DNA of 64,000 nt from Cytophagales bacterium (GTDB lineage: Bacteria > Bacteroidota > Bacteroidia > Cytophagales > Thermoflexibacteraceae), in NCBI GenBank assembly GCA_013299115.1, contig JAAFKA010000020.1:1-64000 (forward strand), read 5' to 3'. Within the stretch, counting starts at the first letter, position 1. Every line of letters begins with the position of its first letter. Of this stretch, positions 1 to 64,000 are shown one piece after another. The notes below the pieces were generated by a model, which saw only the letters and a list, made by a program, of their open reading frames with translations, did no database searches and was not told the DNA's origin. Made by a program: the position numbers and the translations under genes.

Positions 1-61
1 AATACGTTTTTTATCGTCTTTTCAGGCTCGGTGGCAGTGTAGGCACAAAACTTTTACTACT

Positions 62-129
62 GTTTTATAGTTCGTAAGGAGGTAAAAAAGCCTTTTTCGG
101 CTTTTTTACCTCCTTACGAACTATAAAAC
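62..129. repeat. Perfect 31-bp inverted repeat (hairpin)
   Basis: Positions 62-92 are the exact reverse complement of 99-129, with a 6-base loop at 93-98. The stem contains runs of A and T next to the loop and could act as a strong bidirectional terminator. It lies just inside a sequence at 128-147 (ACTTTTCGGACAGCCTCTAC) that resembles an insertion-sequence end, so it may be the subterminal hairpin of an IS whose body lies to the left of the window. No gene is visible in 1-154. Confidence 0.85.
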
Positions 130-154
130 TTTTCGGACAGCCTCTACAGAAAAT

Positions 155-238
155 ATGAAAACACATTATCTTCTTTGACTTTTGGTCTTTTTGGCAACTG
201 TCTTGGTTGCTTATCACACACTTCTCGTGTTTCGATAG
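155..238 (+). pseudogene. 5' fragment of a paralogue of the 41.3-kb membrane-anchored protein
   Basis: Reading from the ATG at 155 gives MKTHYLL, a stop, then LLVFLATVLVAYHTLL. This matches the N-terminus of the protein encoded on the minus strand at 41328-42212 (MKTHHLLWLLVLLATILVAYH), and the similarity also holds in DNA, including a few bases before the ATG. The in-frame TGA at 176-178 stands where the intact gene has a TGG tryptophan codon. Only the signal/anchor region remains. It is a dead duplicate fragment. Confidence 0.65.
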
Positions 239-349
239 TCATAGAAAGTAATAAAATACTAAAAAAAGATACAAAAAAATTGTCAGTATCAAAACCATTC
301 ATACAACAAAGACTTATCAAAAGAACATAGAAAAAAATATCACAAAAGT

Positions 350-381
350 TTTGTAGGTTTTCAAAAAGTTTTATATCTTTG
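350..381 (+). promoter_or_regulatory. Bacteroidota-type promoter of the tRNA-Arg gene
   Basis: A TTTG at 350-353 is followed after exactly 20 bases by TATCTTTG at 374-381. This matches the -33/-7 consensus of the Bacteroidota primary sigma factor (TTTG-N19/20-TAnnTTTG). The tRNA begins 16 bases downstream. Confidence 0.75.
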
Positions 382-396
382 CACCACAAATAAGAG

Positions 397-470
<74 letters not shown>

Positions 471-496
471 CAAAAATTAAAACCATAAAAACAAGA

Positions 497-525
497 AGCC
501 TTAAATGCAAATTTAAGGCTTTTTT
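497..525 (+). terminator. Rho-independent terminator after tRNA-Arg
   Basis: A perfect 10-bp stem AGCCTTAAAT/ATTTAAGGCT (497-506 and 511-520) with loop GCAA is followed by a run of T. It lies 27 bases after the tRNA. Confidence 0.85.
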
Positions 526-597
526 GTTGCCTTGATGTTTATATATTTTATAAATTTAATAAAAAAATGACACAGAAAATGACACAGAATTGACACA

Positions 598-720
598 CTA
601 TTTTACCAAACTACTCAAATATTCCTCATCTTGTGGTGTACCAGCGAAATTTATCATTTTGAATAAGTGAATTTTTTGCTCATCTGTTATTAAGCCATCA
701 TGACGGATTTGTACAAAATG
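598..720 (-). pseudogene. 3' end of an unknown gene cut off by the IS66 element
   Basis: On the minus strand an open frame enters from the left edge of the IS at 720 and runs 40 codons to a TAG at 600-598, ending DEEYLSSLVK. Composition and codon use look genuinely coding. The matching 5' part is not present on the other side of the IS (after 2186), so the front of the gene has been lost rather than merely interrupted. The product is not recognised. Confidence 0.5.
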
Positions 721-721
721 T

Positions 722-2186
722 GTAACTACTCAGGTTGTTAAAAAAAAACTAAAAAATTCGCCAAAAACATTATCTTTGCATCCTTGACAGACAAAGACGA
801 GTATATCACAAAATTAGAGGCAATTATAGCCCAACAATCGGAACAAATAGCTTTGTTGGAGCATAAAATCGTGTCTTTATTAGAGGAAATAGCGAAGTTA
901 AAAGTCCGTAAAGGCTCACACAATTCTTCTTTGCCTCCTTCAAGTGATATTGCCAAGAAAACTAAAAGTTTGTGGACAAAAAGTCATCGTAAATCAGGCG
1001 GACAAGAGGGTCATCAAGGTAGCACGTTGAAAATGAGTAGCACCCCTGATGAAATTGTTGAATTAAAAAGTAGTTTTTGCAGTGTTTGTGGGTCAGATTT
1101 AGGCTCAGAAACTTTTGTTTTGCAAGCCAAACGTCAAGTGATTGACATTCCACCAATTATCCCTGTTTACAAAGAATATCAACAATTTAGCTGTACTTGT
1201 AGTGCGTGCAACCATCGTCAGTTAGCCGATTTTCCACACACTGTAACAGCTCCCATTCAGTACGGAAGTAGTGTAGCAACACTTGTGAGTTATTTTTCGG
1301 TTTACCAGAGTCTGCCTTACAACCGTGTTCAAAAAATGTTCAAACAGGTTTTTTCTCTGCCTTTATCTGAAGGTACGATAGAAAATATTTTGGATAAAGT
1401 AGCCTTGAAGTTCCAAGCAGTTTATGAACAAATCAAAACAGACATCAGCCAAAGTGCGGTGGTGGGTGCAGATGAAACAGGGACAAAAGTGTCGGGTAAG
1501 AAGTGGTGGATTGGGGCGGCAGCCGTTGCTGCGTGGCAAACTGTTTTGAGTACCTTTATTGTGGCTTCTGACAACAGAGGTTTTAAGACTGTGGAGGGTT
1601 TTTTTTGCACAAGGCTTTCCTAATTCCACCCTACTTTCTGACCGTTGGGCTGCTCAATTAAAGACTTTTTCCAAAAACAAACAAATTTGTTTAGCCCATT
1701 TACTTCGTGAATTGAACTATCTGATAGCAGTTGAAAAAAGTGAATTTGCTACTGCATTCAAAACTTTGATAGGCAGTGTTTTTGACCTTAAAAAAGAGCA
1801 AAACAGTAGCCAAAAAGCCTGTGAAAAAGATGACACAAGAGCTTTGTTGATAGAAAAACAACTTACAGATTTGTTGGCAGAAGTGCTGGACGAGAAAAAA
1901 TGTCCCAAAATAGCGGTTTTTCAATCCGCTATGATAAAATGTAGGGAATATTTATTGACTTGTCTCTATCATTTGGAAGTAGCTCCTGATAATAATGCTT
2001 CGCAGAGGGCTATTCGGATAATAAAGGTCAAGCTGGGCGGCACTCCGCAGAAGGTATCTGGTCAGTTCAAAACGGGGCAGCAGACTTTCTGTGTCATTCG
2101 GTCTGTAATAGATACGCTAATAAAACGTAAAGTGGAGCTAATACAAAACATACAAGTAATTCTTAATTTACAACCTGAGTAGTTAC
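722..2186 (+). mobile_element. IS66-family insertion sequence
   Basis: The element is bounded by 17-bp terminal inverted repeats, GTAACTACTCAGGTTGT at 722-738 and its reverse complement at 2170-2186. The GTAA end is typical of IS66-family elements. It carries only the large tnpC-type transposase, with no tnpA or tnpB, as in the smaller single-ORF IS66 subgroup. An 8-bp target duplication is expected but the flanks differ (CAAAATGT on the left, TCTTTTTT on the right), suggesting deletion or recombination after insertion. A -7 box TATCTTTG at 771-778 lies just before the transposase. Confidence 0.9.
784..2182 (+). pseudogene. IS66-type transposase (TnpC), frameshifted
   Basis: Two overlapping frames together encode one DDE transposase. 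The first part (from a TTG at 784) has an N-terminal coiled coil, a Cys-rich zinc-binding region (CSVCGS and CTCSACNHRQ) and the first catalytic Asp in GADETG. The second part continues from AQGFPNSTLLSDRW and includes PDNNASQRAIR, where the IS66 catalytic Glu is replaced or shifted. The break is at a run of eight T (1599-1606). Seven T would restore one frame of about 465 residues. It is either an inactivating insertion or a site where RNA polymerase slippage makes some full-length mRNA. The promoter lies so close to the start that the message may be nearly leaderless. Confidence 0.85.
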
Positions 2187-2213
2187 TCTTTTTTTATGTT
2201 GAATGAAAAAATA

Positions 2214-2244
2214 GAAGTAACATTTCTTTAAGAAATGTTACTTC
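2214..2244. terminator. 31-nt palindromic hairpin, likely terminator
   Basis: The 31-nt near-perfect palindrome starts GAAGTAACATTTCTT and ends AAGAAATGTTACTTC. It sits between the IS66 element and the 3' end of the minus-strand gene at 2263, the right place for a terminator of that cluster. An almost identical 31-nt element lies at 19802-19832, so it belongs to a dispersed family. Confidence 0.6.
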
Positions 2245-2262
2245 TTGCTAATTTTAGAAGAA

Positions 2263-2667
2263 CTACAAACTGGTTTCTGATTCTTCGCCAATTATTCCAA
2301 ATATAGCCTGTCCTTCTTTGTTGTCTTGCCAATCCTCTCTCAATACTTGCCTGAGTGTGGCAATTGCTGCCTCCACGAAAACCTTAGAATGTGGATTTTG
2401 CATTTTTTTCTTTGCCACTTCCTCCACAATATCGAGTGAAAAGTCTGCAATTTCTTGTTTGTTTTCCTCCAAGATTTGATTGAGTTGGGCTTTGTCATCA
2501 GGGTTGTTGTCGGTCATTACTCTTACCACATCATCACCTAATTTTTTGCCCAAATCAATGGCTTCGTTTTCGATTTCCGTTGTCTTTTCGCCTTGCAAGA
2601 GCTGAGGCAAAGCATTTCCCAAAATACCCCAAAGGATACGTAGAGAAATTTTGTTAATTTTTTTCAT
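2263..2667 (-). CDS. Small conserved phage-locus protein, function unknown
   Basis: The product is a 134-residue, largely alpha-helical acidic protein beginning MKKINKISLRILWGILGNALPQLLQGEK. The N-terminus is a short hydrophobic or amphipathic segment. The rest is charged helices (ENEAIDLGKKL, LNQILEENKQEI) with no recognised catalytic motif. It lies 14 bases after the amidase gene on the same strand and is probably cotranscribed with it. In phage loci small proteins next to an amidase are often lysis accessories, but nothing in the sequence proves this. The hairpin at 2214-2244 would end the transcript. Confidence 0.6.
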   Translation of the reverse strand: MKKINKISLRILWGILGNALPQLLQGEKTTEIENEAIDLGKKLGDDVVRVMTDNNPDDKAQLNQILEENKQEIADFSLDIVEEVAKKKMQNPHSKVFVEAAIATLRQVLREDWQDNKEGQAIFGIIGEESETSL

Positions 2668-2681
2668 TATTTTTTCATTAT

Positions 2682-3302
2682 TTAATTGTAAAGAATTTCT
2701 AAACTTTTGACAATGCCATTTGCCACATTTTGGGCATGATTGGCTGCTTTCATCATTTCCACATCTTGGCGGTTGTCGTGAAAACCAATTTCCAAAATCA
2801 TGCTGTCTGCCAAAATCCCTCTGTTTGTGTTGGGGTTATGGGGACTATTCATTGCCAAATTTCTGTAATGCACTCCTTGTCCATGCAAAGGTAATTGAGT
2901 GGCTATGGCAAGTTGTTGGGCAAAGTTGCTTGCCTCAAAATGCAAGTCTGTTCTTGTGTTATGCAGCCAAACGCCAACTCCTCTTGCAGCCTGCCACTGC
3001 CCCATGCTGTTTGCGTTGGAGTGGATAGAGAGCAACAAATAATCTTTTGCATTGTTGGTATGCACAAAGCTATTTGCCACTTGCTGCCGACTCGATAAAG
3101 AAAAATCAGGAACAGTCAGCATTGCCTCATTGAGCCATTGCCTGAATAAAACAAAGTGCTTGTAGCCCTTGACAGTCAAGGTTTTAGACAATACTTGCAC
3201 TATTTTTCGGTTGTTGTCAAACTCCCTTAAAGTTCCATCGGGACTTTGTTTGCCTATGGTGGCTGTGCCATGTCCGCAATCGATGATGAGTGTTTTTTTC
3301 AT
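2682..3302 (-). CDS. N-acetylmuramoyl-L-alanine amidase (Amidase_3), phage endolysin type
   Basis: This 206-residue zinc amidase would cleave the bond between MurNAc and the stem peptide in peptidoglycan. The zinc-binding motifs of the Amidase_3 family are visible: IDCGHG near residue 7, a central LLLSIHSNAN, and the C-terminal ILEIGFHDN with the catalytic Glu. There is no signal peptide or cell-wall binding domain, so export would need a holin or the tail itself, as for phage endolysins. It ends 14 bases before the gene at 2667 and begins just after 3304 on the same strand, forming a compact three-gene unit. The direction is opposite to the tail genes from 6.1 kb. Confidence 0.88.
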   Translation of the reverse strand: MKKTLIIDCGHGTATIGKQSPDGTLREFDNNRKIVQVLSKTLTVKGYKHFVLFRQWLNEAMLTVPDFSLSSRQQVANSFVHTNNAKDYLLLSIHSNANSMGQWQAARGVGVWLHNTRTDLHFEASNFAQQLAIATQLPLHGQGVHYRNLAMNSPHNPNTNRGILADSMILEIGFHDNRQDVEMMKAANHAQNVANGIVKSLEILYN

Positions 3303-3303
3303 T

Positions 3304-3786
3304 TTATCTAATCACTTTGAAAAAAGGTTGCACACTTGGCTCTCCACAATCGCAAATTGGTAATTGAATTTGTAGCATTTTGGCTGTGTTGCAAAGCTCT
3401 GTTTTTAAGGTTGCTAACAGTTTTTCGCCTGTGAGTGCTATGTTTGCACCGTCTGAGGCTTTCAATACTGTAAATTCAGATTCTACTGCATCAGCCTTTG
3501 CCTTCGTCAAAACCCTGTTGGTAGCAGCACTTTGTGTAGTTGCATTACCTCCTGTAACTTCTATAGCCTTGTTTATCAGCAAGTTATAAGCAATATAAGT
3601 GCCTACCAATATTTTTTGTTGGGCTGTGTAAGTGTTTTCATTTTCCACTTCATCGGCTGCTTTGCCCAAATAGCTTTGGAGTAAATACAAGACTTCCCAT
3701 TTGGTGTTATTGACTTTTTCCAATAAACTTGCATTATTGAGGTCAATAAAAGGCAATTTCGTTGCAACTATCTCATTGATAAGCAT
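3304..3786 (-). CDS. Putative phage head-tail connector-type protein
   Basis: This 160-residue soluble protein, mostly helical, begins MLINEIVATKLPFIDLNNAS and has a region EVLYLLQSYLGKAADEVENE resembling the size and style of small head-tail adaptor (gp6-like) proteins. Near the C-terminus are three Cys in LCNT and ICDCGEP. There is no clear motif. The position next to a phage amidase and to a truncated phage-like gene (3885-4040) supports a structural role. Assignment to a specific connector family is inference from context. Confidence 0.5.
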   Translation of the reverse strand: MLINEIVATKLPFIDLNNASLLEKVNNTKWEVLYLLQSYLGKAADEVENENTYTAQQKILVGTYIAYNLLINKAIEVTGGNATTQSAATNRVLTKAKADAVESEFTVLKASDGANIALTGEKLLATLKTELCNTAKMLQIQLPICDCGEPSVQPFFKVIR

Positions 3787-3884
3787 AGCTATTTTAGTGT
3801 TTTGAGATGTGTTCCAAAAAACCTATAAGCAATTCCATTGCGGGTTTAAAACCTTATAGGTTTAGTCGTTAAGACGGCTGACGT

Positions 3885-4040
3885 TTATTTTACCTTTTTG
3901 GCTTCCTCTTCCGTAACTCGGATTAAAGCCCCATTGCCGATGGCAGCCTTAACAAATGGCGTTTCTTCTATTTCTTTAATTTGATTGGGCAAAACAGTGT
4001 TTACGCCATCGAAAAAAGAGCCGCCATGTGTACCTATGGC
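3885..4040 (-). pseudogene. 3' remnant of a minus-strand phage gene at a rearrangement joint
   Basis: On the minus strand a frame from about 4040 to a TAA at 3887-3885 reads FFDGVNTVLPNQIKEIEE and ends GALIRVTEEEAKKVK. It has no start codon and its upstream frame closes at 4041-4043. The C-terminal style (GNGALIRV then a Lys/Glu tail) fits a small phage structural protein. The plus-strand gene that starts at about 4026 runs in the opposite direction through the same joint. I infer that an inversion or deletion joined two formerly distant parts of a phage genome here. Confidence 0.5.
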
Positions 4041-4397
4041 TTAGTGGGCGAAATGATAGACAGGTACATGGAAAATGCAGCCAATAGCTTTGTGCAAGAA
4101 ATAGCCTTGTCTGTTTTGGTAGTTCCAGAGAGCATGGGCAGTGGGTCGGAGGTAGAAATTTCGCAAAAAGGTAAATCAGATTTTACGACGGGCTATGTGC
4201 TGGTGCATTGGCAAGATTTGCTAACTGCCCAACTTGCAGACTCGGACAAACTGCTGACAAACCCCGACAAAGATTATTTGCTGATAGACAACCAAAAGGT
4301 ACAAATTATTGGAATTAATCCCATACCAGATTTGGTTAATTTGAAAAGTTTTGTTAAAATACAATATCAAAAAGTAGTTATGATTTATTATTTTTGA
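4026..4397 (+). CDS. Phage structural protein, probably neck/tail-completion type (5' end rearranged)
   Basis: The frame is open from 3981, but residues before the ATG at 4026 come from DNA that codes convincingly on the other strand, so I take 4026 (MCTYGLVGEM) or 4053 (MIDRYMENAA) as the likely start. The product is about 115-123 residues of mixed alpha/beta character, with VVPESMGSGSEVEISQKG and DYLLIDNQKVQIIGIN. This fits small neck or head-completion proteins placed before the tail sheath in myophages, but no family motif is certain. The last codons run into the AT-rich repeat starting at 4377, and the C-terminus IQYQKVVMIYYF may be altered by it. Confidence 0.45.
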   Translation: MCTYGLVGEMIDRYMENAANSFVQEIALSVLVVPESMGSGSEVEISQKGKSDFTTGYVLVHWQDLLTAQLADSDKLLTNPDKDYLLIDNQKVQIIGINPIPDLVNLKSFVKIQYQKVVMIYYF

Positions 4398-4493
4398 TTT
4401 ATGATTGACAACCATAGCGTAAATAAATCATAAATCAAAAATCATAAATAGAGAAAAAATCATAAATCAAAAATAATAAATCATAAATTAGAA
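4377..4493. repeat. AT-rich heptamer-array hairpin, copy A
   Basis: TGATTTA-type units, then a core GACAACCATAGCGTAAA (4407-4423), then AATCATA/AATCAAAA units form a large imperfect inverted repeat. The same arrangement, with core GACAACCATAACGTAAA, occurs at 12432-12532. Each copy lies immediately before the start codon of a phage structural gene. Confidence 0.7.
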
Positions 4494-4495
4494 AA

Positions 4496-5119
4496 GTGTT
4501 TAGCATTGCCACCATAGACAGGACTTTTTTTGAGGTCATTCGTACCCAATTAGTAGCCGAAGGTTATTGCCCCGATAGGGCAAACCTTACCACAGAAGCA
4601 GCCCTCAAAGCAGCCAAGCAAACCATTGTCAGTTCGGGCAAAGAAATTATCGAGATATTTGGCACAGCCAACTATGAAGACAGACAAGCCGTTAAAAACA
4701 ACAAAATAGTCATTCATAGACTCGGCATAGACAGAGGCGAAATAGGTGGCTGGGGTGTACACCAATACGAAAACCAAGGCACCTCTTACCTCAAAAGTAA
4801 ACTACCCTCAGAAACAGTACACATCAACTACCAAGTGAGTTACCTCACCAACAGCATTGCCTACGACAGAATTATACACAAAATCCTTTTTTCGGTACTT
4901 GCCCAAAAAGGAAACTTGCAAGCCCTGACCGAAGGCAGCAACCCAACTATCAAGTCGTTTGACTACCAACGGATAGACTACAAAGACTTGTCGGCAGAAA
5001 AATACATAGAGAAAGCCATTCGTTACCAAGCCCTCAATATTACCTTAGCTGAGGAGGTGCAAGCCGTAGGCAATGTTGCCAAAATTACAACGATTGTGAA
5101 AGAAGTTAAGAATGATTAA
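4496..5119 (+). CDS. Phage neck / tail-terminator-like protein
   Basis: This 207-residue protein starts at a GTG at 4496 (MFSIATIDRTFFEVIRTQLV). The order of elements, a helical N-terminus then EIIEIFGTANYEDRQAV and a long beta-rich middle with VHINYQVSYLTNSIAYDRII, suggests a virion joining or tail-completion protein. Its place directly upstream of the sheath gene, if the hicBA insertion is ignored, fits the gene order of contractile-tailed phages. No motif allows a specific name. It is followed by an AT-rich tract and the 3' end of the convergent hicB. Confidence 0.55.
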   Translation: MFSIATIDRTFFEVIRTQLVAEGYCPDRANLTTEAALKAAKQTIVSSGKEIIEIFGTANYEDRQAVKNNKIVIHRLGIDRGEIGGWGVHQYENQGTSYLKSKLPSETVHINYQVSYLTNSIAYDRIIHKILFSVLAQKGNLQALTEGSNPTIKSFDYQRIDYKDLSAEKYIEKAIRYQALNITLAEEVQAVGNVAKITTIVKEVKND

Positions 5120-5175
5120 TTTTGAATGTTGAACTTTTAATTCAAAATTAGGTATTAAAAATTCAACATTAGAGG

Positions 5176-5589
5176 TTAAAAAACTTCTACTTTTGCCAAT
5201 CTTTCGCCTAATTGCCTAACCGCATTTTCTATTTTTTTGGTTTGCTGTTCTGATGGGTATTTGATACCTGCTACATATTGGCGGAGTAAAGATTGGTTTA
5301 TGTCTGCTAATTTGGCTACTGAACTAATTTTGAGTACGCTAAACTCCTCAAACAATTCTGTGAGGTCATAAGCAAAACTGAATGTTACGTCTTTTTTTAC
5401 GTTTACGTTTTTCCAATCCTCGTGTTGTTGCCCTTCGTGTTCTATCCAATCTTGCAACAAGTCTGCTAAGGTCGTGGTTACGTCTTTGCGGTTGTCTGCA
5501 ACAGTAGCAATGATGAACTGTTTGTCGGAACAGATACGTCCCCACCATTCGCCATCTCCTTTTTCAAAAACAATTTCTACGTTTATCAT
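5176..5589 (-). CDS. hicB: HicB-type antitoxin with C-terminal helix-turn-helix
   Basis: From the ATG at 5589 the product is 137 residues. The N-terminal half (MINVEIVFEKGDGEWWGRI) is the partly degraded RNase-H-like fold of HicB. The C-terminal half (VAKLADINQSLLRQYVAG, then QTKKIENAVRQLGERL) is an HTH DNA-binding domain of the XRE type found in many HicB antitoxins. It would bind and neutralise HicA and repress its own operon. It lies downstream of hicA, separated by an 88-base gap that contains a strong hairpin. The longer frame to 5628 adds a poor leader and is less likely. The pair faces against the tail genes and looks like inserted cargo. Confidence 0.85.
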   Translation of the reverse strand: MINVEIVFEKGDGEWWGRICSDKQFIIATVADNRKDVTTTLADLLQDWIEHEGQQHEDWKNVNVKKDVTFSFAYDLTELFEEFSVLKISSVAKLADINQSLLRQYVAGIKYPSEQQTKKIENAVRQLGERLAKVEVF

Positions 5590-5633
5590 CTTTTTGTTTG
5601 TTTTGGTGTGTGTGTAAATCAATAGCACTTAGT

Positions 5634-5670
5634 TTTTCACTTTCATAGTTTTGAACTATGAAAGTGAAAA
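5634..5670 (-). terminator. 17-bp hairpin between hicA and hicB
   Basis: TTTTCACTTTCATAGTT (5634-5650) and its exact complement (5654-5670) enclose a 3-base loop TTG. On the minus strand it falls between the hicA stop and the hicB start. It could be a partial terminator or mRNA stabiliser that sets the toxin to antitoxin ratio. Confidence 0.6.
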
Positions 5671-5677
5671 TTACTTT

Positions 5678-5860
5678 TTACAAACCTGCATCTTTTAAAA
5701 TTTGTTTCAATGTTCCTTTTTTGAGGTCTTTGCTACCATGAAAAGGAATGATTACATTTCCTTCTTTGGTTGGGTGTTGGTAGATTTTGTGGCTTCCGTT
5801 TTGCCTAACAAAATACCAACCGTCTTGTTCTACTTTTTTAATTAACTCTTTGGCTGTCAT
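5678..5860 (-). CDS. hicA: HicA-type mRNA interferase toxin
   Basis: This 60-residue protein has the full HicA signature: MTAKELIKKVEQDGWYFVRQ, then GSHKIYQHP with the catalytic His, and FHGSKDLKKGTLKQILKDAG at the C-terminus. HicA folds as a double-stranded RNA-binding domain and cleaves mRNA. The length is exactly that of the family. The gene is first in the operon, with a textbook promoter and a palindromic operator upstream (5887-5918). It appears intact. Confidence 0.93.
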   Translation of the reverse strand: MTAKELIKKVEQDGWYFVRQNGSHKIYQHPTKEGNVIIPFHGSKDLKKGTLKQILKDAGL

Positions 5861-5886
5861 TGTTTTAGTGCTATTGATTTACATTA

Positions 5887-5918
5887 CAAAGATAACAATA
5901 TTGTTACTTGTTTGCAAA
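5887..5918 (-). promoter_or_regulatory. hicAB promoter with overlapping palindromic operator
   Basis: On the minus strand TTTG (5918-5915) and TATCTTTG (5894-5887) are separated by exactly 20 bases, matching the Bacteroidota promoter consensus. A perfect 14-bp palindrome TAACAATATTGTTA (5893-5906) lies between the two elements. It is well placed to be the operator bound by the HTH domain of HicB. Confidence 0.75.
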
Positions 5919-6105
5919 TTTTTAGTACATTATTTTTCATTTTTTTTAATTTTGAATGTTAAATTTTTTTAGTTTTTAATTTAAAAAAATTCATAATTCA
6001 AAATTCAAAATTAATAACTTATAATTTTTTTTACACCACCGCAAAAGTTCGCCAAAGCCTATAGCCCTGTATTTTTGAGAAAAAAGCAAGAAAAATAGCA
6101 ATTCT

Positions 6106-7659
6106 ATGGCAACTTTTGGCGCACCCCAAGTATCTACCCAATCAGATGACGCAACCACAGCCCAGTCTGCACAAGTAAAATCTGTTTTCTTAGTACAGGC
6201 AATCACCCAACGCGGTGTGATAAACCAACCTGTTCGTGTGGCAAGTGTTTTAGAATTTTATCGTGAATTTGGTTTTGTCATTCACCCCACAGGAGAACTT
6301 TGTTTAAGGGCTTTGAAGGCTGGGGCAGTATTGATTGTCAATCCTGTTCACCACTATACGGATATTAGCAACCAAAATAGTAAGCAAGGTTTGCGAGCAT
6401 CATCCGTTTTATTAGAAGATGGTATAGGCAATACAGTTTTAGGTGTCGAAGCCGTTGAAGTTGGCGAGGGCTACAACAATATTGCAGTGCAGTTTTTCCA
6501 GCCCCAAAGTCGCAAACCAAACAGTTTGGATATAGTCGTAAGCAAGCCTAATGACACCTCTTTCCCAAAAGAAGTTATCAATGATGTACCACATAATTTT
6601 TATTTGAATGATTTGGCACTACTCAACCAACGACTCAGTGCTGTAAAATTTACGCTGAATACAGACGGCATAAATTTATCCTCATTGGCTGGCATTTATG
6701 CGTCTTTGGGTGGCGGAGCAAAAGACATTAGCATGATTACTACCAATGATTTTGCAGGGGCGGAGATTAGTCGTACAGGTTTGTATGCTTTCACAGACAC
6801 CATCGATGGTTTTCATTTGATTAACTTCAACCCCCAAAATCTCTTATCTTTTGCTCTTGATGCAAACATGGTTGATTTTGCCACTCGTACCCAAAGGCAG
6901 TGTCATTTGTGGATAAACGAAACAACTGCAGGTAAAATTGTAAATTTCAGGCAAGGCAGAGGCGACTACAATCACTCACCTATCGATAATTTGCAAGCTG
7001 CCTACTATGCTGGTGATATTACTGTTCCCTCCTTGCAAAACTCGTTGAACTTGCTCGAAAACATTAGCCCTATGGGAGATATTGCAGGCTGCATAGCCCA
7101 AAAAGATGCGGTAGCTGTTTGGCTTTCCGCAGCCCAATTAGATTTTGGCAAATTGGGGACAGATGTGCAAAGAATCAGGTCATTTACACCAACCGAAAAA
7201 GATTTGCTCTATGACAATGACATAAATTTCATAGAAAGGTCTGTTACACAAGGATTTAAGCTAACAGGCAATCGGAGTATGTTTAGAGATACAACCAAAG
7301 TGAGTTCAAAACTCAATGTGGCTTCGCTCACTATTTTTATGTATCGTTGGTTGAAGGTTTTTGGCGAAAAATATCTCCACGAACCTAACGACATTCCAAC
7401 ATGGACAAAAATGTACCTCGATGCCAAACCTACGCTACTTGCTTTAGAAACAGGACGTGCCATATTAGGCGGAGAGGGCAAAGGCTGGCTCTGGCGAGGT
7501 GACCAAGATGCAAAAAACTACGACTCTTTGCAATACAACAGTAAATCGGAGGTACAGCAAGGCATTTATAGGGTGCAGGTTTTAATCAAGCCTGTTTCGG
7601 CTATTGAGTATTTGGTATTTACCATTACCAAAACCAACGATATTGTGGCTGTTTCTTAA
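6106..7659 (+). CDS. Contractile tail sheath protein
   Basis: This 517-residue sheath subunit would polymerise around the tail tube and contract on firing. It begins MATFGAPQVST and soon shows VKSVFLVQAITQRGVINQPV, the usual N-terminal strand region of sheaths. The middle is the variable domain. The C-terminal third (FTPTEKDLLYDNDINFIERS, RDTTKVSSKLNVASLTIFMY, then VQQGIYRVQVLIKP) is the conserved inner domain that makes the handshake with neighbouring subunits. Length is typical. It is the first gene of a close-packed plus-strand run ending at 15925, and the tube gene follows after 26 bases. The region 5919-6105 upstream holds only AT-rich repeats. Confidence 0.92.
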   Translation: MATFGAPQVSTQSDDATTAQSAQVKSVFLVQAITQRGVINQPVRVASVLEFYREFGFVIHPTGELCLRALKAGAVLIVNPVHHYTDISNQNSKQGLRASSVLLEDGIGNTVLGVEAVEVGEGYNNIAVQFFQPQSRKPNSLDIVVSKPNDTSFPKEVINDVPHNFYLNDLALLNQRLSAVKFTLNTDGINLSSLAGIYASLGGGAKDISMITTNDFAGAEISRTGLYAFTDTIDGFHLINFNPQNLLSFALDANMVDFATRTQRQCHLWINETTAGKIVNFRQGRGDYNHSPIDNLQAAYYAGDITVPSLQNSLNLLENISPMGDIAGCIAQKDAVAVWLSAAQLDFGKLGTDVQRIRSFTPTEKDLLYDNDINFIERSVTQGFKLTGNRSMFRDTTKVSSKLNVASLTIFMYRWLKVFGEKYLHEPNDIPTWTKMYLDAKPTLLALETGRAILGGEGKGWLWRGDQDAKNYDSLQYNSKSEVQQGIYRVQVLIKPVSAIEYLVFTITKTNDIVAVS

Positions 7660-7685
7660 CAAAAAATCTAAAAACATTTATCATA

Positions 7686-8123
7686 ATGAACGTTAGCAGA
7701 GGTTACAAATTTATCGTAGAAATAGATGGCATAGACCAACTATTGGTGCAAGAAGTTACCCTACCCGAAGACTCGGTAGAGGTAGTTGAGTTGGGGGCTG
7801 GAGTCAATGATTATGCCGTAAAATTGCCAAGCAGACCCAAAATAGGCAATATAACCCTAAAAAAAGTGCTTTCTACCTCCAAACCTGAAACATGGGCTTA
7901 TGACTGGTTAGAGAAAACAAAAACAGGCAAGAGGGAAGACTATGCAAAGTTTGCTTTCATTAAGCAGTTGGCAGAAGACGGCACAACGGTCATTCGCACA
8001 CATGATTTGGGTGAAATATTCCCAGTCAAAATAGCCCCCGAAGGTTTGAAAAGATTGGGGACAGAGCTATTTATGGAAAGTGTGGAATTTGCAATTTCAA
8101 AATACAAAGTTACCACTTCTTAA
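7686..8123 (+). CDS. Tail tube protein (T4 gp19-like)
   Basis: At 145 residues it has the usual length of the gp19/Hcp-like tube family. It starts MNVSRGYKFIVEIDGID and has the conserved pattern VTLPEDSVEVVELG, ITLKKVLSTSKPETWAYDWL and a C-terminal strand MESVEFAISKYKV. These proteins form stacked hexameric rings inside the sheath. The position directly behind the sheath gene is invariant among contractile tails. It ends 3 bases before the next gene, indicating one transcript. Confidence 0.92.
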   Translation: MNVSRGYKFIVEIDGIDQLLVQEVTLPEDSVEVVELGAGVNDYAVKLPSRPKIGNITLKKVLSTSKPETWAYDWLEKTKTGKREDYAKFAFIKQLAEDGTTVIRTHDLGEIFPVKIAPEGLKRLGTELFMESVEFAISKYKVTTS

Positions 8124-8126
8124 CCT

Positions 8127-8804
8127 ATGATAGGCTTGCTCGAAAATATTGCAGATACGCTAAAAATCATTTCTTGGGAGTTCTTAGCTTTTTTTGCTTT
8201 GATTGCTTTCGGTTTTATCAGCCAATACCACAAAGTGGCACGTGGGGCAGCTACTGTCATGCTTGCCACTGGTTTAGTTCGGAAAAGAGGGCTAAGTATC
8301 AACCTTAGAAATGTGCTAATCCACAGAAAACCAATTACTTATGTCTTGGCTGTACTCATGGGCTGGCGAGGTATCCACACAGGGTTTTGGCTTTTTCACA
8401 ATGGAAAAAAAGATGAAGAGGGCAAAAGTATTTTAGAAAAGGTATCGATGATATTGGAGTTTAGCTATACTGTTTCTTTTAGAAAAGACAATCAAAATCT
8501 CTATATCAAGGATTTTCAGATGATTTACGAAAACCTGTTGGCAAAAGGCTATCACCGAGAAGATGCAGATACCAAAATAGGATTTATTGGCGATGCTTTG
8601 CTCTTGCATAATCAAAGGTATATGTACTACTTTTTGTATAAGCACAATGACAAACCCTTGTTTATCTTGTCATTAATGACTCGCATGAATCTAACAAGGG
8701 ACGAAATAAAGCTGTACGTGAATCCGCAATTAGCAGCTATTCACAGTGTTTTCGACAATACGATGTCTACCCCTTTTCAGGAAAGTATTAACTATTTTAA
8801 ATAA
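8127..8804 (+). CDS. Membrane protein inside the tail operon, unknown
   Basis: This 225-residue protein has a strong hydrophobic helix near the N-terminus (ISWEFLAFFALIAFGFI), a second possible one around ITYVLAVLMGW, and a hydrophilic helical C-terminal half. It starts 3 bases after the tube stop. It is not a recognised tail component. Location and membrane anchor suggest a lysis-related or membrane-attachment function, possibly working with the next membrane protein. Distinguishing a holin from a structural anchor is not possible from sequence alone. Confidence 0.6.
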   Translation: MIGLLENIADTLKIISWEFLAFFALIAFGFISQYHKVARGAATVMLATGLVRKRGLSINLRNVLIHRKPITYVLAVLMGWRGIHTGFWLFHNGKKDEEGKSILEKVSMILEFSYTVSFRKDNQNLYIKDFQMIYENLLAKGYHREDADTKIGFIGDALLLHNQRYMYYFLYKHNDKPLFILSLMTRMNLTRDEIKLYVNPQLAAIHSVFDNTMSTPFQESINYFK

Positions 8805-8808
8805 CGCC

Positions 8809-9111
8809 ATGAACGGAGAGCAAAAAACAAGCAATTCAAAAGATTTTATATCCTACGGCATTATTGTTTTTTGGGCAATTATCAACATCACTGATGCCAT
8901 TTTTGCCAAAAATGATGACAAATTGGGCAAAGTTCATTTTTATTTTGACCCTTTTTTAGACACTGTGGTAGCAGCTTTTTGGGTGGCTGTTTTTTATCAT
9001 TTCTCTTGGGAAATAATCATGGGCATAAAAGTATTTGGCAAAAAATACGGTTTTAAGTTTTACGAAAAAACAGACAAAGAAGATGCAAACAATGAAAACA
9101 GCACTTCATAG
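8809..9111 (+). CDS. Small two-helix membrane protein, holin-like
   Basis: From the ATG at 8809 the product is 100 residues. It has two hydrophobic stretches (FISYGIIVFWAIINITDAIF and VVAAFWVAVFYHFSWEIIMG) and a charged C-terminal tail (KTDKEDANNENS), the architecture of a class II holin. It overlaps no neighbour and follows the preceding membrane gene by 4 bases. Holin activity is inference from topology and phage context. Confidence 0.55.
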   Translation: MNGEQKTSNSKDFISYGIIVFWAIINITDAIFAKNDDKLGKVHFYFDPFLDTVVAAFWVAVFYHFSWEIIMGIKVFGKKYGFKFYEKTDKEDANNENSTS

Positions 9112-9118
9112 CGGTGTA

Positions 9119-9844
9119 ATGTGTGAGTTTAAACTCATCACAGGGGCTATGCAAGCACAAATGACCCTCAACAACGACAGCATGGCGGCAGAACATGACC
9201 CCATGACTACGCTACTCTCGATGGCTATTGTCAAATTAGGCGACAACCCGCCAACACTTGAACACCTACAAAATATGCTGGTAACAGACAGAAACGTATT
9301 GTTATTAAAATTGCGGTTGTTGAGTTATGGCAACACCTTTGAGTTTCCTCTCACTTGGGAAGTTGGAGGAGTAAAAGAAACCATCAGGCATTCGGTAGAG
9401 TTAAATTTTGATGATTTTGCACTAAAAAATACGCCACAACCTTACAACAACTACCAAGAAGTGTTGGCAGACTTGGACTATGAAATGACTACTATTTTTG
9501 CAGGTGATGAATTGCCAACGACAGTGGTATTGCAAAAACTGACCTACAAAAATGCAACCGACTACGTGAAACAAGTGGGTGTGCAAAATGTAAACTTCAA
9601 TTCGTTTATCGAAATGCGAAAACCTCGTATCAAGACAATAGACGAAGACAGTGGCAAAGTCAGGCTACAAAAGTTAGACATTCAAGAACTTTTGGCACGT
9701 GATGTGGAAACTATCCGCAAGGCTATTTACCAAAACGAAGGGTTTGTAAAAACCGACATAGAGGTGCAACACCCAGCTAAAAGCCATTTGACTAAGAAAA
9801 TAAACGTCTTAGACAATATCAATTTTTTCTTCTATCAGGAATAG
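9119..9844 (+). CDS. Tail assembly chaperone, short (unshifted) product
   Basis: Starting at the ATG at 9119 (MCEFKLITGAMQAQ) the zero-frame product is 241 residues. An earlier ATG at 9092 is possible but would overlap the previous gene. It lies directly before the tape measure gene, the place of P2 gpE and lambda gpG. The end of the frame carries a slippery heptamer (9823-9829), and an uninterrupted -1 frame follows. By analogy this short form would coat the tape measure protein during tail assembly and be absent from the finished tail. No sequence motif identifies the family; position and the frameshift make the call. Confidence 0.75.
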   Translation: MCEFKLITGAMQAQMTLNNDSMAAEHDPMTTLLSMAIVKLGDNPPTLEHLQNMLVTDRNVLLLKLRLLSYGNTFEFPLTWEVGGVKETIRHSVELNFDDFALKNTPQPYNNYQEVLADLDYEMTTIFAGDELPTTVVLQKLTYKNATDYVKQVGVQNVNFNSFIEMRKPRIKTIDEDSGKVRLQKLDIQELLARDVETIRKAIYQNEGFVKTDIEVQHPAKSHLTKKINVLDNINFFFYQE

Positions 9845-10014
9845 GAGATTTGACTAATCTTTGGTTTTATCTGAACTACGGCGGTTTGCATACAACTTAC
9901 GAAGATTTGGCAAAATTGCCTGTTTCTGAAATCCTAAAAATAAAAAAGCTGTACGAAAAGCAAAAAGAGTTTGAACAACAACGAATTGACAGCCTAAGAA
10001 ACTTGAGAGCCTAA
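9119..10014 (+). CDS. Tail assembly chaperone, -1 frameshifted long product (gpE-E'/gpG-T type)
   Basis: If ribosomes slip back one base on T TTT TTC at 9823-9829, translation continues in the -1 frame from CTT at 9829 to the TAA at 10012-10014, adding 61 codons and giving 298 residues. The extension (NLWFYLNYGG, then LAKLPVSEILKIKKLYEKQ) looks fully coding but has no ATG or GTG of its own and only a weak TTG. It ends 21 bases before the tape measure ATG. In P2, lambda and many other tailed phages the G-T or E-E' fusion is made by exactly this kind of slip. Frame arithmetic was checked base by base. Confidence 0.75.
9823..9829 (+). promoter_or_regulatory. Programmed -1 frameshift site, T TTT TTC
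   Basis: The zero-frame codons are AAT TTT TTC. The heptamer fits X XXY YYZ and lets both tRNAs re-pair in the -1 frame. The zero-frame stop is at 9842-9844, 12 bases after the site, and the -1 frame stays open to 10014. I did not find a convincing downstream pseudoknot by eye. Confidence 0.75.
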
Positions 10015-10035
10015 AAAACAAAAAAATAGTTGCCC

Positions 10036-12426
10036 ATGAATGATGCCTTGCTTGGTTTCGGTTTGGCTTTTACGCTGCAAGATAACTTCTCGCAAGCTGC
10101 CCGAAACATCAAAAATGAATTTGCTGGACTTGCCAAAGATGCCACAGGGTTTCAATCAAAAATGGACTCGGCAATGAAGGGCATGACCTCTGGCTTCTCG
10201 ATGATGGCAGCAGGGGCAACTATGCTGGCACCGCTGGGCTATGCAGTAAACGAAGCTGCAAATTTTCAGGCACAACTCAAAGAACTCAGTGCCATAACTG
10301 GCGTTACAGGAGCAGACTTAGACGATATTGGCGAAAGAGCCATGCAACTTACCTTAAAATTTGGTGGCGACCCTCTTAAAAGTGTAGATAGTTTCAAAAC
10401 CATTTTATCAAGACTGGGACCTGACATAGCCAAAAGTCCGTTGGCACTGCAAGCTATGGGTGACAGCGTAGAAACTTTGGCAAAAACAATGCGTGGTGAC
10501 ACGTTAGGGGCAGTCAATGCTTTGACTACGGGTATTTTGCAATATGGCATTGACTTGTCTAATCCGATTGAAGCCTCTAAAGCTATGATTTCGCAAATGA
10601 ATGTCATGGCAGCATCGGCACAAGTAGGTAGTGCAGAAGTGCCACAAATAGCAGCCTCTTTGAAGGTGGCAGGTTTAGAAGCCAAAAGCTCAGGTTTGAG
10701 TTTTGAGGAGTTTAACGCAACTATCCAAATCATGGGCAAGGGTACGGTTTATGGGGCAGAAGCAGGTACAGCCTTGCGTAATGTGTTGGGTAAGTTGGGA
10801 GAAAGCAGATTTATTCCCAAAGACACCGCCACTGAATTGCGTAAGGCTGGAGTTGATGTGAATTTGCTTGCAGATACGACTAAACCATTGGCAGAAAGGT
10901 TGAAAGAGTTGGGTAAAATACAGGCAGATACAGCTTTGGTAGGCAAATTTTTTGGTGTAGAGAACAAAAATGCAGCTATGTTGCTGATGCAAAACATTCC
11001 TGATTTGGAAAAGTGGACGGCACAAGTAAAAGGCACAAATTCGGCTACTGACCAAGCTGCGGTTATTATGGGTGATTTCAACGAACAAATGAAACGAGGC
11101 GAGGCGGCTATGAAAGTGGCAGGTATCAGCATAGGCAATGTGTTGTTGCCTTACGCAGCCAAATTACTGAATGTTACTAATGGTTTGGTAGAGGGTTTTG
11201 CTAATTTTGCCAAAACCGACATAGGCAAAGGTTTTGTAGGCTTGGCGGGGGCAGTGGGTGTAAGTTTGGTAGGCTTTGGTAGTTTTGTGGTGGGTTTCAA
11301 TGCCGTAAAAATGGCAATGACCATGGCGCAACCTGCCGTTACTTGGTTGAAAACCAGTATATTAGGTCTAAATGCTGCTTTACTACCCTATATAGGTATT
11401 GCGGCGGCGGTTGGGGTGGCAGTTTATGGTTTGGTAAAAGCCTATCAAAGTTTTGACGATTTGGTAAATGGCAAGGCAGAAGTAGCCACAGGTTTTATGG
11501 GCTTTTTACAAAAAGTTGGAGGTTTGCTGCATTTTGTCAGAGAGGGTTTTAGTTCTGCCACCTCCACTTCCATAGAGTTTTCTGCCCAAACACAAGAGGG
11601 ACTGAATAAATTGGGTTTGGAGGGCATAGCCTATAATTTGGGGGCATGGATAATCAATATCAAAGGCTTTTTTTCGGGGGTTGGTAAGGGATTTGACAAA
11701 TTGAAACAATCTTTTTCGCCACTATTTAATTCATTTACTATGCTTGGAAATTCTATTACCAATTTACTATCGAGGTTTGATACAGATTTTGGCAAAAGTA
11801 AATCTCAATTCAGTGCTTTTAGTTTGGCGGGTAAATTAGCTTTTGAATTTGTCATGTTTCCTATCACTGCCTTAAATTTTGCTATTACCACAGTTACAAG
11901 TACATTAAGTTTTTTGATAGATGTGGGCTTGGCATTTTATGACAATTTCAGTGGGGTGTTTGGTGATATGGGCTTACTTTTCGATGAGTTTATGAATGGG
12001 GGCTTGTCATTTGAACAAATGTTAACAGGTATATTTTACAACATTGGTGGTAGAATGACCGAAATGTTTGAAAATTTACTAAACTCTTGGACAGATTTTA
12101 AGCTAAACATTATTCAAAGCATAGCCTCTTTGCCTTTCGGTCAGGAAATTTTGGGTACTGTTGGTGTGAATATGCAGCAAAAAACAACGCAAATAGAAAC
12201 CCCTACACCTGTACCCTATACCAACGAATACGTAGCCAACGAAAAAGCCAATCAGGTCTATAACCTTACCAACATTAGCAGTGCGGTAAACAATGTAGCC
12301 CCAGCTTTGAGTGCAGCCAATGCCAGCAGCCCCATTGTTATCAACGCCACGATGCAAGTAGGCAGCGAAGATTTGGCAGTGGCAGTAACGCAAGAGCAAC
12401 AATTTCAGGAGAAACGAAAAAACTAA
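10036..12426 (+). CDS. Tail tape measure protein
   Basis: This 796-residue protein starts at the ATG at 10036 (MNDALLGFGLAFTLQD). The N-terminal 350 residues match the TP901-type tape measure pattern (coiled N-terminus, AANFQAQLKELSAITGVTGA, EEFNATIQIMGKGTVYGAEA, TALRNVLGKL). Hydrophobic segments follow in the middle (GFVGLAGAVGVSLVGFGSFV and LLPYIGIAAAVGVAVYG), then a longer helical tail. It fixes tail length. By the usual rule of about 1.5 angstrom per residue the tail would be near 120 nm, close to P2, whose tape measure is of similar size. It appears full length and uninterrupted. Confidence 0.92.
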   Translation: MNDALLGFGLAFTLQDNFSQAARNIKNEFAGLAKDATGFQSKMDSAMKGMTSGFSMMAAGATMLAPLGYAVNEAANFQAQLKELSAITGVTGADLDDIGERAMQLTLKFGGDPLKSVDSFKTILSRLGPDIAKSPLALQAMGDSVETLAKTMRGDTLGAVNALTTGILQYGIDLSNPIEASKAMISQMNVMAASAQVGSAEVPQIAASLKVAGLEAKSSGLSFEEFNATIQIMGKGTVYGAEAGTALRNVLGKLGESRFIPKDTATELRKAGVDVNLLADTTKPLAERLKELGKIQADTALVGKFFGVENKNAAMLLMQNIPDLEKWTAQVKGTNSATDQAAVIMGDFNEQMKRGEAAMKVAGISIGNVLLPYAAKLLNVTNGLVEGFANFAKTDIGKGFVGLAGAVGVSLVGFGSFVVGFNAVKMAMTMAQPAVTWLKTSILGLNAALLPYIGIAAAVGVAVYGLVKAYQSFDDLVNGKAEVATGFMGFLQKVGGLLHFVREGFSSATSTSIEFSAQTQEGLNKLGLEGIAYNLGAWIINIKGFFSGVGKGFDKLKQSFSPLFNSFTMLGNSITNLLSRFDTDFGKSKSQFSAFSLAGKLAFEFVMFPITALNFAITTVTSTLSFLIDVGLAFYDNFSGVFGDMGLLFDEFMNGGLSFEQMLTGIFYNIGGRMTEMFENLLNSWTDFKLNIIQSIASLPFGQEILGTVGVNMQQKTTQIETPTPVPYTNEYVANEKANQVYNLTNISSAVNNVAPALSAANASSPIVINATMQVGSEDLAVAVTQEQQFQEKRKN

Positions 12427-12431
12427 AAATA

Positions 12432-12532
12432 GTTATGATTTAGGATTTATGATTTATGATTTATGATTTATGATTGACAACCATAACGTAAAATCATAAA
12501 TCAAAAATAATAAATCATAAATCATAAATCAA
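12432..12532. repeat. AT-rich heptamer-array hairpin, copy B
   Basis: Repeated TGATTTA units (four to five) lead to a core GACAACCATAACGTAAA at 12476-12492, then AATCATA units run up to the start codon at 12533. The layout and core match 4377-4493. The left and right arms are complementary, so the transcript could form a long A-U hairpin between the tape measure gene and the next one. Confidence 0.75.
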
Positions 12533-13003
12533 ATGGTAAGCACTATTCAACCTGTTGATAGCCTATATATCATAGAATTGCAAGAGCCTTTCGAGAGTTT
12601 GTCTTTGCAGTTTGTGCCAGACGAAATAGGCTTTAACTATCAAGGGAATTTTCAGGCCGTGTTGCCCACAGGCAGAAATACGCCCATTTACCACTACACA
12701 GGGGGCAAAGATGATTTGACTTTGAACTTGGTGTTTTATGCAGAACAAGAAGAGGAAATAAAGAAAAAAATAAATTGGCTACGTTCTTTACGCTATGCCG
12801 ATGGCTACAACAACCCCGCAAGGAGAATATTGCTGCAATTTGGTAGTTTGTTTGGCAACGAAGAAAAATGGATAGTCAATTCGGTGGCGGGCAAATTCTT
12901 AGACTTTATGCGAATAAACAACTATGCACCCAAAAGAGCCGAAGTAGCCCTGTCTTTGTCTTTGGCTACGGACTATAATTTTACTTACAAAGAATTGAGG
13001 TAA
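12533..13003 (+). CDS. Baseplate-proximal tail protein, gpU/gp53 or CIS-tube-like
   Basis: The product is 156 residues (MVSTIQPVDSLYIIELQEPF). It is beta-rich, with IYHYTGGKDDLTLNLVFYA and then EEIKKKINWLRSLRYADG, and a C-terminal VALSLSLATDYNFTYKEL. The pattern of a strand pair followed by a helix with LRSL and a hydrophobic strand resembles the small tail-tube initiator proteins coded right after the tape measure (P2 gpU; the CIS tube-initiator family). Its stop overlaps the next start (TAATGG, 13001-13005), so the two are translationally coupled. Confidence 0.7.
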   Translation: MVSTIQPVDSLYIIELQEPFESLSLQFVPDEIGFNYQGNFQAVLPTGRNTPIYHYTGGKDDLTLNLVFYAEQEEEIKKKINWLRSLRYADGYNNPARRILLQFGSLFGNEEKWIVNSVAGKFLDFMRINNYAPKRAEVALSLSLATDYNFTYKELR

Positions 13004-13305
13004 TGGATTTACAAGAGAATGACTTATTCTACAACGGCACTATTGTAGTCTTGCCCAATGGGGCGGAGTTGCTGGAGGCTGCTGTTTACAACATTCCTAC
13101 TTCGTTGAAGTATGACCTACATACTGTTGCCGAAGGTGACGAAATTACGGCATTGGCTTACTTTTATTACAAAAACAAAGTGCGAGATTCGTCTAAGTTT
13201 TGGTTTGTCATAGCCGTAGTCAATGACCTTGCCACGCCCTGGGATTTGGAGGTGGGCAGTGTGTTGAAAATCCCCGATATTTTGCAGTGGCGGTTATTTA
13301 ACTGA
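13003..13305 (+). CDS. LysM-like tail protein (P2 gpX type)
   Basis: This 100-residue protein has a short N-terminal strand region and a C-terminal LysM-like unit: YDLHTVAEGDEITALAYFYY, then FWFVIAVVNDLATPWDLEVG and LKIPD. The same architecture occurs in P2 gpX and in LysM adaptors that join the hub to the tail tube in contractile systems. The gene order tape measure, U, X, D is preserved. Confidence 0.75.
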   Translation: MDLQENDLFYNGTIVVLPNGAELLEAAVYNIPTSLKYDLHTVAEGDEITALAYFYYKNKVRDSSKFWFVIAVVNDLATPWDLEVGSVLKIPDILQWRLFN

Positions 13306-13748
13306 AAAGTCTAAACAACAGCAATTCACTGATAGAAAAATGGCTAAGAAATAAAAATACCATAGAATTTTTAGCTGTTTGGGAACAAATCAACAACCCT
13401 AATTTTAATTCCACCGAATTCGAGGGAATTAAAAACGAAGCTGGTACAAACAGGTTTATGATGTCCTCCAAACAGTGGATACAAAAAACAAATGCCATAG
13501 GAATTATTGCAAGTGCGGGCAGATACGGAGGAACTTATGCCCACAAAGACATTGCAATAGAATTTTGTGCTTGGTTAAGTCCTGAGTTTAAACTCTTGCT
13601 AATTAGAGAATTTCAAAGATTAAAACAAATAGAGGCAGAAAACAAAAATGAAGAATGGGACTTAAAAAGAGTGCTAACCAAAGTAAACTACCGCAATGGC
13701 AGTAATGGTTTCTATTTACAAACTTTACACGAACAACCATGCTTTTAA
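13305..13748 (+). pseudogene. KilA-N domain fragment inserted in the baseplate operon
   Basis: From the stop of the LysM gene an open frame without a start codon reads SLIEKWLRNKNTIEFLAVWE and continues through FEGIKNEAGTNRF, IGIIASAGRYGGTYAHKDIA and FCAWLSPEFKLLLIREFQRL. This is the KilA-N domain common in phage and Bacteroidota antirepressor-like proteins. The beginning of the usual domain and any C-terminal partner are missing. The first in-frame ATG is at 13458. Its 3' end overlaps the start of the gpD-like gene by 10 bases. It has no role in tail building, so it is probably a captured fragment that still keeps the frame open and may help ribosomes reach the next gene. Confidence 0.7.
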
Positions 13749-14887
13749 GTCCTTTTTTCAAAATAGCCGTTGCCGATACCAACGAAGACATCACAAACTT
13801 GTTTGATAGCATAGATTATGAAACATCTATCGAAAAAGACGACTTACTCAATGTTTCTATAAAGACAAAAGACGTGAGTTTGCTCGATGGCGAATGGCTG
13901 CGAATTGGCAAAAAGTTGTTGTTTATCTTTGGCTATACAGGCGGCTTGCAATCCGAACAGTGCATAGCCACGATTAGTGATTTGAAGTTCAAATATGGCG
14001 ACACCATTACCATACCTATCAAATGCACCGATGCAGGGGCATTTGCCAAAAACAGCGTATCGAGCAAAATCTGGAAAGAACAAACCTTTACCAATATTGC
14101 CCAAACCATTGCAAGCAAATACGGATTGGATTTGCAAGCCGTAGAAACCACAAAGAAATATTTGCACCTGCCCCAAGCGAATTTGAATGATTTTGATTTT
14201 TTGCAAAACATAGCCAAAAGAGAAAATTTGCAATGCTATATTAGCAACAACCAACTGAACATAGCCCCTGCCGACTATCTCAAAAAATCTATGCAAACTT
14301 TGCGTTTAGAGGACATGATTAGTTTTGACATAGAAACCAAAACCAGCAAAGACAACCCAAGCAGCCAAGCAGCCAAAAGTACCACTATCAATCCTTACGA
14401 TTTGACCCAAAAAGAACAGGTTGTTACCAACACAGACAAAGATATTGCTTTGCAAGGCAACTATTTGATAGACTACTCGACAGGCAAAACCACACGAAAA
14501 CAAGATACAAACTCCGCCACCACAGTCGTGGGCAAAGAATCAGACGGGGCAGCCAACAAAAAGCAGCTACTCAATAAAGTGCAGACTTCTTTGCAGGGAA
14601 GTGTAAAAGCTACTGCCAAAATCATGGGCAATCCTTTATTGGCTGTTAATCAAATCATTACAATAACAGGCGTGGCAAAAATTCACGAAGGCAATTATTT
14701 GGTAGAGTCTGTAAAACACCAAATCAACAACAGTGGGTATTTTACCACATTGGAATTGTCTAAAAATGCAACTAATAAACCTGTTTCTGTTGTCAAAGAC
14801 AAAAAAGGTGAGGAACAAAAAACCAATGAAACCAAAGGGGCAGAAGTAGCCACCAAGAAAAAACCAGCCATTTATCGTTATGAGTAG
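13739..14887 (+). CDS. Tail hub protein, late control gpD / gp27-like
   Basis: The product is 382 residues (MLLSPFFKIAVADTNEDITN). The N-terminal half is the gpD/VgrG-type beta domain (SIDYETSIEKDDLLNVSIKT, WLRIGKKLLFIFGYTGG). The centre has AQTIASKYGLDLQAV and LNDFDFLQNIAKRENL, motifs of this family. The C-terminus is a low-complexity Lys/Thr tail. It forms the trimeric hub between tube and spike. It overlaps the KilA-N fragment upstream and the spike gene downstream (8 bases), consistent with coupled translation. Confidence 0.88.
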   Translation: MLLSPFFKIAVADTNEDITNLFDSIDYETSIEKDDLLNVSIKTKDVSLLDGEWLRIGKKLLFIFGYTGGLQSEQCIATISDLKFKYGDTITIPIKCTDAGAFAKNSVSSKIWKEQTFTNIAQTIASKYGLDLQAVETTKKYLHLPQANLNDFDFLQNIAKRENLQCYISNNQLNIAPADYLKKSMQTLRLEDMISFDIETKTSKDNPSSQAAKSTTINPYDLTQKEQVVTNTDKDIALQGNYLIDYSTGKTTRKQDTNSATTVVGKESDGAANKKQLLNKVQTSLQGSVKATAKIMGNPLLAVNQIITITGVAKIHEGNYLVESVKHQINNSGYFTTLELSKNATNKPVSVVKDKKGEEQKTNETKGAEVATKKKPAIYRYE

Positions 14888-15551
14888 AGAATTTTTGAAA
14901 AATATAGCCGATGGTTTAGAGCAATACGGCAAATATTATGCAACCTACTATGGTATAGTAGCAGCCAACAACGACCCTGAAAAAAGAGGGAGGTTACAGC
15001 TTAAAGTTCCCGAACTTTTTCACAACGAGGTTACAGATTGGGCTTTGGGCAAAAGTATTTACAATTCTGCACAGACAGGAATTTTTGCTATTCCTGCCAA
15101 CGGAAGTGCTGTATTTGTGTCGTTTCTTAATGGCAACCCCGCCTTACCAATTTGGGAGATGGGTTGGTTTGCCGACCAGTATATGCCCAAAGAGTTTAAA
15201 GACAATTACCATAAAAGCCTGACTTTCAAGCAAGAAAAAATATTGATAATCCAAACAGACGGCAGCAAAATAGAACTCAACAACGAGGGTATCAAAATAG
15301 CAAAAGGAAATGTAGCCATCGACCTATCGGACAAGCTAACTATCAAGCAAGGCAGCACCGAAATTTTATTAGACAATGGAATAGGTATCAAATACGGCGG
15401 CTTGTCGTTAAAATCTTTACTCAAAGATTTATTGACTTGCCTAAAAAATCTCAAAGTTGTAGTGGGTCCTGCCCCATCGGGTCCCGTTACGCCTGATACG
15501 ATGGCATTCTTAACCACACTCGAAACAAAAACAGACCAACTACTAAAATGA
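14880..15551 (+). CDS. Baseplate spike protein (gpV / gp5 OB-fold)
   Basis: This 223-residue protein has an N-terminal OB-fold: YYGIVAANNDPEKRGRLQLK, VPELFHNEVTDWAL, then IFAIPANGSAVFVSFLNGNP and LPIWEMGWF. Next comes a beta-helix-like stretch of short repeats (ILIIQTDGSKIELNNEGIKI, GNVAIDLSDKLTIKQGSTEI) that forms the trimeric needle. It pierces the target membrane when the sheath contracts. The C-terminus is short and has no evident effector domain. Its stop overlaps the gp25 start. Confidence 0.88.
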   Translation: MSREFLKNIADGLEQYGKYYATYYGIVAANNDPEKRGRLQLKVPELFHNEVTDWALGKSIYNSAQTGIFAIPANGSAVFVSFLNGNPALPIWEMGWFADQYMPKEFKDNYHKSLTFKQEKILIIQTDGSKIELNNEGIKIAKGNVAIDLSDKLTIKQGSTEILLDNGIGIKYGGLSLKSLLKDLLTCLKNLKVVVGPAPSGPVTPDTMAFLTTLETKTDQLLK

Positions 15552-15925
15552 CAACAAATCTTATAGGCTCAGATGTTGCCTTTCCTATCGTAATAACCGA
15601 TACAGGAGATATGGCGTTGGTGCAGGGCAATGAACTAATCAAACAGAGCTTGCAAATTATCCTCACCACGCAAACAGGCACGAGGTTTTTTCTTGGCGAA
15701 TTTGGGGCAAATACAGAAAAAATACTAGCCAATCCGAATGATACCGTCGCACAGACTGTACTCAACACCATGCTGCGTGAGGCTATCAAAACATGGGAAA
15801 CACGTGTGGAAGTGCTAAAAATAGAATTTGCAACGCCAACAATAGATACCCTGCGTGCCACAGTGCATTATAAAATCCTAAAAACTAATTTGGTAGATGT
15901 AATTAATTTGGAGTGGAGAAGATAA
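15548..15925 (+). CDS. Baseplate wedge protein gp25 (GPW/gp25 family)
   Basis: This 125-residue protein has the family pattern ALVQGNELIKQSLQIILTTQ, TGTRFFLGEFGANTEKIL and the later LREAIKTWETRVEVLKIE. The gp25 protein starts sheath polymerisation at the baseplate and is the most conserved marker of contractile systems. It is the last recognisable tail gene. In P2-like order gpJ and gpI should follow, but a terminator and unrelated small genes are found instead. Confidence 0.92.
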   Translation: MTTNLIGSDVAFPIVITDTGDMALVQGNELIKQSLQIILTTQTGTRFFLGEFGANTEKILANPNDTVAQTVLNTMLREAIKTWETRVEVLKIEFATPTIDTLRATVHYKILKTNLVDVINLEWRR

Positions 15926-15970
15926 AAAACACCCCCAAACTAAAAGTAAGGGGGTGATTAAGTGTTTTTT
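15925..15970 (+). terminator. Terminator of the tail operon
   Basis: CACCCCC (15930-15936) pairs with GGGGGTG (15950-15956), with flanking A and T runs ending in GTGTTTTTT. It begins at the gp25 stop codon. Confidence 0.75.
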
Positions 15971-16005
15971 AGTAATCAAAAGGAAATAAACTAAAAAAAC
16001 AAAAA

Positions 16006-16236
16006 TTAAAATTTCTTAAAGGCTTTCGGAAACAAATTTCTGTAAATTTGTTCGTCCATACCTTTATTATAAGCAGATAATTTTTCTACAAACACCAAAA
16101 ATTCATCTTCTGTCAAAAGTTTAACCTGATTGAGATATACAATCGTAGCTAAGTCATTTTCGTCAAAGTCGCAATTTTCATCTTGTAGCATCTTTTTTGC
16201 CATCTCAAGAGTTTCATTTATTAAGTCTGTTCGCAT
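16006..16236 (-). CDS. Small hypothetical protein
   Basis: From the ATG at 16236 the product is about 76 residues (MRTDLINETLEMAKKMLQDE), all helical and acidic to neutral, ending NLFPKAFKKF. A GTG at 16266 would add ten residues. No family is recognised. It is followed on the same strand by no other gene and is preceded by another small gene (16282-16470), with which it is probably cotranscribed from the promoter at 16510. It may be a leftover regulator of the adjacent prophage, but nothing in the sequence shows this. Confidence 0.5.
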   Translation of the reverse strand: MRTDLINETLEMAKKMLQDENCDFDENDLATIVYLNQVKLLTEDEFLVFVEKLSAYNKGMDEQIYRNLFPKAFKKF

Positions 16237-16281
16237 AAAAGTATAGTTTAGCAAGGTAGTTTTCACTACCTTGCAAGTTTA

Positions 16282-16470
16282 CTAATTTTTGTTAATTTTT
16301 AAAAAAATTTCTATTTCTGTAATTTTTTCTACTTTTTCCTCCAATTCTTTTAGCAAAAGCCTTTTTGCGTTAGCAGAACAAGGAATGATAAGAAGTGCCT
16401 TAATATTGGCTACCCTCTTTTTGGCAATTTGCAAATCCTTTTGCAAATCCTCTACACTTAAATATTTCAT
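16282..16470 (-). CDS. Small hypothetical helical protein
   Basis: The product is 62 residues (MKYLSVEDLQKDLQIAKKRV) with a heptad-like charged pattern in the second half (LLLKELEEKVEKITEIEIFL) suggesting a short coiled coil. It starts about 40 bases downstream of a good -7 box on the minus strand. No homologous family is recognised. Confidence 0.5.
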   Translation of the reverse strand: MKYLSVEDLQKDLQIAKKRVANIKALLIIPCSANAKRLLLKELEEKVEKITEIEIFLKINKN

Positions 16471-16509
16471 ATTTTTAAAGTTTATTTTGTAACCCTTTTG
16501 ATTACATTA

Positions 16510-16589
16510 CAAAGGTAATATATGATTTCCTTTAATGCAAATATTTTACAAATTATTTTAAAAGATTTCATATATTTTCTTTACCTTTG
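16510..16589. promoter_or_regulatory. Divergent promoter region with dyad symmetry
   Basis: A TACCTTTG -7 box is present on the minus strand (16517-16510) and another on the plus strand (16582-16589). Between them the sequences ATATATGATTTCCTTTAA and the facing TTTAAAAGATTTCATATA are roughly symmetric, so one regulator could control both directions. Confidence 0.55.
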
Positions 16590-16603
16590 TAAAAACAAAA
16601 AAT

Positions 16604-16822
16604 ATGATACTCAATAAAGCTATTTTTTCAACAATTTATCTAAATTTGGAACAACCAAACAGATATGACATTAATAATGCAAGAGCAAGAAATGACGCAA
16701 AATCTATATTTGTCAATCGGAGAAAATACAACGCTGACCTTTTGCAGCAAGCCCTAAAAATTTACAACGAAATGCAGGCAAAGGAAACGGAGGTGTTGTT
16801 TGCAGAATGGTTGGCAAAGTAA
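16604..16822 (+). CDS. Small hypothetical protein
   Basis: This 72-residue basic protein (MILNKAIFSTIYLNLEQPNR) lies 14 bases after a clear -7 box. The middle has RARNDAKSIFVNRRKYNADL, the end a helix LLQQALKIYNEMQAKETEVL. There is no known domain. The promoter and codon use support a real gene. It is transcribed away from the two small minus-strand genes. Confidence 0.5.
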   Translation: MILNKAIFSTIYLNLEQPNRYDINNARARNDAKSIFVNRRKYNADLLQQALKIYNEMQAKETEVLFAEWLAK

Positions 16823-16837
16823 TAGGTTTTTGGTTTG

Positions 16838-17041
16838 CTACTCCTGTTCAGGCTTTTTGTCTTCCGTAGGCTTTAAGTCCTCTAAAATGGTTTCTACATT
16901 GTCAAGGCAAACAAAAAATTCTTGCATAGCTTTTCGGGTGTGTGCTATTTGTTGTTGGGCATTGGCTATGTCCAACGCATTTTTTTTGCCCTCAAATCCG
17001 TAGGCTGCAAAAAATTTACAGACTGTTATTATAGCTTGCAA
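16838..17041 (-). CDS. Small hypothetical protein, 5' end uncertain
   Basis: A 67-codon frame beginning at a TTG ends DNVETILEDLKPTEDKKPEQ plus one residue. The body (NALDIANAQQQIAHTRKAMQ) is helical and looks coding. The start falls inside the hairpin at 17029-17056, so the true N-terminus may have been lost or lie elsewhere. It converges with the gene ending at 16822. Function is unknown. Confidence 0.35.
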   Translation of the reverse strand: MQAIITVCKFFAAYGFEGKKNALDIANAQQQIAHTRKAMQEFFVCLDNVETILEDLKPTEDKKPEQE

Positions 17042-17056
17042 AGGTGCAAGCTATAA
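17029..17056. terminator. 12-bp perfect hairpin downstream of the GH31 gene
   Basis: TTATAGCTTGCA and its complement flank a 4-base loop AAGG. A second smaller stem, GTTTGTG/CACAAAC, follows at 17074-17091. Both lie just past the stop of the minus-strand GH31 gene. Confidence 0.5.
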
Positions 17057-17097
17057 CACTTTTAGAGACTGTTGTTTGTGTCCTCACAAACGACTTT

Positions 17098-19656
17098 TTA
17101 CCAACTTACCACCACTTTTACCTCTTGTTTTACGGAGGCTGCTTTGGTTTTAATCACAATGGCGTTGTTTTCCATCACAAAACCCGATGGATTGGCAGCT
17201 AAATCTGCTCGGTTGTTATAGGCTTTGAGGGCAATGCCGTTGGCAGTTACGCCTTTGGTATTTTTTTCTGTTACCAATTCTATTAACACACTGCGATTTT
17301 CATCTGCTTGGTAGTTTCCTTCGGCAGCAGCTACCAAAATGGTGTGGTTGTCTTCGGCAGGTAGCTGTTTGAGCAAGGTAGTACGAAAAGTATTGTTTTG
17401 GTAAGCCATTGTTTTGCCATCATCTTCATAGAGCAAAAATTCAGTGGCTTGCTTGTCATAAAAAGCCTTGATAATCAACTCATTGCGAGGTGTGCCATCA
17501 CTTCTTTTGCCAAAAATATTAAGAGTTTTTTCGTCTATGTGCATCAGGGGAATAATAGCACCAGCTTTGGCGTAGAGGGGCAACTGAAAAAGTCCTTGCC
17601 TGTATAAAGGAACATTTTTTAGGAAAGTGGCTTTGCCCTTGATTAGCTTGTTGGTGTAGTAATCATACCAAGTGCCTTGTGGCAAATACACATCTTTGGT
17701 TTGCTCTTTTTCCACCACCGAAGCTGCCACCAATAGACTATTGCCTATCATTTTGTGGTCGCCCAAATTGTTTACGTGCTTGTCGGTTTGGTAGTGATAA
17801 ACCAAAGGGGCAAAAATCATGTCGCCGTTTTGGTAGGCTTGGTAAGCCCACGAGTAGAGGTAAGGCGTAAGGGCATAACGCAACCGCAAATTAGCCAAAT
17901 TGCTGGCAATATCCCCTACTCTGTCGGGTGCAGTTTCGCTGTTGCGGGTGCTGTCCACGTTAGAGGTGTGTGGGCGTACAGGCAATTCGGTCAAAGCACC
18001 GTAAGCAAACCAACGAGTGTAAGCATCTTTCAAATCTACCTTGACTGTGGTGTCCATAAAACGGTGAAAACCACCAATATCAGAGCCGTAATAGTCTATT
18101 CCTGAAAAAGCCATGTTTGCCTGTCCTGCGGTTTGGGCTGCCAAACTACTCATTCTCGATGAAATATCTCCCGACCACAAGGCAACCCCATAGCGTTGGA
18201 TACCTACTGCCCCCGACCTGCCTAAAATAAAAGGTCTTTGTGCAGTGTTGTTGGTTTTGTAACCTTCAAAAATTCCTTTTGCCCAGTTGATAGCAAATAA
18301 ATTGTGAATATCTTTGTGATAACCACCATAATAAGCTGCCGAGTCGTTGTAGTTTTCAGGTTCTCCCAAGTCGCACCAATGCCCGATGATGCCGTCTTCT
18401 ATCAATTTTTTGCGTTTGGTGTCATGCACATATTTTTGGGTTTTGGGATTGGTGTAGTCAAACATACCGCCAGCACCCCACCAAACTTTGGGCAACACAA
18501 AAGCATTTTTTCTATTGGTAGCATACACCGCCAACAGCTTTTGAATAGCCATTTCGTCAAATTCGGGTCTTGATTTGGCTACATAAGCCTCCTCTATGTT
18601 CATGATGCCCACACCATTAAAAGCCTCATAATCAGCTATTTTGTTCTTCGCATCGGGGAAGTTTTTGATGTCCCAGTCGAGTTTTCCCATTTGGCAGTTG
18701 TTCGGCTTTATACCTCCAAACCATTGGAGGTCAAGCACAAAACCATCTACAGGAAATTTATTTTGGCGTAGGGTTTTGAGTTTGTCGTCTAATTCTGCCC
18801 AGTTGTCGTAGCCAAATTCAGAAACCCACAAACCGAACATTTTTTTGGGTGGAATGGGAGGTTTGCCTGTGAGTTCCATAAAATCTTTGCGGAGGTCTTT
18901 GAGGTCGTGTCCTTGAAAGAAGAAAAAATCCAATTCGCCACCATCAGCCTCCACTGTCCACTCGTGTTTATGCGAAAAATCCCAACGATGTTTGTACTCA
19001 TTATCAAACAAAATTGCATAATTTTCATATTTTGAACTATGCAAAGCATACAAAATCGGGATTTGCGTATTGCCTGTTGCCCCACCATTGGCATATTGCA
19101 TTTCGTTGCCATGTTTGCCCCCTTCTCTTTTTCTGCCATCCCAGTCAAAGGCGGTGCTACCTGTTTTGGTAAAGTCAAACTGTTGCCCTAAACCAAAAAA
19201 GTGCGTATGATTTTTTTTGTAGGCTTTCAATCCTTGCCATTCTTTGCCACTATTGAAAGGTGTAAAACTAACTAAATTGAGGTTTTTGTGTGCTTTGTCA
19301 AAAATGGTAATCGTCAATCTGTACGGATTAAAAACAATGCTGAGGTCTTTGGTTTCTATGGTGTTGCCTTTTTGCGTAAACTGTGTAGCTCCTTGATAAT
19401 CAGTCTTTTGCACCATAATTGTCGTATTGATAAACATTTTATTGGCAGTTTTTTCATCGCCAAAACGGAAGTGTATCAGGTCATCGTCCCAACATTCGAT
19501 GGTGATAATGGCGGGTTTTTCACCTGTTCCTTTAAATTGTACCCGTTGGATTTGTTGGGCAGCAGCTTGTAAGCCCAAACCGAAAAATACAACCAGCCCT
19601 ACACTAATTTTGAATAAGAAAGGTGTAAGGAGGCGTTGCAAAGTAATTTTATTCAT
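17098..19656 (-). CDS. Glycoside hydrolase family 31 (alpha-glucosidase/alpha-xylosidase type), exported
   Basis: This 852-residue protein would hydrolyse alpha-glycosidic bonds with retention. A signal peptide is visible (FKISVGLVVFFGLGLQAAAQ), so it is exported to the periplasm or beyond. The N-terminal beta domain is followed by the (beta/alpha)8 barrel. GHWCDLGEPE near residue 428 contains the nucleophile Asp and DYYGSDIGGF near 525 the acid/base Asp. The C-terminal beta domains end with the DUF5110-like stretch (FLLYEDDGKTMAYQNNTF). Length is typical. There is no SusC/SusD pair nearby, so it is not in a classic polysaccharide locus. The substrate cannot be fixed. Confidence 0.92.
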   Translation of the reverse strand: MNKITLQRLLTPFLFKISVGLVVFFGLGLQAAAQQIQRVQFKGTGEKPAIITIECWDDDLIHFRFGDEKTANKMFINTTIMVQKTDYQGATQFTQKGNTIETKDLSIVFNPYRLTITIFDKAHKNLNLVSFTPFNSGKEWQGLKAYKKNHTHFFGLGQQFDFTKTGSTAFDWDGRKREGGKHGNEMQYANGGATGNTQIPILYALHSSKYENYAILFDNEYKHRWDFSHKHEWTVEADGGELDFFFFQGHDLKDLRKDFMELTGKPPIPPKKMFGLWVSEFGYDNWAELDDKLKTLRQNKFPVDGFVLDLQWFGGIKPNNCQMGKLDWDIKNFPDAKNKIADYEAFNGVGIMNIEEAYVAKSRPEFDEMAIQKLLAVYATNRKNAFVLPKVWWGAGGMFDYTNPKTQKYVHDTKRKKLIEDGIIGHWCDLGEPENYNDSAAYYGGYHKDIHNLFAINWAKGIFEGYKTNNTAQRPFILGRSGAVGIQRYGVALWSGDISSRMSSLAAQTAGQANMAFSGIDYYGSDIGGFHRFMDTTVKVDLKDAYTRWFAYGALTELPVRPHTSNVDSTRNSETAPDRVGDIASNLANLRLRYALTPYLYSWAYQAYQNGDMIFAPLVYHYQTDKHVNNLGDHKMIGNSLLVAASVVEKEQTKDVYLPQGTWYDYYTNKLIKGKATFLKNVPLYRQGLFQLPLYAKAGAIIPLMHIDEKTLNIFGKRSDGTPRNELIIKAFYDKQATEFLLYEDDGKTMAYQNNTFRTTLLKQLPAEDNHTILVAAAEGNYQADENRSVLIELVTEKNTKGVTANGIALKAYNNRADLAANPSGFVMENNAIVIKTKAASVKQEVKVVVSW

Positions 19657-19801
19657 TTTCTTTTGTCGATTTTTTGCGTTTTAAATATAGTTGGTTTTTG
19701 TTATGGTAACAATATTACAACTAATTTTAGAAAAAAAAAGCAAATAACCTTCCTTAAATGAAATTTGAGTGTGCCACACCAATAATGCCGCAACTCCATT
19801 G

Positions 19802-19832
19802 GAAATAACATTTCTCAAAGAAATGTTACTTC
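19802..19832. repeat. 31-nt palindrome, second copy of the 2214 element
   Basis: It starts GAAATAACATTTCTC and ends GAAATGTTACTTC, differing from 2214-2244 at a few positions. It lies in the 365-base gap between the GH31 gene and the DUF4905 gene, whose other content is a second hairpin at 19926 and AT-rich DNA. Confidence 0.7.
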
Positions 19833-19925
19833 TAAGTATTATTTTATGGCACTACCAACATTTGTATAAGTAGTTAGACTTAAATAATCGATAATATTTC
19901 AAGTGCTAAGTATCTGATTATCAGA

Positions 19926-19956
19926 ATTATCCGACACCTCAAAGGTGTCGGATAAT
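19926..19956 (-). terminator. Hairpin with GACACCTC core, terminator-like
   Basis: A perfect 14-bp stem, ATTATCCGACACCT on the left, faces its complement around a 3-base centre. It lies downstream of the minus-strand DUF4905 gene. Related hairpins of the same size are at 33837-33867 and 60786-60812, each also just 3' of a minus-strand gene. Confidence 0.7.
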
Positions 19957-20021
19957 TAGGTTCAACTACTTAGTTGCCTCTATGTGAATAAGATTACAAA
20001 ATCTTTGCAAGCCCTTGTCTT

Positions 20022-20840
20022 TTAAATAGAAAAAATCAGTAAACTACTCGAATCTTGCTGCACAAGCAATTTATTGTCTATTAACAAAAAATCATTGTCA
20101 ATGAGCTGATTGGCTATGATTTTTTCCATTTTTTGCTCAACTAACAACTTGCCTTCCCTATCAAACATAAAAAAATGCTTGTCGAGATGAGTTGCAATAG
20201 TTTCCTTTTGATAATAAGCAAAAATTGCAAAACAATTTGTGTTTTCAGCATAAGTTATTGTTTGCAAAACAACTTTTGCAGGCAGAAAAGGGTGCAAAAA
20301 AGTTACAAAATCTTGCCAATAGTTACTGTTTGGTTGGTGTGCAACTCCCGCAGTTAAGTTAGTTTGCAAAGGTGTGAGCAGGTCAAATTGCCTATTTTCT
20401 ATCACAAGTTGCTGCCCTGTGTGCAGATTAATCAGTTGATAGATTTTTTGGTAATCTTGCAACTGATAACCTACAATTACCTTTTGCTTTGTTGTAGTTT
20501 GCGGCGGTGTCCATTCAGCAAAGTAATCAAAATACGTAGTAGGCAATTCCCATTCGACTACTTGGCTGTTGATATTGACTGCATAAATCCCCTTGTGGTC
20601 GGGTATATGCGTCTGAGCGTGGGTGTGTAGCAACAAAAAATGGTCTGCTATGCCCACTAAACCTATTCGCCACGTTTCCTCCATACTTGTTTCTTCCAAA
20701 GCCAGCTGACCTGTTTGCAAGTCTATCACAGCAAAATAGACTTCTTTTGCTGGGGTATTGCGAAGTTCTACGGCAAGCCACCTGCCTGTAGAGTCGGGCA
20801 AGGCTTTAAACAAAGGAGTAGAAAAATGAATAGTTTGCAT
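20022..20840 (-). CDS. DUF4905-like beta-propeller protein
   Basis: This 272-residue cytoplasmic protein is rich in short strands ending in WRIGLVGIADHFLLLHTHAQ and then GIYAVNINSQVVEWELPTTY. The repeated pattern of aromatic-ended strands suggests a beta-propeller. The arrangement RWLAVELRN, then LEETSMEETW, then KGIYAVN matches what I remember of DUF4905 proteins of Cytophagia. Function is unknown. It lies 3 bases downstream of the rhomboid gene and is probably cotranscribed with it. Confidence 0.6.
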   Translation of the reverse strand: MQTIHFSTPLFKALPDSTGRWLAVELRNTPAKEVYFAVIDLQTGQLALEETSMEETWRIGLVGIADHFLLLHTHAQTHIPDHKGIYAVNINSQVVEWELPTTYFDYFAEWTPPQTTTKQKVIVGYQLQDYQKIYQLINLHTGQQLVIENRQFDLLTPLQTNLTAGVAHQPNSNYWQDFVTFLHPFLPAKVVLQTITYAENTNCFAIFAYYQKETIATHLDKHFFMFDREGKLLVEQKMEKIIANQLIDNDFLLIDNKLLVQQDSSSLLIFSI

Positions 20841-20843
20841 AGA

Positions 20844-21473
20844 CTAACTAAACAACTTCCAATTGGCTATTTGCTCAAAGAAAGCTGGCAGTGCCGAAGG
20901 TTTGACAAGGATACTAAACACCACGCCGTACAAAGCCCCGTAAAGGTGGGCAGAGTGGTTGATATTGTCATCACTTCCTTTGGAATAGTAGTAAGAGTAA
21001 ATAATATACACTGCACCCAAAATAAACCCTGGCACAGGCAAAACGCCATAAATGTAAATTTCATTCAACGGATTGTAGATAACCGACGACAAGACCACCG
21101 AAGAAACTCCTCCCGAAGCCCCCAAACTATTGTAATGTGGGTAGTTTTTATAACGCAAAAAAGTGGGAATATCTGAAACTAAAATGCCTCCCAAATACAA
21201 AATCAAGAAATAAGCATAGCCCATTGCCAACCCAAAACTACCAACAAAATACCATTCGCACACAAAAGGGGCAAAAAAGTAGAAAGTGAGCATATTGAAA
21301 ATAAGATGCACATAGCCATTGTGAATAAAGCCTGAACTGATAAAACGATAATATTCTTTTCGTCTTTCTATGCTATAAGGATTCATCAAACACTTTTGCT
21401 GAAATTCAGCGTTGGAGAAACCGTAAAGGCTGATGCCAACGGTTACACAAATAATGAGGGTGGTTAAAGACAT
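20844..21473 (-). CDS. Rhomboid family intramembrane serine protease
   Basis: This 209-residue protein has six predicted membrane segments. HLIFNMLTFYFFAPF is the conserved segment with His and Asn. GASGGVSSVVLSSVI contains the catalytic Ser of the GxSG motif. NHSAHLYGALYGVVFS carries the catalytic His. This dyad cuts transmembrane substrates within the bilayer. It has no extra soluble domain. Its natural substrate is not suggested by neighbours. Confidence 0.92.
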   Translation of the reverse strand: MSLTTLIICVTVGISLYGFSNAEFQQKCLMNPYSIERRKEYYRFISSGFIHNGYVHLIFNMLTFYFFAPFVCEWYFVGSFGLAMGYAYFLILYLGGILVSDIPTFLRYKNYPHYNSLGASGGVSSVVLSSVIYNPLNEIYIYGVLPVPGFILGAVYIIYSYYYSKGSDDNINHSAHLYGALYGVVFSILVKPSALPAFFEQIANWKLFS

Positions 21474-21516
21474 GAGGCAATGAGTTTTGTAATTATACTG
21501 ATTTTGTGGGCATGAT

Positions 21517-22428
21517 TTATTTTTTTCTCAACCATACGCATAGTTGCATACCTGTATTAGTCCATTTCATATAAGGCACTAAAATAGAGTCTGCAATTTT
21601 TGGCATAAAAGTTTGACATACATAATATTCGTGCAATGCTAATTCGTAACCATACTTTTTCGAATGTTCTTGAAATGATTTGACCCCAAACTCGTAAAGG
21701 TGAAAAGGCTCATGCATAGGGCTTAAATTGCTAACGTAGTCTGTCTGTTTTAGTTTATAAAACAAGTTGAGAATTTTTCCAATCAGCCAAGCAGAAGAAG
21801 GAACCTCAATATGAATGATTCCATTGGGTTTTAGCCATTTCATAGCTTTCAATATGGAATAAGAAGGGTCGTATAAATGTTCTAAAACTGCACCAAACGA
21901 AATAAAGTCAAAGTGATTTTCAGGATAATCAATTTCTTCAATCATTCCTAATTTTAATCTATCGGGATTGATGCCCATTTTAGATAGGGCTCTTTCGTAA
22001 AACTGCTTAGAAGGTTCGAAACCATAGGTTTCAAAACCTATTTTAGACAAGGCTATCATTTGTTTTCCTAAACCAGCCCCAATGTCTAAGGACTTCATGC
22101 CCTCCTTGAAGTCGAGCAGTTGCCTTAGTCTTTCAATTTCGCCTTTGAAATAATTGTCATTAGTAGTAAAATAACTCTCTATCCAATAACTTTCAGGGGG
22201 AACTCCGTAGTGGTCTTGTATGTCAAACGGAACAGGTTGAGGATTAGAATAAATAAGTCCACAGTCAGTACATTTGACAACTGTGGTAGCAATACCAATT
22301 TTTTCTTTCGGATTTTTCCCCTGCGAACCATTTAACCTTTTGCCAAGCACTTGATGGGTGGCTGTTGGAGAGCCACACATATTGCAACTTTCTATGTGAT
22401 TAAAAAAATATCTTTTTTGGGTGGTCAT
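21517..22428 (-). CDS. Class I SAM-dependent methyltransferase with N-terminal zinc-binding region
   Basis: The product has 303 residues. The N-terminus shows CNMCGSPTATHQ and CTDCGLIYSNPQP, a four-cysteine knuckle common in sugar C-methyltransferase-like proteins. The SAM site is seen in MKSLDIGAGLGKQMIALSKI and the following acidic loop GFEPSKQFYE. Later motifs are FDFISFGAVLEHLYDPSYSI and WLKPNGIIHIEVP. The architecture resembles enzymes that methylate nucleotide sugars or quinone-like precursors. There are no cell-surface polysaccharide genes beside it, so the substrate is unknown. Confidence 0.85.
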   Translation of the reverse strand: MTTQKRYFFNHIESCNMCGSPTATHQVLGKRLNGSQGKNPKEKIGIATTVVKCTDCGLIYSNPQPVPFDIQDHYGVPPESYWIESYFTTNDNYFKGEIERLRQLLDFKEGMKSLDIGAGLGKQMIALSKIGFETYGFEPSKQFYERALSKMGINPDRLKLGMIEEIDYPENHFDFISFGAVLEHLYDPSYSILKAMKWLKPNGIIHIEVPSSAWLIGKILNLFYKLKQTDYVSNLSPMHEPFHLYEFGVKSFQEHSKKYGYELALHEYYVCQTFMPKIADSILVPYMKWTNTGMQLCVWLRKK

Positions 22429-22445
22429 TTTTTTGTTTACTTAAT

Positions 22446-22577
22446 TTAGGAGACTATGACAACTTCAATAATTTTTTCTACCCAAGCCCTAAAGCGTGGA
22501 CACTTTTCTAAAATTTTTTCTATACCTGTAAACTCTAATTCTGTTTCGCCTTCAACTATGATGTAAAGATGTTTCAT
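22446..22577 (-). pseudogene. Internally deleted DUF4276 (TOPRIM-like) partner gene
   Basis: A 43-codon frame starts MKHLYIIVEGETE, the typical first strand and catalytic Glu of DUF4276 proteins, then jumps directly to FTGIEKILEKCPRFRAWVEK, the typical C-terminal tail of the same family (about 200 residues in full). The middle with the metal-binding DxD is gone, and the join is in frame. The ATG overlaps the stop of the ATPase gene upstream (ATGA), so the two were translationally coupled. It cannot encode an active TOPRIM domain. Confidence 0.7.
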
Positions 22578-23644
22578 GGTCTGCCACCAATTACATTCTT
22601 GTTCCACAAATCACCTATGCTATATTCTTGCAACCAATCTTTCAAAGTTTCGCTGCTTTGTCGTTGAAAAACAGATTGTTTTTCTTTTCTATCCACTGTA
22701 ATAATGTCTTCTGGTTCAAAATTGTCTATCAAATTTACAGACTGCGTAGCTATAATAATTTGACTTTGGGCAGAAGCTTTTTTGATTAAACCAGCCAATT
22801 TATTGATAGCAAAGGGGTGCAAGCCCAATTCTGGCTCGTCGATAATAATCACTTTAGGCAAATTAGGTTGCAAAAGTAAAGTTGCCAATGCCATAAATCG
22901 CAAAGTTCCATCAGATAAATGAGTGGCATTGAGATACATATCAGAGTCTTTTTCTTTCCATTCCAAACGAATTTGGTCTTCTCTGATACGGTCGGGCTGC
23001 AAAACAAAACTATCAAAAAATGGTGCAATAGCCTTTATAACTAGTTCTATTTTTTTGAAATCTTTGGAGTGTTTTTCTTGCAAAAAATATAAATAAGCTG
23101 CCAAATTTTGCCCATTTTCTCGCAAAAAACTATTATCATCTATATTGCCCTTGTGTTTAATTTTGGCAGTGGGGCTGGTATCGTGAAAGTGAAAGATTTT
23201 AAAAGATTGCATATAAAAGTTTACATAGTGATAACGACCATGTTTAAAATCAATCAATTTGCTTTCTTTGTTGCTGTCTGCAATGGGTACATTGTCCCAA
23301 AAATCATAATCTGTCTTAAAATTTGTACCTTCTTTTTCAAAATATAAATTTCCCTCACTATTCGGTTTCAAAGTGAAGTAGTACATATTTTTACTATCAA
23401 ATTGTATATTTCCAATCAAATTATCGGATTTTTTCAATCCAAAATATAAAATATTGTCTGCACCTGCTTGTTCTGCCACATAGTTTTGCAACTGTTGAGC
23501 ATATAAATTACTCAAAAACTTAAAAAAACTAATAAAATTGCTTTTGCCCGCACCATTTGCACCAATCAATAAATTGATAGGCGAAAGTGCCAAATCTAAC
23601 TTTTGAATTGATTTAAAATTTTTTATAGAAATTCGGTTAATCAT
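22574..23644 (-). CDS. AAA_21/OLD-like ATPase of a two-gene defence-type module
   Basis: This 356-residue SMC-type ATPase has Walker A at residues near 28-36 (LIGANGAGKSNF), signature region LSDGTLRFMALATLLL, Walker B VIIIDEPELGLHP and the following IIATQSVNLID, where the usual His is Gln. There is no coiled-coil arm of any length. Such ATPases act with a TOPRIM nuclease partner in anti-phage systems. Here the partner is the deleted DUF4276 remnant overlapping its stop codon. The ATPase itself looks intact. Whether it has any function alone is unknown. Confidence 0.85.
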   Translation of the reverse strand: MINRISIKNFKSIQKLDLALSPINLLIGANGAGKSNFISFFKFLSNLYAQQLQNYVAEQAGADNILYFGLKKSDNLIGNIQFDSKNMYYFTLKPNSEGNLYFEKEGTNFKTDYDFWDNVPIADSNKESKLIDFKHGRYHYVNFYMQSFKIFHFHDTSPTAKIKHKGNIDDNSFLRENGQNLAAYLYFLQEKHSKDFKKIELVIKAIAPFFDSFVLQPDRIREDQIRLEWKEKDSDMYLNATHLSDGTLRFMALATLLLQPNLPKVIIIDEPELGLHPFAINKLAGLIKKASAQSQIIIATQSVNLIDNFEPEDIITVDRKEKQSVFQRQSSETLKDWLQEYSIGDLWNKNVIGGRP

Positions 23645-23798
23645 TGAGCAAAATGCAATATTAAAACGATTTTGTTATTTTTTTTTCAATATGTAAAGAG
23701 TTATTAAGTACATACATTCTTTTGAGAAATGTTAGTTTTTGCAATTTTTTTGTTCGCATCACAATTTAAAAAGTATGATATGAATAGATTTTAACTCC

Positions 23799-24152
23799 CT
23801 AATAATGCACAAGAATACTATGATTATTCATTTCGATAACTGAATGTAGCCTAAATAGGAAAACTAACTGTTCAAAATTTTTTTCAAATAAGGCAATTAG
23901 CTGCTTATTTACAATATTACCTGTTGATATTATTAATAACTTATGAGGTTGTCCTCTAAGAACATAATATTCGTAAAAATCACTATCTTTTGAAATAACA
24001 ACTCTTTGTTCTCTAACTGAAATCTCAATTACTACATGGTCAGGTGTAAGATTTTTATCAGGTAATTGTAGTGTATGCAAAACATCATAACCCTGCTCGG
24101 ATATCCAAGCAGCTAAGGAAAAAGGGAGTTGTGCATCTACAATAAATTTCAT
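23799..24152 (-). CDS. DUF5615 PIN-like toxin
   Basis: The product is 117 residues: MKFIVDAQLPFSLAAWISEQ with the first PIN Asp, VVISKDSDFYEYYVLRGQP with the conserved SKDxDF acidic motif, and LLIISTGNIVNKQLIALFEK. This is the Mut7-C/DUF5615 group of PIN-like RNases that pair with DUF433 antitoxins (VapBC-like). The start overlaps the DUF433 stop by one base, a standard TA operon. All active-site acids are present. Confidence 0.88.
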   Translation of the reverse strand: MKFIVDAQLPFSLAAWISEQGYDVLHTLQLPDKNLTPDHVVIEISVREQRVVISKDSDFYEYYVLRGQPHKLLIISTGNIVNKQLIALFEKNFEQLVFLFRLHSVIEMNNHSILVHY

Positions 24153-24385
24153 TAGGCAGCTATAACTTGGTAAATATTTTTAACTTTTACCAATCGTGAG
24201 GCAAATAGTAAGCAAGCATGAATATCTGCCACTTCCAAATCTGGATAGTCAGCTATGATTTCATCAGTTGTCATACCTGCCGACAATAAATCTAACAGCA
24301 TTTCCACAGGATAGCGAAGATTACGTACTGTTGGTTTGCCAAAACAAATGGCAGGATTAATTGTAATGCGTTGTAAGAGAATCAT
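24152..24385 (-). CDS. DUF433 antitoxin
   Basis: This 77-residue protein has the DUF433 pattern ITINPAICFGKPTVRNLRYP, then VEMLLDLLSAGMTTDEIIAD and LEVADIHACLLFASR. It combines a winged HTH with a toxin-binding tail and should repress its operon and block the DUF5615 toxin coded right behind it. A second, solitary DUF433 gene is at 41045-41278. Confidence 0.88.
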   Translation of the reverse strand: MILLQRITINPAICFGKPTVRNLRYPVEMLLDLLSAGMTTDEIIADYPDLEVADIHACLLFASRLVKVKNIYQVIAA

Positions 24386-24459
24386 GGGAGTGTTTTGTTA
24401 AAAATAGTTTTAAATAAAAATATATAACTCTGTTTTTTGCGATTATTTTATGAATTGTT

Positions 24460-25203
24460 TTACCTTATTTTTTTGTATATATTTCTCAAAATATTTTTTT
24501 CGTCTTCATTATCAGTAATTGTCCCTTTGAGAACAATATAACCAAGTTCTTTCACTTGTTCAAAAGTTTTATTATGAGCTTTTATGAAGTCTCCAAATTT
24601 AAACCATTTTTCATCTTTTTGTTTAACTACAATTTGATATGAATAAAAGTTTTTATCTCCATAAATTCTAATTTGGTGGTGGAGATGAGTTGTGAAGTAA
24701 TATTTTTTATCTTTCTTTGTATAGCCACTTTCCCATTCTGAGTTTTTTACAAAATCACTTATTTTTTGAAAAACTTTAACTATCTCTTTACTTAGATATT
24801 GGTCTTCATTGGTCAGATATTCAACGCAAGTACTCCCAACAGTTTTATACCCCCAATTAGGGTGGTAAATAAGATGTTCATATCTTATTCCATTACCACA
24901 CCCTTTTTTTTCACAAATTCCGTCAAGTCCTCCTAAATCATCTACAGAAATTAAAGTCCAGCCATCGGACGGCTCAACTATCCCATGTTCTTGTGCGTGG
25001 CAACTCTTACAAAGTGAAATACAATCACTTAACGGGTATTCCCATACTTCAAACCCATATTTATAAAGTTTATGATGAGTTTGCAATGTGATTTCTCCCT
25101 TTTTTCTGCCACATTTCAAGCACGTATAGTCGTCTCTTTTTTGAACTTTTTCAGAAAATTCAAACCATTTCTCGTTGCGATATGATTTGCGATTTTGCTT
25201 CAT
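24460..25203 (-). CDS. HNH nuclease-domain protein
   Basis: The product has 247 residues. The N-terminal 75 residues form an HNH module: CLKCGRKKGEITLQTHHKLY, then CISLCKSCHAQEHG, giving two zinc-binding CxxC pairs and the HH of the catalytic strand. The C-terminal part has a second Cys pair (CEKKGCGNGIRYEHLIYHP) and an unrecognised region with GSTCVEYLTNEDQYLSKEI that resembles a short zinc-bound treble clef used in McrA-like proteins. It stands alone, so it may be a restriction-type nuclease or a relic of a mobile element. No methyltransferase partner is adjacent. Confidence 0.7.
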   Translation of the reverse strand: MKQNRKSYRNEKWFEFSEKVQKRDDYTCLKCGRKKGEITLQTHHKLYKYGFEVWEYPLSDCISLCKSCHAQEHGIVEPSDGWTLISVDDLGGLDGICEKKGCGNGIRYEHLIYHPNWGYKTVGSTCVEYLTNEDQYLSKEIVKVFQKISDFVKNSEWESGYTKKDKKYYFTTHLHHQIRIYGDKNFYSYQIVVKQKDEKWFKFGDFIKAHNKTFEQVKELGYIVLKGTITDNEDEKNILRNIYKKIR

Positions 25204-25228
25204 TATTTGTTAAAGGGGAACAATAAAA

Positions 25229-25256
25229 TATCCTACAACTACTTTGTTGTAGGATA
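25229..25256 (-). terminator. Hairpin downstream of the ABC transporter gene
   Basis: TATCCTACAAC (25229-25239) pairs exactly with GTTGTAGGATA (25246-25256). It sits 19 bases past the transporter stop on the minus strand. Confidence 0.7.
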
Positions 25257-25274
25257 ATCTAAGCTATAAAACCT

Positions 25275-28200
25275 TTACTCCTTCTTCCCAAACGGCAACT
25301 TGCCAAAAAGGTCTATCAGTTTTTTGAGCAACTCGAAGTACAAAGAGAAGTACAAGAAAATAGTCATGAACCAAATAGCCCCGATATTAAACCAGTACGT
25401 ATCGAAATGTTTGCCGAACAAGTGTTTTTGCGAAGCGTAGAGGTGTGTACGATAGTCTAATTTGCCCGAAGTCAAATAAGGTTTTGTAAATACAGGGTCG
25501 ACCAACTGAATGATACGATTTTTTTCATAATCCACCGTAATTCGGTCAGGAATGTTCATGTTTTTCACTACGTCTTCCAAACTTTCGTTTTGGTATTTTG
25601 CTTCTAAGGCAGCTACGGTTATTTTTTTGCCTTTTTGGTTTTCTATTTTTTCAATCAACGCATCACGTTTGTCGTTTGCCTCCAAATATTTTACGTTGTA
25701 AAAATCTTTGATTTTGTTCAAAAATTCTCTCAACTGATTAGCAAAATCCTCGTTGAAAGCCTCCGAAGTGAGAAACTTCTCTGCATTTAAGGTTTTTAAT
25801 TCAGCTTTGAGTTCCTTGTTGATACCTCCATACAGTGCCAACTCGTTTTTAATCACTCCCAAACTGCCTCGCATGGCTTTGAGAATAGAGTCTTTTTTAG
25901 CACCTTTCAATTCTGCTTTGTAAGCCACTGCATTATTGACTAATTCCTCCATTTTTGGCACCCAGAATGAGGTTTTGTAAGTAGCAATGCTGCGTTCTTC
26001 TTCTATTTTGAAAAAGTTTTTGCCATAAGGATTGCTGCGATACTGCTCTACTATCATTGCCTCGTAAGCCCAACGACTTGCCCACACATCACCCACCAAC
26101 GGCACTAAACCTTTGGTCATTACAGAGTTATTGAGTTTGTCGAAACTAAAAATACCGCCACTCAAAATCATTTGTGGAATGAGCAACAACGGAATGAGAA
26201 TATACACTGTAATTGCCGAATTGAAGGCAGATGAAATATTAAGCCCCAGCACGTTGGCAAAGCAAGACATGGAGAACAAAACAGCCCAATAGGTCAAATT
26301 CAGCCCTTCTATACCCAAAATAAAATTGCCAATGACTACAAAAGACAGGGTTTGCAAAGCCGAAAGCCCAAACAAAATAACCAACTTAGAGGTCAGGTAA
26401 CTTGTGCGACTAAGATTAAGAAAACTCTCACGTTTCAATATTTTTCTATCCTTGATTATCTCCTCTGCACTCACCGACAAGCCCATGAACAAGGCAATGA
26501 TAATACAAATCAAGATATAAGCAGGAATGTTGTCGTTGTATCTAAACACATATTCGCCCAAACCCAGCACGTCTTTAAACCGAATGACACTTGCCATGAG
26601 AACTGCCAAAAACGGTGCCTCCAACAAGTTGATAGACATATATTGCGTGTTGCTTATTTTGGATAAGAAATCACGAATAATGAAAATCATTGTTTGCACA
26701 GGCTTAGAAGGAATAAACAAAGCCTTTGGTGGTTTTTCGTTGATGTCGGGCTTTTTGTCAAGCACAAAGTTTTGCTTAAACATTTCGCCCCAATCCACAG
26801 GAGTTATTTTGCGTTTGTTGGTAAACTCGCCGTATTCGTCCACTACTCTTGCCTCCACTATGTTGAATAACTGTTCAGGGTTTACGTTACCGCATGTTTC
26901 GCACTGCCCTTTGTCTGCCCCAACTTGTTTGGTAGCTTTTTTGAAATACATAATAGCCTCTACGGGGTTGCCATAGAAAATTTGGTAGCCACCTGTATCC
27001 AAAATTACCATTTTATCAAACATTTTGTAAATATCTGACGAAGGTTGGTGGATAACCACAAAAATCAATTTGCCTTTTAAAGACAACTCTTTGAGTAAGT
27101 CAATTACGTTTTCAGAGTCCCTTGACGACAAGCCCGAAGTAGGCTCATCGACAAACAAAACAGCAGGTTCACGTATCAATTCTAAGGCAATGTTCAGCCT
27201 TTTGCGTTGCCCACCCGATATTTTTTTGTTCAGCACATTGCCAACTACTATGTCTTTGATACGGTCTAAGCCCAAACTTGCCAACACTGCAATCACTTTT
27301 TGGTCTATTTCTTTCTCCGAAAGGTTTTTGAAACAGAGTTTGGCGTTGTAATACAAGTTTTGGTAAACCGTCAATTCCTCTATCAATAAGTCGTCTTGGG
27401 CTATGTAGCCAATGACGCCCTCTATGTTTTTCTTGTGTTCTTTGTCGTGTACGTTGTAGCCGTTAATCAATACTTTTCCGCCTGATGGAGTTTCCAAACC
27501 CGCCAACACGTTGAGTAAAGTGGTTTTGCCTGCACCCGAAGCCCCCATAATACCTATCAGCTTGCCCATGCTCTCCGATATGCTCACACCACGCAAGCCC
27601 AAAGCCCCATTAGGAAACTTAAATTCTATCTGTTCGGCATTAAACGAAATATTGGCACGTTGAATATCTGTACTGAAACGAGTTACCAAATCACTGTAAT
27701 ACAGCGGTGCCCCTTTCGGTGTTTTGATAATGCTACCTTGCGAAAACAAGACAATAGCATTTTGGGCTACCACCTTGCCATTCATAATAATTTCGTCTGT
27801 ACCTGTATAGCGGATAAAGTACAAATCGACACTCTTTACGTGAATAAAAATGATTTCGCCATTCAATTCGCCAGAGTCTATGTATTTTTTCTTAGACCCT
27901 TCGGCAGGTGGCTCGTCATCAAAAATTAAAATATCTTCGTGGTCAAGCGTTGCAGCCGTTGAGGTTTCCTCGACCACAAAACTTGTGATTAGCTTTCTTT
28001 CAGGTCTTTCAATCTTAAATAAGTTGGCAATGGTATCTATGATTTCGAGGCGTTGCTTAGAGAATTTGCGGTCTGCTGCCAACATTTCCAACAATTTGAA
28101 AACCACAATGACCTTTTGTTTTTGGCTCAACGTCGGGTTGATTTGCTTTTTGGCAATACTCAATACCTTCATAGAGTCGCCAACTTTGGTACGTTTGGGC

Positions 28201-28457
28201 TTTTTGCCTTCGCCTTCGGCTGCGGGTTCTTCGGTGGTTTCTTCTTTTTTCTCCTCTTTTTTCTCTTCTTCTGGGTCTTCCACACCATATTCAGAATATT
28301 TGTCGTATAAGTCCAAATATTCTTTCATTGTAACCCTGTCTAACTCTTGAAGATAAAAGTTAATAACAAAATTACGTTCAGCCTCCGAAACACCTTCGTC
28401 TTGTTTGGAGATAATGGCAAAAAGTTGGGTAAGTGCCTTGAGTATCTGTTCACTCAT
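25275..28457 (-). CDS. ABCG-type ABC transporter with N-terminal TerB-like domain
   Basis: This 1060-residue fused transporter has three parts. Residues 1-200 hold a helical domain resembling TerB (LTQLFAIISKQDEGVSEAER, LEMLAADRKFSKQRLEIIDT), split by a low-complexity Glu/Lys run. A beta region follows (GELNGEIIFIHVKSVDLYFI). The ATPase follows with GIMGASGAGKTTLL, signature ISGGQRKRLNIALEL and Walker B VLFVDEPTSGLSS. The C-terminal half has about six membrane segments of the ABC-2/ABCG type, interrupted by a long soluble helical insert (ELVNNAVAYKAELKGAKKDS). It probably works as a homodimer. The substrate is unknown. It stands as a single gene with its own terminator. Confidence 0.88.
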   Translation of the reverse strand: MSEQILKALTQLFAIISKQDEGVSEAERNFVINFYLQELDRVTMKEYLDLYDKYSEYGVEDPEEEKKEEKKEETTEEPAAEGEGKKPKRTKVGDSMKVLSIAKKQINPTLSQKQKVIVVFKLLEMLAADRKFSKQRLEIIDTIANLFKIERPERKLITSFVVEETSTAATLDHEDILIFDDEPPAEGSKKKYIDSGELNGEIIFIHVKSVDLYFIRYTGTDEIIMNGKVVAQNAIVLFSQGSIIKTPKGAPLYYSDLVTRFSTDIQRANISFNAEQIEFKFPNGALGLRGVSISESMGKLIGIMGASGAGKTTLLNVLAGLETPSGGKVLINGYNVHDKEHKKNIEGVIGYIAQDDLLIEELTVYQNLYYNAKLCFKNLSEKEIDQKVIAVLASLGLDRIKDIVVGNVLNKKISGGQRKRLNIALELIREPAVLFVDEPTSGLSSRDSENVIDLLKELSLKGKLIFVVIHQPSSDIYKMFDKMVILDTGGYQIFYGNPVEAIMYFKKATKQVGADKGQCETCGNVNPEQLFNIVEARVVDEYGEFTNKRKITPVDWGEMFKQNFVLDKKPDINEKPPKALFIPSKPVQTMIFIIRDFLSKISNTQYMSINLLEAPFLAVLMASVIRFKDVLGLGEYVFRYNDNIPAYILICIIIALFMGLSVSAEEIIKDRKILKRESFLNLSRTSYLTSKLVILFGLSALQTLSFVVIGNFILGIEGLNLTYWAVLFSMSCFANVLGLNISSAFNSAITVYILIPLLLIPQMILSGGIFSFDKLNNSVMTKGLVPLVGDVWASRWAYEAMIVEQYRSNPYGKNFFKIEEERSIATYKTSFWVPKMEELVNNAVAYKAELKGAKKDSILKAMRGSLGVIKNELALYGGINKELKAELKTLNAEKFLTSEAFNEDFANQLREFLNKIKDFYNVKYLEANDKRDALIEKIENQKGKKITVAALEAKYQNESLEDVVKNMNIPDRITVDYEKNRIIQLVDPVFTKPYLTSGKLDYRTHLYASQKHLFGKHFDTYWFNIGAIWFMTIFLYFSLYFELLKKLIDLFGKLPFGKKE

Positions 28458-28538
28458 AATTGTTTATGCTTTAAAATCAGGGCAACCCAATGGCGAGTTG
28501 TCCGTTTATGAAGTTGTTTCTTTAAATTTTTACTTTAC

Positions 28539-28571
28539 AACCCCACAAGGGCTTGAAGCCCTTGCGGGGTT
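28539..28571. repeat. REP-like palindrome with AAGGGCTTGAAGCCCTT core
   Basis: Arms AACCCCACAAGGGCTT and AAGCCCTTGCGGGGTT, with one mismatch, flank a single G. It lies in the 354-base gap between two divergent genes (transporter start 28457, TamL start 28812). The rest of that gap holds AT-rich DNA and an open extension of the TamL frame that I do not consider translated. Confidence 0.7.
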
Positions 28572-28811
28572 ATTGCATTTTGAATAAGACAATAACTATG
28601 CTAAACCTTACAATCCGTAAATCTTGTTATTTTTTTTTGTATTTGCAAAGCAAAATTACCAAACTTTTTGAAATATGAAAAATCAATGATAGGTTTGTGC
28701 AAAATTACAACAGTAACCCAACAAATTTGGTCTGTTTTATTTACTCCCTGCTTGCAAATAACCTCGTTATTAGACTCTCGCAAGAAGTCTGTTATCTTTT
28801 GTGCAGCATTT

Positions 28812-31298
28812 ATGGCAACCTATTATGGTCTTTTAAAAAAACAAATCTTACTTTTTATCCTGATGTTGTGCGTGGGGTGTTCGGCTACCAAAAACCTGAA
28901 ACCTCACGAAGCCTTGCTATTTTCGCAGACCATAGCGGGCAACAAGCAAATAAAAGAGGAGGAATTGGTTGCTTTTTTTCGCCAAAAACCCAACCGCAGA
29001 CTATTAAAATTGCCTATCAACCCTTATGTGCCTATCTATTTTTGGGGTAAACAAAAATATGATTCTATCAAAATCAAAGCCGACTCCCAAAAATTAGTTA
29101 CCTTGTTAGCTTTTTATGATAAGGCTTTGCAAGATGAAGACATAGACCCCACAAAAAAGCAAAAGTTAATAGCCCAAAGGGAAAAAAAAACTGCAAAAGT
29201 TCGCAAAAGGCTCACCGAAGGGAATTGGCTCATGCGGACAGTGGGCGAAAAACCTGTATTGTTCGACTCTGTTTTGATGTATAAAACAGCCTCGCAACTC
29301 CAACTTTTTTTGCAACAAAAAGGGTTTTTCGAGGCAAAAGTATTGCCCATTTACAAAATAGACCAACAAAGAGCAAAAGTAGTCTATCAAATCACTGAAA
29401 ATCAGGCACATACCATAAGAAATATTAGCTACCAAATAGCCGATACTTTGCTCAAAAAATTGGTGCTGAAAGATACTTTGTTGCGTGTTTTCCAAAGCAA
29501 ACAACGCTATGATGCCAACCTTTTGGAAACCGAAAGAAACCGAATTACCCGACTGTTTAAAGAAGAAGGTTATTTTGACTTTGCCAAGCAATTTATTTTT
29601 TTCAAAGTAGATACGGTGAATCCTCCACCTTATCAATTAGATGTGCAGTTGATAATAGAAAATCCAATCACAAAATCCAACCACAAGAAATGGGAAATTA
29701 GTGAAGTTATTTTTACTTCTGATGTCAATGTGCCTTCGGATAAGGTGGCACGTACTACTTTGACTTTCGATGGCGTACTGTTCAAATCTTATACGCACCC
29801 ATATAGCAACAAAATTTTGGCTCGGCGTGTGCGACTTCGCCCCTCGCAGTTTTATAGCCAAACCCTCACCGAAGACACCCAACGTGCCTTGACTTTGCTC
29901 GAAATGTTTAAGTTTGTGAATGTAAAATACGATACGGTGCAGCAAAAACTGCGTGCAAATATTTATGCCAGTCCTGCCACCAAATACAGTGTTACCTTAG
30001 AAGGCGGTGCAGAATTTAATCTTAACCAGCCTGTGCCTGGTCCCTTTGGGTCTTTGTCTTTCCGTAACCTGAATACCTTTGGCGGTTGCGAAATATTTAG
30101 TTTCAGGGTGCAAACCTCCTTAGAAGCACAAGGGTTGGTCGGTGGCACGAACTACCAAAGCCAGTTGCTCAACGTCAATAGTAGTCTTGCTTTTCCTCGC
30201 GTGGTCTTTCCTTTGCCAAAATCCACACGCCAACGAATAGAAAAATACAATCCTGTTACAAAATTCGAATTGGGTTTGCAGTACGAAAACAGACCACAAG
30301 TAAATCGACTCCGTTACCAAACCGTATTTGGTTATAATTGGGTGAGCAAACAACAACGCCATTTTTATACTTTCAATCTTGCCGATATTAGCATTGTCCG
30401 TACACCTTTTATGTCCACAAGTTTTTTGGAAGATTTGAGAAGGCAGCAAGAATTAGGCAACAACTTTATTTTTAGTTTTCGAAGTGCCTTTATTTCGAGT
30501 ATGTCTTTTGCCTATACGTTCAATACTTATACAAAAACCAAAAAAAGTAATTCTTCCTATTTTCGGCTTTTCTTGGAGTCGGGAGGCACTACGCTTAATC
30601 TATTGAGCAAACACTTTTTGAATAGCAACAAAGTGATTTTTGGAGATTTGAGTTATTACCGATTTCTGAAAATGCAAGCTGATTTTCGGTACTATATTCC
30701 CACCAAAAACGATGGCACGTGGGCATTTCGCTGCAATTTGGGTTTGGCTACGCCTTATGGCACAACGGCTACCGACTCGGTACGGGTCTTGCCTTACGAA
30801 AAATATTTTTTTGCAGGTGGTGGCAATTCCATAAGAGGTTGGCGACCACAACGGCTGGGTGCTGGTCGTTATCTTCGCCCCGATGTTGTAAAAAAGGATG
30901 GACTTCCGAACAACGAATACATAGAATTTGGCGAAATGCTATTGGAAATGAGCATAGAATATCGCAAAAAATTGTTTGGTTTTGTACATGGGGCAGCTTT
31001 TATAGATGCGGGCAACGTCTGGATGTTGAGCCACGAAGCCAATCCTAATTCTTTATTTACCTTCGAGGACTTTCACAAACAAATAGCCGTAGGTGGTGGC
31101 TTAGGGTTGCGTTTCGATTTTTCTTTCCTCATCTTGCGGTTCGATGCAGCAATGAAATTGGTAGAACCCGGCGAATTTGATAAAAAAACATTGGCTACGC
31201 TGGGCTTGCCCGAAAATTACCGCAAAACGCCGTTGTTTCAACGCCCATTTTTCGGGGAGTTAGTCGATTGGTATTTTGGTATTGGCTATCCGTTTTAA
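28812..31298 (+). CDS. tamL: TamL-type Omp85 family outer-membrane lipoprotein
   Basis: From the ATG at 28812 the product is 828 residues. A lipobox signal (KQILLFILMLCVGCSATKNL) predicts a lipoprotein, as in Bacteroidota TamL. After it come POTRA-like modules (ATKYSVTLEGGAEF precedes the barrel) and a C-terminal 16-strand barrel with the Omp85 signatures PYEKYFFAGGGNSIRGWRPQ (RGF-like loop) and FVHGAAFIDAGNVW. It ends in an aromatic residue (YFGIGYPF), as outer-membrane barrels do. With a TamB partner it inserts or exports proteins at the outer membrane. The tamB gene is not next to it. Upstream Met codons would prevent the lipobox from working. Confidence 0.88.
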   Translation: MATYYGLLKKQILLFILMLCVGCSATKNLKPHEALLFSQTIAGNKQIKEEELVAFFRQKPNRRLLKLPINPYVPIYFWGKQKYDSIKIKADSQKLVTLLAFYDKALQDEDIDPTKKQKLIAQREKKTAKVRKRLTEGNWLMRTVGEKPVLFDSVLMYKTASQLQLFLQQKGFFEAKVLPIYKIDQQRAKVVYQITENQAHTIRNISYQIADTLLKKLVLKDTLLRVFQSKQRYDANLLETERNRITRLFKEEGYFDFAKQFIFFKVDTVNPPPYQLDVQLIIENPITKSNHKKWEISEVIFTSDVNVPSDKVARTTLTFDGVLFKSYTHPYSNKILARRVRLRPSQFYSQTLTEDTQRALTLLEMFKFVNVKYDTVQQKLRANIYASPATKYSVTLEGGAEFNLNQPVPGPFGSLSFRNLNTFGGCEIFSFRVQTSLEAQGLVGGTNYQSQLLNVNSSLAFPRVVFPLPKSTRQRIEKYNPVTKFELGLQYENRPQVNRLRYQTVFGYNWVSKQQRHFYTFNLADISIVRTPFMSTSFLEDLRRQQELGNNFIFSFRSAFISSMSFAYTFNTYTKTKKSNSSYFRLFLESGGTTLNLLSKHFLNSNKVIFGDLSYYRFLKMQADFRYYIPTKNDGTWAFRCNLGLATPYGTTATDSVRVLPYEKYFFAGGGNSIRGWRPQRLGAGRYLRPDVVKKDGLPNNEYIEFGEMLLEMSIEYRKKLFGFVHGAAFIDAGNVWMLSHEANPNSLFTFEDFHKQIAVGGGLGLRFDFSFLILRFDAAMKLVEPGEFDKKTLATLGLPENYRKTPLFQRPFFGELVDWYFGIGYPF

Positions 31299-31330
31299 AT
31301 TATACTTCTTACAAAAGTGTAAAAAACTAT

Positions 31331-31359
31331 CCTCACAAGGGTTCTAAACCCTTGTGAGG
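31331..31359. terminator. Perfect 13-bp hairpin between convergent genes
   Basis: CCTCACAAGGGTT (31331-31343) and AACCCTTGTGAGG (31347-31359) flank CTA. It lies between the convergent ends of tamL and the TPR gene and could terminate both. The inner AAGGGTT/AACCCTT core links it to the REP-like palindromes. Confidence 0.75.
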
Positions 31360-31385
31360 TAAATCTGTAATTCGCAGATTCAACT

Positions 31386-32564
31386 TTATTTATACAAGTC
31401 GTCTAATTTTGCTTTTACTTCTTGCTCTTTTGCTTTGTTGCCTGTCAAATTATAAGCATTTTTGAGAGAGTTGAGCAACTGCCCATAATCACGATTTTGC
31501 TTATAATCTGCTTGTTTTTCTATCAAGTTTACAGCTTTTTCCAAATGAGGTAGAGCCAAATTGTGCAAGGCAACAATTTCCTCTTTCAATTTTTTGCCTT
31601 CGGCAGAGTTGATAGCCTTCATGTCCATGCCGTTGTAGGCTTTCACTTTGTCGTCTTTGTTTATATAAAAAGCACTCAAATTAATCAACACATCGATATA
31701 ATCTGGTTTTACTTCAACGGCTTTTTTGTAAGCAGTTTCTGCTTTGTCGTTATTTTTTAACTGTTCGTACAAAATACCCAAATTAAAATAATACAACTCT
31801 GCATTGGCACCACCTTTGGCAGCCAAAGCCTCCAAGCCATTGATAGCCTCTTGTTGTTTGCCTGTTTTGATATAATAATCCACTTTTTGAGCCATAAACT
31901 CTTGAGATAAAGGATAACGGGCAATTCCTTTGTCGAGTATAGCCATAGCTTTGCCGTTGGCGTCGGTTGCGTCTTTTTCGAGTAGATAGTTTATCATCAG
32001 TTGATACACCCATTTCACGTCTTGCGAAAATTTTGTACCTACCAATTCTGTACCTTTTGCAATGAATTTGTCTTTGTCTATCTTGGCGGGGTCTTCGTTA
32101 GAAGCAGCCACCAAATAATAAAACATAGCTGTTGTATCACCAGGCGTAATGGTTTCTACTCTTTCAAAGTTTTTCATTGCCTTCTGCCAATCTTTTGCTT
32201 CGTAGGCAGCTGCACCTGTATTTAGCACTTCACGATTAAAGTTGTCGATAGTTGTATCGGCAGCATATTTCTCAAAAGAGTTGGGTTTCAATAACTTGGT
32301 ATATTTTTGCAAACATTTTACAGCTTCGTCAAAGGCTGTTTCATCGCCTTTTTTGAAAAGGCTGCGGTACACATTGCCCCTGACCAACCAAAGACTTTGT
32401 TCGTCTTTCGATTTTTCGTGAGTCATTGCTTCCTCTATGCTGGCTTTTGCCAAGTCGAGTTGTCCACTGCTGAGTTCTTTTTCAGCACGTTTGAGTGGAT
32501 TTTTTTGTGCATAACCTACAAAGGCTACAGCTACTAAGACCAAAGAAAAGATAAGTTTTTTCAT
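31386..32564 (-). CDS. Exported TPR-repeat protein
   Basis: The product is 392 residues with an N-terminal signal (MKKLIFSLVLVAVAFVGYA). Helix pairs of TPR type follow: LDLAKASIEEAMTHEKSKDE, KDWQKAMKNFERVETITPGD and AELYYFNLGILYEQLKNNDK with AETAYKKAVEVKPDYIDVL. The protein is probably periplasmic and holds other proteins together. The layout recalls small TPR proteins of Bacteroidota that support type IX secretion or envelope complexes, but no neighbour identifies the partner. Confidence 0.75.
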   Translation of the reverse strand: MKKLIFSLVLVAVAFVGYAQKNPLKRAEKELSSGQLDLAKASIEEAMTHEKSKDEQSLWLVRGNVYRSLFKKGDETAFDEAVKCLQKYTKLLKPNSFEKYAADTTIDNFNREVLNTGAAAYEAKDWQKAMKNFERVETITPGDTTAMFYYLVAASNEDPAKIDKDKFIAKGTELVGTKFSQDVKWVYQLMINYLLEKDATDANGKAMAILDKGIARYPLSQEFMAQKVDYYIKTGKQQEAINGLEALAAKGGANAELYYFNLGILYEQLKNNDKAETAYKKAVEVKPDYIDVLINLSAFYINKDDKVKAYNGMDMKAINSAEGKKLKEEIVALHNLALPHLEKAVNLIEKQADYKQNRDYGQLLNSLKNAYNLTGNKAKEQEVKAKLDDLYK

Positions 32565-32643
32565 TGAAGTTAAAAGTAATTTTTAGTTTTAAATTTTTAG
32601 TTTTGAATTGTGAATTTTTAGTAATGCTAAATAATAAAAGTAT

Positions 32644-32680
32644 ATTTTGTCATTCTTCGCTACGCTCAGAATGACAAAAT
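32644..32680. repeat. Hairpin with TTCGCTACGCTC loop
   Basis: ATTTTGTCATTCT and its exact complement AGAATGACAAAAT flank an 11-base loop. It lies 3' of rlmN on the minus strand, so it may be its terminator. This loop sequence type is common in intergenic regions of bacteria of this phylum. Confidence 0.7.
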
Positions 32681-32739
32681 ATTAATGTAGGTAGCTAAAA
32701 AACTAAATTATTAACTATTTACTGTTCATTGCTCACTGT

Positions 32740-33816
32740 TCACTTTCTATCCTTTATTGCCAACTGCCCACAAGCTGCGTCTATGTCTTTTCCTCTGCTG
32801 CGGCGGAGGTGTACGTTTACACCTTTTTTGTCTAAATAACTGCAAAACTTGTTTAAGGTTTGCTCATCTGTATTCATAAAATTGGCTTCGGCTATGGGAT
32901 TGTACTCAATTACATTGACTTTGGCGGGCAAATGTTTGGTAAATTGGTGCAATTCTTCGGCATCTTTTAGCGTATCGTTAAATTTATGAAAAACAATATA
33001 TTCGTAAGTAACCTTATTTTTTGTTTTTTGGAAATAATATTTCAAAGCCTCACGCAAAGCCTCTAAACTGTTACTTTCGTTTATGGGCATAATTTGGTTT
33101 CGTTTTTCGTCATTGGCAGCGTGCAAAGAAAGAGCCAAATTAAACTTCACGTTGTCATCGCCCAATTTTTTTATCATTTTTGCCACCCCAGCCGTAGAAA
33201 CTGTAATCCGTTTGGGTGACATATTCAGCCCCGACTCCGAAGTGAGATGTTCTACCGATTGTAAGACGTTGGCATAGTTTAGCATAGGCTCACCCATGCC
33301 CATATAGACAATGTTAGAAAGGTGTTGTTGGTAATTTGCTTGGGCTATGCGGTTGATAAAAACTACTTGGTCGTAAATTTCGCCTGCATCTAAGTTGCGG
33401 ATTCTGTCCATATAGCCTGTCGCACAAAACTTGCACGTGAGAGAACAGCCCACTTGCGAGGAAATGCAAGCCGTCATTCGGTCTTCGGTTGGTATCAATA
33501 CACCCTCAACTAAATGGTTGTCGTAGAGGCGAAAAGCAACCTTAATAGTGCCATCGTTGCTCCGTTGTTCGGTGGCTATGGTGATGGGGCGTAGCCAAAA
33601 ATTTTCTTTGAGCCAAGTCCGAAAATCTTTGCTCAAATTAGTCATTTCATCGAAACTTTGAGCCGACTTTTGCCACAACCATTCGTAAATCTGCTTTGCC
33701 CGAAAAGGTTTTTCGCCACTGCCTTCGAGTGCAACTTTAATTTCGCCTTCAGTCAGTTTGCGAATATCTTTTAACACGTTGGGCGTGGTAGGTTGCGATG
33801 GACTTATCAAATTCAT
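32740..33816 (-). CDS. rlmN: 23S rRNA (A2503-C2)/tRNA (A37-C2) methyltransferase RlmN
   Basis: From the ATG at 33816 (MNLISPSQPT) the product is 358 residues. It is a radical-SAM enzyme with the 4Fe-4S motif CSLTCKFCATG, the GEPMLNY region (VYMGMGEPMLNYANV) and LSLHAANDEKRNQIMPIN. C-terminal RRSRGKDIDAACGQL carries the Cys that takes part in the methyl transfer. It methylates C2 of A2503 in 23S rRNA and A37 of some tRNAs. An earlier GTG at 33834 is less likely. It is a single core gene. Confidence 0.95.
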   Translation of the reverse strand: MNLISPSQPTTPNVLKDIRKLTEGEIKVALEGSGEKPFRAKQIYEWLWQKSAQSFDEMTNLSKDFRTWLKENFWLRPITIATEQRSNDGTIKVAFRLYDNHLVEGVLIPTEDRMTACISSQVGCSLTCKFCATGYMDRIRNLDAGEIYDQVVFINRIAQANYQQHLSNIVYMGMGEPMLNYANVLQSVEHLTSESGLNMSPKRITVSTAGVAKMIKKLGDDNVKFNLALSLHAANDEKRNQIMPINESNSLEALREALKYYFQKTKNKVTYEYIVFHKFNDTLKDAEELHQFTKHLPAKVNVIEYNPIAEANFMNTDEQTLNKFCSYLDKKGVNVHLRRSRGKDIDAACGQLAIKDRK

Positions 33817-33836
33817 TTTATATTTTTTTAGCACAA

Positions 33837-33867
33837 TTTATCAGACACTTTTGAGGTGTCTGATAAA
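33837..33867 (-). terminator. Hairpin of the GACACYT family
   Basis: It starts TTTATCAGACACTT and ends AGGTGTCTGATAAA, 31 nt in all, between rlmN and the phosphohexomutase gene and 3' of the latter. It is the same size as and similar to 19926-19956. Confidence 0.7.
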
Positions 33868-33991
33868 TTGGTTTTGCTGCAAAGGTAATGCAAAAATACT
33901 TTTCTACAAAAATTTGTTTTTAAGTTTTTACTTGCAAATGTATAGGATTTTAGTAACACTGGTACTTAGAGTTGTGGACTTCTCTCTTATT

Positions 33992-35707
33992 CTACAACCC
34001 CAAATCCTTACACACCGCATCTATTTTGGCACGCAAGGCAGTTTCGGTTTTGTCAAAATCTGTTTTGGTAGCCAATTTGGTGGCTACACTGAAATAAAAC
34101 TTGATTTTGGGTTCTGTTCCCGAAGGTCTTGCCGAAATTTTTACGCCATCGGCTGTGTAGAACTGCAAAACATCAGATTTGGGTTGCAAAATTGGTGTTT
34201 TTGTGCCTTTCACAAAGTCTGTTTCTACTAATAATTCATAGTCTAACAACCTCACCACTTGGCTACCATTGATAGTTTTAGGTGGATTTTGTCGCCAATT
34301 ACGCATCATTGCCTTGATTTCCTCTGCCCCGTCTTTGCCTTTTTTGGTGATAGAAACCAAATGTTCTAAATAAAAACCATACGTAAGGTAAGTATCTAAC
34401 AACATTTCAAACAAAGTCATGCCTTTGTCTTTGGCGTAGGCTACCATTTCGGCAATCAGTCCGCAAGACGCCACTGCATCTTTATCCCTAACGGCATCGC
34501 CTATCATATAGCCATAGCTTTCTTCACCTCCTGCAATAAACTGTTCTTTGCCCTCCAATTCGCGAATTAGAGAGGAAATATATTTGAAACCTGTCAAAGT
34601 GTTGTAGCATTTTACGCCATTTTCGGCTGCAATTTTGTCTATCAACTCCGTTGTAACAATGGTTTTAATCACGTTTTGCTTGCCATTAATTTTGCCCGCC
34701 TCTTTCCACGCCTGTATCATGTAGCCAATGAGCAAGGCACCTGTTTGGTTTCCATTCAGCAACACCCATTCGCCTTTGTGGTTCTTCACGCCAATTCCTA
34801 CCCTGTCGGCATCGGGGTCTGTTGCCATCACAATATCTGCATCAATTTCCTTTGCCTTGCGGAGTGCTAAGGTCATTGCCTCTTTTTCTTCGGGATTTGG
34901 ATAAACCACTGTCGGGAAGTTGCCATCGGGAGTGGCTTGTTCCTCCACGACAAAAACATTGGTAAAGCCCATTTTTTTGAGCAACTTCGGCACTAAGGTA
35001 ATGCCTGTGCCATGAATAGAGGAATAGACAATTTTGATACCTGCCTGTTTACGAATAGCCTCGCGTGAAACCGACAGTTCACAAATTTGGTCTAAGTAGA
35101 GGTTGTCAATTTCCTCGCCAATGTAAGCCACATTGCCTTCCAAACGGTTGAAATTGATAGCCTCAACAGACTGAATAGCATTGACTTCGGCTATGATGTT
35201 CTCGTCATGCGGGGGTGTAACCTGTGCGCCGTCTGTCCAATAAGCTTTGTAGCCGTTGTATTCCTTTGGGTTGTGGGAGGCGGTGAGAACCACGCCACTT
35301 TTGCAACCCAAATGGCGAATGGCAAAAGACAATTCGGGGGTTGGTCGCAATTCTTTGAAAAAATAGACGAAAATTCCGTTTGCCGAAAACACATCAGCCA
35401 CAATTCTCGCAAATTCGGGGCTGTTGTTTCGGCTGTCGTGGGCTACTGCCACTTTGATAGTTTCGCTGGGGAAGTTTTTTTTGAGGTAGTTTGCCAAGCC
35501 TTGCGTAGCTGCCCCAATCGTATATCGGTTCATGCGGTTTGTGCCTACGCCCATGATGCCTCGCAGTCCGCCTGTGCCAAACTCCAAATCTTTGTAGAAG
35601 GCATCGGTAAGGTCTTTTTCGGCAAGCTGCTTGATTGCCTCTTTGGTGGCTTGGTCATAATTGCCTGTGAGCCACGTGTTTACTTTGTGTTGAATGGTGG
35701 TGTCCAT
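33992..35707 (-). CDS. Phospho-sugar mutase (phosphoglucomutase/phosphomannomutase family)
   Basis: This 571-residue enzyme interconverts hexose-1- and hexose-6-phosphates. The family sites are all present: VVLTASHNPKEYNGYKAYW with the phospho-Ser, the magnesium loop DPDADRVGIG, the sugar-binding loop GGEESYGYMIGD and the phosphate-binding loop ISARPSGTEPKIKFYFSV. Length near 570 fits the PgcA-like group found in Bacteroidota. No neighbouring pathway genes refine the substrate. The gene appears intact. Confidence 0.93.
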   Translation of the reverse strand: MDTTIQHKVNTWLTGNYDQATKEAIKQLAEKDLTDAFYKDLEFGTGGLRGIMGVGTNRMNRYTIGAATQGLANYLKKNFPSETIKVAVAHDSRNNSPEFARIVADVFSANGIFVYFFKELRPTPELSFAIRHLGCKSGVVLTASHNPKEYNGYKAYWTDGAQVTPPHDENIIAEVNAIQSVEAINFNRLEGNVAYIGEEIDNLYLDQICELSVSREAIRKQAGIKIVYSSIHGTGITLVPKLLKKMGFTNVFVVEEQATPDGNFPTVVYPNPEEKEAMTLALRKAKEIDADIVMATDPDADRVGIGVKNHKGEWVLLNGNQTGALLIGYMIQAWKEAGKINGKQNVIKTIVTTELIDKIAAENGVKCYNTLTGFKYISSLIRELEGKEQFIAGGEESYGYMIGDAVRDKDAVASCGLIAEMVAYAKDKGMTLFEMLLDTYLTYGFYLEHLVSITKKGKDGAEEIKAMMRNWRQNPPKTINGSQVVRLLDYELLVETDFVKGTKTPILQPKSDVLQFYTADGVKISARPSGTEPKIKFYFSVATKLATKTDFDKTETALRAKIDAVCKDLGL

Positions 35708-35745
35708 TGGTTTTTGTGGTTATGGGTTATTGTTGGTTTTATAGA

Positions 35746-36903
35746 TTACCAACTTGTGCTTTCTAAATCTTGATAAATTTTGTCAATTGGACTAATTTTA
35801 GAATGAATACTATCTTTGTAAATTTGTTCTACAATGGTTTTTATTTTGGTTGTAGTTTCTAAGACAGTTTCACCGAATTGGTTATTGATTTGCTTTTTAG
35901 CTATCTCTTGTTCTTTATCTGTTTTTGTTTTGGCATTTTGCAAGGCTTTTTCTTTCAAATACCAAAATTGATAGTTTACAATAGGCAATAAAAATTCTTC
36001 AAAAACCCAATGACCTTTGAAGTATAAAAATAAATCATTTTCGTCAATATTATGCGATGATTTGAGTTGTGCTATCTTTTTTTGCTTTTCAGTTTCATCA
36101 AGCAGTTGCCCAAACCCTTGTGTTATCTCTATATTTACAATAACATCTTTTGCACGTTTAGTAATTTCAGCAATTATATTTTCTTGAAAATTTACTAAAT
36201 CTGTTTGTAAATTTTTGTTATCATTTTGCATATTTTTGCAAAATAATTCCATTTCCATTACTTCTTTCTGTACTTTTTTCCCCACCAATGGTTGTAAATC
36301 TTTGTAATCATTCTCAAAAGCATATAACCAATAGCAAAAGAGAGAGGAAAGAGCAGTAGAAAAATCTTTAAAAAGTTGCTCAAAATCTATTGTATGTATA
36401 GCACCCAAAGAATATTTTGCAAATTCTTTATTTAAAAATTTACCAATACTGTTATAATTTTCTATGCTATATGCGTGGGTGTGAAAAATATAAGGTTGGT
36501 TGAGATACCAAACTTTTGGCTGATACAAATACTTACTATCTGCATCAACACAGATAATTAAACGTAAGTTTACACTTCTATACTTTGTAGATTCCTGATA
36601 AGTTAAACCTGCAAAACTCAAAAAGTTATCCTTAACAAAATCACTACCTGTGTCACAATCCTCATGATTGCTGTTTTCAGTCGTATTGCTAACATAATTT
36701 GTTGCCAAAGGATAAAAAGGTATGTATTTTCTGTTTAAATCTTTGTTTGCAAAAAATGTAAAAAAAACTTCACCCCAAAATTTTTGGTCGTCTTTATAAT
36801 CTTCATGAATTGCCACCACTCCATTATAAACATCTTGGAAAATCACTGAGGCAAGAAGTCCCTCTATTTGTTCTTTGCTGAATTTGCTTCTTTCCCTTGC
36901 CAT
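35746..36903 (-). CDS. DUF4435 (TOPRIM-like) protein, AriB-like partner
   Basis: The 385-residue product shows the TOPRIM-type pattern of DUF4435: a first strand VVAIHEDYKDDQKFW with a conserved Glu at 34, then LRLIICVDADSKYL with D120-x-D122, then HTHAYSIENYNSI (SIEN at 146-149). The C-terminal half is helical. In PARIS systems the DUF4435 nuclease AriB is held by the ATPase AriA and released on phage attack, when it degrades tRNA. Here it starts on the stop codon of the ATPase gene (TAATG), so they are tightly coupled. DUF4435 membership is judged by motif only. Confidence 0.7.
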   Translation of the reverse strand: MARERSKFSKEQIEGLLASVIFQDVYNGVVAIHEDYKDDQKFWGEVFFTFFANKDLNRKYIPFYPLATNYVSNTTENSNHEDCDTGSDFVKDNFLSFAGLTYQESTKYRSVNLRLIICVDADSKYLYQPKVWYLNQPYIFHTHAYSIENYNSIGKFLNKEFAKYSLGAIHTIDFEQLFKDFSTALSSLFCYWLYAFENDYKDLQPLVGKKVQKEVMEMELFCKNMQNDNKNLQTDLVNFQENIIAEITKRAKDVIVNIEITQGFGQLLDETEKQKKIAQLKSSHNIDENDLFLYFKGHWVFEEFLLPIVNYQFWYLKEKALQNAKTKTDKEQEIAKKQINNQFGETVLETTTKIKTIVEQIYKDSIHSKISPIDKIYQDLESTSW

Positions 36904-38342
36904 TATTTTTTGAATTTTAGTTTATTCAAATACAAATCGTTGGCATCTATACTATAATACAGACGCAATTTTTCTACTTCTTGGGCTTCTGCTCCGCTTT
37001 TTGCTTTGCCGAGCAAAGTGCTAAAAGTGATAATATCGGGATAGACTTTTTTCTCTTGCATTTTATCCAATACAAATTTACCTTCTTCTATATTTTCTAT
37101 TTTTTTCAACCAAATATTAAAAGTCAAAATATTGGGTTCTTGGTTATATTTTGTGATTTCCTCATACATTTTCTTTGCATCATCAAAAGACGTAGCTTTT
37201 GAAATAAAGGTAGTAAAAGTTACCACATCAGGCTGGTTGGCTTGGCTAAATTGTTGTTCTTTTTGCTGAAACTCACCTAATAACTTCGTAAATAAAGCAT
37301 AGTCAATGGAGTGAAAAGTTTGGTTCAATGCTTGATTGAAAACAAATAATCTACCTATTCCGTCTTTTTTGGGGTTATTATTTGCTACTTTATAAGCATA
37401 AATTTCCCAAAAATGTGCCGTATCTTGTTCTTGTGTGTATGTATGTGCAGGTTGAGGTGCAATAGGCTCGTCTGTCATAATTTCATTCATTCTGACAAAT
37501 TTGTTTGCCCAACCTTCAATAAACATAGAAGTAGAATGAGTAGCCATAATAATCTGACAATTTGGGTTGAGTTCCCGAATGGTACGTATCAATTTACGTT
37601 GCCAAGTAATGTGCAGAGAAATTTCGGGTTCGTCAAGGAGCAAAATAGTAGGTTTGTTGTCTTGCAATAAAACTGTGAGCAAAATCAAAAATAATTGCTT
37701 TTCGCCAGATGATAGTAATTCATAGCTTATCTCTTTATCTGTTTGATAATTGATAAGAAAAACAAACCTGTCGTTATCAAAATCTTTGGCTGTTTCTTTA
37801 AATAATTCCTTTATTTTTGCACTAAAAAGATTTATTTTAGCATAAATATTTTGTAGTTTTTCTGCAATTTCTGCTGTGCTAAGTTTTGTGTTTTTAAGAA
37901 TTTCATTAGTTTTTGAAGCAATACTTGATTTTTGGGTAACAAAATATTGTTTCATCATTTCTATTTTGGCATTAATAGAATAAATATTTTTGCTATTTTC
38001 TGTTTCAAAACTTCTTACCAATTCAATGTTTATCTGTTGTAAATTTGGTTCTTCTCTAAGGTTAGGATTAGTTGCCACTAATTGTTTTTCGTCTATGGTA
38101 ATGGTTGTATCGTCAAAAAAAACTAATTCCATTTTTGAAACACGAGCAAATTTCTTGTACTCTATTTCTTCTACTTTATTCTTGTGTCTAAGAGTTTCAT
38201 ATACCAAATCAAGCAAGGTAGATTTGCCACTGCCGTTAATACCTTCCAATATGTTTACGTCAGCATCAAGTTCCCAAACAATATTTTTGGTAATATTATT
38301 GATACTAAAATTTGTAATTTTTATTTCTTTAATCAATTTCAT
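36903..38342 (-). CDS. PARIS-like ATPase with C-terminal PPR-like repeats
   Basis: The product has 479 residues. The first 300 form an SMC/AAA_21 ATPase: Walker A GINGSGKST (34-42), signature LSSGEKQ (210-216), Walker B ILLLDEPE (233-240) and THS (268-270). After an intervening region come three consecutive repeats of 32-33 residues: PDVVTFTTFISKATSFDDAK from 371, PNILTFNIWLKKIENIEEG from 403 and PDIITFSTLLGKAKSGAEA from 435. They match the pentatricopeptide (PPR) pattern, with each unit ending Pro-Asp or Pro-Asn. PPR repeats bind RNA and are rare in bacteria. The partner gene is the DUF4435 protein. This ATPase/PPR combination is not one I recognise from described systems. Confidence 0.8.
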   Translation of the reverse strand: MKLIKEIKITNFSINNITKNIVWELDADVNILEGINGSGKSTLLDLVYETLRHKNKVEEIEYKKFARVSKMELVFFDDTTITIDEKQLVATNPNLREEPNLQQINIELVRSFETENSKNIYSINAKIEMMKQYFVTQKSSIASKTNEILKNTKLSTAEIAEKLQNIYAKINLFSAKIKELFKETAKDFDNDRFVFLINYQTDKEISYELLSSGEKQLFLILLTVLLQDNKPTILLLDEPEISLHITWQRKLIRTIRELNPNCQIIMATHSTSMFIEGWANKFVRMNEIMTDEPIAPQPAHTYTQEQDTAHFWEIYAYKVANNNPKKDGIGRLFVFNQALNQTFHSIDYALFTKLLGEFQQKEQQFSQANQPDVVTFTTFISKATSFDDAKKMYEEITKYNQEPNILTFNIWLKKIENIEEGKFVLDKMQEKKVYPDIITFSTLLGKAKSGAEAQEVEKLRLYYSIDANDLYLNKLKFKK

Positions 38343-38375
38343 TGGTTTTGTTTTTTATATCTATATATACTTAGG

Positions 38376-38506
38376 TTGCAATACTATCAATTATCTATCA
38401 AAAATACAAACAGTAAATGATTTACTATTTTATGTAGCCAACCTACTCAAACCCAAAAAAATAATCCTTCCCCACCGCATACTGCTCACAAAGTTTTTCT
38501 AAGGCA
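38376..38506. repeat. 131-bp direct repeat, copy 1 (left of AIPR gene)
   Basis: It begins TTGCAATACTATCAATTATC and ends TTTTTCTAAGGCA, and is repeated nearly base for base at 40495-40624. The copies flank the AIPR gene. This copy contains the intact 3' end of the small gene at 38443-38601. Confidence 0.9.
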
Positions 38507-38601
38507 GCAACAAAAGTTTCGTCTTCGGTTGGTAGTTTGATAGACAAAGTAACTTGCAAATACGTAGTTTCGGTTGCGTTGGTTTCTTGTGTGGTTTCCA
38601 T
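38443..38601 (-). CDS. Small 52-residue hypothetical protein
   Basis: A frame from the ATG at 38601 reads METTQETNATETTYLQVTLS and ends LEKLCEQYAVGKDYFFGFE. Its last 20 codons recur, with slight changes, as the C-terminus of the broken nucleotidyltransferase frame at 40549-40776, because both lie in the direct repeat. The protein has a Thr-rich N-terminus and a charged helix. Function is unknown. It lies on the same strand as, and directly upstream of, the PARIS-like ATPase. Confidence 0.55.
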   Translation of the reverse strand: METTQETNATETTYLQVTLSIKLPTEDETFVAALEKLCEQYAVGKDYFFGFE

Positions 38602-38669
38602 TTTAATAGCAATTTAGGTTACAAATCTACAATTTTTATCAATAAAAACAGCAATTATTGGTAAAAAAA

Positions 38670-40475
38670 TTATTCAATTTTCAATGCACTCACATCTATA
38701 TATAAGTTACTAACTTTGTCTATGATTGCTTGCAAGGCTTTATGTGTTGAACTATAATCACGGGTCAAAAAAGTTTCAGGTACATCAAGTCCGAAGGTTT
38801 TGTTTATATTTTTTACTAACTTGATTTGTTGAATATTACTTGTAGGGTATTTTATTAAATTGTCTGCAAACCATTTTTTTATTATTTCTTGTTTTTGTTC
38901 TATAATTGCTTTGGTAATCTTAGCTTCTCTAACTAACAATTTATATAACCAAATATTAACAAATATGTCTATATGCGCCAACCCATACATCTGTGTATAA
39001 TATGTTTTTGATTTTCCTAATTGTATAAAATACAATAAATATAATTGACTATAAATTGGAGAATTTACATCTCCATTAAATAGCTTATGTAAACTGTGCT
39101 TTGAGTTGTTGGTGGCATTGAAAATATCCTTTAAAATATCCTCACTTGACATATTTGGACATTCTAAAAATGTTCTGTACCAATTTACCAACAAATATTC
39201 ACTACTAATTTGGTGTTGAAAATCTGTATTCGTAAAAGTTTCACCCTGTTTTGTCAAGTAGCCAATGCCTTTGTTTGCAAAAAATTCTTTGGTATAAACA
39301 TTAAATTTTTTGTTGCTCAATTTGTCTTTAAACCAAATAGCACTTTGCGTATTGGTGGCATCTGTTATCAAATCTATGAGTTCTTGGTCTTGGGTTTCAT
39401 AGAGTTTTACAGTCAAATAAACATCTTCCAAACTTTCTTTGTCTTTCAAATATTGTTGATAAACCAAATAAGAAGTTTGTAAACCATTGACAATCACAGG
39501 ATTTTCGCAAGGAATGACGTATTTTCCTAATTGTGTGGCTTGTGGCACAGTAAATTTTGAGCAGATAATAGTTAAATCATTGCTTAGAAATTGCAAATAC
39601 AGAGCTTGCGTTTCGGAGGCTAAGGTTTGTGCTATTTTTTCGTTGGTGCTGTTGTCTTTGCCAAGAAAACCCCTAATATTTTCGGCAAAAATCTTTTCAA
39701 TACTTCCATTGGTTGCTTTTTCCAACTCAAATAATTCGCACAATTCTAAGGCTTTCAACCGAAACAATAGGGCTTTTACATTCAAAATAGCAAAGCTAAT
39801 TAAAGCCTGCGTATCAGATTTGGCAGTAATGTTGGAGGGGGCTGGTTTAAAAGCAAATTCTACCTTTTTGCGTTTGTATTCTAATTTTATAAAATCATAA
39901 ATACGATTAAATAAATCGTGAATATCCCAAATTTCAAACTCATTAGGTTTGTGAAATTCTTGGAATAAACGTGAGTTTTCTTGGCTGTTTTTATTTCCAT
40001 TAAACACAAAATATAAGCAAGATGGAATTATTTTAGTGGCTGTAATGCTATCATATTCTTTGATTTTATGTTTTAAACCTGTTGCATTTTTTTTCGTTCC
40101 TTTAACGAAAATACTATCAAAATCATTTTTAAATTTTTCTAATTCATTTTGACTTAGGTTAGCCTGTCCAAATTTTTTAGAATTTTTACATTGAAAAACT
40201 TGCATTTTGGGCTTACCATTATCTTCACTAAAATAAATACCGTCTAAACCTCCGTCACTATCGTCAATAATAGCTGCTGTCATATAGACTTCATCTATGC
40301 TTTTATCTAAAATAACCGACATAGCAAAGATTTCAAAAGCTGTGTTTAATGCTTTTTCCTCTGCTTTTTCTTGTGAAATATTTTGTTTACTTTTCAGCAA
40401 TTCAACCAAATCTAATTGCTTAACTATTCTTTCCAAATAAGATTGAATAAACAAAATTCGGTTATCGTTATACAT
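38670..40475 (-). CDS. AIPR-family abortive infection protein with restriction-type nuclease fold
   Basis: The product has 601 residues. N-terminal IIDDSDGGLDGIYFSEDNGK (D78) followed by MQVFQCKNSKKF (Q95, K97) looks like a PD-(D/E)xK nuclease core. The middle has the AIPR signature: KIFAENIRGFLGKDNSTNEK and then NDLTIICSK, ENPVIVNGLQTSYLVYQQYL and DATNTQSAIWFKD. AIPR proteins are linked to phage resistance. It is a single-gene cassette with no methylase. It is bracketed by 130-bp direct repeats (38376-38506 and 40495-40624), suggesting arrival by recombination. Frame and motifs are intact. Confidence 0.88.
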   Translation of the reverse strand: MYNDNRILFIQSYLERIVKQLDLVELLKSKQNISQEKAEEKALNTAFEIFAMSVILDKSIDEVYMTAAIIDDSDGGLDGIYFSEDNGKPKMQVFQCKNSKKFGQANLSQNELEKFKNDFDSIFVKGTKKNATGLKHKIKEYDSITATKIIPSCLYFVFNGNKNSQENSRLFQEFHKPNEFEIWDIHDLFNRIYDFIKLEYKRKKVEFAFKPAPSNITAKSDTQALISFAILNVKALLFRLKALELCELFELEKATNGSIEKIFAENIRGFLGKDNSTNEKIAQTLASETQALYLQFLSNDLTIICSKFTVPQATQLGKYVIPCENPVIVNGLQTSYLVYQQYLKDKESLEDVYLTVKLYETQDQELIDLITDATNTQSAIWFKDKLSNKKFNVYTKEFFANKGIGYLTKQGETFTNTDFQHQISSEYLLVNWYRTFLECPNMSSEDILKDIFNATNNSKHSLHKLFNGDVNSPIYSQLYLLYFIQLGKSKTYYTQMYGLAHIDIFVNIWLYKLLVREAKITKAIIEQKQEIIKKWFADNLIKYPTSNIQQIKLVKNINKTFGLDVPETFLTRDYSSTHKALQAIIDKVSNLYIDVSALKIE

Positions 40476-40494
40476 ATATGTTATGTGCTTATGT

Positions 40495-40624
40495 TTGCAA
40501 TACTATCAATTATCTCTAAAAAATACAAACAGCAAATGATTTACTATTTTATGTAGCCAACCTACTCAAACCCAAAAAATAATCTTTCCCCACTGCATAC
40601 TGCTCACAAAGTTTTTCTAAGGCA
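40495..40624. repeat. 130-bp direct repeat, copy 2 (right of AIPR gene)
   Basis: It matches 38376-38506 over its whole length with few differences. It supplies the final 25 or so codons of the broken nucleotidyltransferase gene that follows on the minus strand. Confidence 0.9.
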
Positions 40625-40776
40625 CAAAGTTGGTAACAGATAGCTAAAATTTTGCGTCTTAAGCTATAAGAATGCACATTTTTTAGCACCACCAGCAAAT
40701 CATCATCGGAGTCGGGTTTTGCATTACCTTGTGCTTGCGAGCCAAACAGGACTAAACTTTGTAAATTTTTGCCCAA
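40549..40776 (-). pseudogene. MNT-type nucleotidyltransferase fragment fused to repeat-derived tail
   Basis: The frame reads LQSLVLFGSQAQGNAKPDSD and DDLLVVLKN, the catalytic GSxAxG and DxD of minimal nucleotidyltransferases (MNT antitoxins of the HEPN/MNT type). No ATG is present and a stop lies close upstream, so the first residues are missing. From ALEKLCEQYAVGKDYF on, the sequence is the duplicated end of the 38443 gene, not a natural nucleotidyltransferase C-terminus. No HEPN partner remains. It is best read as a hybrid relic. Confidence 0.65.
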
Positions 40777-40916
40777 AACTTCTTTGCAAATAACTGCCGA
40801 TTATTGAATCTGTGGTTTAATATACACATCGGAAAGTGGTTTTGGGATTTTAATTTCAAAAATACAGCATACACAACGTAAAGTGCCAAAGTTAGGGTTT
40901 TCACTCTTTTCCATAA

Positions 40917-40955
40917 AGAGTAACTCAACCACCAAAAGGTTGTACGAACAAAAAA
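40917..40955. repeat. 39-bp dispersed element, copy 1
   Basis: It begins AGAGTAACTCAACCACCAAA and continues AGGTTGTACGAAC plus A run; the identical 39 bases occur at 42301-42339. A small stem CAACC/GGTTG is embedded. Confidence 0.85.
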
Positions 40956-41044
40956 TTATTTCTTAAAAATAGTGAGATAAAATTCAGACGAGTTATCCAA
41001 AAATTCTTGGATAGTTGTTTTATTAGCTATCAAAATATCAGCAA

Positions 41045-41278
41045 TTACGTCAGTTGGGGCATTACCTGTGCGGAGGCAAACTGCAAAGCTGTGAAAATAT
41101 CGGTTGGCGTAAGTTCGGGAAAGTCTGCTATAATTTGCTCTACGGTCATACCTGTTGCCAACCATTCTAAAATATCGGCTACGGCTATTCGCATACCTCT
41201 GATACAAGGTTTACCACTGCGTTTGCCTTGTTCTATGGTAATGATATTTTTGTAGATATAAACAAATTGAGTGGACAT
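41045..41278 (-). CDS. Orphan DUF433 antitoxin-like protein
   Basis: This 77-residue DUF433 protein has ITIEQGKRSGKPCIRGMRIA, VADILEWLATGMTVEQIIAD and TPTDIFTALQFASAQ. It is a close relative in design of the antitoxin at 24152-24385. No DUF5615 toxin follows. The next 90 bases on the minus strand hold a short open stretch in another frame (IQEFLDNSSEFYLTIFKK) that I could not match to the toxin. It may be a solitary regulator or the survivor of a decayed TA pair. Confidence 0.75.
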   Translation of the reverse strand: MSTQFVYIYKNIITIEQGKRSGKPCIRGMRIAVADILEWLATGMTVEQIIADFPELTPTDIFTALQFASAQVMPQLT

Positions 41279-41327
41279 AAACAGAATTGGTTTTTACAAA
41301 GTTAATTATTTTTCAGAAACAAGTAAT

Positions 41328-42212
41328 CTATTGCTTTCTTTTTCTTACCACATAATTCGCCTTCACCTGAAAAGTGGTATCTGTGCCATCAGGTTTAAGA
41401 TATTTTATTTTTCCTGTTAGAGATTTTACCACACTGTCTTTGTGCTGTTTGGTGGTTGGAATAGTAATTAGAGCTAAATTGCCTTTTGTTTCCAAAGTCC
41501 ATTTTTTTTCATCTGTATTCAATTTAAATTCAATAATGTTAAACCGTTTAGTATAATCTGTCATAAACATTCTACCTTCATAAATATTTCCATTGGTAAT
41601 TGTTTGGTAAATTGGAACTTTCATTACAGGAGAACCAAAATAACATCTTATGACTACTCCTCCAATGCAAGCTATTAATCTATCTATGCTTTTGTAGTTA
41701 ATGGCGTGCAAATGATGTAAGATACCCAATTCTTGTTGTAACAAGAATGGTGCATAATAAGCCTCGTCTTGTAGGGTTTCGTAAAGTAACCTATCTTTAA
41801 ATTGGCTCAAAGAAGTATCTTGGGCTACAATAAAATTACTATAAATTGTATCTTGTGTATTCCAAAAAGCCAATTTTTGATTTGATAACCCCACTTTTAA
41901 ATTTGATTCTCCCAGTGTCATTGGTCTGTACTCTCCAATTAGGCTATCTGCGTATGCCTTTATTCTGCGGGCTTTGTTAAGATTAACCACGTCTTTTGGT
42001 GAATTTCCTTGCTCATAAGTCAATTCTTCGCCATGTAATACTAAGTAGTCAGTTTCATTTTTTATTTTTTTCAAACTCTTACCAATTACTTCATTTTGCA
42101 ACTGCACCATTTCCAAATCCACCTCCCGCAGTCGGGTATGCGTATGCGTGTGATAAGCAACCAAAATAGTTGCCAAGAGGACTAAAAGCCAAAGGAGGTG
42201 ATGTGTTTTCAT
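41328..42212 (-). CDS. Membrane-anchored protein of unknown function
   Basis: From the ATG at 42212 the product is 294 residues. The N-terminus MKTHHLLWLLVLLATILVAY is a signal anchor or uncleaved signal. Then come His/Thr repeats (HTHTHTRL), helices and a beta-rich C-terminus ending with GKIKYLKPDGTDTTFQVKAN. The ending resembles beta domains of periplasmic GldM-like proteins, but the rest does not, so I leave it unnamed. A dead copy of its first 27 codons lies at 155-238. Divergent from the type IX-secreted protein gene at 42442. Confidence 0.65.
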   Translation of the reverse strand: MKTHHLLWLLVLLATILVAYHTHTHTRLREVDLEMVQLQNEVIGKSLKKIKNETDYLVLHGEELTYEQGNSPKDVVNLNKARRIKAYADSLIGEYRPMTLGESNLKVGLSNQKLAFWNTQDTIYSNFIVAQDTSLSQFKDRLLYETLQDEAYYAPFLLQQELGILHHLHAINYKSIDRLIACIGGVVIRCYFGSPVMKVPIYQTITNGNIYEGRMFMTDYTKRFNIIEFKLNTDEKKWTLETKGNLALITIPTTKQHKDSVVKSLTGKIKYLKPDGTDTTFQVKANYVVRKRKQ

Positions 42213-42229
42213 ATTTTTTGTTTTTTCTG

Positions 42230-42293
42230 TAGTGCGGACTTTAGTCCGCACAATTACCTTATTGCGTCATGTGCGGACTAAAGTCCACACTAC
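42230..42293. repeat. Twin-palindrome REP doublet
   Basis: 42230-42252 and 42271-42293 are inverted copies of each other with one mismatch. Each copy is itself a hairpin (GTGCGGACT/AGTCCGCAC). An 18-base spacer separates them. The arrangement equals a bacterial BIME or miniature transposon unit and lies between divergent genes. Confidence 0.8.
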
Positions 42294-42300
42294 ATTATAT

Positions 42301-42339
42301 AGAGTAACTCAACCACCAAAAGGTTGTACGAACAAAAAA
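42301..42339. repeat. 39-bp dispersed element, copy 2
   Basis: Identical to 40917-40955 over 39 bases. It lies in the leader between the twin palindrome and the promoter of the 42442 gene. Confidence 0.85.
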
Positions 42340-42415
42340 ATATTTGTTGGTTGTTATTTGCCACAGAAAAGAACAGTTTTACCACAAATTGCGTTTATAA
42401 ATTCAGATAACCTAT

Positions 42416-42423
42416 TACCTTTG
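42416..42423 (+). promoter_or_regulatory. -7 promoter element of the secreted CHU_C protein gene
   Basis: TACCTTTG fits the TAnnTTTG box and lies 18 bases before the chosen ATG at 42442, which supports that start over the longer upstream frame. Confidence 0.6.
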
Positions 42424-42441
42424 CAACCAAACAACACAACG

Positions 42442-45201
42442 ATGATGTCTTCTCATTTCATAAAAAATAAAATTATTGATAGCAAAGCTATATTTTTCTG
42501 CCTTTGTTGGCTGTTGAGTTGCTTAGAGGTGGCTGCTACACACATTCGGGCAGGAGATTTGACTGCCGAAAGAATATCTACCAATGGGCTAACCTACCGT
42601 TTTACCCTCACCATTTACAGAGATATGGGCGGTGTGGTGGCAGACCCGCGAATTACAATGGACTTTGGCGATGGCAACTCCGCAGAAGTGCCTATTACCT
42701 CTCAATCCATTTTGCCAGGCGGAACTAACACCGAAGTCATCACCTACGTTACCACGCACACCTACGCAGGACCTAACGAATACAAAGTAGGCGTGGGCAT
42801 AGAAAACCGCAATGCAGATATTTTGAACATTGCCAATTCGGTCAATACAAGGTTTTTCATTCAATCGTCTTTCCTTATTTCTCCGTTTTTGGGTCTGAAC
42901 AGGTCGCCAATTTTGACCTTGCCCCCGATAGAAATTGCAGCAGCCCGCCAACGCTATGTGCATAACCCTGGTGCCATAGACCCCGATGGCGACAGTTTGT
43001 CTTATGAATTGGTGGTTTGCAAAAAAGCAAGAGATGTAAACGTGGACGGCTACCGCAACTTAGACGATAGATTTTTTGGTGCTTCTAACGAAGCAAATAC
43101 AGCCCCTGCCACCTTGCGTTTAGACCCACGCACAGGAGATTTGGTCTGGGACGCACCGCTGCAAGTAGGACAATACAACGTAGCTTTTGTAGTCAAAGAG
43201 TGGAGAAACGGCATTTTGATTGGTGTAGTCAATCGAGATATGCAAATCATTGTGAGAGATAACCGCAACCAAAGACCTCGCCTGAACTTGTCCAGAGATA
43301 CTTGCGTGGTGGCGGGGGCATTGATTCGCAGCGTCATTTCAGCTACCGACCCCGATAGGCACGCCGTTATTTTGACAGCTGCGGGGGCTTTGTTTCGTTT
43401 GGCAACTCCCAGCAACCGAGCAACTTTCGATACCATTCGCAGCCAACCGCCATTAGGCACAGCCAGAGGAAATTTTCGTTGGCAGACCACTTGTAATGAC
43501 GTGAGCAGCCAAATTTACACAGTCATTTTTAAGGCAGAAGACGTACCGCGAAATTCACAAGACAGGTTGTCCGATATTCAAAGTTGGTCTATTCGAGTGG
43601 TAGCACCGCCGCCGACTTTGCAAACAGCCGTTGCCAATGGCACAAACAGAACCATTACTTTGCAATGGGCAAACTATATTTGCCCCAACGCCAGCACCAT
43701 GACCGTATGGAGGCGAATAGGGTCGCAAAGTTTTACGCCTGATAATTGCCAAACGGGTGCCCCTCCAGGTTACACAAAAGTAGGCGAAGTTCCCATTGGT
43801 ACTACTTCTTTTACAGACACCAACCTCCAACGCGGCGTAACCTATTGCTACCGAGTGGTGGCTGCTTTTCCGCTGCCCAAAGGTGGGGAAAGCATTACGT
43901 CTAATGAAGTGTGTGCAACTATTTCTATCAATGCACCTTTTGTTACCAATGTGAGTGTGTTGCAAACTAATCGAACTACGGGGCAAATTTTTGTTCGTTG
44001 GATTAAACCATTGAATATCAACTTAATAGACTTCCCAAAACCACACACTTACCGTTTGGCGAGGGCAGAAGGTTTGTCGGGCAATACGGCATACCTTCGT
44101 TTTGGTACTACTTTCAATGAAAATGACACCACTTTTACGGACAGCAACCTGAACACAGAGGAAAAAATATACAATTATCGGGTGTTGTTTTTCTCCGCAG
44201 GTCGGTTGATAGACAGTTCTGCGGTGGCATCTTCTGTTCGGTTAGCAGCCACAGGCACAGCCAGCAACGTGGGGCTTTCTTGGCTGTTTCAGGTGCCTTG
44301 GAACAACCAATCTACCCAGTTTCGCCGTCATTATATTTATCGAGAAAGGTTGGCAACACCCAATACCTTCGACCTTATAGACAGCGTGGACGTGAGCAAT
44401 GGCAGTTTCAGATACACAGACGCAGGCAGGTTTCAGAACACACCTTTGCAACGAGGACGCAACTACTGCTACTATGTGATGACAAGAGGAACTTACAACA
44501 ATCCGCAAATTGCAGCACCCTTGCTCAATAATTCTCAACGGGTGTGTGCCACTTTGCGTGATAGCATACCGCCATGTTCCCCTGCTATTGTACTCAATCC
44601 GCTAAATTGCGAGGACAACAGCGTAAAAAATCTATGCAACAACGCCACAGTCAGCAACAGATTGTTTTGGCGGGCAAACCTCACAGGCAACTGCGACAGA
44701 TTTATCAACGGCTACAAAATTTACTTTTCGCCCACAGCCGAAGACTCTTTGCAACTGTTGGCAACGATTACTTCAAAAAGTGATACTGTTACTTATTTTC
44801 ACAGAGATTTGACTTCTTTTGCAGGTCGGTACGCCATTACAGCCTTAGACACCGCAGGCAACGAAAGTTTGCGGAGCAACATAGTAGAAAACGACAACTG
44901 CCCATTTTATAGTTTGCCCAACGTGATTACGCCAAATAATGACAACCGAAACGACACTTTTCAGCCGATTTGCTACCGTTTTGTGGAAAAAGTAGAGTTT
45001 GTGGTCTATAACCGTTGGGGCGAAGAGGTTTACAAAAGTAGCAACGACATTTTGATTAACTGGGCAGGAGTCCACCAATCGGGTACACCTGTAACAGCAG
45101 GAGTTTATCATTATGAGGCAAAGGTTACCTTCAAAACTTTGCGAAAAACAGACCGCCAACAAATTATAAAAGGTTGGGTGCAGGTGATGCGGGAACAATA
45201 A
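42442..45201 (+). CDS. Large type IX-secreted protein with gliding-motility C-terminal domain
   Basis: From the ATG at 42442 the product is 919 residues. A signal peptide (AIFFCLCWLLSCLEVAATHI) is followed by PKD/cadherin-like beta domains (THIRAGDLTAERI, THTYAGPNEYKVGVGI, GAIDPDGDSLSYELV), several fibronectin III-like modules (GTTSFTDTNLQRGVTYCYRV and repeats of its type) and a CHU_C/T9SS type B sorting domain: NVITPNNDNRNDTFQPICYR, VVYNRWGEEVYKS and AGVYHYEAKV. Such proteins cross the outer membrane by type IX secretion and are attached to or released from the surface. It could be an adhesin. Regular Cys pairs suggest disulphides. Confidence 0.9.
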   Translation: MMSSHFIKNKIIDSKAIFFCLCWLLSCLEVAATHIRAGDLTAERISTNGLTYRFTLTIYRDMGGVVADPRITMDFGDGNSAEVPITSQSILPGGTNTEVITYVTTHTYAGPNEYKVGVGIENRNADILNIANSVNTRFFIQSSFLISPFLGLNRSPILTLPPIEIAAARQRYVHNPGAIDPDGDSLSYELVVCKKARDVNVDGYRNLDDRFFGASNEANTAPATLRLDPRTGDLVWDAPLQVGQYNVAFVVKEWRNGILIGVVNRDMQIIVRDNRNQRPRLNLSRDTCVVAGALIRSVISATDPDRHAVILTAAGALFRLATPSNRATFDTIRSQPPLGTARGNFRWQTTCNDVSSQIYTVIFKAEDVPRNSQDRLSDIQSWSIRVVAPPPTLQTAVANGTNRTITLQWANYICPNASTMTVWRRIGSQSFTPDNCQTGAPPGYTKVGEVPIGTTSFTDTNLQRGVTYCYRVVAAFPLPKGGESITSNEVCATISINAPFVTNVSVLQTNRTTGQIFVRWIKPLNINLIDFPKPHTYRLARAEGLSGNTAYLRFGTTFNENDTTFTDSNLNTEEKIYNYRVLFFSAGRLIDSSAVASSVRLAATGTASNVGLSWLFQVPWNNQSTQFRRHYIYRERLATPNTFDLIDSVDVSNGSFRYTDAGRFQNTPLQRGRNYCYYVMTRGTYNNPQIAAPLLNNSQRVCATLRDSIPPCSPAIVLNPLNCEDNSVKNLCNNATVSNRLFWRANLTGNCDRFINGYKIYFSPTAEDSLQLLATITSKSDTVTYFHRDLTSFAGRYAITALDTAGNESLRSNIVENDNCPFYSLPNVITPNNDNRNDTFQPICYRFVEKVEFVVYNRWGEEVYKSSNDILINWAGVHQSGTPVTAGVYHYEAKVTFKTLRKTDRQQIIKGWVQVMREQ

Positions 45202-45218
45202 AAAAAGACTTGTTTCAG

Positions 45219-45259
45219 AATTACATTGTCAACGGTCGCAAAACCTTGACAATGTAATT
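45219..45259. terminator. 14-bp hairpin after the CHU_C gene
   Basis: AATTACATTGTCAA (45219-45232) pairs exactly with TTGACAATGTAATT (45246-45259). The loop CGGTCGCAAAACC is partly complementary in itself (GGT/ACC). It lies between convergent genes. The inner ATTGTCAA stem links it to the REP units at 50.9 and 53.5 kb. Confidence 0.75.
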
Positions 45260-45284
45260 TTGAAAATTCAATTTCGAAAGTTGC

Positions 45285-46184
45285 TTAACTCATCTCATCG
45301 GGCAATACTTCTATATCCTGAATCAGCACCCTTTTGGCAATTTGTTGTCCTGTTGGGGTTGCAGCCAATCCGCCCATAGCTGTTTCTTTATATCTGGTTT
45401 CCATACTTTCGCCTATTTCGCCCATTGCCATCACACACTCATCTACGGGTATGACCGTAGGCACGCCTGCTAAGGCTATTTGGGCAGAAGAATAAGCAAT
45501 GGCTGCTGCACTTGCGTTGCGAACTATGCAAGGCACTTCGACCAGCCCCGCCACAGGGTCGCAGACCAAACCCAACATACATTGCAGCGTAATGGCAACT
45601 GCCGAAAAAACTTGGTCTATGTTGCCTCCCAAACAATAGACTACTGCCCCCGAACCCATAGCTGCTGCACTGCCTGTTTCGGCTTGGCAACCGCCGACTG
45701 CACCTGCCAAAGACGCATTTCTCTCTACTATCAGGGCAATGCCTGCTGAAACCAACAGCCCTTCTAATATTTTTCTATCGGGCAGGTCGTGGAGTTCTTG
45801 CAAGGTAACCAAAACCCCTGGCAAAATTCCCGAAGCCCCCGCCGTAGGTGCTGCCACGATGCGACCCATACAAGAATTGACTTCTTTGGCTGCTAAGGCA
45901 CGTGAAATCAACTTTTTAAATTCGGGTGAGAGAATGGTAACAGGCGAATTGAAAACTTTTTTTCCTCCGTTGTTTACCATGCCCGACCTCGAGGTCATGT
46001 CTTCGGTTAGCCCTGTCTGCACGGCTTCACGCATCACAGTATAGGCACGCAGCATACCGTCCCAAATTTCGGTTTCTGTTCTGCCTTTTTGCTGAATTTC
46101 ATAGGTCATAACAGGCTGAAAAAGAGGCTCTTGCGTAGTTTCGCAATGTTTTTTCCAACTTTTAAAATCGTCAAAGAGTAGCAT
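45285..46184 (-). CDS. sdaAA: L-serine ammonia-lyase, alpha subunit type
   Basis: This 299-residue iron-sulfur enzyme converts L-serine to pyruvate and ammonia. Family motifs: SRSGMVNNGGKKVF, CMGRIVAAPTAGASGILPG, GGCQAETGSAAAMGSGA and GLVCDPVAGLVEVPC, the last three giving the cysteines that hold the 4Fe-4S cluster. The length equals the separate alpha subunit of the two-part enzyme, but no beta-subunit gene is adjacent, so the beta part must lie elsewhere. Confidence 0.92.
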   Translation of the reverse strand: MLLFDDFKSWKKHCETTQEPLFQPVMTYEIQQKGRTETEIWDGMLRAYTVMREAVQTGLTEDMTSRSGMVNNGGKKVFNSPVTILSPEFKKLISRALAAKEVNSCMGRIVAAPTAGASGILPGVLVTLQELHDLPDRKILEGLLVSAGIALIVERNASLAGAVGGCQAETGSAAAMGSGAVVYCLGGNIDQVFSAVAITLQCMLGLVCDPVAGLVEVPCIVRNASAAAIAYSSAQIALAGVPTVIPVDECVMAMGEIGESMETRYKETAMGGLAATPTGQQIAKRVLIQDIEVLPDEMS

Positions 46185-46296
46185 AAAGTAAGGTGGTTTA
46201 TTTTGTGTGTGTGTAGTTTTTATTGTTTTTCATTGCGTAATTTTTCTTGGAATCAAGTTTGAAATGAAATTTGAAAAAACAAAAAAGGTTAAGACT

Positions 46297-46334
46297 ATCC
46301 TTAGCGTTAGGGTTGCAACCCCAACGCTAAGGAT
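46297..46334. repeat. REP-like 38-nt palindrome with GGGTTGCAACCC core
   Basis: An 18-bp stem with one mismatch starts ATCCTTAGCGTTAGGGTT. It is in the 322-base gap upstream of sdaAA, together with the MITE-like element at 46392-46504. Confidence 0.75.
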
Positions 46335-46391
46335 AATGTACAGCATTTTGGCATTGCATTTTAAAAATGTACAGTAATATTTTCAAGTCCA

Positions 46392-46504
46392 AAGAGGCTG
46401 TCCAAAAAGTCAAAAATTTAGAATTTTTAAAAATATAACTTATTGATAATTAATTATTTATACTTATTATTTTCTCATTTTTTTGACTTTTAGACAGCTT
46501 CTAC
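46392..46504. mobile_element. MITE-like element with about 24-bp inverted ends
   Basis: The left end AGAGGCTGTCCAAAAAGTC and the right end GACTTTTAGACAGCTTCT are imperfect inverted repeats bordering about 65 bases of very AT-rich DNA with no gene. The right end also resembles the sequence at 128-147 by the window edge. It stops three bases short of the stop codon of the metalloprotease gene. Confidence 0.6.
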
Positions 46505-46506
46505 TT

Positions 46507-49047
46507 TTACTTTTTCGGATTTAAAATTCCGTCTATCCTTTGCAGCACATCTTGCAAGTGATATTTCATATCTTGGTTGCCTGCATAACGGACAAGGGCA
46601 GCTTTCACTTCGCCTTGCAGCGTAACTAATTCCCCTCTTGCGTAGGCACGAATGTCGGACTGCGAAGCATCTATGCTCGTGAAACCAAAGAAATCTTTCC
46701 ACTCCTCAAATGCAGGTGGTAGTGGCGTTTGCTCTTGAGTCATCAAAAACTCCATTCTTTCCAAATAAGCACGTTGCAAGTTGCGGCGATAAGTGTCTAT
46801 TGGCTTTGCGGTAGCAAGTTCTGTCCAAATTCCTTTGCGAAGGTCTGTAAAGAGGTTGCCCATCGTGTAGCTGCTTGCTTTGCCATACCTTGCCTCGCAC
46901 TCTATCAACCTTGCCAATCTGCTAAACTCCAACAATTCATTGACCACACTCACTTGGGCTGCTCTCACTCGGTTTACTACGCCTGCGTGTTCTATGCGGC
47001 GAGAAACCTCCTCGTTGATAGCCCATGTTGGCGTAGTCAAAAACTGTTCGGTGAGGAACTTGATAGCACGTTGCTGTTTGTCTTTCTCTACAGGTTGGAA
47101 AACTACGCCCTCTTGGGTAGATAGTTTGGGAGTTTCATAGACCCCGCCCACGTTTTTCAATACGTGACCACTGTATCTCCGCCACTGCCAAATGGTTGCA
47201 TCATACAATTCCATTAACTCTTTGTAGTCTTCGTTTTCTTTGGCTGTCCATTTCACCAAATTTGGCACTATTCGTTTCAGGTTTTCAATACCATAAGCAC
47301 TGGCTTTCATTGCATCATCTCCTACACATTCGGTAAGTGAACGAGGGTCAATTTCATTGAAAGTTTGGCGACCATACCAATACATAGGGTTGCCCCAATT
47401 TTTCATTATCAAGGCATTGAGTTGAGGCAATTCGTCTTCTGGTTTTTTGATATTTGGATACCAACGGTAGCCCCATTCGGTAATGTAATTGTCATAAACC
47501 CCAATAGAAGGATACCAACGGTTGATTTTGTCCTTTGGTTGTGCCACATAATTAAACCTTGCATAGTCCATAATAGACGGTGCAACGCCATATTTGTCGG
47601 TAAAAGTAGTAGAACGTAGCGAATCAACAGGGTGAGCATAGCTTGAACCCATGTTGTGTGGGTAGCCCAACGTATGCCCAACTTCGTGTGCCATCACAAA
47701 ACGCAAGCCCAAACCCATCATGTCTTTGCTTAGGTAGCCTGTTTGCAATTCTGGCACAATTTGCGATGCCTGCACCACCATCCAATCTCTGAGTAACTGC
47801 ATAATATTGTGATACCACAAAATATCACTTTCAATGATTTCGCCACTTCGTGGGTCGTGTACGTGAGGACCTACTGCATTTTGGATTTTGGTTGTGATGT
47901 ACCGAATACAAGAATAACGGCTGTCATCGGGGTCAAAATCGGGGTCTTCTTGGGGTGTAGGGGCATCTTTTGCTATGATTGCATTTTTGAAACCAGCTTT
48001 TTCAAAGGCTTTCTGCCAATCCTCAATCCCTTGTTTGAGGTAAGGGCGAAACTCAACAGGCGTAGCAGGGTCTATGTAATACACAATAGGCTTAATGGGT
48101 TCTACCAATTCGCCACGCAAATAAGCAGCCTTGTCTTTGGGTTCTAAACGCCAACGCGTAATGTATTCCACTTCGTCTGCCTGATAAGCAGGAGAGCCAT
48201 AATCTGTAAACTCAACAGAGAAAAACCCCGCCCTTTTGTCTGCCAAACGAGGCATAGCAGGCACTTTGGGCAACAAAATAATGGATTGTGTCATTTCTAC
48301 CGACAAAGTTCCCGATACTTGGTTGCTTGGCGGATTGTTGGCTGCGTATGTCAAGACGTGCTTCACCACCAAATTTTGTGGAAAACTTTTGCCCTGCACC
48401 ACATAGCTGCGGGCATTGTCTAACCTTGTAACCTGAAAGGCTTTGCGTTGTCCATCGCCGATGGCTGCCAAGAGGGGAATGTCGTTAGTAAACAAAGGAT
48501 TGATTTCAATAACTCTGGCGGTGGTGTCTTTGTTGATTGCCACCACGTCAAAAGCCCACACCACAGGCGAAAAATTGTTAGCTTTTACCGATTTGTAAAT
48601 TGGCAATTCTTCGGAAGCAATATTTTGGGTGGAGATGTATTTCAACAAAATTTGGTTGCCTTGTCTGCCCCAGCGTATCATCTGTTGAGGTTTTGCCTCT
48701 GTTCCTGCCCCACCGAAGGTAAGATTTTCTACTGCCCCCGAAATTTTGCTGACCAGTAACATATCTCTTTCTATCAAACTATCGGGAATTTCAAAATAGT
48801 ATTTGTCATCGACTTTGTGTAGCCAAAACATACCTTTTTTGGTTTCGGCAGCCGAAGTGATAATTTCGCTATAAGGTTTTATTTTGCCTGTTGGCTTGGC
48901 TGCGGGTTTGTCGCCTGTTGGCGGCGTGGTGGGTGGCGTTGGCGTTTTCTGGGCAAAACTGTCGGTTGTCCCCAAACTCAACAAGCCTCCTAATAGCACC
49001 GCAGTTAAACTTTTGGCGTATTTGGTAAACGAAAAATGTGTGTTCAT
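46507..49047 (-). CDS. Exported zinc metalloprotease (DUF5117/DUF4953-type metzincin)
   Basis: The product has 846 residues and an N-terminal signal (SLTAVLLGGLLSLGTTDSFA). A Pro/Thr-rich linker follows (PTPPTTPPTGDKPAAKPTGK). The central protease domain has the metzincin zinc site HEVGHTLGYPHN, and a Met in SIMDYARFN that would be the Met-turn. The long N-terminal part with KKGMFWLHKVDDKYYFEIPD fits DUF5118/5117 and the C-terminal helical part the usual tail of this Bacteroidota family. It is likely periplasmic or outer-membrane associated. Substrate unknown. Confidence 0.88.
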   Translation of the reverse strand: MNTHFSFTKYAKSLTAVLLGGLLSLGTTDSFAQKTPTPPTTPPTGDKPAAKPTGKIKPYSEIITSAAETKKGMFWLHKVDDKYYFEIPDSLIERDMLLVSKISGAVENLTFGGAGTEAKPQQMIRWGRQGNQILLKYISTQNIASEELPIYKSVKANNFSPVVWAFDVVAINKDTTARVIEINPLFTNDIPLLAAIGDGQRKAFQVTRLDNARSYVVQGKSFPQNLVVKHVLTYAANNPPSNQVSGTLSVEMTQSIILLPKVPAMPRLADKRAGFFSVEFTDYGSPAYQADEVEYITRWRLEPKDKAAYLRGELVEPIKPIVYYIDPATPVEFRPYLKQGIEDWQKAFEKAGFKNAIIAKDAPTPQEDPDFDPDDSRYSCIRYITTKIQNAVGPHVHDPRSGEIIESDILWYHNIMQLLRDWMVVQASQIVPELQTGYLSKDMMGLGLRFVMAHEVGHTLGYPHNMGSSYAHPVDSLRSTTFTDKYGVAPSIMDYARFNYVAQPKDKINRWYPSIGVYDNYITEWGYRWYPNIKKPEDELPQLNALIMKNWGNPMYWYGRQTFNEIDPRSLTECVGDDAMKASAYGIENLKRIVPNLVKWTAKENEDYKELMELYDATIWQWRRYSGHVLKNVGGVYETPKLSTQEGVVFQPVEKDKQQRAIKFLTEQFLTTPTWAINEEVSRRIEHAGVVNRVRAAQVSVVNELLEFSRLARLIECEARYGKASSYTMGNLFTDLRKGIWTELATAKPIDTYRRNLQRAYLERMEFLMTQEQTPLPPAFEEWKDFFGFTSIDASQSDIRAYARGELVTLQGEVKAALVRYAGNQDMKYHLQDVLQRIDGILNPKK

Positions 49048-49438
49048 GTTTTTTTAAAGTTAAAAGTATTTCAAATAATTTTACCTAAAAGTATTTTGCA
49101 GCTAAAATTGTTTAAAGAAAACAATAAAAAATTGTTAAAAAAAATCTTAAAAAGTTAAAGTTTGTTATAATTTTTGAAACTTGCCACTGTTTCTGTCCAA
49201 TCCAATCCACTTGGCAGAGCAGTTGAGGACTCTCAGAGTAGTTTTGGTTTCTCAAGACCAAAACTCAGGGTTGCTCTAAGCTCTTTTACTTTTAGTTGAA
49301 TAATCGAAAATCTTTTAGATGTACATTTTGAAATTATCTAAAACCTATTGGCTAATAGATTAAAAAATAAAATAAAATCTTACATTTGTTCGTAAAGTTA
49401 CTTTTATATAAATCAACCAAAATTTTCTATATTTAACC
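49048..49438. other. 391-base intergenic region
   Basis: It lies between two divergent genes and is very AT-rich. The only structure seen is a hairpin AGTTTTGGT/ACCAAAACT near 49242-49267. No good promoter box was found for the pseudouridine synthase and no open frame of note is present. Confidence 0.5.
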
Positions 49439-50113
49439 ATGAATGTTTCCGTTATTTTTGAGGACAATCATCTACTCATAGTCAATAAGCCAAGTGGTTT
49501 GTTGGTGCAAGGCGATGAAACAGGAGATATGCCTTTGGCAGAACACGCCAAGTTGTATTTAAAAGAGAAGTACAACAAGCAAGGTAATGTGTTTTGTGGC
49601 GTGGTGCATCGGTTAGACAGACCAGTGAGTGGTTTGGTGGTACTTGCCAAAACTTCCAAAGCCTTAGAAAGAATGAATACAATTTTTCAGAGTCGGCAAG
49701 TAGAAAAAACCTATTGGGCAGTAGTTAAGCAAAGCCCCCCACAGCCTGAAGGAAATTTGCGACATTGGTTGGTAAAAGACAGCACCAAAAACAAGGTAAA
49801 AGCCTATTCAAAATTGGTAGCCAATAGCCAAGAAGCCTTGTTGAGTTACAGTCTGCTAACCGCCAGAGAAGGTCATTATCTTTTGGAAGTGAAACCACTA
49901 ACAGGCAGACCTCACCAAATTCGGGTACAGTTAGCCTCGATGGGTTGCATTATCAAGGGTGATGTTAAATATGGTTTCCCTACACCTGCTCCTGATGCTC
50001 GGATTTACCTCCACTCTCGATACATTCGTTTTATGCACCCCATAGCAAAAGAATTGATAGAGCTGGAGGCGGATATACCACAAGAAGGTTTTTGGCAACT
50101 GATGACAAAATAA
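49439..50113 (+). CDS. RluA-family pseudouridine synthase
   Basis: The product is 224 residues: VIFEDNHLLIVNKPSGLLVQ at the start, the catalytic loop GVVHRLDRPVSGLVVLAKTS with the essential Asp, then VEKTYWAVVKQSPP and PLTGRPHQIRVQLASMGCII. It makes pseudouridine in rRNA or tRNA. It lacks an S4 domain, so it belongs with the shorter TruC/RluA-like group. Target not determined. Confidence 0.92.
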   Translation: MNVSVIFEDNHLLIVNKPSGLLVQGDETGDMPLAEHAKLYLKEKYNKQGNVFCGVVHRLDRPVSGLVVLAKTSKALERMNTIFQSRQVEKTYWAVVKQSPPQPEGNLRHWLVKDSTKNKVKAYSKLVANSQEALLSYSLLTAREGHYLLEVKPLTGRPHQIRVQLASMGCIIKGDVKYGFPTPAPDARIYLHSRYIRFMHPIAKELIELEADIPQEGFWQLMTK

Positions 50114-50130
50114 TTTTGAATGTTTAATTT

Positions 50131-50784
50131 CTAATTGTCTATTGTAAATTTCAATAACATAAAACCGTGCATAGTGCTTTCTCCATTGCAAGTGTGTTGA
50201 GATTTAGTAAAAAGCAAAATATACTTGCTTTGAGTAAACAAGTAAGCCTGCTCTATGGTGTAGTTAAAATACAGACCTTCCTTGTAAAAATAAACTAATT
50301 CAGGCTTAATCCCTTTGCAAATTGGCAGGTCTATGCCCTGTTTACCCATGTTTTTGTTCCAATGTTTGGCACAGTCATAAGGAAAAGAGGTCTGTTTTTG
50401 GGTTAATAAAAATGAATTGGCTACTGGCGGGCTGAGGCTGATGTTGGTAACAGGAAAATTGACACTTCCGTTATAGGATTTAACAGCAATGTATTCTTCC
50501 GTTTTCAGCACTTGATTTGCCTGTTCTACCCAATGCCAACTATCAAACTCTTTGAGTTCGGTTAGCTTAGTTTCATAAAACTGGTTGCCCTGGCTGCTAC
50601 TGAAAATCTGAATTAAATGCGACTCACCGCAATCTCCATATAAATTTTCGCCAATCCAAAAAGCATCGTCATGCTTGGACTTGAAAAAAAACTTAAATTC
50701 TTGGTTGCAACCTCCCGTCCTTTTATCGGGAGAGGTGCGAAGGAAAAAGCCCAAGAGCAGCAAAACACAGGCGAGGAGTTTCAT
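50131..50784 (-). CDS. Hypothetical exported protein
   Basis: The product is 217 residues. The N-terminus MKLLACVLLLLGFFLRTSPD is a signal peptide, with a Cys at position 6 that is not in a good lipobox. The mature part is beta-rich with several Cys (CNQEFKFFF, YGDCGESHLIQ, CAKHWNKNMG, HTCNGEST). No family is recognised. It converges with the pseudouridine synthase gene, with 17 bases between stops. Confidence 0.6.
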   Translation of the reverse strand: MKLLACVLLLLGFFLRTSPDKRTGGCNQEFKFFFKSKHDDAFWIGENLYGDCGESHLIQIFSSSQGNQFYETKLTELKEFDSWHWVEQANQVLKTEEYIAVKSYNGSVNFPVTNISLSPPVANSFLLTQKQTSFPYDCAKHWNKNMGKQGIDLPICKGIKPELVYFYKEGLYFNYTIEQAYLFTQSKYILLFTKSQHTCNGESTMHGFMLLKFTIDN

Positions 50785-50903
50785 ACAATTATTTATTTTT
50801 ACGATTGGCTTACTTTTCTTACAAATGTAGCAAAAATATTGAGTTTTACAACTGCATAAACTAAATAGATTGGTAAGTGTTTATTCATGTAAATTATAAA
50901 AAT

Positions 50904-50938
50904 TACGATTGTCAAGGGCTGCGACCATTGCCAACGTA
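50904..50938. repeat. 35-bp REP unit
   Basis: TACGATTGTCAAGGGCTGCG followed by ACCATTGCCAACGTA. It is nearly the same as the three units at 53484-53641 beside the RAYT remnant. It lies 5' of the SpoIIE-type phosphatase. Confidence 0.85.
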
Positions 50939-51057
50939 CAAAAACATAACAAAAAATTGATATTGCTTGATTTTGTTTAACATTCATTAATCAATCCTTT
51001 ATATAGGCTTAACTTTTTTGCATAGAAAATAAACGACCTTTGTGCAAAAATAAAAAG

Positions 51058-53175
51058 ATGAATATTACTACAAAATTTACGTTACTCTGCTCTTTTTTGG
51101 TGCTGCTTTGTGGCTCTTTTCTCTTTGTTTTGGTCAATAATGAAACGCAGGAGTCGTTGGAGGAGGAAATTAAACAAAAATTGGAAAGAGAATCTAACTA
51201 TGCCATTGGCAATATAGATAGATTTATTGCAGAAAGGCTCAACGATATTCAAATCATTAGCAATGATGCCGTATTAGGTTCAGATACAGCCACTTACAAC
51301 CAAATTCGCCAACGACTATTGCTATTTAAGCAGCAAAATAAACTCTACGTCAGTGTTTCTTTTTTCGACAACAATCGGGTAAGAATAGCTGATACCGAGT
51401 CTAAATCCGTAGGCAAACGACATAGTTTTTCTAAATATTGGGTCAAAGCCGAGCAGAGAGATGTGCTGTTAGATATTTCTTATTCGGAGTCGTTGCAGGA
51501 GGCGGTGATGCACTTTGTAGCCGTAGTTCGCAACAAGGAAGGCAGACGAATTGGTTTAGTGGTTTCCAGAGTGCTGATTCGGAGTTTGTATCAGGTGTTT
51601 AGTGATGTGATAGAAGACAGCAAAACGCCAAATCTCTACGTTACATTACTCGACACCAATGGTGTAATGTTGTATTCTAATCAGTTGAAAGACAGCATTT
51701 TAACACACAAATACAAAGATTTTGATTTGTTGCAAAAGCAAATTACCAACCAACAAACAGCCGAACAACCTTTGCGTTATTTTGAGCAAGACAACCAAAT
51801 TTATTTTTATACTTTTCAACAGGGCTACCTCAATTATGAGGGGCATGATTGGATTTTTGTAATGAGTTTGCCCAAAAAAACAGCCTTTGCTGCTGCCAAA
51901 ACTTTGCGTTATAAAATTTACTATGTATTTTTCCCTGTCATGTTTGTTTCTGTTTTGCTTGCCATTTTGTTTGGTCGTTATTTCTCCAAACCTATTGTGC
52001 AGTTGAGCAGAGTAGCAAAAATCTTGGGTGCGGGGCATCTCGATGTAAAGTTTGAGTTGCAAAGCCACAGACATGATGAAATTGGGGTATTGGCAACGCA
52101 ACTGCAACAAATGGGTGGACAGTTGGCAAGAAAAATAAAAGAACAAGAGGAACTCAACCAAGAATTGAGTGCAACCAACCAAAAATTGGAGGAACTGTAT
52201 TTTGACGTGGAGAAATACAACCGAAATATGAAGGCAAGTATCAACTATGCAGAGAGAATCCAATGGGCTATGTTGCCGAAATTGAGCCAAATTCAAAGTT
52301 TTTTCTCCGAAGTTTTTGTTTTATTCAAACCTAAAAATGTGGTGAGTGGAGATTTTTATTTCTTTCACGAAATACAACCGCAAGCACAACCGCAAGCATT
52401 GACACCAAACAAACAAGTAAGTAACCAACTAAGCAAACAAGTCGACTTGTTAGCAACCTTTGCAAATGCCAATAAAACAACAGTTTTGCATCATAGCACA
52501 ACCAAAACAGCCCAAAAATCTTGTGTATTGGCAGTGATAGACTGCACAGGGCATGGTGTGCCAGGGGCTTTGATGTCGGTGATTGGCTATAATATTTTAC
52601 AACAAGTTATCGTTTATGAAAAATTGGTAAATCCTTCGCAAATTTTGTGCAGGTTGAACGAAGAAGTGCAACGTATGCTGAATCAGGAACATACGCAAAA
52701 TAAAGACGGAATGGACATAGCCCTTTGCTACCTCGATGAACAAAACCAAACTTTGCAATTTGCGGGGGTGCATAGACCTCTGCTCTACGTGAATCAGGCA
52801 GGCGAATTGCAAGAAATCAAAGGAGATAAAATTACAATTGGTGGGAGTTTTAGACAAACAGACCCATGGCAAGTGCTAACACATACCCTTGATTTACAGC
52901 AAGTTAAGTCTTTTTATTTGTTTTCTGATGGGTATGCAGACCAATTTAATGGGGAGTTGCCACCAACAAAATTTAAGAACAAAGCCCTGAGAGAATTGCT
53001 TTTGCAAATTCATTCCTTAGATATGCCCACGCAGCAGCAAATTTTGGAACAGGAACACAACAACTGGCGAGGACACCACACACAAACAGATGATATTTTG
53101 GTGATTGGGGCAAAGCCTGGGTCTAATTACTTGGATTTAATTATATACATCTTTTGCATAATTGGTGTAATTTAG
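51058..53175 (+). CDS. Membrane sensor with Cache-type domain, HAMP and SpoIIE/PP2C phosphatase
   Basis: The product is 705 residues from the ATG at 51058 (MNITTKFTLLCSFLVLLCGS, first membrane helix). An extracytoplasmic sensing region of about 250 residues follows, then a second helix (VFFPVMFVSVLLAILFG), a HAMP domain (LSRVAKILGAGHLDVKFELQ), a coiled coil and the PP2C-like phosphatase: VVSGDFYFF, DCTGHGVPGALMSVIG, MDIALCYLDEQNQTLQFAG and YLFSDGYADQF contain the metal-binding acids. It probably dephosphorylates an anti-sigma-factor antagonist or similar partner in response to an outside signal. No partner gene is adjacent. Confidence 0.88.
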   Translation: MNITTKFTLLCSFLVLLCGSFLFVLVNNETQESLEEEIKQKLERESNYAIGNIDRFIAERLNDIQIISNDAVLGSDTATYNQIRQRLLLFKQQNKLYVSVSFFDNNRVRIADTESKSVGKRHSFSKYWVKAEQRDVLLDISYSESLQEAVMHFVAVVRNKEGRRIGLVVSRVLIRSLYQVFSDVIEDSKTPNLYVTLLDTNGVMLYSNQLKDSILTHKYKDFDLLQKQITNQQTAEQPLRYFEQDNQIYFYTFQQGYLNYEGHDWIFVMSLPKKTAFAAAKTLRYKIYYVFFPVMFVSVLLAILFGRYFSKPIVQLSRVAKILGAGHLDVKFELQSHRHDEIGVLATQLQQMGGQLARKIKEQEELNQELSATNQKLEELYFDVEKYNRNMKASINYAERIQWAMLPKLSQIQSFFSEVFVLFKPKNVVSGDFYFFHEIQPQAQPQALTPNKQVSNQLSKQVDLLATFANANKTTVLHHSTTKTAQKSCVLAVIDCTGHGVPGALMSVIGYNILQQVIVYEKLVNPSQILCRLNEEVQRMLNQEHTQNKDGMDIALCYLDEQNQTLQFAGVHRPLLYVNQAGELQEIKGDKITIGGSFRQTDPWQVLTHTLDLQQVKSFYLFSDGYADQFNGELPPTKFKNKALRELLLQIHSLDMPTQQQILEQEHNNWRGHHTQTDDILVIGAKPGSNYLDLIIYIFCIIGVI

Positions 53176-53212
53176 GTTGAGATACGTTTTCCGAATCAAA
53201 ATTACAATTATT

Positions 53213-53476
53213 TCAAAGATGCTGGGTTATCAATTTGCTCACTTTTTCAATGGCTATGCCCAAATTTTTAATTTGCAAACAGACCGTACAGGCAAGTTAT
53301 TTGATTACCCTTTTAGGCGAATAGAAGTGCAAGACGAAGCTTATTTTAGCCAGTTGATTTATTATATTTACCATAACCCACAAAAGCACGGTTTAATTGC
53401 AGATTTTCGAGAATATCCTCATTCGTCTTACCACAGTCATTTGAGCAACAGGGCAACTAAATTGCAAAGAGAAGCC
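53213..53476 (+). pseudogene. Truncated REP-associated tyrosine transposase (RAYT)
   Basis: The frame reads LGYQFAHFFNGYAQIFN (with the likely catalytic Tyr in FNGY), DRTGKLFDYPFRRIEV, YFSQLIYYIYHNPQKHGLIA and FREYPHSSYHSHLS. This is the C-terminal two-thirds of a Y1/RAYT transposase. The N-terminus with the HUH metal site is missing. After about 53476 the frame runs into REP palindromes, so the C-terminus is not native. The presence of REP units directly behind it matches the known association of RAYTs with REP sequences. Confidence 0.82.
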
Positions 53477-53483
53477 GTAATAT

Positions 53484-53641
53484 ATTGTCAAGGCTTGCAG
53501 CCCCGTCACGACCATTGCCAACGTAAAAAAAATATACGTTGGCAATGGTTGAAAACCTTGACAATCGTATATTTTTTTGCTTGCAATGCAATGGTGGTGT
53601 TTTTTTTACGATTGTCAAGGCTTGCAGCCATTGCCAACGTA
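53484..53641. repeat. Cluster of three REP units (direct, inverted, direct)
   Basis: Units of about 35 bp are at 53484-53525 (with an insert of about ten bases), 53535-53569 (inverted) and 53607-53641. They share ATTGTCAAGGCTTGCAGCC and CATTGCCAACGTA. The cluster lies behind the RAYT remnant and just before the convergent purL stop at 53658. Confidence 0.88.
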
Positions 53642-53657
53642 AAAAAAACGTAGAAAA

Positions 53658-55934
53658 CTACCCCATCACCTTCCCCAAACTCTCCTCATAAACACCCGAA
53701 ATTTCACTTGCTGAAGTAATGATATTGCCATTGATAACAAAATTTCCATCTGCTGTAACAGTGCCTAAGTAGTCAAACAGTTGGTTGTGGGTGCGGAGAA
53801 AGTCGCTGAATTGCTGAGATTTTTCGGGCTTCACCGAAACCACCACCCGACTTTGACTTTCGCCAAATAACAAGGCATCTATGCGGAAGTGTTTTAAGAT
53901 AGTACCCTCGTCAAAGTGAATATCAAAACCCATTTTGCGGGGCATTGCCGACTCTGCTAAGGTGGTGAATAAACCGCCATCAGAAACGTCATGGGCAGAG
54001 GTTATCAAACCTGTTTGAATAGCCTCTAACAAAACTCTTTGTAGCTTTACTTCCTCGTCTAAATCAAAAGAAGGTACAGGACTTTGTTTTACGCCATGAT
54101 AAGAGTACAAATATTCCGAACAGTTAATATCGTTGCGGTGTACGCCAATCATATAAATCATATCTCCTGCTGCTTTGAAATCTAAGGTCATTTTTTTGTC
54201 AATGCCTTCCAATAAACCCAACATTCCAATCGTGGGCGTAGGATTTACGGCTTGTTCTACCGAAGTGGGGGTGTTTTTTGGGGTAGATTGGTTGTAAAAA
54301 CTCACATTTCCGCCTGTAACAGGTGTGCCAAAAGCCTCGCAAGCCTTTTTCATACCCAAAATTGCGTGTACAAATTGCCAATATACTTCGGTGTTGTAGG
54401 GGTTGCCAAAGTTCAGGTTGTTGGTAATGGCAACAGGCTCACCTCCCGAACAGACCACGTTGCGGGCTGCTTCTGAAACTGCTATTTGCGTGCCAATTTC
54501 GGGGTCTGCTTTCACATATCTGCTGTTGCAATCTACCGAAATCACAATATGCTTGTCTGTACCTCTCACGTTTACTACGGCTGCATCACTCGGTTGGTTG
54601 GTGCTGGTGTTGGCTGTGCCTACCATGCTGTCGTACTGCTCATAGACCCAGCGGCGACTGCAAATATTGGGGTGTGCCAACAAAAATTTGGCTACTTCAC
54701 GCACTTTGTCCCAATCAGGGAAGTACAAATCTTTTTTGCAGTCTTTTATGGTGGTAATATCAAATTTCTTGTATGCTGCGTAGTAACTTGGTTCTTTGTA
54801 TTCTCTGTGATAAACAGGTGCGCCGCCGCCCAACACCAAAGTTTCGGCGGGTACGTCTGCCACTAATTCGCCATTTTGGTAGAAATGCAGGCGTTGCGTG
54901 TCTGTTACTACCCCTATTTGCTCGCAATTTAAGTCCCATTTGTCAAAAATTTTGCGGATAACTTCCTCTTTGCCTTTTTCCACTACAATCAACATTCTTT
55001 CTTGGCTTTCTGACAACAGAATTTCAAAAGGTTTCATGTTCGGCTGACGAGTTGGCACTTTGTCTAACCAAACTTCCATGCCATGCTCACCTTTTGCACT
55101 CATTTCGGAGGTAGAACAGATAATTCCCGCAGCCCCCATGTCTTGTATGCCCACCACTGCCCCAGAGTTTATGATTTCTAAGGTTGCCTCCAACAACAAT
55201 TTTTCTTGGAAAGGGTCGCCAACCTGTACCGCAGGGAGTTTGGCAGTGGATTTTTCGCTGATGTCTTCCGAAGCAAAAGTTGCCCCATGAATACCGTCTT
55301 TGCCTGTGGCAGAGCCTACAATAAATACAGGATTGCCCACGCCCTTAGAAATTGCCTTTGCGACCTTGCCCACCTCCACAATGCCCGCAGAAAAAGCATT
55401 GACTAAGGGATTGTTGTTGTAGCAATCGTCAAAATGGAGTTCGCCACCCACCGTAGGCACGCCAAAAGCATTGCCATAGTCGCCGATGCCCTTTACCACG
55501 CCGCGCATGAGCCACCGAGTTTTGTCTAACTGCAAGTTACCAAACCGCAAGGAATTGAGTTGGGCAATAGGTCTTGCTCCCATCGTGAAAATATCTCTGT
55601 TGATACCGCCAACGCCTGTGGCTGCACCTTGGTAGGGTTCTATTGCCGAAGGGTGGTTGTGGCTTTCTATCTTGAAACAGCACGCCAACCCATCGCCGAT
55701 GTCCACCAATCCTGCATTTTCTTCGCCAGCTTTTGCCAACATTCGCGGCGACTCTTTGGGCAGTTTTTTGAGCCAAACAATAGAGTTTTTGTAACTGCAA
55801 TGCTCCGACCACATGACCGAATAGATACTGAGTTCGGTAAAGTTTGGAGTTCTCCCCAAAATTTCGTTGATTTTGTCAAATTCTTCGGGTAGCAAGCCTA
55901 ATTTTTTGGCGGTTTCTACGGTAGGTGTTTCCAT
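53658..55934 (-). CDS. purL: Phosphoribosylformylglycinamidine synthase subunit PurL
   Basis: This 758-residue enzyme acts in purine synthesis (FGAR to FGAM, ATP-dependent). Motifs: [59 protein letters not shown] and [18 protein letters not shown]-like ([20 protein letters not shown]), and [17 protein letters not shown]. The length is that of the small PurL used with separate PurQ and PurS, and neither is next to it. It starts a little upstream of a defence-type pair but is unrelated to it. Confidence 0.95.
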
Positions 55935-55949
55935 TGGTTTTTTGAAAAG

Positions 55950-56825
55950 CTATGATTGAATTTTATTTTTTAGTTCGTTAAGGTCTGCAAATTGCTCAAA
56001 GAATTGATGTTCATTAAATATAGTGCAAATATGCTCCATATAGTTGTCTATATGGAATTTTAGCTTAAATAAATCTTTGAAATTGACCAATAATTCATAT
56101 CTTACCATAGTTTTTAAGTCTTTTCCATGAAACCAAATGAGATATTTTTCTTGTTCATAAAAATTATTTGCACTAAATTTTTGCATAAATTCCTCTATAT
56201 AAGTATTGAGTTTTTCCTTATTTACTGTGTTGGTTTGACATTGAAAATCCGCTATTAGTTTTTCGGCTTGTGTTTGACAGTAGGCTAAATCAAGTTGTTT
56301 AGGCATTTTTCCGTCTTCTTTTACTAACTTATTTTCAAAAAAGAATTTATTATTTGATTTCAATTTTGCCAAAGCCCAACGCACTGCTTGATAAGATTGT
56401 ATTTTCTTTGCAGCAAAGTTAATTGTAGTTTGTATGTCGTTTGCGGTAGGAAGATAAATATCTTTTTTTGTTTGATACATAGGCGTATTACGAAGCCACA
56501 CAAGATATTTGTGGAGTAGGGTAGCATCTATAAAATAGCTTTCAATACTTGCCCGATGGGTTGCAAACACATTTTTCTGTTTGGGGATAGGGATTAGTCC
56601 TTGATTATTTTCCAGAGGTTCAAAATCAAAATCTCTATCTCTTATCAATACATAATCAGTCATTTTAACTGCTGTATTAGTGTTATAGCCTTGTAAAAAG
56701 GCTGAAATATTATTTTTTGTTCCAATAGGTTTAATTGCATATTGCGAATTAGACACAATATATTTGTTGATAAATAGCTTATCAATACTATTGTTTTCCC
56801 CTTCACAGAAAATAAATTTGCTCAT
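55950..56825 (-). CDS. TOPRIM-like (DUF4435-type) partner of the adjacent ATPase
   Basis: The product is 291 residues. A first strand with acid FIFCEGENNSIDKLF (E8), a second acid pair VLIRDRDFDFEP (D63, D65), and ATHRASIESYFIDAT with the IES motif match the pattern of DUF4435-like TOPRIM nucleases. The C-terminal part is helical with FHGKDLKTMVRYELLV. Translation starts two bases after the ATPase stop. The pair is a second PARIS/AbiL-like module and differs clearly from the one at 35.7-38.3 kb. Confidence 0.7.
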   Translation of the reverse strand: MSKFIFCEGENNSIDKLFINKYIVSNSQYAIKPIGTKNNISAFLQGYNTNTAVKMTDYVLIRDRDFDFEPLENNQGLIPIPKQKNVFATHRASIESYFIDATLLHKYLVWLRNTPMYQTKKDIYLPTANDIQTTINFAAKKIQSYQAVRWALAKLKSNNKFFFENKLVKEDGKMPKQLDLAYCQTQAEKLIADFQCQTNTVNKEKLNTYIEEFMQKFSANNFYEQEKYLIWFHGKDLKTMVRYELLVNFKDLFKLKFHIDNYMEHICTIFNEHQFFEQFADLNELKNKIQS

Positions 56826-56827
56826 AA

Positions 56828-57874
56828 TTAGTCTAAACGAATGATAAAACTTTCAGGAAAAATAGACACAACATAATCCGAATGAGTAGTAATAATAAAC
56901 TGATTATTGCTGCCTTCATTTGCCAAAACTCGTAACAAGGCTTGTTGCAAAGGTGGGTGCAAATGTAGTTCTATTTCGTCTATCAGCACAACAGAATTAT
57001 GAATTTGCCAATAAGCAAAGTCCAATAAAATCGGAAAAATTGCTTTTTCTCCTGCCGACATTTCGGCTAATTCATAGAGGTTATTGTCAGCATCTGAAAA
57101 ATAAAAAGGTGGTTCTTCATTAAAATCAACACTTCTTGACGGGTTAAAACCTACCATTTTTCTACCTTGAAATACTTTTGAATAAAGTTCAGATAATTTC
57201 GCATAGACATCTCTCTGCCCTTTTCGCATTTGGAAATTATGCTCTTTTAAACTATTATGAAAAACATAAAAAGTTTGTAGTCGTCTTCGCAAGGTTTCAT
57301 AATCAAATACGATAGGTTTATCTTCGGCAGTTTCTCTATTCAAACTCGTAGCAGTCCGTTGTTCTGTGTACCAAAGTACAGCCCCTATTCTAAAAAAATT
57401 ATCCCAAGTATCGGGGTTTTGTTTGCGAATTTTAATTGCATAATGTTTACCTAAAAACTGATTATAGTTTTTTATAGCAGCAGCAAAAACTTTGTTTTCG
57501 TCAAAATTAAGTTTTAAATAAGTTTCGATATCATTACCAATATTGCTATAACCCAACTGTTTAGCAAATTCAGCAGTAGCTTTTAATTCATCTTCTGCAA
57601 ATTGGGTAGTTAATTTAATAGAAAATTGACCGTCTGTTTTACGAATTGATGAATAGACAAAACCAGCCCATTCCAAGTCAGAAGGTTGTCTTAACATACC
57701 TGTTGCTGTGCCTAAAATCGAAGCTATTGCCTGTAAAACAGAAGATTTGCCACACCCATTTTCGCCAACAATGACGATTATATTTTTGGCTAAACCTGTA
57801 TGCTCATCAAAAAAATCTATTTTTTTATTTTTAAATTTTTTATAGCCTTTTAATTCTAATGATTTTACTTTCAT
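56828..57874 (-). CDS. AAA_21-type ATPase of a second ATPase/TOPRIM module
   Basis: The product is 348 residues. Walker A VIVGENGCGKSSVL near 34-41, signature MSAGEKAIFPILLD, Walker B SVVLIDEIELHLHP, then FIITTHSDYVVS. A long middle insert of about 170 residues between the two Walker motifs is the lid region. It contains LWYTEQRTATSLNRE and a basic stretch (RLQTFYVFHNSLKEHNFQMR). It is directly followed by the TOPRIM-like gene, and is divergent from the next ATPase gene at 58087. Confidence 0.85.
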   Translation of the reverse strand: MKVKSLELKGYKKFKNKKIDFFDEHTGLAKNIIVIVGENGCGKSSVLQAIASILGTATGMLRQPSDLEWAGFVYSSIRKTDGQFSIKLTTQFAEDELKATAEFAKQLGYSNIGNDIETYLKLNFDENKVFAAAIKNYNQFLGKHYAIKIRKQNPDTWDNFFRIGAVLWYTEQRTATSLNRETAEDKPIVFDYETLRRRLQTFYVFHNSLKEHNFQMRKGQRDVYAKLSELYSKVFQGRKMVGFNPSRSVDFNEEPPFYFSDADNNLYELAEMSAGEKAIFPILLDFAYWQIHNSVVLIDEIELHLHPPLQQALLRVLANEGSNNQFIITTHSDYVVSIFPESFIIRLD

Positions 57875-58036
57875 AGCATTTCAATATTTCGGTTTGCAAA
57901 CTTAGCAAGCAACCATTTTGTTATCAATTTTTAAGATTGATTTTCCATTGGTTTTTGAATTAGGGCTGCAAGTTAAAAAAGTTTTGGGAGAAATTGCAAA
58001 AAATAAAAAGGTAGCTAAGTATTAAATAATTTTTTG

Positions 58037-58044
58037 TATCTTTG
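58037..58044 (+). promoter_or_regulatory. -7 promoter element for the 58087 ATPase operon
   Basis: TATCTTTG fits the TAnnTTTG consensus, 43 bases before the ATG. No clear TTTG sits 20 bases upstream. The region 57875-58086 is the shared intergenic space of two divergent ATPase modules. Confidence 0.5.
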
Positions 58045-58086
58045 TGAATTATCATCAATAAATTACTCAATGTAAATTTTTAAGTT

Positions 58087-59148
58087 ATGATAGACTACGT
58101 AGAAATAAAAAATTTCAGATGTTTTAAGCATACACGAATTAAAAACTTTGGCAAAGTAAATTTAATTGGTGGTCTAAATAATGTGGGGAAAACAGCTTTG
58201 TTAGAAGCCTTGTTGGTTGGTTTTTTCCCAACAGCAAAATCTTTTAACTTAGTAAGAGATTTTAGAAATGAAGGGAGTAGTGATAATAATTCTTGGCAAT
58301 ATTTTTTTCTCAATAAATCTACTGATGAAAACATAGTTATATCCTTACAACAAGATAAAATAGAGCAATATTTTACAGAAATTAGTTGCCAACAAGACCT
58401 TGACCTTGTTGCAACCACATTGGATAAAGACAGGTTGGCTTACGCATTTAGAGGAGTTGCTAATCCTTCTTTTGTGAATGTGAAAGGAAAGCTACAAGGG
58501 AAAGAATTTGATTATTTTCCTTTACCAAAAGAAATTCATGCCCTTCCGCCCCACGTAGGCAATCCACCTAAAAATATAGCTGGTACAATACCTTTTTTAC
58601 ATTCTTCTACAAGAAAAGACGCATTGGAACTTACTACTTTATTCTCTGCTATTGAACCTAAAAAAAATATTGTCATTGAAGCACTATCTTTTGTAGATAA
58701 TAGAATTACTGACATTAAAATACTTACGCCCGATAAGAAATCCAATTTATTCCTTTCTCTAAAAAATCAAGGAGATTTTCCTGTCAATCTGTTTGGCGAT
58801 GCTATTCGCAAAATAATTGAAGTGGTTTTGGTGCTACTCAATACTTCTAATTCTGTTGTGTTGATTGACGAGGTAGAAAATGGTTTGCACTATACCAAAC
58901 AAGCTGAATTTTGGCGTTTATTGTTTGGAATAGCTGCCAAAGACACCCAAATTTTTGCTACCACACATAGCAAAGAAATGATAAGTTCATTTGCAACAAC
59001 AGCCGAGCAAAACCCCAATGTAAGTGCTACTTATTTTCAACTGTATAGAAGTGGCATAAGTGGTGAAATAGTGGCTGCTCCACATGATATTGACAATTTA
59101 AAATTTAGAATAAATCAAAACATTCCTTTTAGAGGTGAAACTGTTTAA
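58087..59148 (+). CDS. AAA-type ATPase of a third ATPase/TOPRIM module
   Basis: The product is 353 residues. Walker A IGGLNNVGKTALLEALL near 28-36, Walker B SVVLIDEVENGLHYTKQAEF and then IFATTHSKEMISSFA. The region between contains PFLHSSTRKDALELTTLFSA. The core is that of RecF/OLD-like ATPases (AAA_15/AAA_21). It is followed after 4 bases by a DUF3226 gene, a common partner of such ATPases in bacteria and archaea. The pair is transcribed away from the module at 55.9-57.9 kb. Confidence 0.85.
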   Translation: MIDYVEIKNFRCFKHTRIKNFGKVNLIGGLNNVGKTALLEALLVGFFPTAKSFNLVRDFRNEGSSDNNSWQYFFLNKSTDENIVISLQQDKIEQYFTEISCQQDLDLVATTLDKDRLAYAFRGVANPSFVNVKGKLQGKEFDYFPLPKEIHALPPHVGNPPKNIAGTIPFLHSSTRKDALELTTLFSAIEPKKNIVIEALSFVDNRITDIKILTPDKKSNLFLSLKNQGDFPVNLFGDAIRKIIEVVLVLLNTSNSVVLIDEVENGLHYTKQAEFWRLLFGIAAKDTQIFATTHSKEMISSFATTAEQNPNVSATYFQLYRSGISGEIVAAPHDIDNLKFRINQNIPFRGETV

Positions 59149-59152
59149 AACC

Positions 59153-60046
59153 ATGAAGAAATATATCATTGTAGAAGGCAAGGGTGATAAGTTTTTTTTT
59201 GAAGGCTTATTGGAACATTTGAATATTCCTCCTGTAATTATTATCAAATCATTAGAAGATGATTTAGGTACAGAACCTGCAACTCCCAAAAGTCGTGGTT
59301 TAAGTAAGGATATGCTTATCAAAGCATTGAAAAGTTGTGTTGAAACTTGTAGTAATGGAAACAATGAAATAATGATTGGTATTTTGATTGATGCTGATTA
59401 TGTCGGTAAAGGAGAAGGAGAAATGGAGGGAGGTGTTGAAAAAAGAATAGCCCTTATCAATAGTGTAATAGAAATTGTTACACAAATAAATCCCAAATTT
59501 TCTACTTTATGTTCAGATATAACTCATTTTAGCACATTAGAAGTAGAGTTGCCAACTTTTGAAAAGATTAGTATTAAAGTAGGCTGTCATCTTACAAACA
59601 TAGAAGATTGTGGAAATTTAGATACTTTACAAATGGCTATTGCGGATAAACCCAATGCTCATATTGCTAACTGTTTAACAGCATGGAAGGATTGTTATGA
59701 AAAAAAATTAGCAAGTGGTGTTATTCAAAAAGGGTATGAAATCAAAAAACTGGAAGGAGAGTATGAGAAATTATGGGTATGGTTTTGCCAAAATTATGAT
59801 AAAAGTATAGAGGTAATAAGGGACGAATTTGAAAAACAATGGGTAGATTTTTATAAAAAGTATGATAACTTAAAACATAATGACAGGGGGGACAGTGTTA
59901 TAAATACTTCTTTGGAAACAATTATGTTAGGAAGAAAAAATACTAAGGGTGTTTTTGTGCCTCCAACAAGAGAAAAATTATTTAATCTTGACAGCCCTCA
60001 ACCTGATTTCCAAAAACTCTGCTCTTTCTTGAAGTGTTTTAGTTAG
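59153..60046 (+). CDS. DUF3226 TOPRIM-like protein
   Basis: From the ATG at 59153 the product is 297 residues: MKKYIIVEGKGDKFFFEGLL with E8, then EIMIGILIDADYVGKGEGEM with D80 and D82. This is the TOPRIM pattern of DUF3226. The middle part (LEVELPTFEKISIKVG) is as in the family. The C-terminal 100 residues are charged helices with the run YEKLWVWFCQNYDKSIEVIR. A GTG at 59135 is possible but would overlap the ATPase. Likely a nuclease gated by the ATPase. Activity is inferred, not shown. Confidence 0.78.
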   Translation: MKKYIIVEGKGDKFFFEGLLEHLNIPPVIIIKSLEDDLGTEPATPKSRGLSKDMLIKALKSCVETCSNGNNEIMIGILIDADYVGKGEGEMEGGVEKRIALINSVIEIVTQINPKFSTLCSDITHFSTLEVELPTFEKISIKVGCHLTNIEDCGNLDTLQMAIADKPNAHIANCLTAWKDCYEKKLASGVIQKGYEIKKLEGEYEKLWVWFCQNYDKSIEVIRDEFEKQWVDFYKKYDNLKHNDRGDSVINTSLETIMLGRKNTKGVFVPPTREKLFNLDSPQPDFQKLCSFLKCFS

Positions 60047-60103
60047 TTATTTCCAAAAGTTTTGGGAGAAATTGAAAAAATAACTTGCCTACTGCAAAAA
60101 TTC

Positions 60104-60325
60104 CTATACAGCCATAGCATAAGTTCTTTCACCTGCCTGCAGTTGCGAATTGATTAAATTCAATAACTGCAAGCAGTAATCTTGACGCAAATCCTGATAC
60201 TGTTTTATCAACAGTTCACTTGGATTTTCTGCTTGTTTGTGCCTGATGATTGCATTTTCTGCCCTATTGATTAACTCCAATAGGTCTGCTATTTCGTTTG
60301 CTAAGGTTTGTTTATCTGTTGTCAT
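60104..60325 (-). CDS. Small hypothetical helical protein
   Basis: From the ATG at 60325 the product is 73 residues (MTTDKQTLANEIADLLELIN), helical with a basic patch (RHKQAENPSELLIKQYQDLR). It overlaps the end of the preceding gene by 14 bases, as in two-gene toxin-antitoxin operons. No toxin motif is visible. Confidence 0.5.
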   Translation of the reverse strand: MTTDKQTLANEIADLLELINRAENAIIRHKQAENPSELLIKQYQDLRQDYCLQLLNLINSQLQAGERTYAMAV

Positions 60326-60551
60326 GGTTATCAAAATGTAGATTTAGATTTTTTTTGACCTCCTCCCAACTAATAGTAGGCTCATTACGTGCTTCATTTG
60401 CCAATTTGAGCAAATAAGCATCTTCCAAATCCTCATCTTCTTCTGTTGCTTCGTCTTCGGTTACAAAAAATGAAGTGAACCCATTTTGTACCAAAAAAGA
60501 CTGAATTAAATCTAATTGATTTGTGTTTTCAAAATTTACGACTAATTGCAT
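60312..60551 (-). CDS. Small antitoxin-like hypothetical protein
   Basis: From the ATG at 60551 the product is 79 residues. N-terminal MQLVVNFENTNQLDLIQSFL, an acidic middle (EDEATEEDEDLEDAYLLKLA) and LANEARNEPTISWEEVKKNL, similar in style to the C-terminal half of Bacteroidota antitoxins where a short helix ends in SWEEV. It is coupled with the gene at 60104-60325. The assignment as antitoxin is weak. Confidence 0.5.
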   Translation of the reverse strand: MQLVVNFENTNQLDLIQSFLVQNGFTSFFVTEDEATEEDEDLEDAYLLKLANEARNEPTISWEEVKKNLNLHFDNHDNR

Positions 60552-60785
60552 AATTATAAACTTAAAACTGAATAACAATTTAAAAGATTAAGAGGTAAAC
60601 ACACAATAAAATGTACGAAATAGTAAGTTGCAAGTTAAAAAAATTGGGGAGAAATTGCAAAATTATTACTTCTTGTTGCAAAAAAGTTGGATTATGCCCA
60701 AAAATGACAGTTTTGTTTTTAAAAATTGCTCTTGTTCTGCTATTGTTACCTCAAAATCACGCACCCACAGCATAGACATCAGACG

Positions 60786-60812
60786 TATCCGACACCTCAA
60801 AGGTGTCGGATA
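60786..60812 (-). terminator. Hairpin of the GACACCTC family, 3' of nusA
   Basis: TATCCGACACCT faces its complement around AAA-like centre bases; it matches 19926-19956. It lies 26 bases past the nusA stop on the minus strand. The rest of 60579-60785 is AT-rich with no gene seen. Confidence 0.7.
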
Positions 60813-60837
60813 GTTAAGTTTAAGTACTTACAATCTT

Positions 60838-62094
60838 TTACTCAAACTCTTTTTTGAGTATATCCAGCACAAATTCTGCGGTTTCCTCCTCCAATTCTGT
60901 GCGTCTAACCAAATCATCTTTCGAAACTGCCAACACACTTCGAGCTGTATCTAAGCCTATGCGGTTGAGTTCCTCTATAATCCAGTCTTCTATCACGTCT
61001 GAAAATTCTGTCAATTCCACGTCATCTTCCTCCTCTTGGTCTTCGTTATCTCTGAATACGTCAATTTCGAGGTCGACCAAACGGCTTGCCAATTTGATAT
61101 TTTGCCCATTTTTGCCTATTGCTAACGAAACTTGGTCACGTTTGAGGTAAACAGAAGCCCTGCCTTTCTTTTCGTCTATTTTGCAGCCCGAAATTTTGGC
61201 GGGACTCAAGGCTCTGGCAATAAAGAGGTCTTTGTTGTCCGTATAGTTGATGACATCGATGTTTTCGTTGCACAATTCACGTACAATGCTGTGAATCCGC
61301 GAGCCTTTCATACCCACGCAAGCACCTACGGGGTCTATTCTATCATCATAGGACTCAACGGCTACTTTTGCTCTGTCGCCCGGCTCTCGAACTATTTTGC
61401 GAATGGTTATCACACCCTCAAAAACTTCGGGAACTTCGCCCTCCATCAGTCTTTCTAACAAAACAGGTGAGGTACGAGATAAAATAATTTTTGGGTTGCC
61501 ATTTATCATCTCTACGCGGTGAATAACGGCACGAATGGCATCGCCTTTTTTATAACGGTCTTTGTAGATTTGCTCCGTTTTTGGCAAAGTCAATTCTTGT
61601 TTTTCCGCATCTTGCACCACTATTTCTCTGCCCAAAACCTGATAAACTTCACCTACTATGATTTCGCCTACCAATTCTTTGTATTTTTGGAACAAAATAT
61701 CTTTTTCCAAATCTTTAATCCGTTGAATTAAAGTCTGGCGAGCAGTCTGCACCACGCGGCGACCAAAATCTTCCATTTTTACCTCTTGAGCTACTTGCTC
61801 ACCTATGGCAAAGTCTGGCTCAATTTTCTTAGCCTCACACAACCGAATTTCTTTGTTTTCGTCGAAGAAATCATCAGTTTCCTCCGAATCATCGGCTACG
61901 ATGGTGCGGTAACGCCAAATTTCTAAGTCCCCTTTATCGGTATTGATAATGACATCGAAATTTTCGTCTGAACCGTATTTTTTTCTAATCATGGTGCGAA
62001 ATACCTCTTCTAACACCTTCATCATGGTCGGTCTGTCAATATTTTTGGTCTTGGCAAAATCCGAAAACGACTCTATTAATGCTCCTGTTTCCAT
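60838..62094 (-). CDS. nusA: Transcription termination/antitermination protein NusA
   Basis: The product is 418 residues: an N-terminal RNA-polymerase binding domain (KTKNIDRPTMMKVLEEVFRT), an S1 domain (GEIIVGEVYQVLGREIVVQD), two KH domains (VGACVGMKGSRIHSIVRELC; AIGKNGQNIKLASRLVDLEI) and an acidic C-terminus (DQEEEDDVELTEFSDVIEDW). It is a regulator of pausing and termination. In Bacteroidota it usually sits between rimP and infB. Neither is next to it here: a terminator follows and an acetyltransferase-like gene precedes. Confidence 0.95.
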   Translation of the reverse strand: METGALIESFSDFAKTKNIDRPTMMKVLEEVFRTMIRKKYGSDENFDVIINTDKGDLEIWRYRTIVADDSEETDDFFDENKEIRLCEAKKIEPDFAIGEQVAQEVKMEDFGRRVVQTARQTLIQRIKDLEKDILFQKYKELVGEIIVGEVYQVLGREIVVQDAEKQELTLPKTEQIYKDRYKKGDAIRAVIHRVEMINGNPKIILSRTSPVLLERLMEGEVPEVFEGVITIRKIVREPGDRAKVAVESYDDRIDPVGACVGMKGSRIHSIVRELCNENIDVINYTDNKDLFIARALSPAKISGCKIDEKKGRASVYLKRDQVSLAIGKNGQNIKLASRLVDLEIDVFRDNEDQEEEDDVELTEFSDVIEDWIIEELNRIGLDTARSVLAVSKDDLVRRTELEEETAEFVLDILKKEFE

Positions 62095-62162
62095 TTTTTT
62101 CAGTGGTTTCGCCTTAAGCGAATGAAATTATTTTATTATGCTATTGAATTTTTTTATACAAT

Positions 62163-62192
62163 AAAAAAGGGGACTTCTCAGTTCCCTTTTTT
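62163..62192 (-). terminator. Terminator between the acetyltransferase-like gene and nusA
   Basis: AAAAAAGGGGA and TCCCTTTTTT form a stem around CTTCTCAGT. On the minus strand the U-run follows the stem. It separates the two transcripts, so nusA has its own promoter. Confidence 0.75.
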
Positions 62193-62271
62193 GATTTCCA
62201 TTTTTGACACACAAAGGTAGGTTTTATTTTTTATACTACCAAAAAATATGGTCTTTATTTACACTAATTGG

Positions 62272-63444
62272 CTATTCAATCACAGGGCATCTTTTAAACT
62301 CTTTGGTTTCGTCAAACAGTTTGCGGTAAGTAATGTGAGTTTTGTAAATTTTGCTCCCAATAGCCTCTACCACACGAATCATTTTGGGGTTAAAATCGCC
62401 GACCCATTTCATTTGAATAGTTTTGTAAGAATAATTGGGTTGGTGTGCAACCCAAGAGTAGGCTTTCATTAGTGCCATTTCTACGCCTTTTTTCTGAAAA
62501 TCTGGCACTACACCAAACACCACGCCCAACACCCTATCAAATTTTTTGAATAATTTGTAATAGGCAAAACGCAACATACCGAGCCAATTCATTTTGCCGT
62601 TTATGTGCTTAATGACCTGATTGGCATCGAGAATCTGTACATAAAAACCAATAGGCTCACCTTTAAAATAGCCAAACCATATTACTTTTTCGTCTATCAC
62701 AGGTTTCATTTGTTTCAGCAAGTTCAATACTTGTTCTGACGAAAGTTCTTTTCCTCCTGCGTGTTTGCCCCAAGCCTTGTTGTAAATAGTGCGAAAATCC
62801 TCCGCATATTTTGCTATTTCTTTCAGGCGAAGGTGTTTAAATTCATAGTCGGGATTGTTTATAATTCGGTCTGCCCTTGAGTCTAAGGCTGGTGACAATT
62901 TATCTGCCAATAATCTGTAATAAGTGTATTGTTGGAAGTAATCTTTGAATCCATAAGCCGTTAAAAGGTCGTTGTAATAAGGCAGATTGTAGTTCATCGT
63001 ATAAACAGGCTCATAAAAACCATCTTTTAGGCAACCCCACCACGAGTCTCTTTCACCAAAATTAATAGGTCCGTCCATAGCTTCTATGCCTTTATTTTGA
63101 GCCAGCAACCAGTTTTTGCATGTATCAAAGAGCAAAAAAGCAGCTTTTTGGTCATTGATACACTCAAAAAAGCCCATGCCTCCCGTAGGCTGGTCGTTGT
63201 CTTTGGTCATGGTATCAAAATCTATAAAAGCAGCCACTCTGCCAATAGTTTGGGCTTGGTCGTCTTGCAAAATCCAACGGGTGCAGATTCCATGTTGGAA
63301 AGTTTTGTTTTTTTGAGGGTCAAAAACGGTTTCAATATCCTTGTCTAAGGGTCTTACCCAGTTGGGGTCGTCTTTATATATCCGCACAGGCAAGGTCAAG
63401 AATTCTTTGATATGAGCAACCGAGCTAACTTCTATGATTTGCAT
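62272..63444 (-). CDS. GNAT-superfamily-like protein
   Basis: This 390-residue soluble protein occurs as a conserved hypothetical in many Bacteroidota as I remember. It starts MQIIEVSSVAHIKEFLTLPV and contains GPINFGERDSWWGCLKDGFY and MNYNLPYYNDLLTAYGFKD, then GVVFGVVPDFQKKGVEMALM, which looks like a GNAT acetyl-CoA loop (P-D-F-Q-K-K-G) near residue 330. It likely has two GNAT-like domains, with only the second keeping the cofactor loop. Substrate unknown. Confidence 0.7.
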   Translation of the reverse strand: MQIIEVSSVAHIKEFLTLPVRIYKDDPNWVRPLDKDIETVFDPQKNKTFQHGICTRWILQDDQAQTIGRVAAFIDFDTMTKDNDQPTGGMGFFECINDQKAAFLLFDTCKNWLLAQNKGIEAMDGPINFGERDSWWGCLKDGFYEPVYTMNYNLPYYNDLLTAYGFKDYFQQYTYYRLLADKLSPALDSRADRIINNPDYEFKHLRLKEIAKYAEDFRTIYNKAWGKHAGGKELSSEQVLNLLKQMKPVIDEKVIWFGYFKGEPIGFYVQILDANQVIKHINGKMNWLGMLRFAYYKLFKKFDRVLGVVFGVVPDFQKKGVEMALMKAYSWVAHQPNYSYKTIQMKWVGDFNPKMIRVVEAIGSKIYKTHITYRKLFDETKEFKRCPVIE

Positions 63445-63457
63445 ATAGGTAATTGTA

Positions 63458-63484
63458 AATTAGTAAATTAGTAAATTAGTAAAT
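63458..63484. repeat. Short tandem repeat of AAATTAGT
   Basis: Three copies of an 8-base unit in a row lie directly upstream of the GNAT-like gene. They could affect promoter spacing by slippage. Confidence 0.7.
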
Positions 63485-63517
63485 TGCAAGGGTTTAAAGG
63501 GAGGACATCTAAATTAA

Positions 63518-64000
63518 TCACACCAACTTACCAAAAATTTCTTTCAAGAAGTTTTCTATCAAAATAGGTTTTGGCAAGTCGTGGACTTGGGGCAAGGTGT
63601 AAAAATCTGCTTGTGTTGCTGTTTTGAGTTGTTGGGCTAAGGTTTCATTTTGTACAGCCAAATACCAAAACTGCACATAAATTGTCTGGTGCGTCAGTTG
63701 GTGTACGTAAGTTGGCGACTCTCTCAACAAATACAGCCCCTTTTCGTCTGTTGGTGTGGCTATGGGCAGCTTGCCTGTAAAATTGGCTAAGTCTTGTTGG
63801 TTTAGCTGCTCAAAAATAGGATAAATCAAGTTGGCTATTGCGTTTGGTTGATTTTCTGTTGCAATTTCTTCCTTGCTAACTTCCTCGTTACTAACTTCTT
63901 CATTGCCAATTTCGGTAATTTTTTCATTTGCAACTTCTTGATGACTTTCCTCCACTGTTGCCTGTTCACTTTCAATTTCCTCTGTTTGTGTTGTTTGGGC
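63518..64000 (-). CDS. mutY: A/G-specific adenine glycosylase C-terminal part (partial)
   Basis: Only the end of the gene is in the window and the frame is open through position 64000. The C-terminus reads GLYLLRESPTYVHQLTHQTI, then LPQVHDLPKPILIENFLKEI, the NUDIX-like recognition domain ending of Bacteroidota MutY (HQLTHQ motif). MutY removes A mispaired with 8-oxoguanine. Before it is an unusual Glu-rich run of about 45 residues (EEIESEQ, EEVSNEEVSKEEIATENQ) between the expected catalytic and recognition domains. The iron-sulfur catalytic half lies outside. Confidence 0.8.
   Translation of the reverse strand, partial: AQTTQTEEIESEQATVEESHQEVANEKITEIGNEEVSNEEVSKEEIATENQPNAIANLIYPIFEQLNQQDLANFTGKLPIATPTDEKGLYLLRESPTYVHQLTHQTIYVQFWYLAVQNETLAQQLKTATQADFYTLPQVHDLPKPILIENFLKEIFGKLV

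Follow-up and report, generated by a model that had tools for sequence, protein, structure and literature searches.

A PARIS-like ATPase–DUF4435 gene pair whose ATPase ends in PPR repeats with nearly fixed code residues

The ATPase of a PARIS-like gene pair from a Cytophagales bacterium consists of an AriA-like body and a C-terminal tail of PPR repeats. The pair lies in the window, the whole 64,000-nucleotide stretch that was analysed (contig JAAFKA010000020.1, positions 1 to 64,000), and its ATPase belongs to a family in which the residues that would read bases are almost invariant. What is the biological function of a PPR tail on such an ATPase? We propose, at about an even chance of being right, that the pair is a toxin-antitoxin defence system of the PARIS type in which the sensor has gained a PPR module that binds single-stranded RNA with a fixed short preference, and that binding frees the nuclease.

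A PARIS-type gene pair with a PPR tail

The ATPase and DUF4435 genes are both encoded on the minus strand (Table 1). The open reading frames, coordinates and stop/start overlap described in the initial annotation all proved correct when the sequence was re-read; the overlap is TAATG (minus strand, 36901-36905), with one base in common. The published PARIS detection rule, as given in an excerpt of PMC9122126, calls for adjacent genes for an ATPase (AAA_15 above 32 or AAA_21 above 27 bits) and a DUF4435 protein (above 27 bits). The pair exceeds these thresholds with Pfam scores of 86.3 (AAA_21), 58.6 (AAA_15) and 32.9 bits (DUF4435), and the AriA/AriB plan assigned at the outset thus holds.

Table 1. 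Features of the gene pair (positions in the window)
Feature	Positions	Strand	Basis
AriA-like ATPase, C-terminal PPR domain, 479 aa	36903..38342	-	AAA_21 5e-24, PPR_2 6.5e-10, PADLOC AriA PDLC04164 1.2e-53, AlphaFold model m8ee729a29374
ATPase domain, residues 1-290	37473..38342	-	VIA: model residues 1-291 vs AriA 8ux9_B, Z 20.8, 272 aligned, 3.5 A
Walker A GINGSGKST, residues 34-42	38217..38243	-	sequence; positions invariant in 11-row ATPase alignment A6
ABC signature LSSGEKQ, residues 210-216	37695..37715	-	invariant in 11/11 rows of A6
Walker B ILLLDEPE, residues 233-240	37623..37646	-	D237, E238, P239, E240 invariant in A6
Degenerate PPR unit R0, residues 332-372	37227..37349	-	predicted helices 328-342, 348-362; code N336/D372 (ND, U), invariant in 11/11 and in L102, L103
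PPR unit R1, residues 373-404	37131..37226	-	predicted helices 373-381, 386-398; PPR_2 match 371-413; code T377/N404 (TN, A), T 11/13, N 11/13
PPR unit R2, residues 405-436	37035..37130	-	predicted helices 405-412, 418-430; code N409/D436 (ND, U), N 13/13, D 12/13
PPR unit R3, residues 437-468	36939..37034	-	predicted helices 437-445, 450-462; code S441/N468 (SN, A), S and N 13/13
Half PPR unit R4, helix A only, residues 469-479	36906..36938	-	predicted helix 469-478
AriB-like DUF4435 Toprim-type protein, 385 aa	35746..36903	-	PF14491 7e-8, 32.9 bits vs cut-off 27; PADLOC AriB 3.5e-13

The ATPase body contains both the Walker A (G34-T42) and the Walker B motif noted initially. The PADLOC AriA profile matches 11/11 ATPases, and the model of the body is predicted to take an AriA-type fold, with a Foldseek match to 8v47_H (3.3e-10) and AriA as the best VIA fit. 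The pair resembles PARIS (AriA-AriB, E. coli B185 type) in placing an AAA_21/AAA_15 ATPase gene next to a DUF4435 Toprim gene, in its AriA-like body and in the Toprim residues of its partner. It differs in that the window ATPase has a body shorter than that of E. coli AriA and about 190 extra C-terminal residues with the PPR units, whereas the aligned AriA chain (3-444 of 464) stops at the end of the ATPase body. The ATPase body is also related to PtuA of the Retron/Septu pair PtuA-PtuB (PADLOC PtuA up to 4.9e-24, VIA Z 16-18), but this match is weaker than that to AriA in both PADLOC and VIA. Retron/Septu membership is rejected because the window partner matches DUF4435/AriB only and not the HNH protein PtuB.

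The partner carries the Toprim-type residues Glu34 and D120xD122. The Toprim Glu and DxD are present in 12/12 partners inspected; a stricter pattern caught the Glu motif in only 5/12 because of a one-residue indel. PADLOC AriB PDLC02983 matches 10/10 partners scanned, including that of a PPR-less pair. AriB chains rank first among the structural matches of the partner model, but at a Foldseek E of 0.57 and a Z of 7.1 (209 aligned, 5.3 A), for a model with a mean pLDDT of 71 and a poorly predicted Toprim core. A PDB profile search with partner alignment A7, which leaves aside the truncated partners of L029 and L033, did not find AriB, and a further partner in the same genome (C26) gave a PADLOC AriB match only, with no DUF4435 at E <= 0.1.

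The last ~150 residues of the ATPase are PPR repeats by Pfam and by predicted fold. PPR_2 (39.4 bits, cut-off 30) and PPR_3 (1.1e-7; 32.3 bits, cut-off 25) both exceed their cut-offs, and PPR_2 is matched at E <= 0.001 in 11/11 members of alignment A6, which confirms the PPR identity proposed initially. In a phmmer search of the PDB, designer PPR proteins rank first; the value for 5i9f_A (2.4e-45) is a sum over many repeats, the best single stretch reaching ~1e-8. Structure prediction, the check that the initial annotation had called for, gave a helix-pair solenoid, and neither a lack of helix pairs nor a non-PPR profile assignment was found. In the AlphaFold model the tail folds into four and a half helix pairs; the block means of pLDDT lie at 83-95, a single block falling to 71. 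The three units of 32-33 residues described initially kept their starts (P371, P403 and P435, spaced by exactly 32 residues) but not their number, since R0 precedes them and a half unit follows. Model residues 307-479 align with the ssDNA-bound cPPR-Telo1 5orq_A at VIA Z 13.5 (163 aligned, 4.9 A) and residues 310-479 with 8w9z_E at Z 13.6, values that for helical repeats lie barely above the level reached by common arrangements.

The tail shares with P-class and designer PPRs (PPR10, dPPR, cPPR-Telo1) the helix-pair units, the code at the fifth and last residues and a Lys13-like contact. It differs from them in being bacterial, in its fusion to an ABC-type ATPase and in unit length: R1-R3 have 32 residues each, not the 35 of P-class PPR, and the shortening sits in helix A. 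The unit length is nearer that of S units (31-32), though the units of the window ATPase are shortened in helix A.

Spread and modularity of ATPase-PPR pairs

The collection comprises 13 full-length ATPase-PPR proteins, with members in Bacteroidota, Cyanobacteriota and Desulfobacterota; the family table leaves out L034, a 103-residue fragment, and counts L024 with L027 and L035 with L014 as single loci. The four-and-a-half-unit plan is constant in all 13. Homologues with more repeats, hoped for initially, were absent among them; all longer arrays encountered belong to other PPR proteins. The source genome itself holds three ATPase-PPR pairs and one pair that ends at the ATPase (C33). This compact PPR-less AriAB-like pair and those of four other genomes (G610, G618, G769 and G933) belong by profile to the same ATPase clade and, in the pairs read, have a DUF4435 neighbour, but their ATPases (~284-318 aa in the pairs read) end where the PPR tail would start. 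In a tree of 20 ATPase bodies, one change between the PPR and non-PPR states suffices, on a weak branch (67/26).

PPR proteins are regarded as characteristic of eukaryotes, and a passage of PMC4029402 states their absence in bacteria. PPR_2 was matched in 9/390 genomes of the order, with two of the matching loci false, consistent with the bacterial rarity stated in the initial annotation; a six-frame search with PPR_2 counts such genes poorly (0/194 genomes of a cyanobacterial sample; G772, which has an ATPase-PPR gene, was missed). Among viral contigs, 203 pattern matches to the PPR tail yielded no confirmed relative. Phage matches (3 records) involve the ATPase part only, and none of the plasmid matches (36 records) covers 80%; the best 20 of 36 touch the ATPase part only.

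Code residues and candidate targets

The eight code residues of the four repeats are almost fixed as ND-TN-ND-SN, which the PPR code would read as U-A-U-A. The earlier code readings of (T,N) for repeat 1 and (N,D) for repeat 2 are supported, and near-fixity in 13 homologues strengthens them. Across the 13 proteins, 99/104 code residues match and the pattern is exact in 8/13; four of the five deviations fall in R1, the less fixed unit, and two members found after the pattern was noticed are both exact fits. Invariant residues among 11 proteins occupy 5/8 code positions vs 22/148 in the region (hypergeometric p 0.002), 3/5 vs 6/103 upstream of R3 (p 0.001) and 2/4 vs 4/73 in R0-R1 (p 0.013), all p values being post hoc and counting kin as independent (three Dolichospermum-type, two HSG2 copies). 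R0 is otherwise hardly PPR-like, and nothing in it is invariant apart from its two code residues. Lys or Arg occupies the presumed phosphate-contact position of R1-R4 in 13/13 proteins (52/52 cells), a position that we aligned with Lys13 of designer PPRs, which contacts phosphate (PMC4837458). Going by the PPR and PARIS literature, the tail would bind RNA and read UAUA.

The solenoid may instead be a protein-protein module, comparable to the TPR or Sel1 repeats of other bacterial sensors; it would contact a phage protein or a partner protein, or give the oligomer its form, and its code residues would be kept for folding. The helical repeats of bacterial STAND sensors bind phage proteins, and the Avs5 authors class its PPRs there, according to an excerpt of PMC12931631 that reports the PaAvs5-3 repeat domain as PPR. 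Like the window ATPase, Avs5 and further STAND sensors carry a repeat domain at the C-terminus of an immune NTPase; Avs5 differs in uniting STAND and a Sir2 effector within one protein. Furthermore, conservation in the last repeat (PDIITFSTLLGKA) extends far past the code positions, resembling a docking surface, and conservation of N5 and D35 need not mean base reading because both are PPR consensus residues too. However, outside R3 the invariants also sit on code positions, the contact position is basic in every cell, and T/S-N in R1 and R3 and N-D in R0 and R2 recur with a consistency that folding alone does not require. We consider a purely protein-binding tail unlikely, albeit not far-fetched.

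Alternatively, the PPR domain could be the substrate arm of the effector and bind, or keep close, the RNA cut by the Toprim nuclease (e.g. tRNA), with the ATPase body sensing a phage protein as the trigger, as in known PARIS. AriB is a tRNase in an excerpt of PMC12409363, and a specificity fixed across phyla is easier to reconcile with a conserved host RNA than with phage RNA, which varies. The source genome yielded 40 tRNAs, 34 of them distinct, a set that lacks Ile(GAU) and Ala(UGC). The loose motif YAYA, which allows for U/C ambiguity, is found in the anticodon loops of 5/34 (the anticodon CAU tRNAs and Val(UAC)), but strict UAUA is found in 0/34, by which a strict tRNA-anticodon target is rejected, and the motif is absent from the host loops of Lys(UUU), Thr(UGU) and Asn(GUU), the substrates published for AriB. 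Moreover, the known PARIS nuclease acts after leaving AriA (the same excerpt of PMC12409363), and an arm on AriA therefore would not follow it. A substrate arm appears rather improbable to us.

Autoregulation, in which the domain would bind the mRNA of its own pair and set expression with no sensing role, is very improbable: UAUAUAUAGAUAUA lies just upstream of the start codon in the window ATPase leader, but TATA occurs 17 times vs 16.6 expected from dinucleotide shuffles in the 100-base leaders of 13 ATPase genes, the best single leader (L028) reaches 0.05 uncorrected, and an own-leader target is rejected as a general rule.

Proposed mechanism and other bacterial PPR arrays

The presence on a sensor of the kind of repeat with which plants read RNA base by base suggests that the pair responds to RNA. 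In the known PARIS, as described in the literature, an AriA hexamer sequesters AriB, the trigger is a protein and tRNA is cleaved. In the RNA-sensing reading that we prefer, the AriA-like ATPase would hold the DUF4435 Toprim nuclease inactive, as AriA does. The PPR solenoid, added to a compact ATPase, would bind ssRNA or ssDNA with a preference for 5'-UAUA-3', loosely YAYA. Such binding, perhaps involving several arms of an AriA-like oligomer at the same time, may alter the ATPase and thereby free the nuclease, which would cut RNA, probably tRNA, and stop translation, with abortive infection as the outcome.

Several observations count against a base-reading sensor. Four reading units are few for useful specificity, U-A-U-A is common in AT-rich RNA, and own leaders and strict tRNA anticodon loops gave no target. 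The protein nature of the known PARIS triggers counts against an RNA trigger.

Other bacterial PPR arrays have NACHT-like gene neighbours or different N-termini. Six arrays were segmented and four of these were put to a column-pair count; G093, G136 C265 and G516 were read only. In 2/6 segmented arrays (G452 and G536), near-identical units vary chiefly at the base-reading positions, with only 3/496 and 5/496 column pairs, respectively, doing as well as the code pair. In G452, position 4 is as variable as position 5 and changes along with it, and block copying is suggested by the DNA; the changes are therefore not independent. Such a hot spot is absent in G061 (174/496 column pairs) and in C67 of the source genome (177/528). 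Both code positions are invariant in the three units of G148, and position 5 of G021 varies below average, several of its dyads (NT, NI, HL) being non-canonical. Code positions as hot spots of every array are thus rejected. A nucleotide-cyclase N-terminus in G452, a reading impression without Pfam support, was dropped.

We tentatively suggest, as a possibility that we hold to be somewhat short of probable, that bacterial immunity makes general use of PPR repeats as a protein-coded sensor of nucleic acids. PARIS-type ATPases would carry a fixed short reader, and separate, extendable arrays of near-identical 32-residue units, located next to NACHT-like NTPases or on other N-terminal domains, would be re-lettered at exactly the base-reading positions like TAL effectors. 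If so, bacteria would own an RNA-reading code thought to be eukaryotic-organellar and use it to detect foreign or damaged RNA. If base reading by the window ATPase is true, an immune ATPase would be tuned to nucleic acid, in contrast to the protein-recognising sensors of known PARIS. The UAUA prediction, with its four dyads, is directly testable on one purified domain, and the compact 32-residue bacterial units could become RNA-binding tools. The ATPase-PPR family also bears on the origin of PPR proteins and their code.

PARIS-like gene pair with a PPR-tailed ATPase

The overlapping genes described in the initial annotation are both present as open reading frames on the minus strand, with the ATPase gene upstream and the DUF4435 gene downstream, overlapping at TAATG. 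The 479-residue ATPase matches AAA_21 (5e-24) and AAA_15 (1.1e-15) of Pfam, and its residues 5-290 match the PADLOC AriA profile (1.2e-53). The PPR character proposed for its C-terminus is borne out by PPR_2 (6.5e-10) and PPR_3 (1.1e-7), both above the Pfam cut-offs, and the downstream gene is recognized as DUF4435 (7e-8), as first named, and as AriB by PADLOC (3.5e-13). These scores satisfy the two-gene PARIS detection rule of Rousset et al. (PMC9122126). The next gene upstream, of AIPR/AbiU type, lies 327 bases away on the same strand and is a second defence-like gene.

An AlphaFold2 model of the ATPase, built on an alignment of 11 homologues (mean pLDDT 80.2), contains the anticipated helix-pair solenoid as four pairs and a half, with block means of 83-95 in the tail and one exception at 71. 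The best match of residues 1-291 is AriA (8ux9_B, Z 20.8), with retron and Septu PtuA proteins scoring lower (Z 16-18). The tail aligns to the ssDNA-bound designer protein cPPR-Telo1 over residues 307-479 (Z 13.5) and to PAP2, a plastid PPR protein, over residues 310-479 (Z 13.6). These values are barely above those of common helical-repeat arrangements, so the sequence profiles are the main ground for the PPR claim and the fold is supporting evidence. For the DUF4435 protein, AriB is the top structural match (Foldseek E 0.57; Z 7.1), on a weaker model with a mean pLDDT of 71.4 and a badly predicted Toprim core. AriB was absent from the matches of a profile search of PDB sequences with an alignment of such partners; a Toprim-type Glu and DxD occur in all 12 partners examined.

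Features of the pair and of related loci
Feature	Location	Strand	Description
ATPase-PPR gene	36903-38342	-	AriA-like
DUF4435 gene	35746-36903	-	AriB-like
AIPR/AbiU-type gene	38670-40475	-	PF10592 2.1e-26; PADLOC AbiU 7.8e-24
ATPase tail helices (model residues)	328-342/348-362, 373-381/386-398, 405-412/418-430, 437-445/450-462, 469-478		AlphaFold2
ATPase code residues, four units	N336/D372, T377/N404, N409/D436, S441/N468
HSG2 partial ATPase copy	L029:910-1209		part of the N-terminus, just upstream of intact gene
HSG2 truncated nuclease partner	L029:2650-3123		adjoins intact ATPase-PPR gene
Truncated nuclease partner	L033:6377-6649		adjoins intact ATPase-PPR gene
G452 PPR protein	L087:868-3150		761 residues; 11 near-identical 32-residue PPR units
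ORF ahead of G452 PPR protein	L087:116-793		226 residues; unassigned
C67 locus, window's own genome	L090:4801-7697		528-residue PPR protein; near-identical 33-residue units
G148 gene run	L091:4930-13127		NACHT-like gene, PPR protein and TmtA-type gene, consecutive on one strand
Rahnella aquatilis plasmid CP036489.1	L099:37717-39927		hypothetical protein of 35-residue plant-type PPR units

Putative base-reading residues of the tail

According to PMC4837458 and PMC13041630, each PPR unit reads one base through its 5th and last residues (ND, U; NS, C; SN, A; TD, G; NN, U or C), TN is accounted for as A and SD as G, and Val2 and Lys13 also touch RNA. The decoded motif of the ATPase tail is a predicted 5'-UAUA-3'. 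Across 13 proteins with pairwise identities down to about 33%, the code residues are identical in 99 of 104 cells; eight proteins carry exactly ND TN ND SN, and the other five deviate by one residue each (TT, GN, TS or IN at R1, the unit after the degenerate R0; NN at R2). Among 11 of the proteins, invariance was found at 5/8 code positions versus 22/148 positions of the region (p 0.002), at 3/5 versus 6/103 before R3 (p 0.001) and at 2/4 versus 4/73 in R0-R1 (p 0.013), with p values that were obtained once the pattern had been seen and that give related sequences the weight of independent ones. Two proteins found later (L102 and L103) have the exact set and are near kin of known cyanobacterial members, L102 being about 90% identical to two. 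In our own alignment, all 13 proteins carry Lys or Arg at the Lys13 position of R1-R4; position 2 usually holds a hydrophobic residue, the exceptions being K, H, T and R.

Distribution, modularity and other bacterial PPR proteins

A single scan of genome contigs with the PPR tail as query gave nine loci, in Cytophagales and other Bacteroidota, Desulfobacterales HSG2 (two copies) and Nostocales. Profile searches added two copies from the window's own genome (contigs C45 and C26) and two from a cyanobacterial sample (G799 and G925), making 13 distinct full-length proteins: six from Bacteroidota, two from HSG2 and five cyanobacterial. The form is rare in the genomes sampled, with full-length matches in 1/395 Bacteroidota genomes (the window's own, with three loci), 4/244 around a Nostocales genome (two already known from the contig scan) and 1/247 around HSG2 (HSG2 itself). 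In an order-level sample of 390 genomes, PPR_2 finds it in three, and G148, which probably holds locus L028, is a fourth. Across phyla, the HSG2 and cyanobacterial proteins share 71-75% identity with L103 and with each other's group, a level that points to horizontal transfer.

The window's own genome also encodes an AriAB-like pair with an ATPase that stops at residue 305 and carries no PPRs (contig C33); other Bacteroidota, too, have compact pairs that lack PPRs. In a tree of 20 ATPase bodies, one change suffices between the two forms, across a weak branch (67/26) and among several long ones. The tail is thus a module, probably gained a single time. Two intact ATPase-PPR genes adjoin truncated nuclease partners, as would follow from decay of a toxic effector with retention of its keeper.

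The remaining PPR_2 matches examined in the order and phylum samples are mostly separate PPR proteins, some adjoining NTPase genes. NACHT matches lie beside those of G061 (3.5e-10, above the Pfam cut-off), G021 (7.9e-6) and G148 (2.2e-4), the latter two just below or below it; in G148, a TmtA-type defence gene follows (4.1e-122). The G061 protein has a C-terminal S1-like RNA-binding match (1.9e-6) in which no single stretch passes alone. At C67, the preceding gene resembles a P-loop ATPase by eye, with no Pfam match. Two G184 matches proved false, being TPR-containing cyclase-like proteins. The CP036489.1 record states a bacterial plasmid from rice-wheat soil; its PPR protein looks like plant DNA within the assembly.

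The G452 array reads NN SD ND NN SN NN ND SD SN NN SD, all canonical dyads representing all four code classes, behind an N-terminus without a convincing Pfam match; the six units of G536 read TN SN TD TD ND ND. In both arrays, the two code positions belong to the few variable positions, a pattern absent from the other four of six segmented arrays; re-lettering at code positions may thus have occurred in these two cases. The decoded G452 target, YGUYAYUGAYG, forms a perfect inverted repeat about its centre (5/5 mirror pairs), a symmetry noticed after the fact and reached by 1.3% of shuffled repeat orders.

A proposed nucleic acid-gated PARIS-like machine

The literature searched, which mostly excludes subscription papers and bioRxiv preprints, yielded no account of PPRs joined to an AriA-type ATPase, a result that is not proof of absence; PMC12931631 mentions PPRs in PaAvs5-3, an Avs5 homologue. 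In PARIS, the AriA hexamer retains AriB, and a phage protein causes release of the tRNA-cutting nuclease (PMC11455837; PMC12409363). A constant ligand is favoured here because the predicted specificity of the tail is fixed. Neither a TATA excess in the own leaders of the 13 ATPase genes, sought as a ligand site, nor UAUA in the anticodon loops of 34 distinct host tRNAs was found. Candidate ligands would be a host RNA altered in infection or a word frequent in phage transcripts. The simplest interpretation is of a PARIS-like machine that may be gated by nucleic acid bound at its PPR arm.
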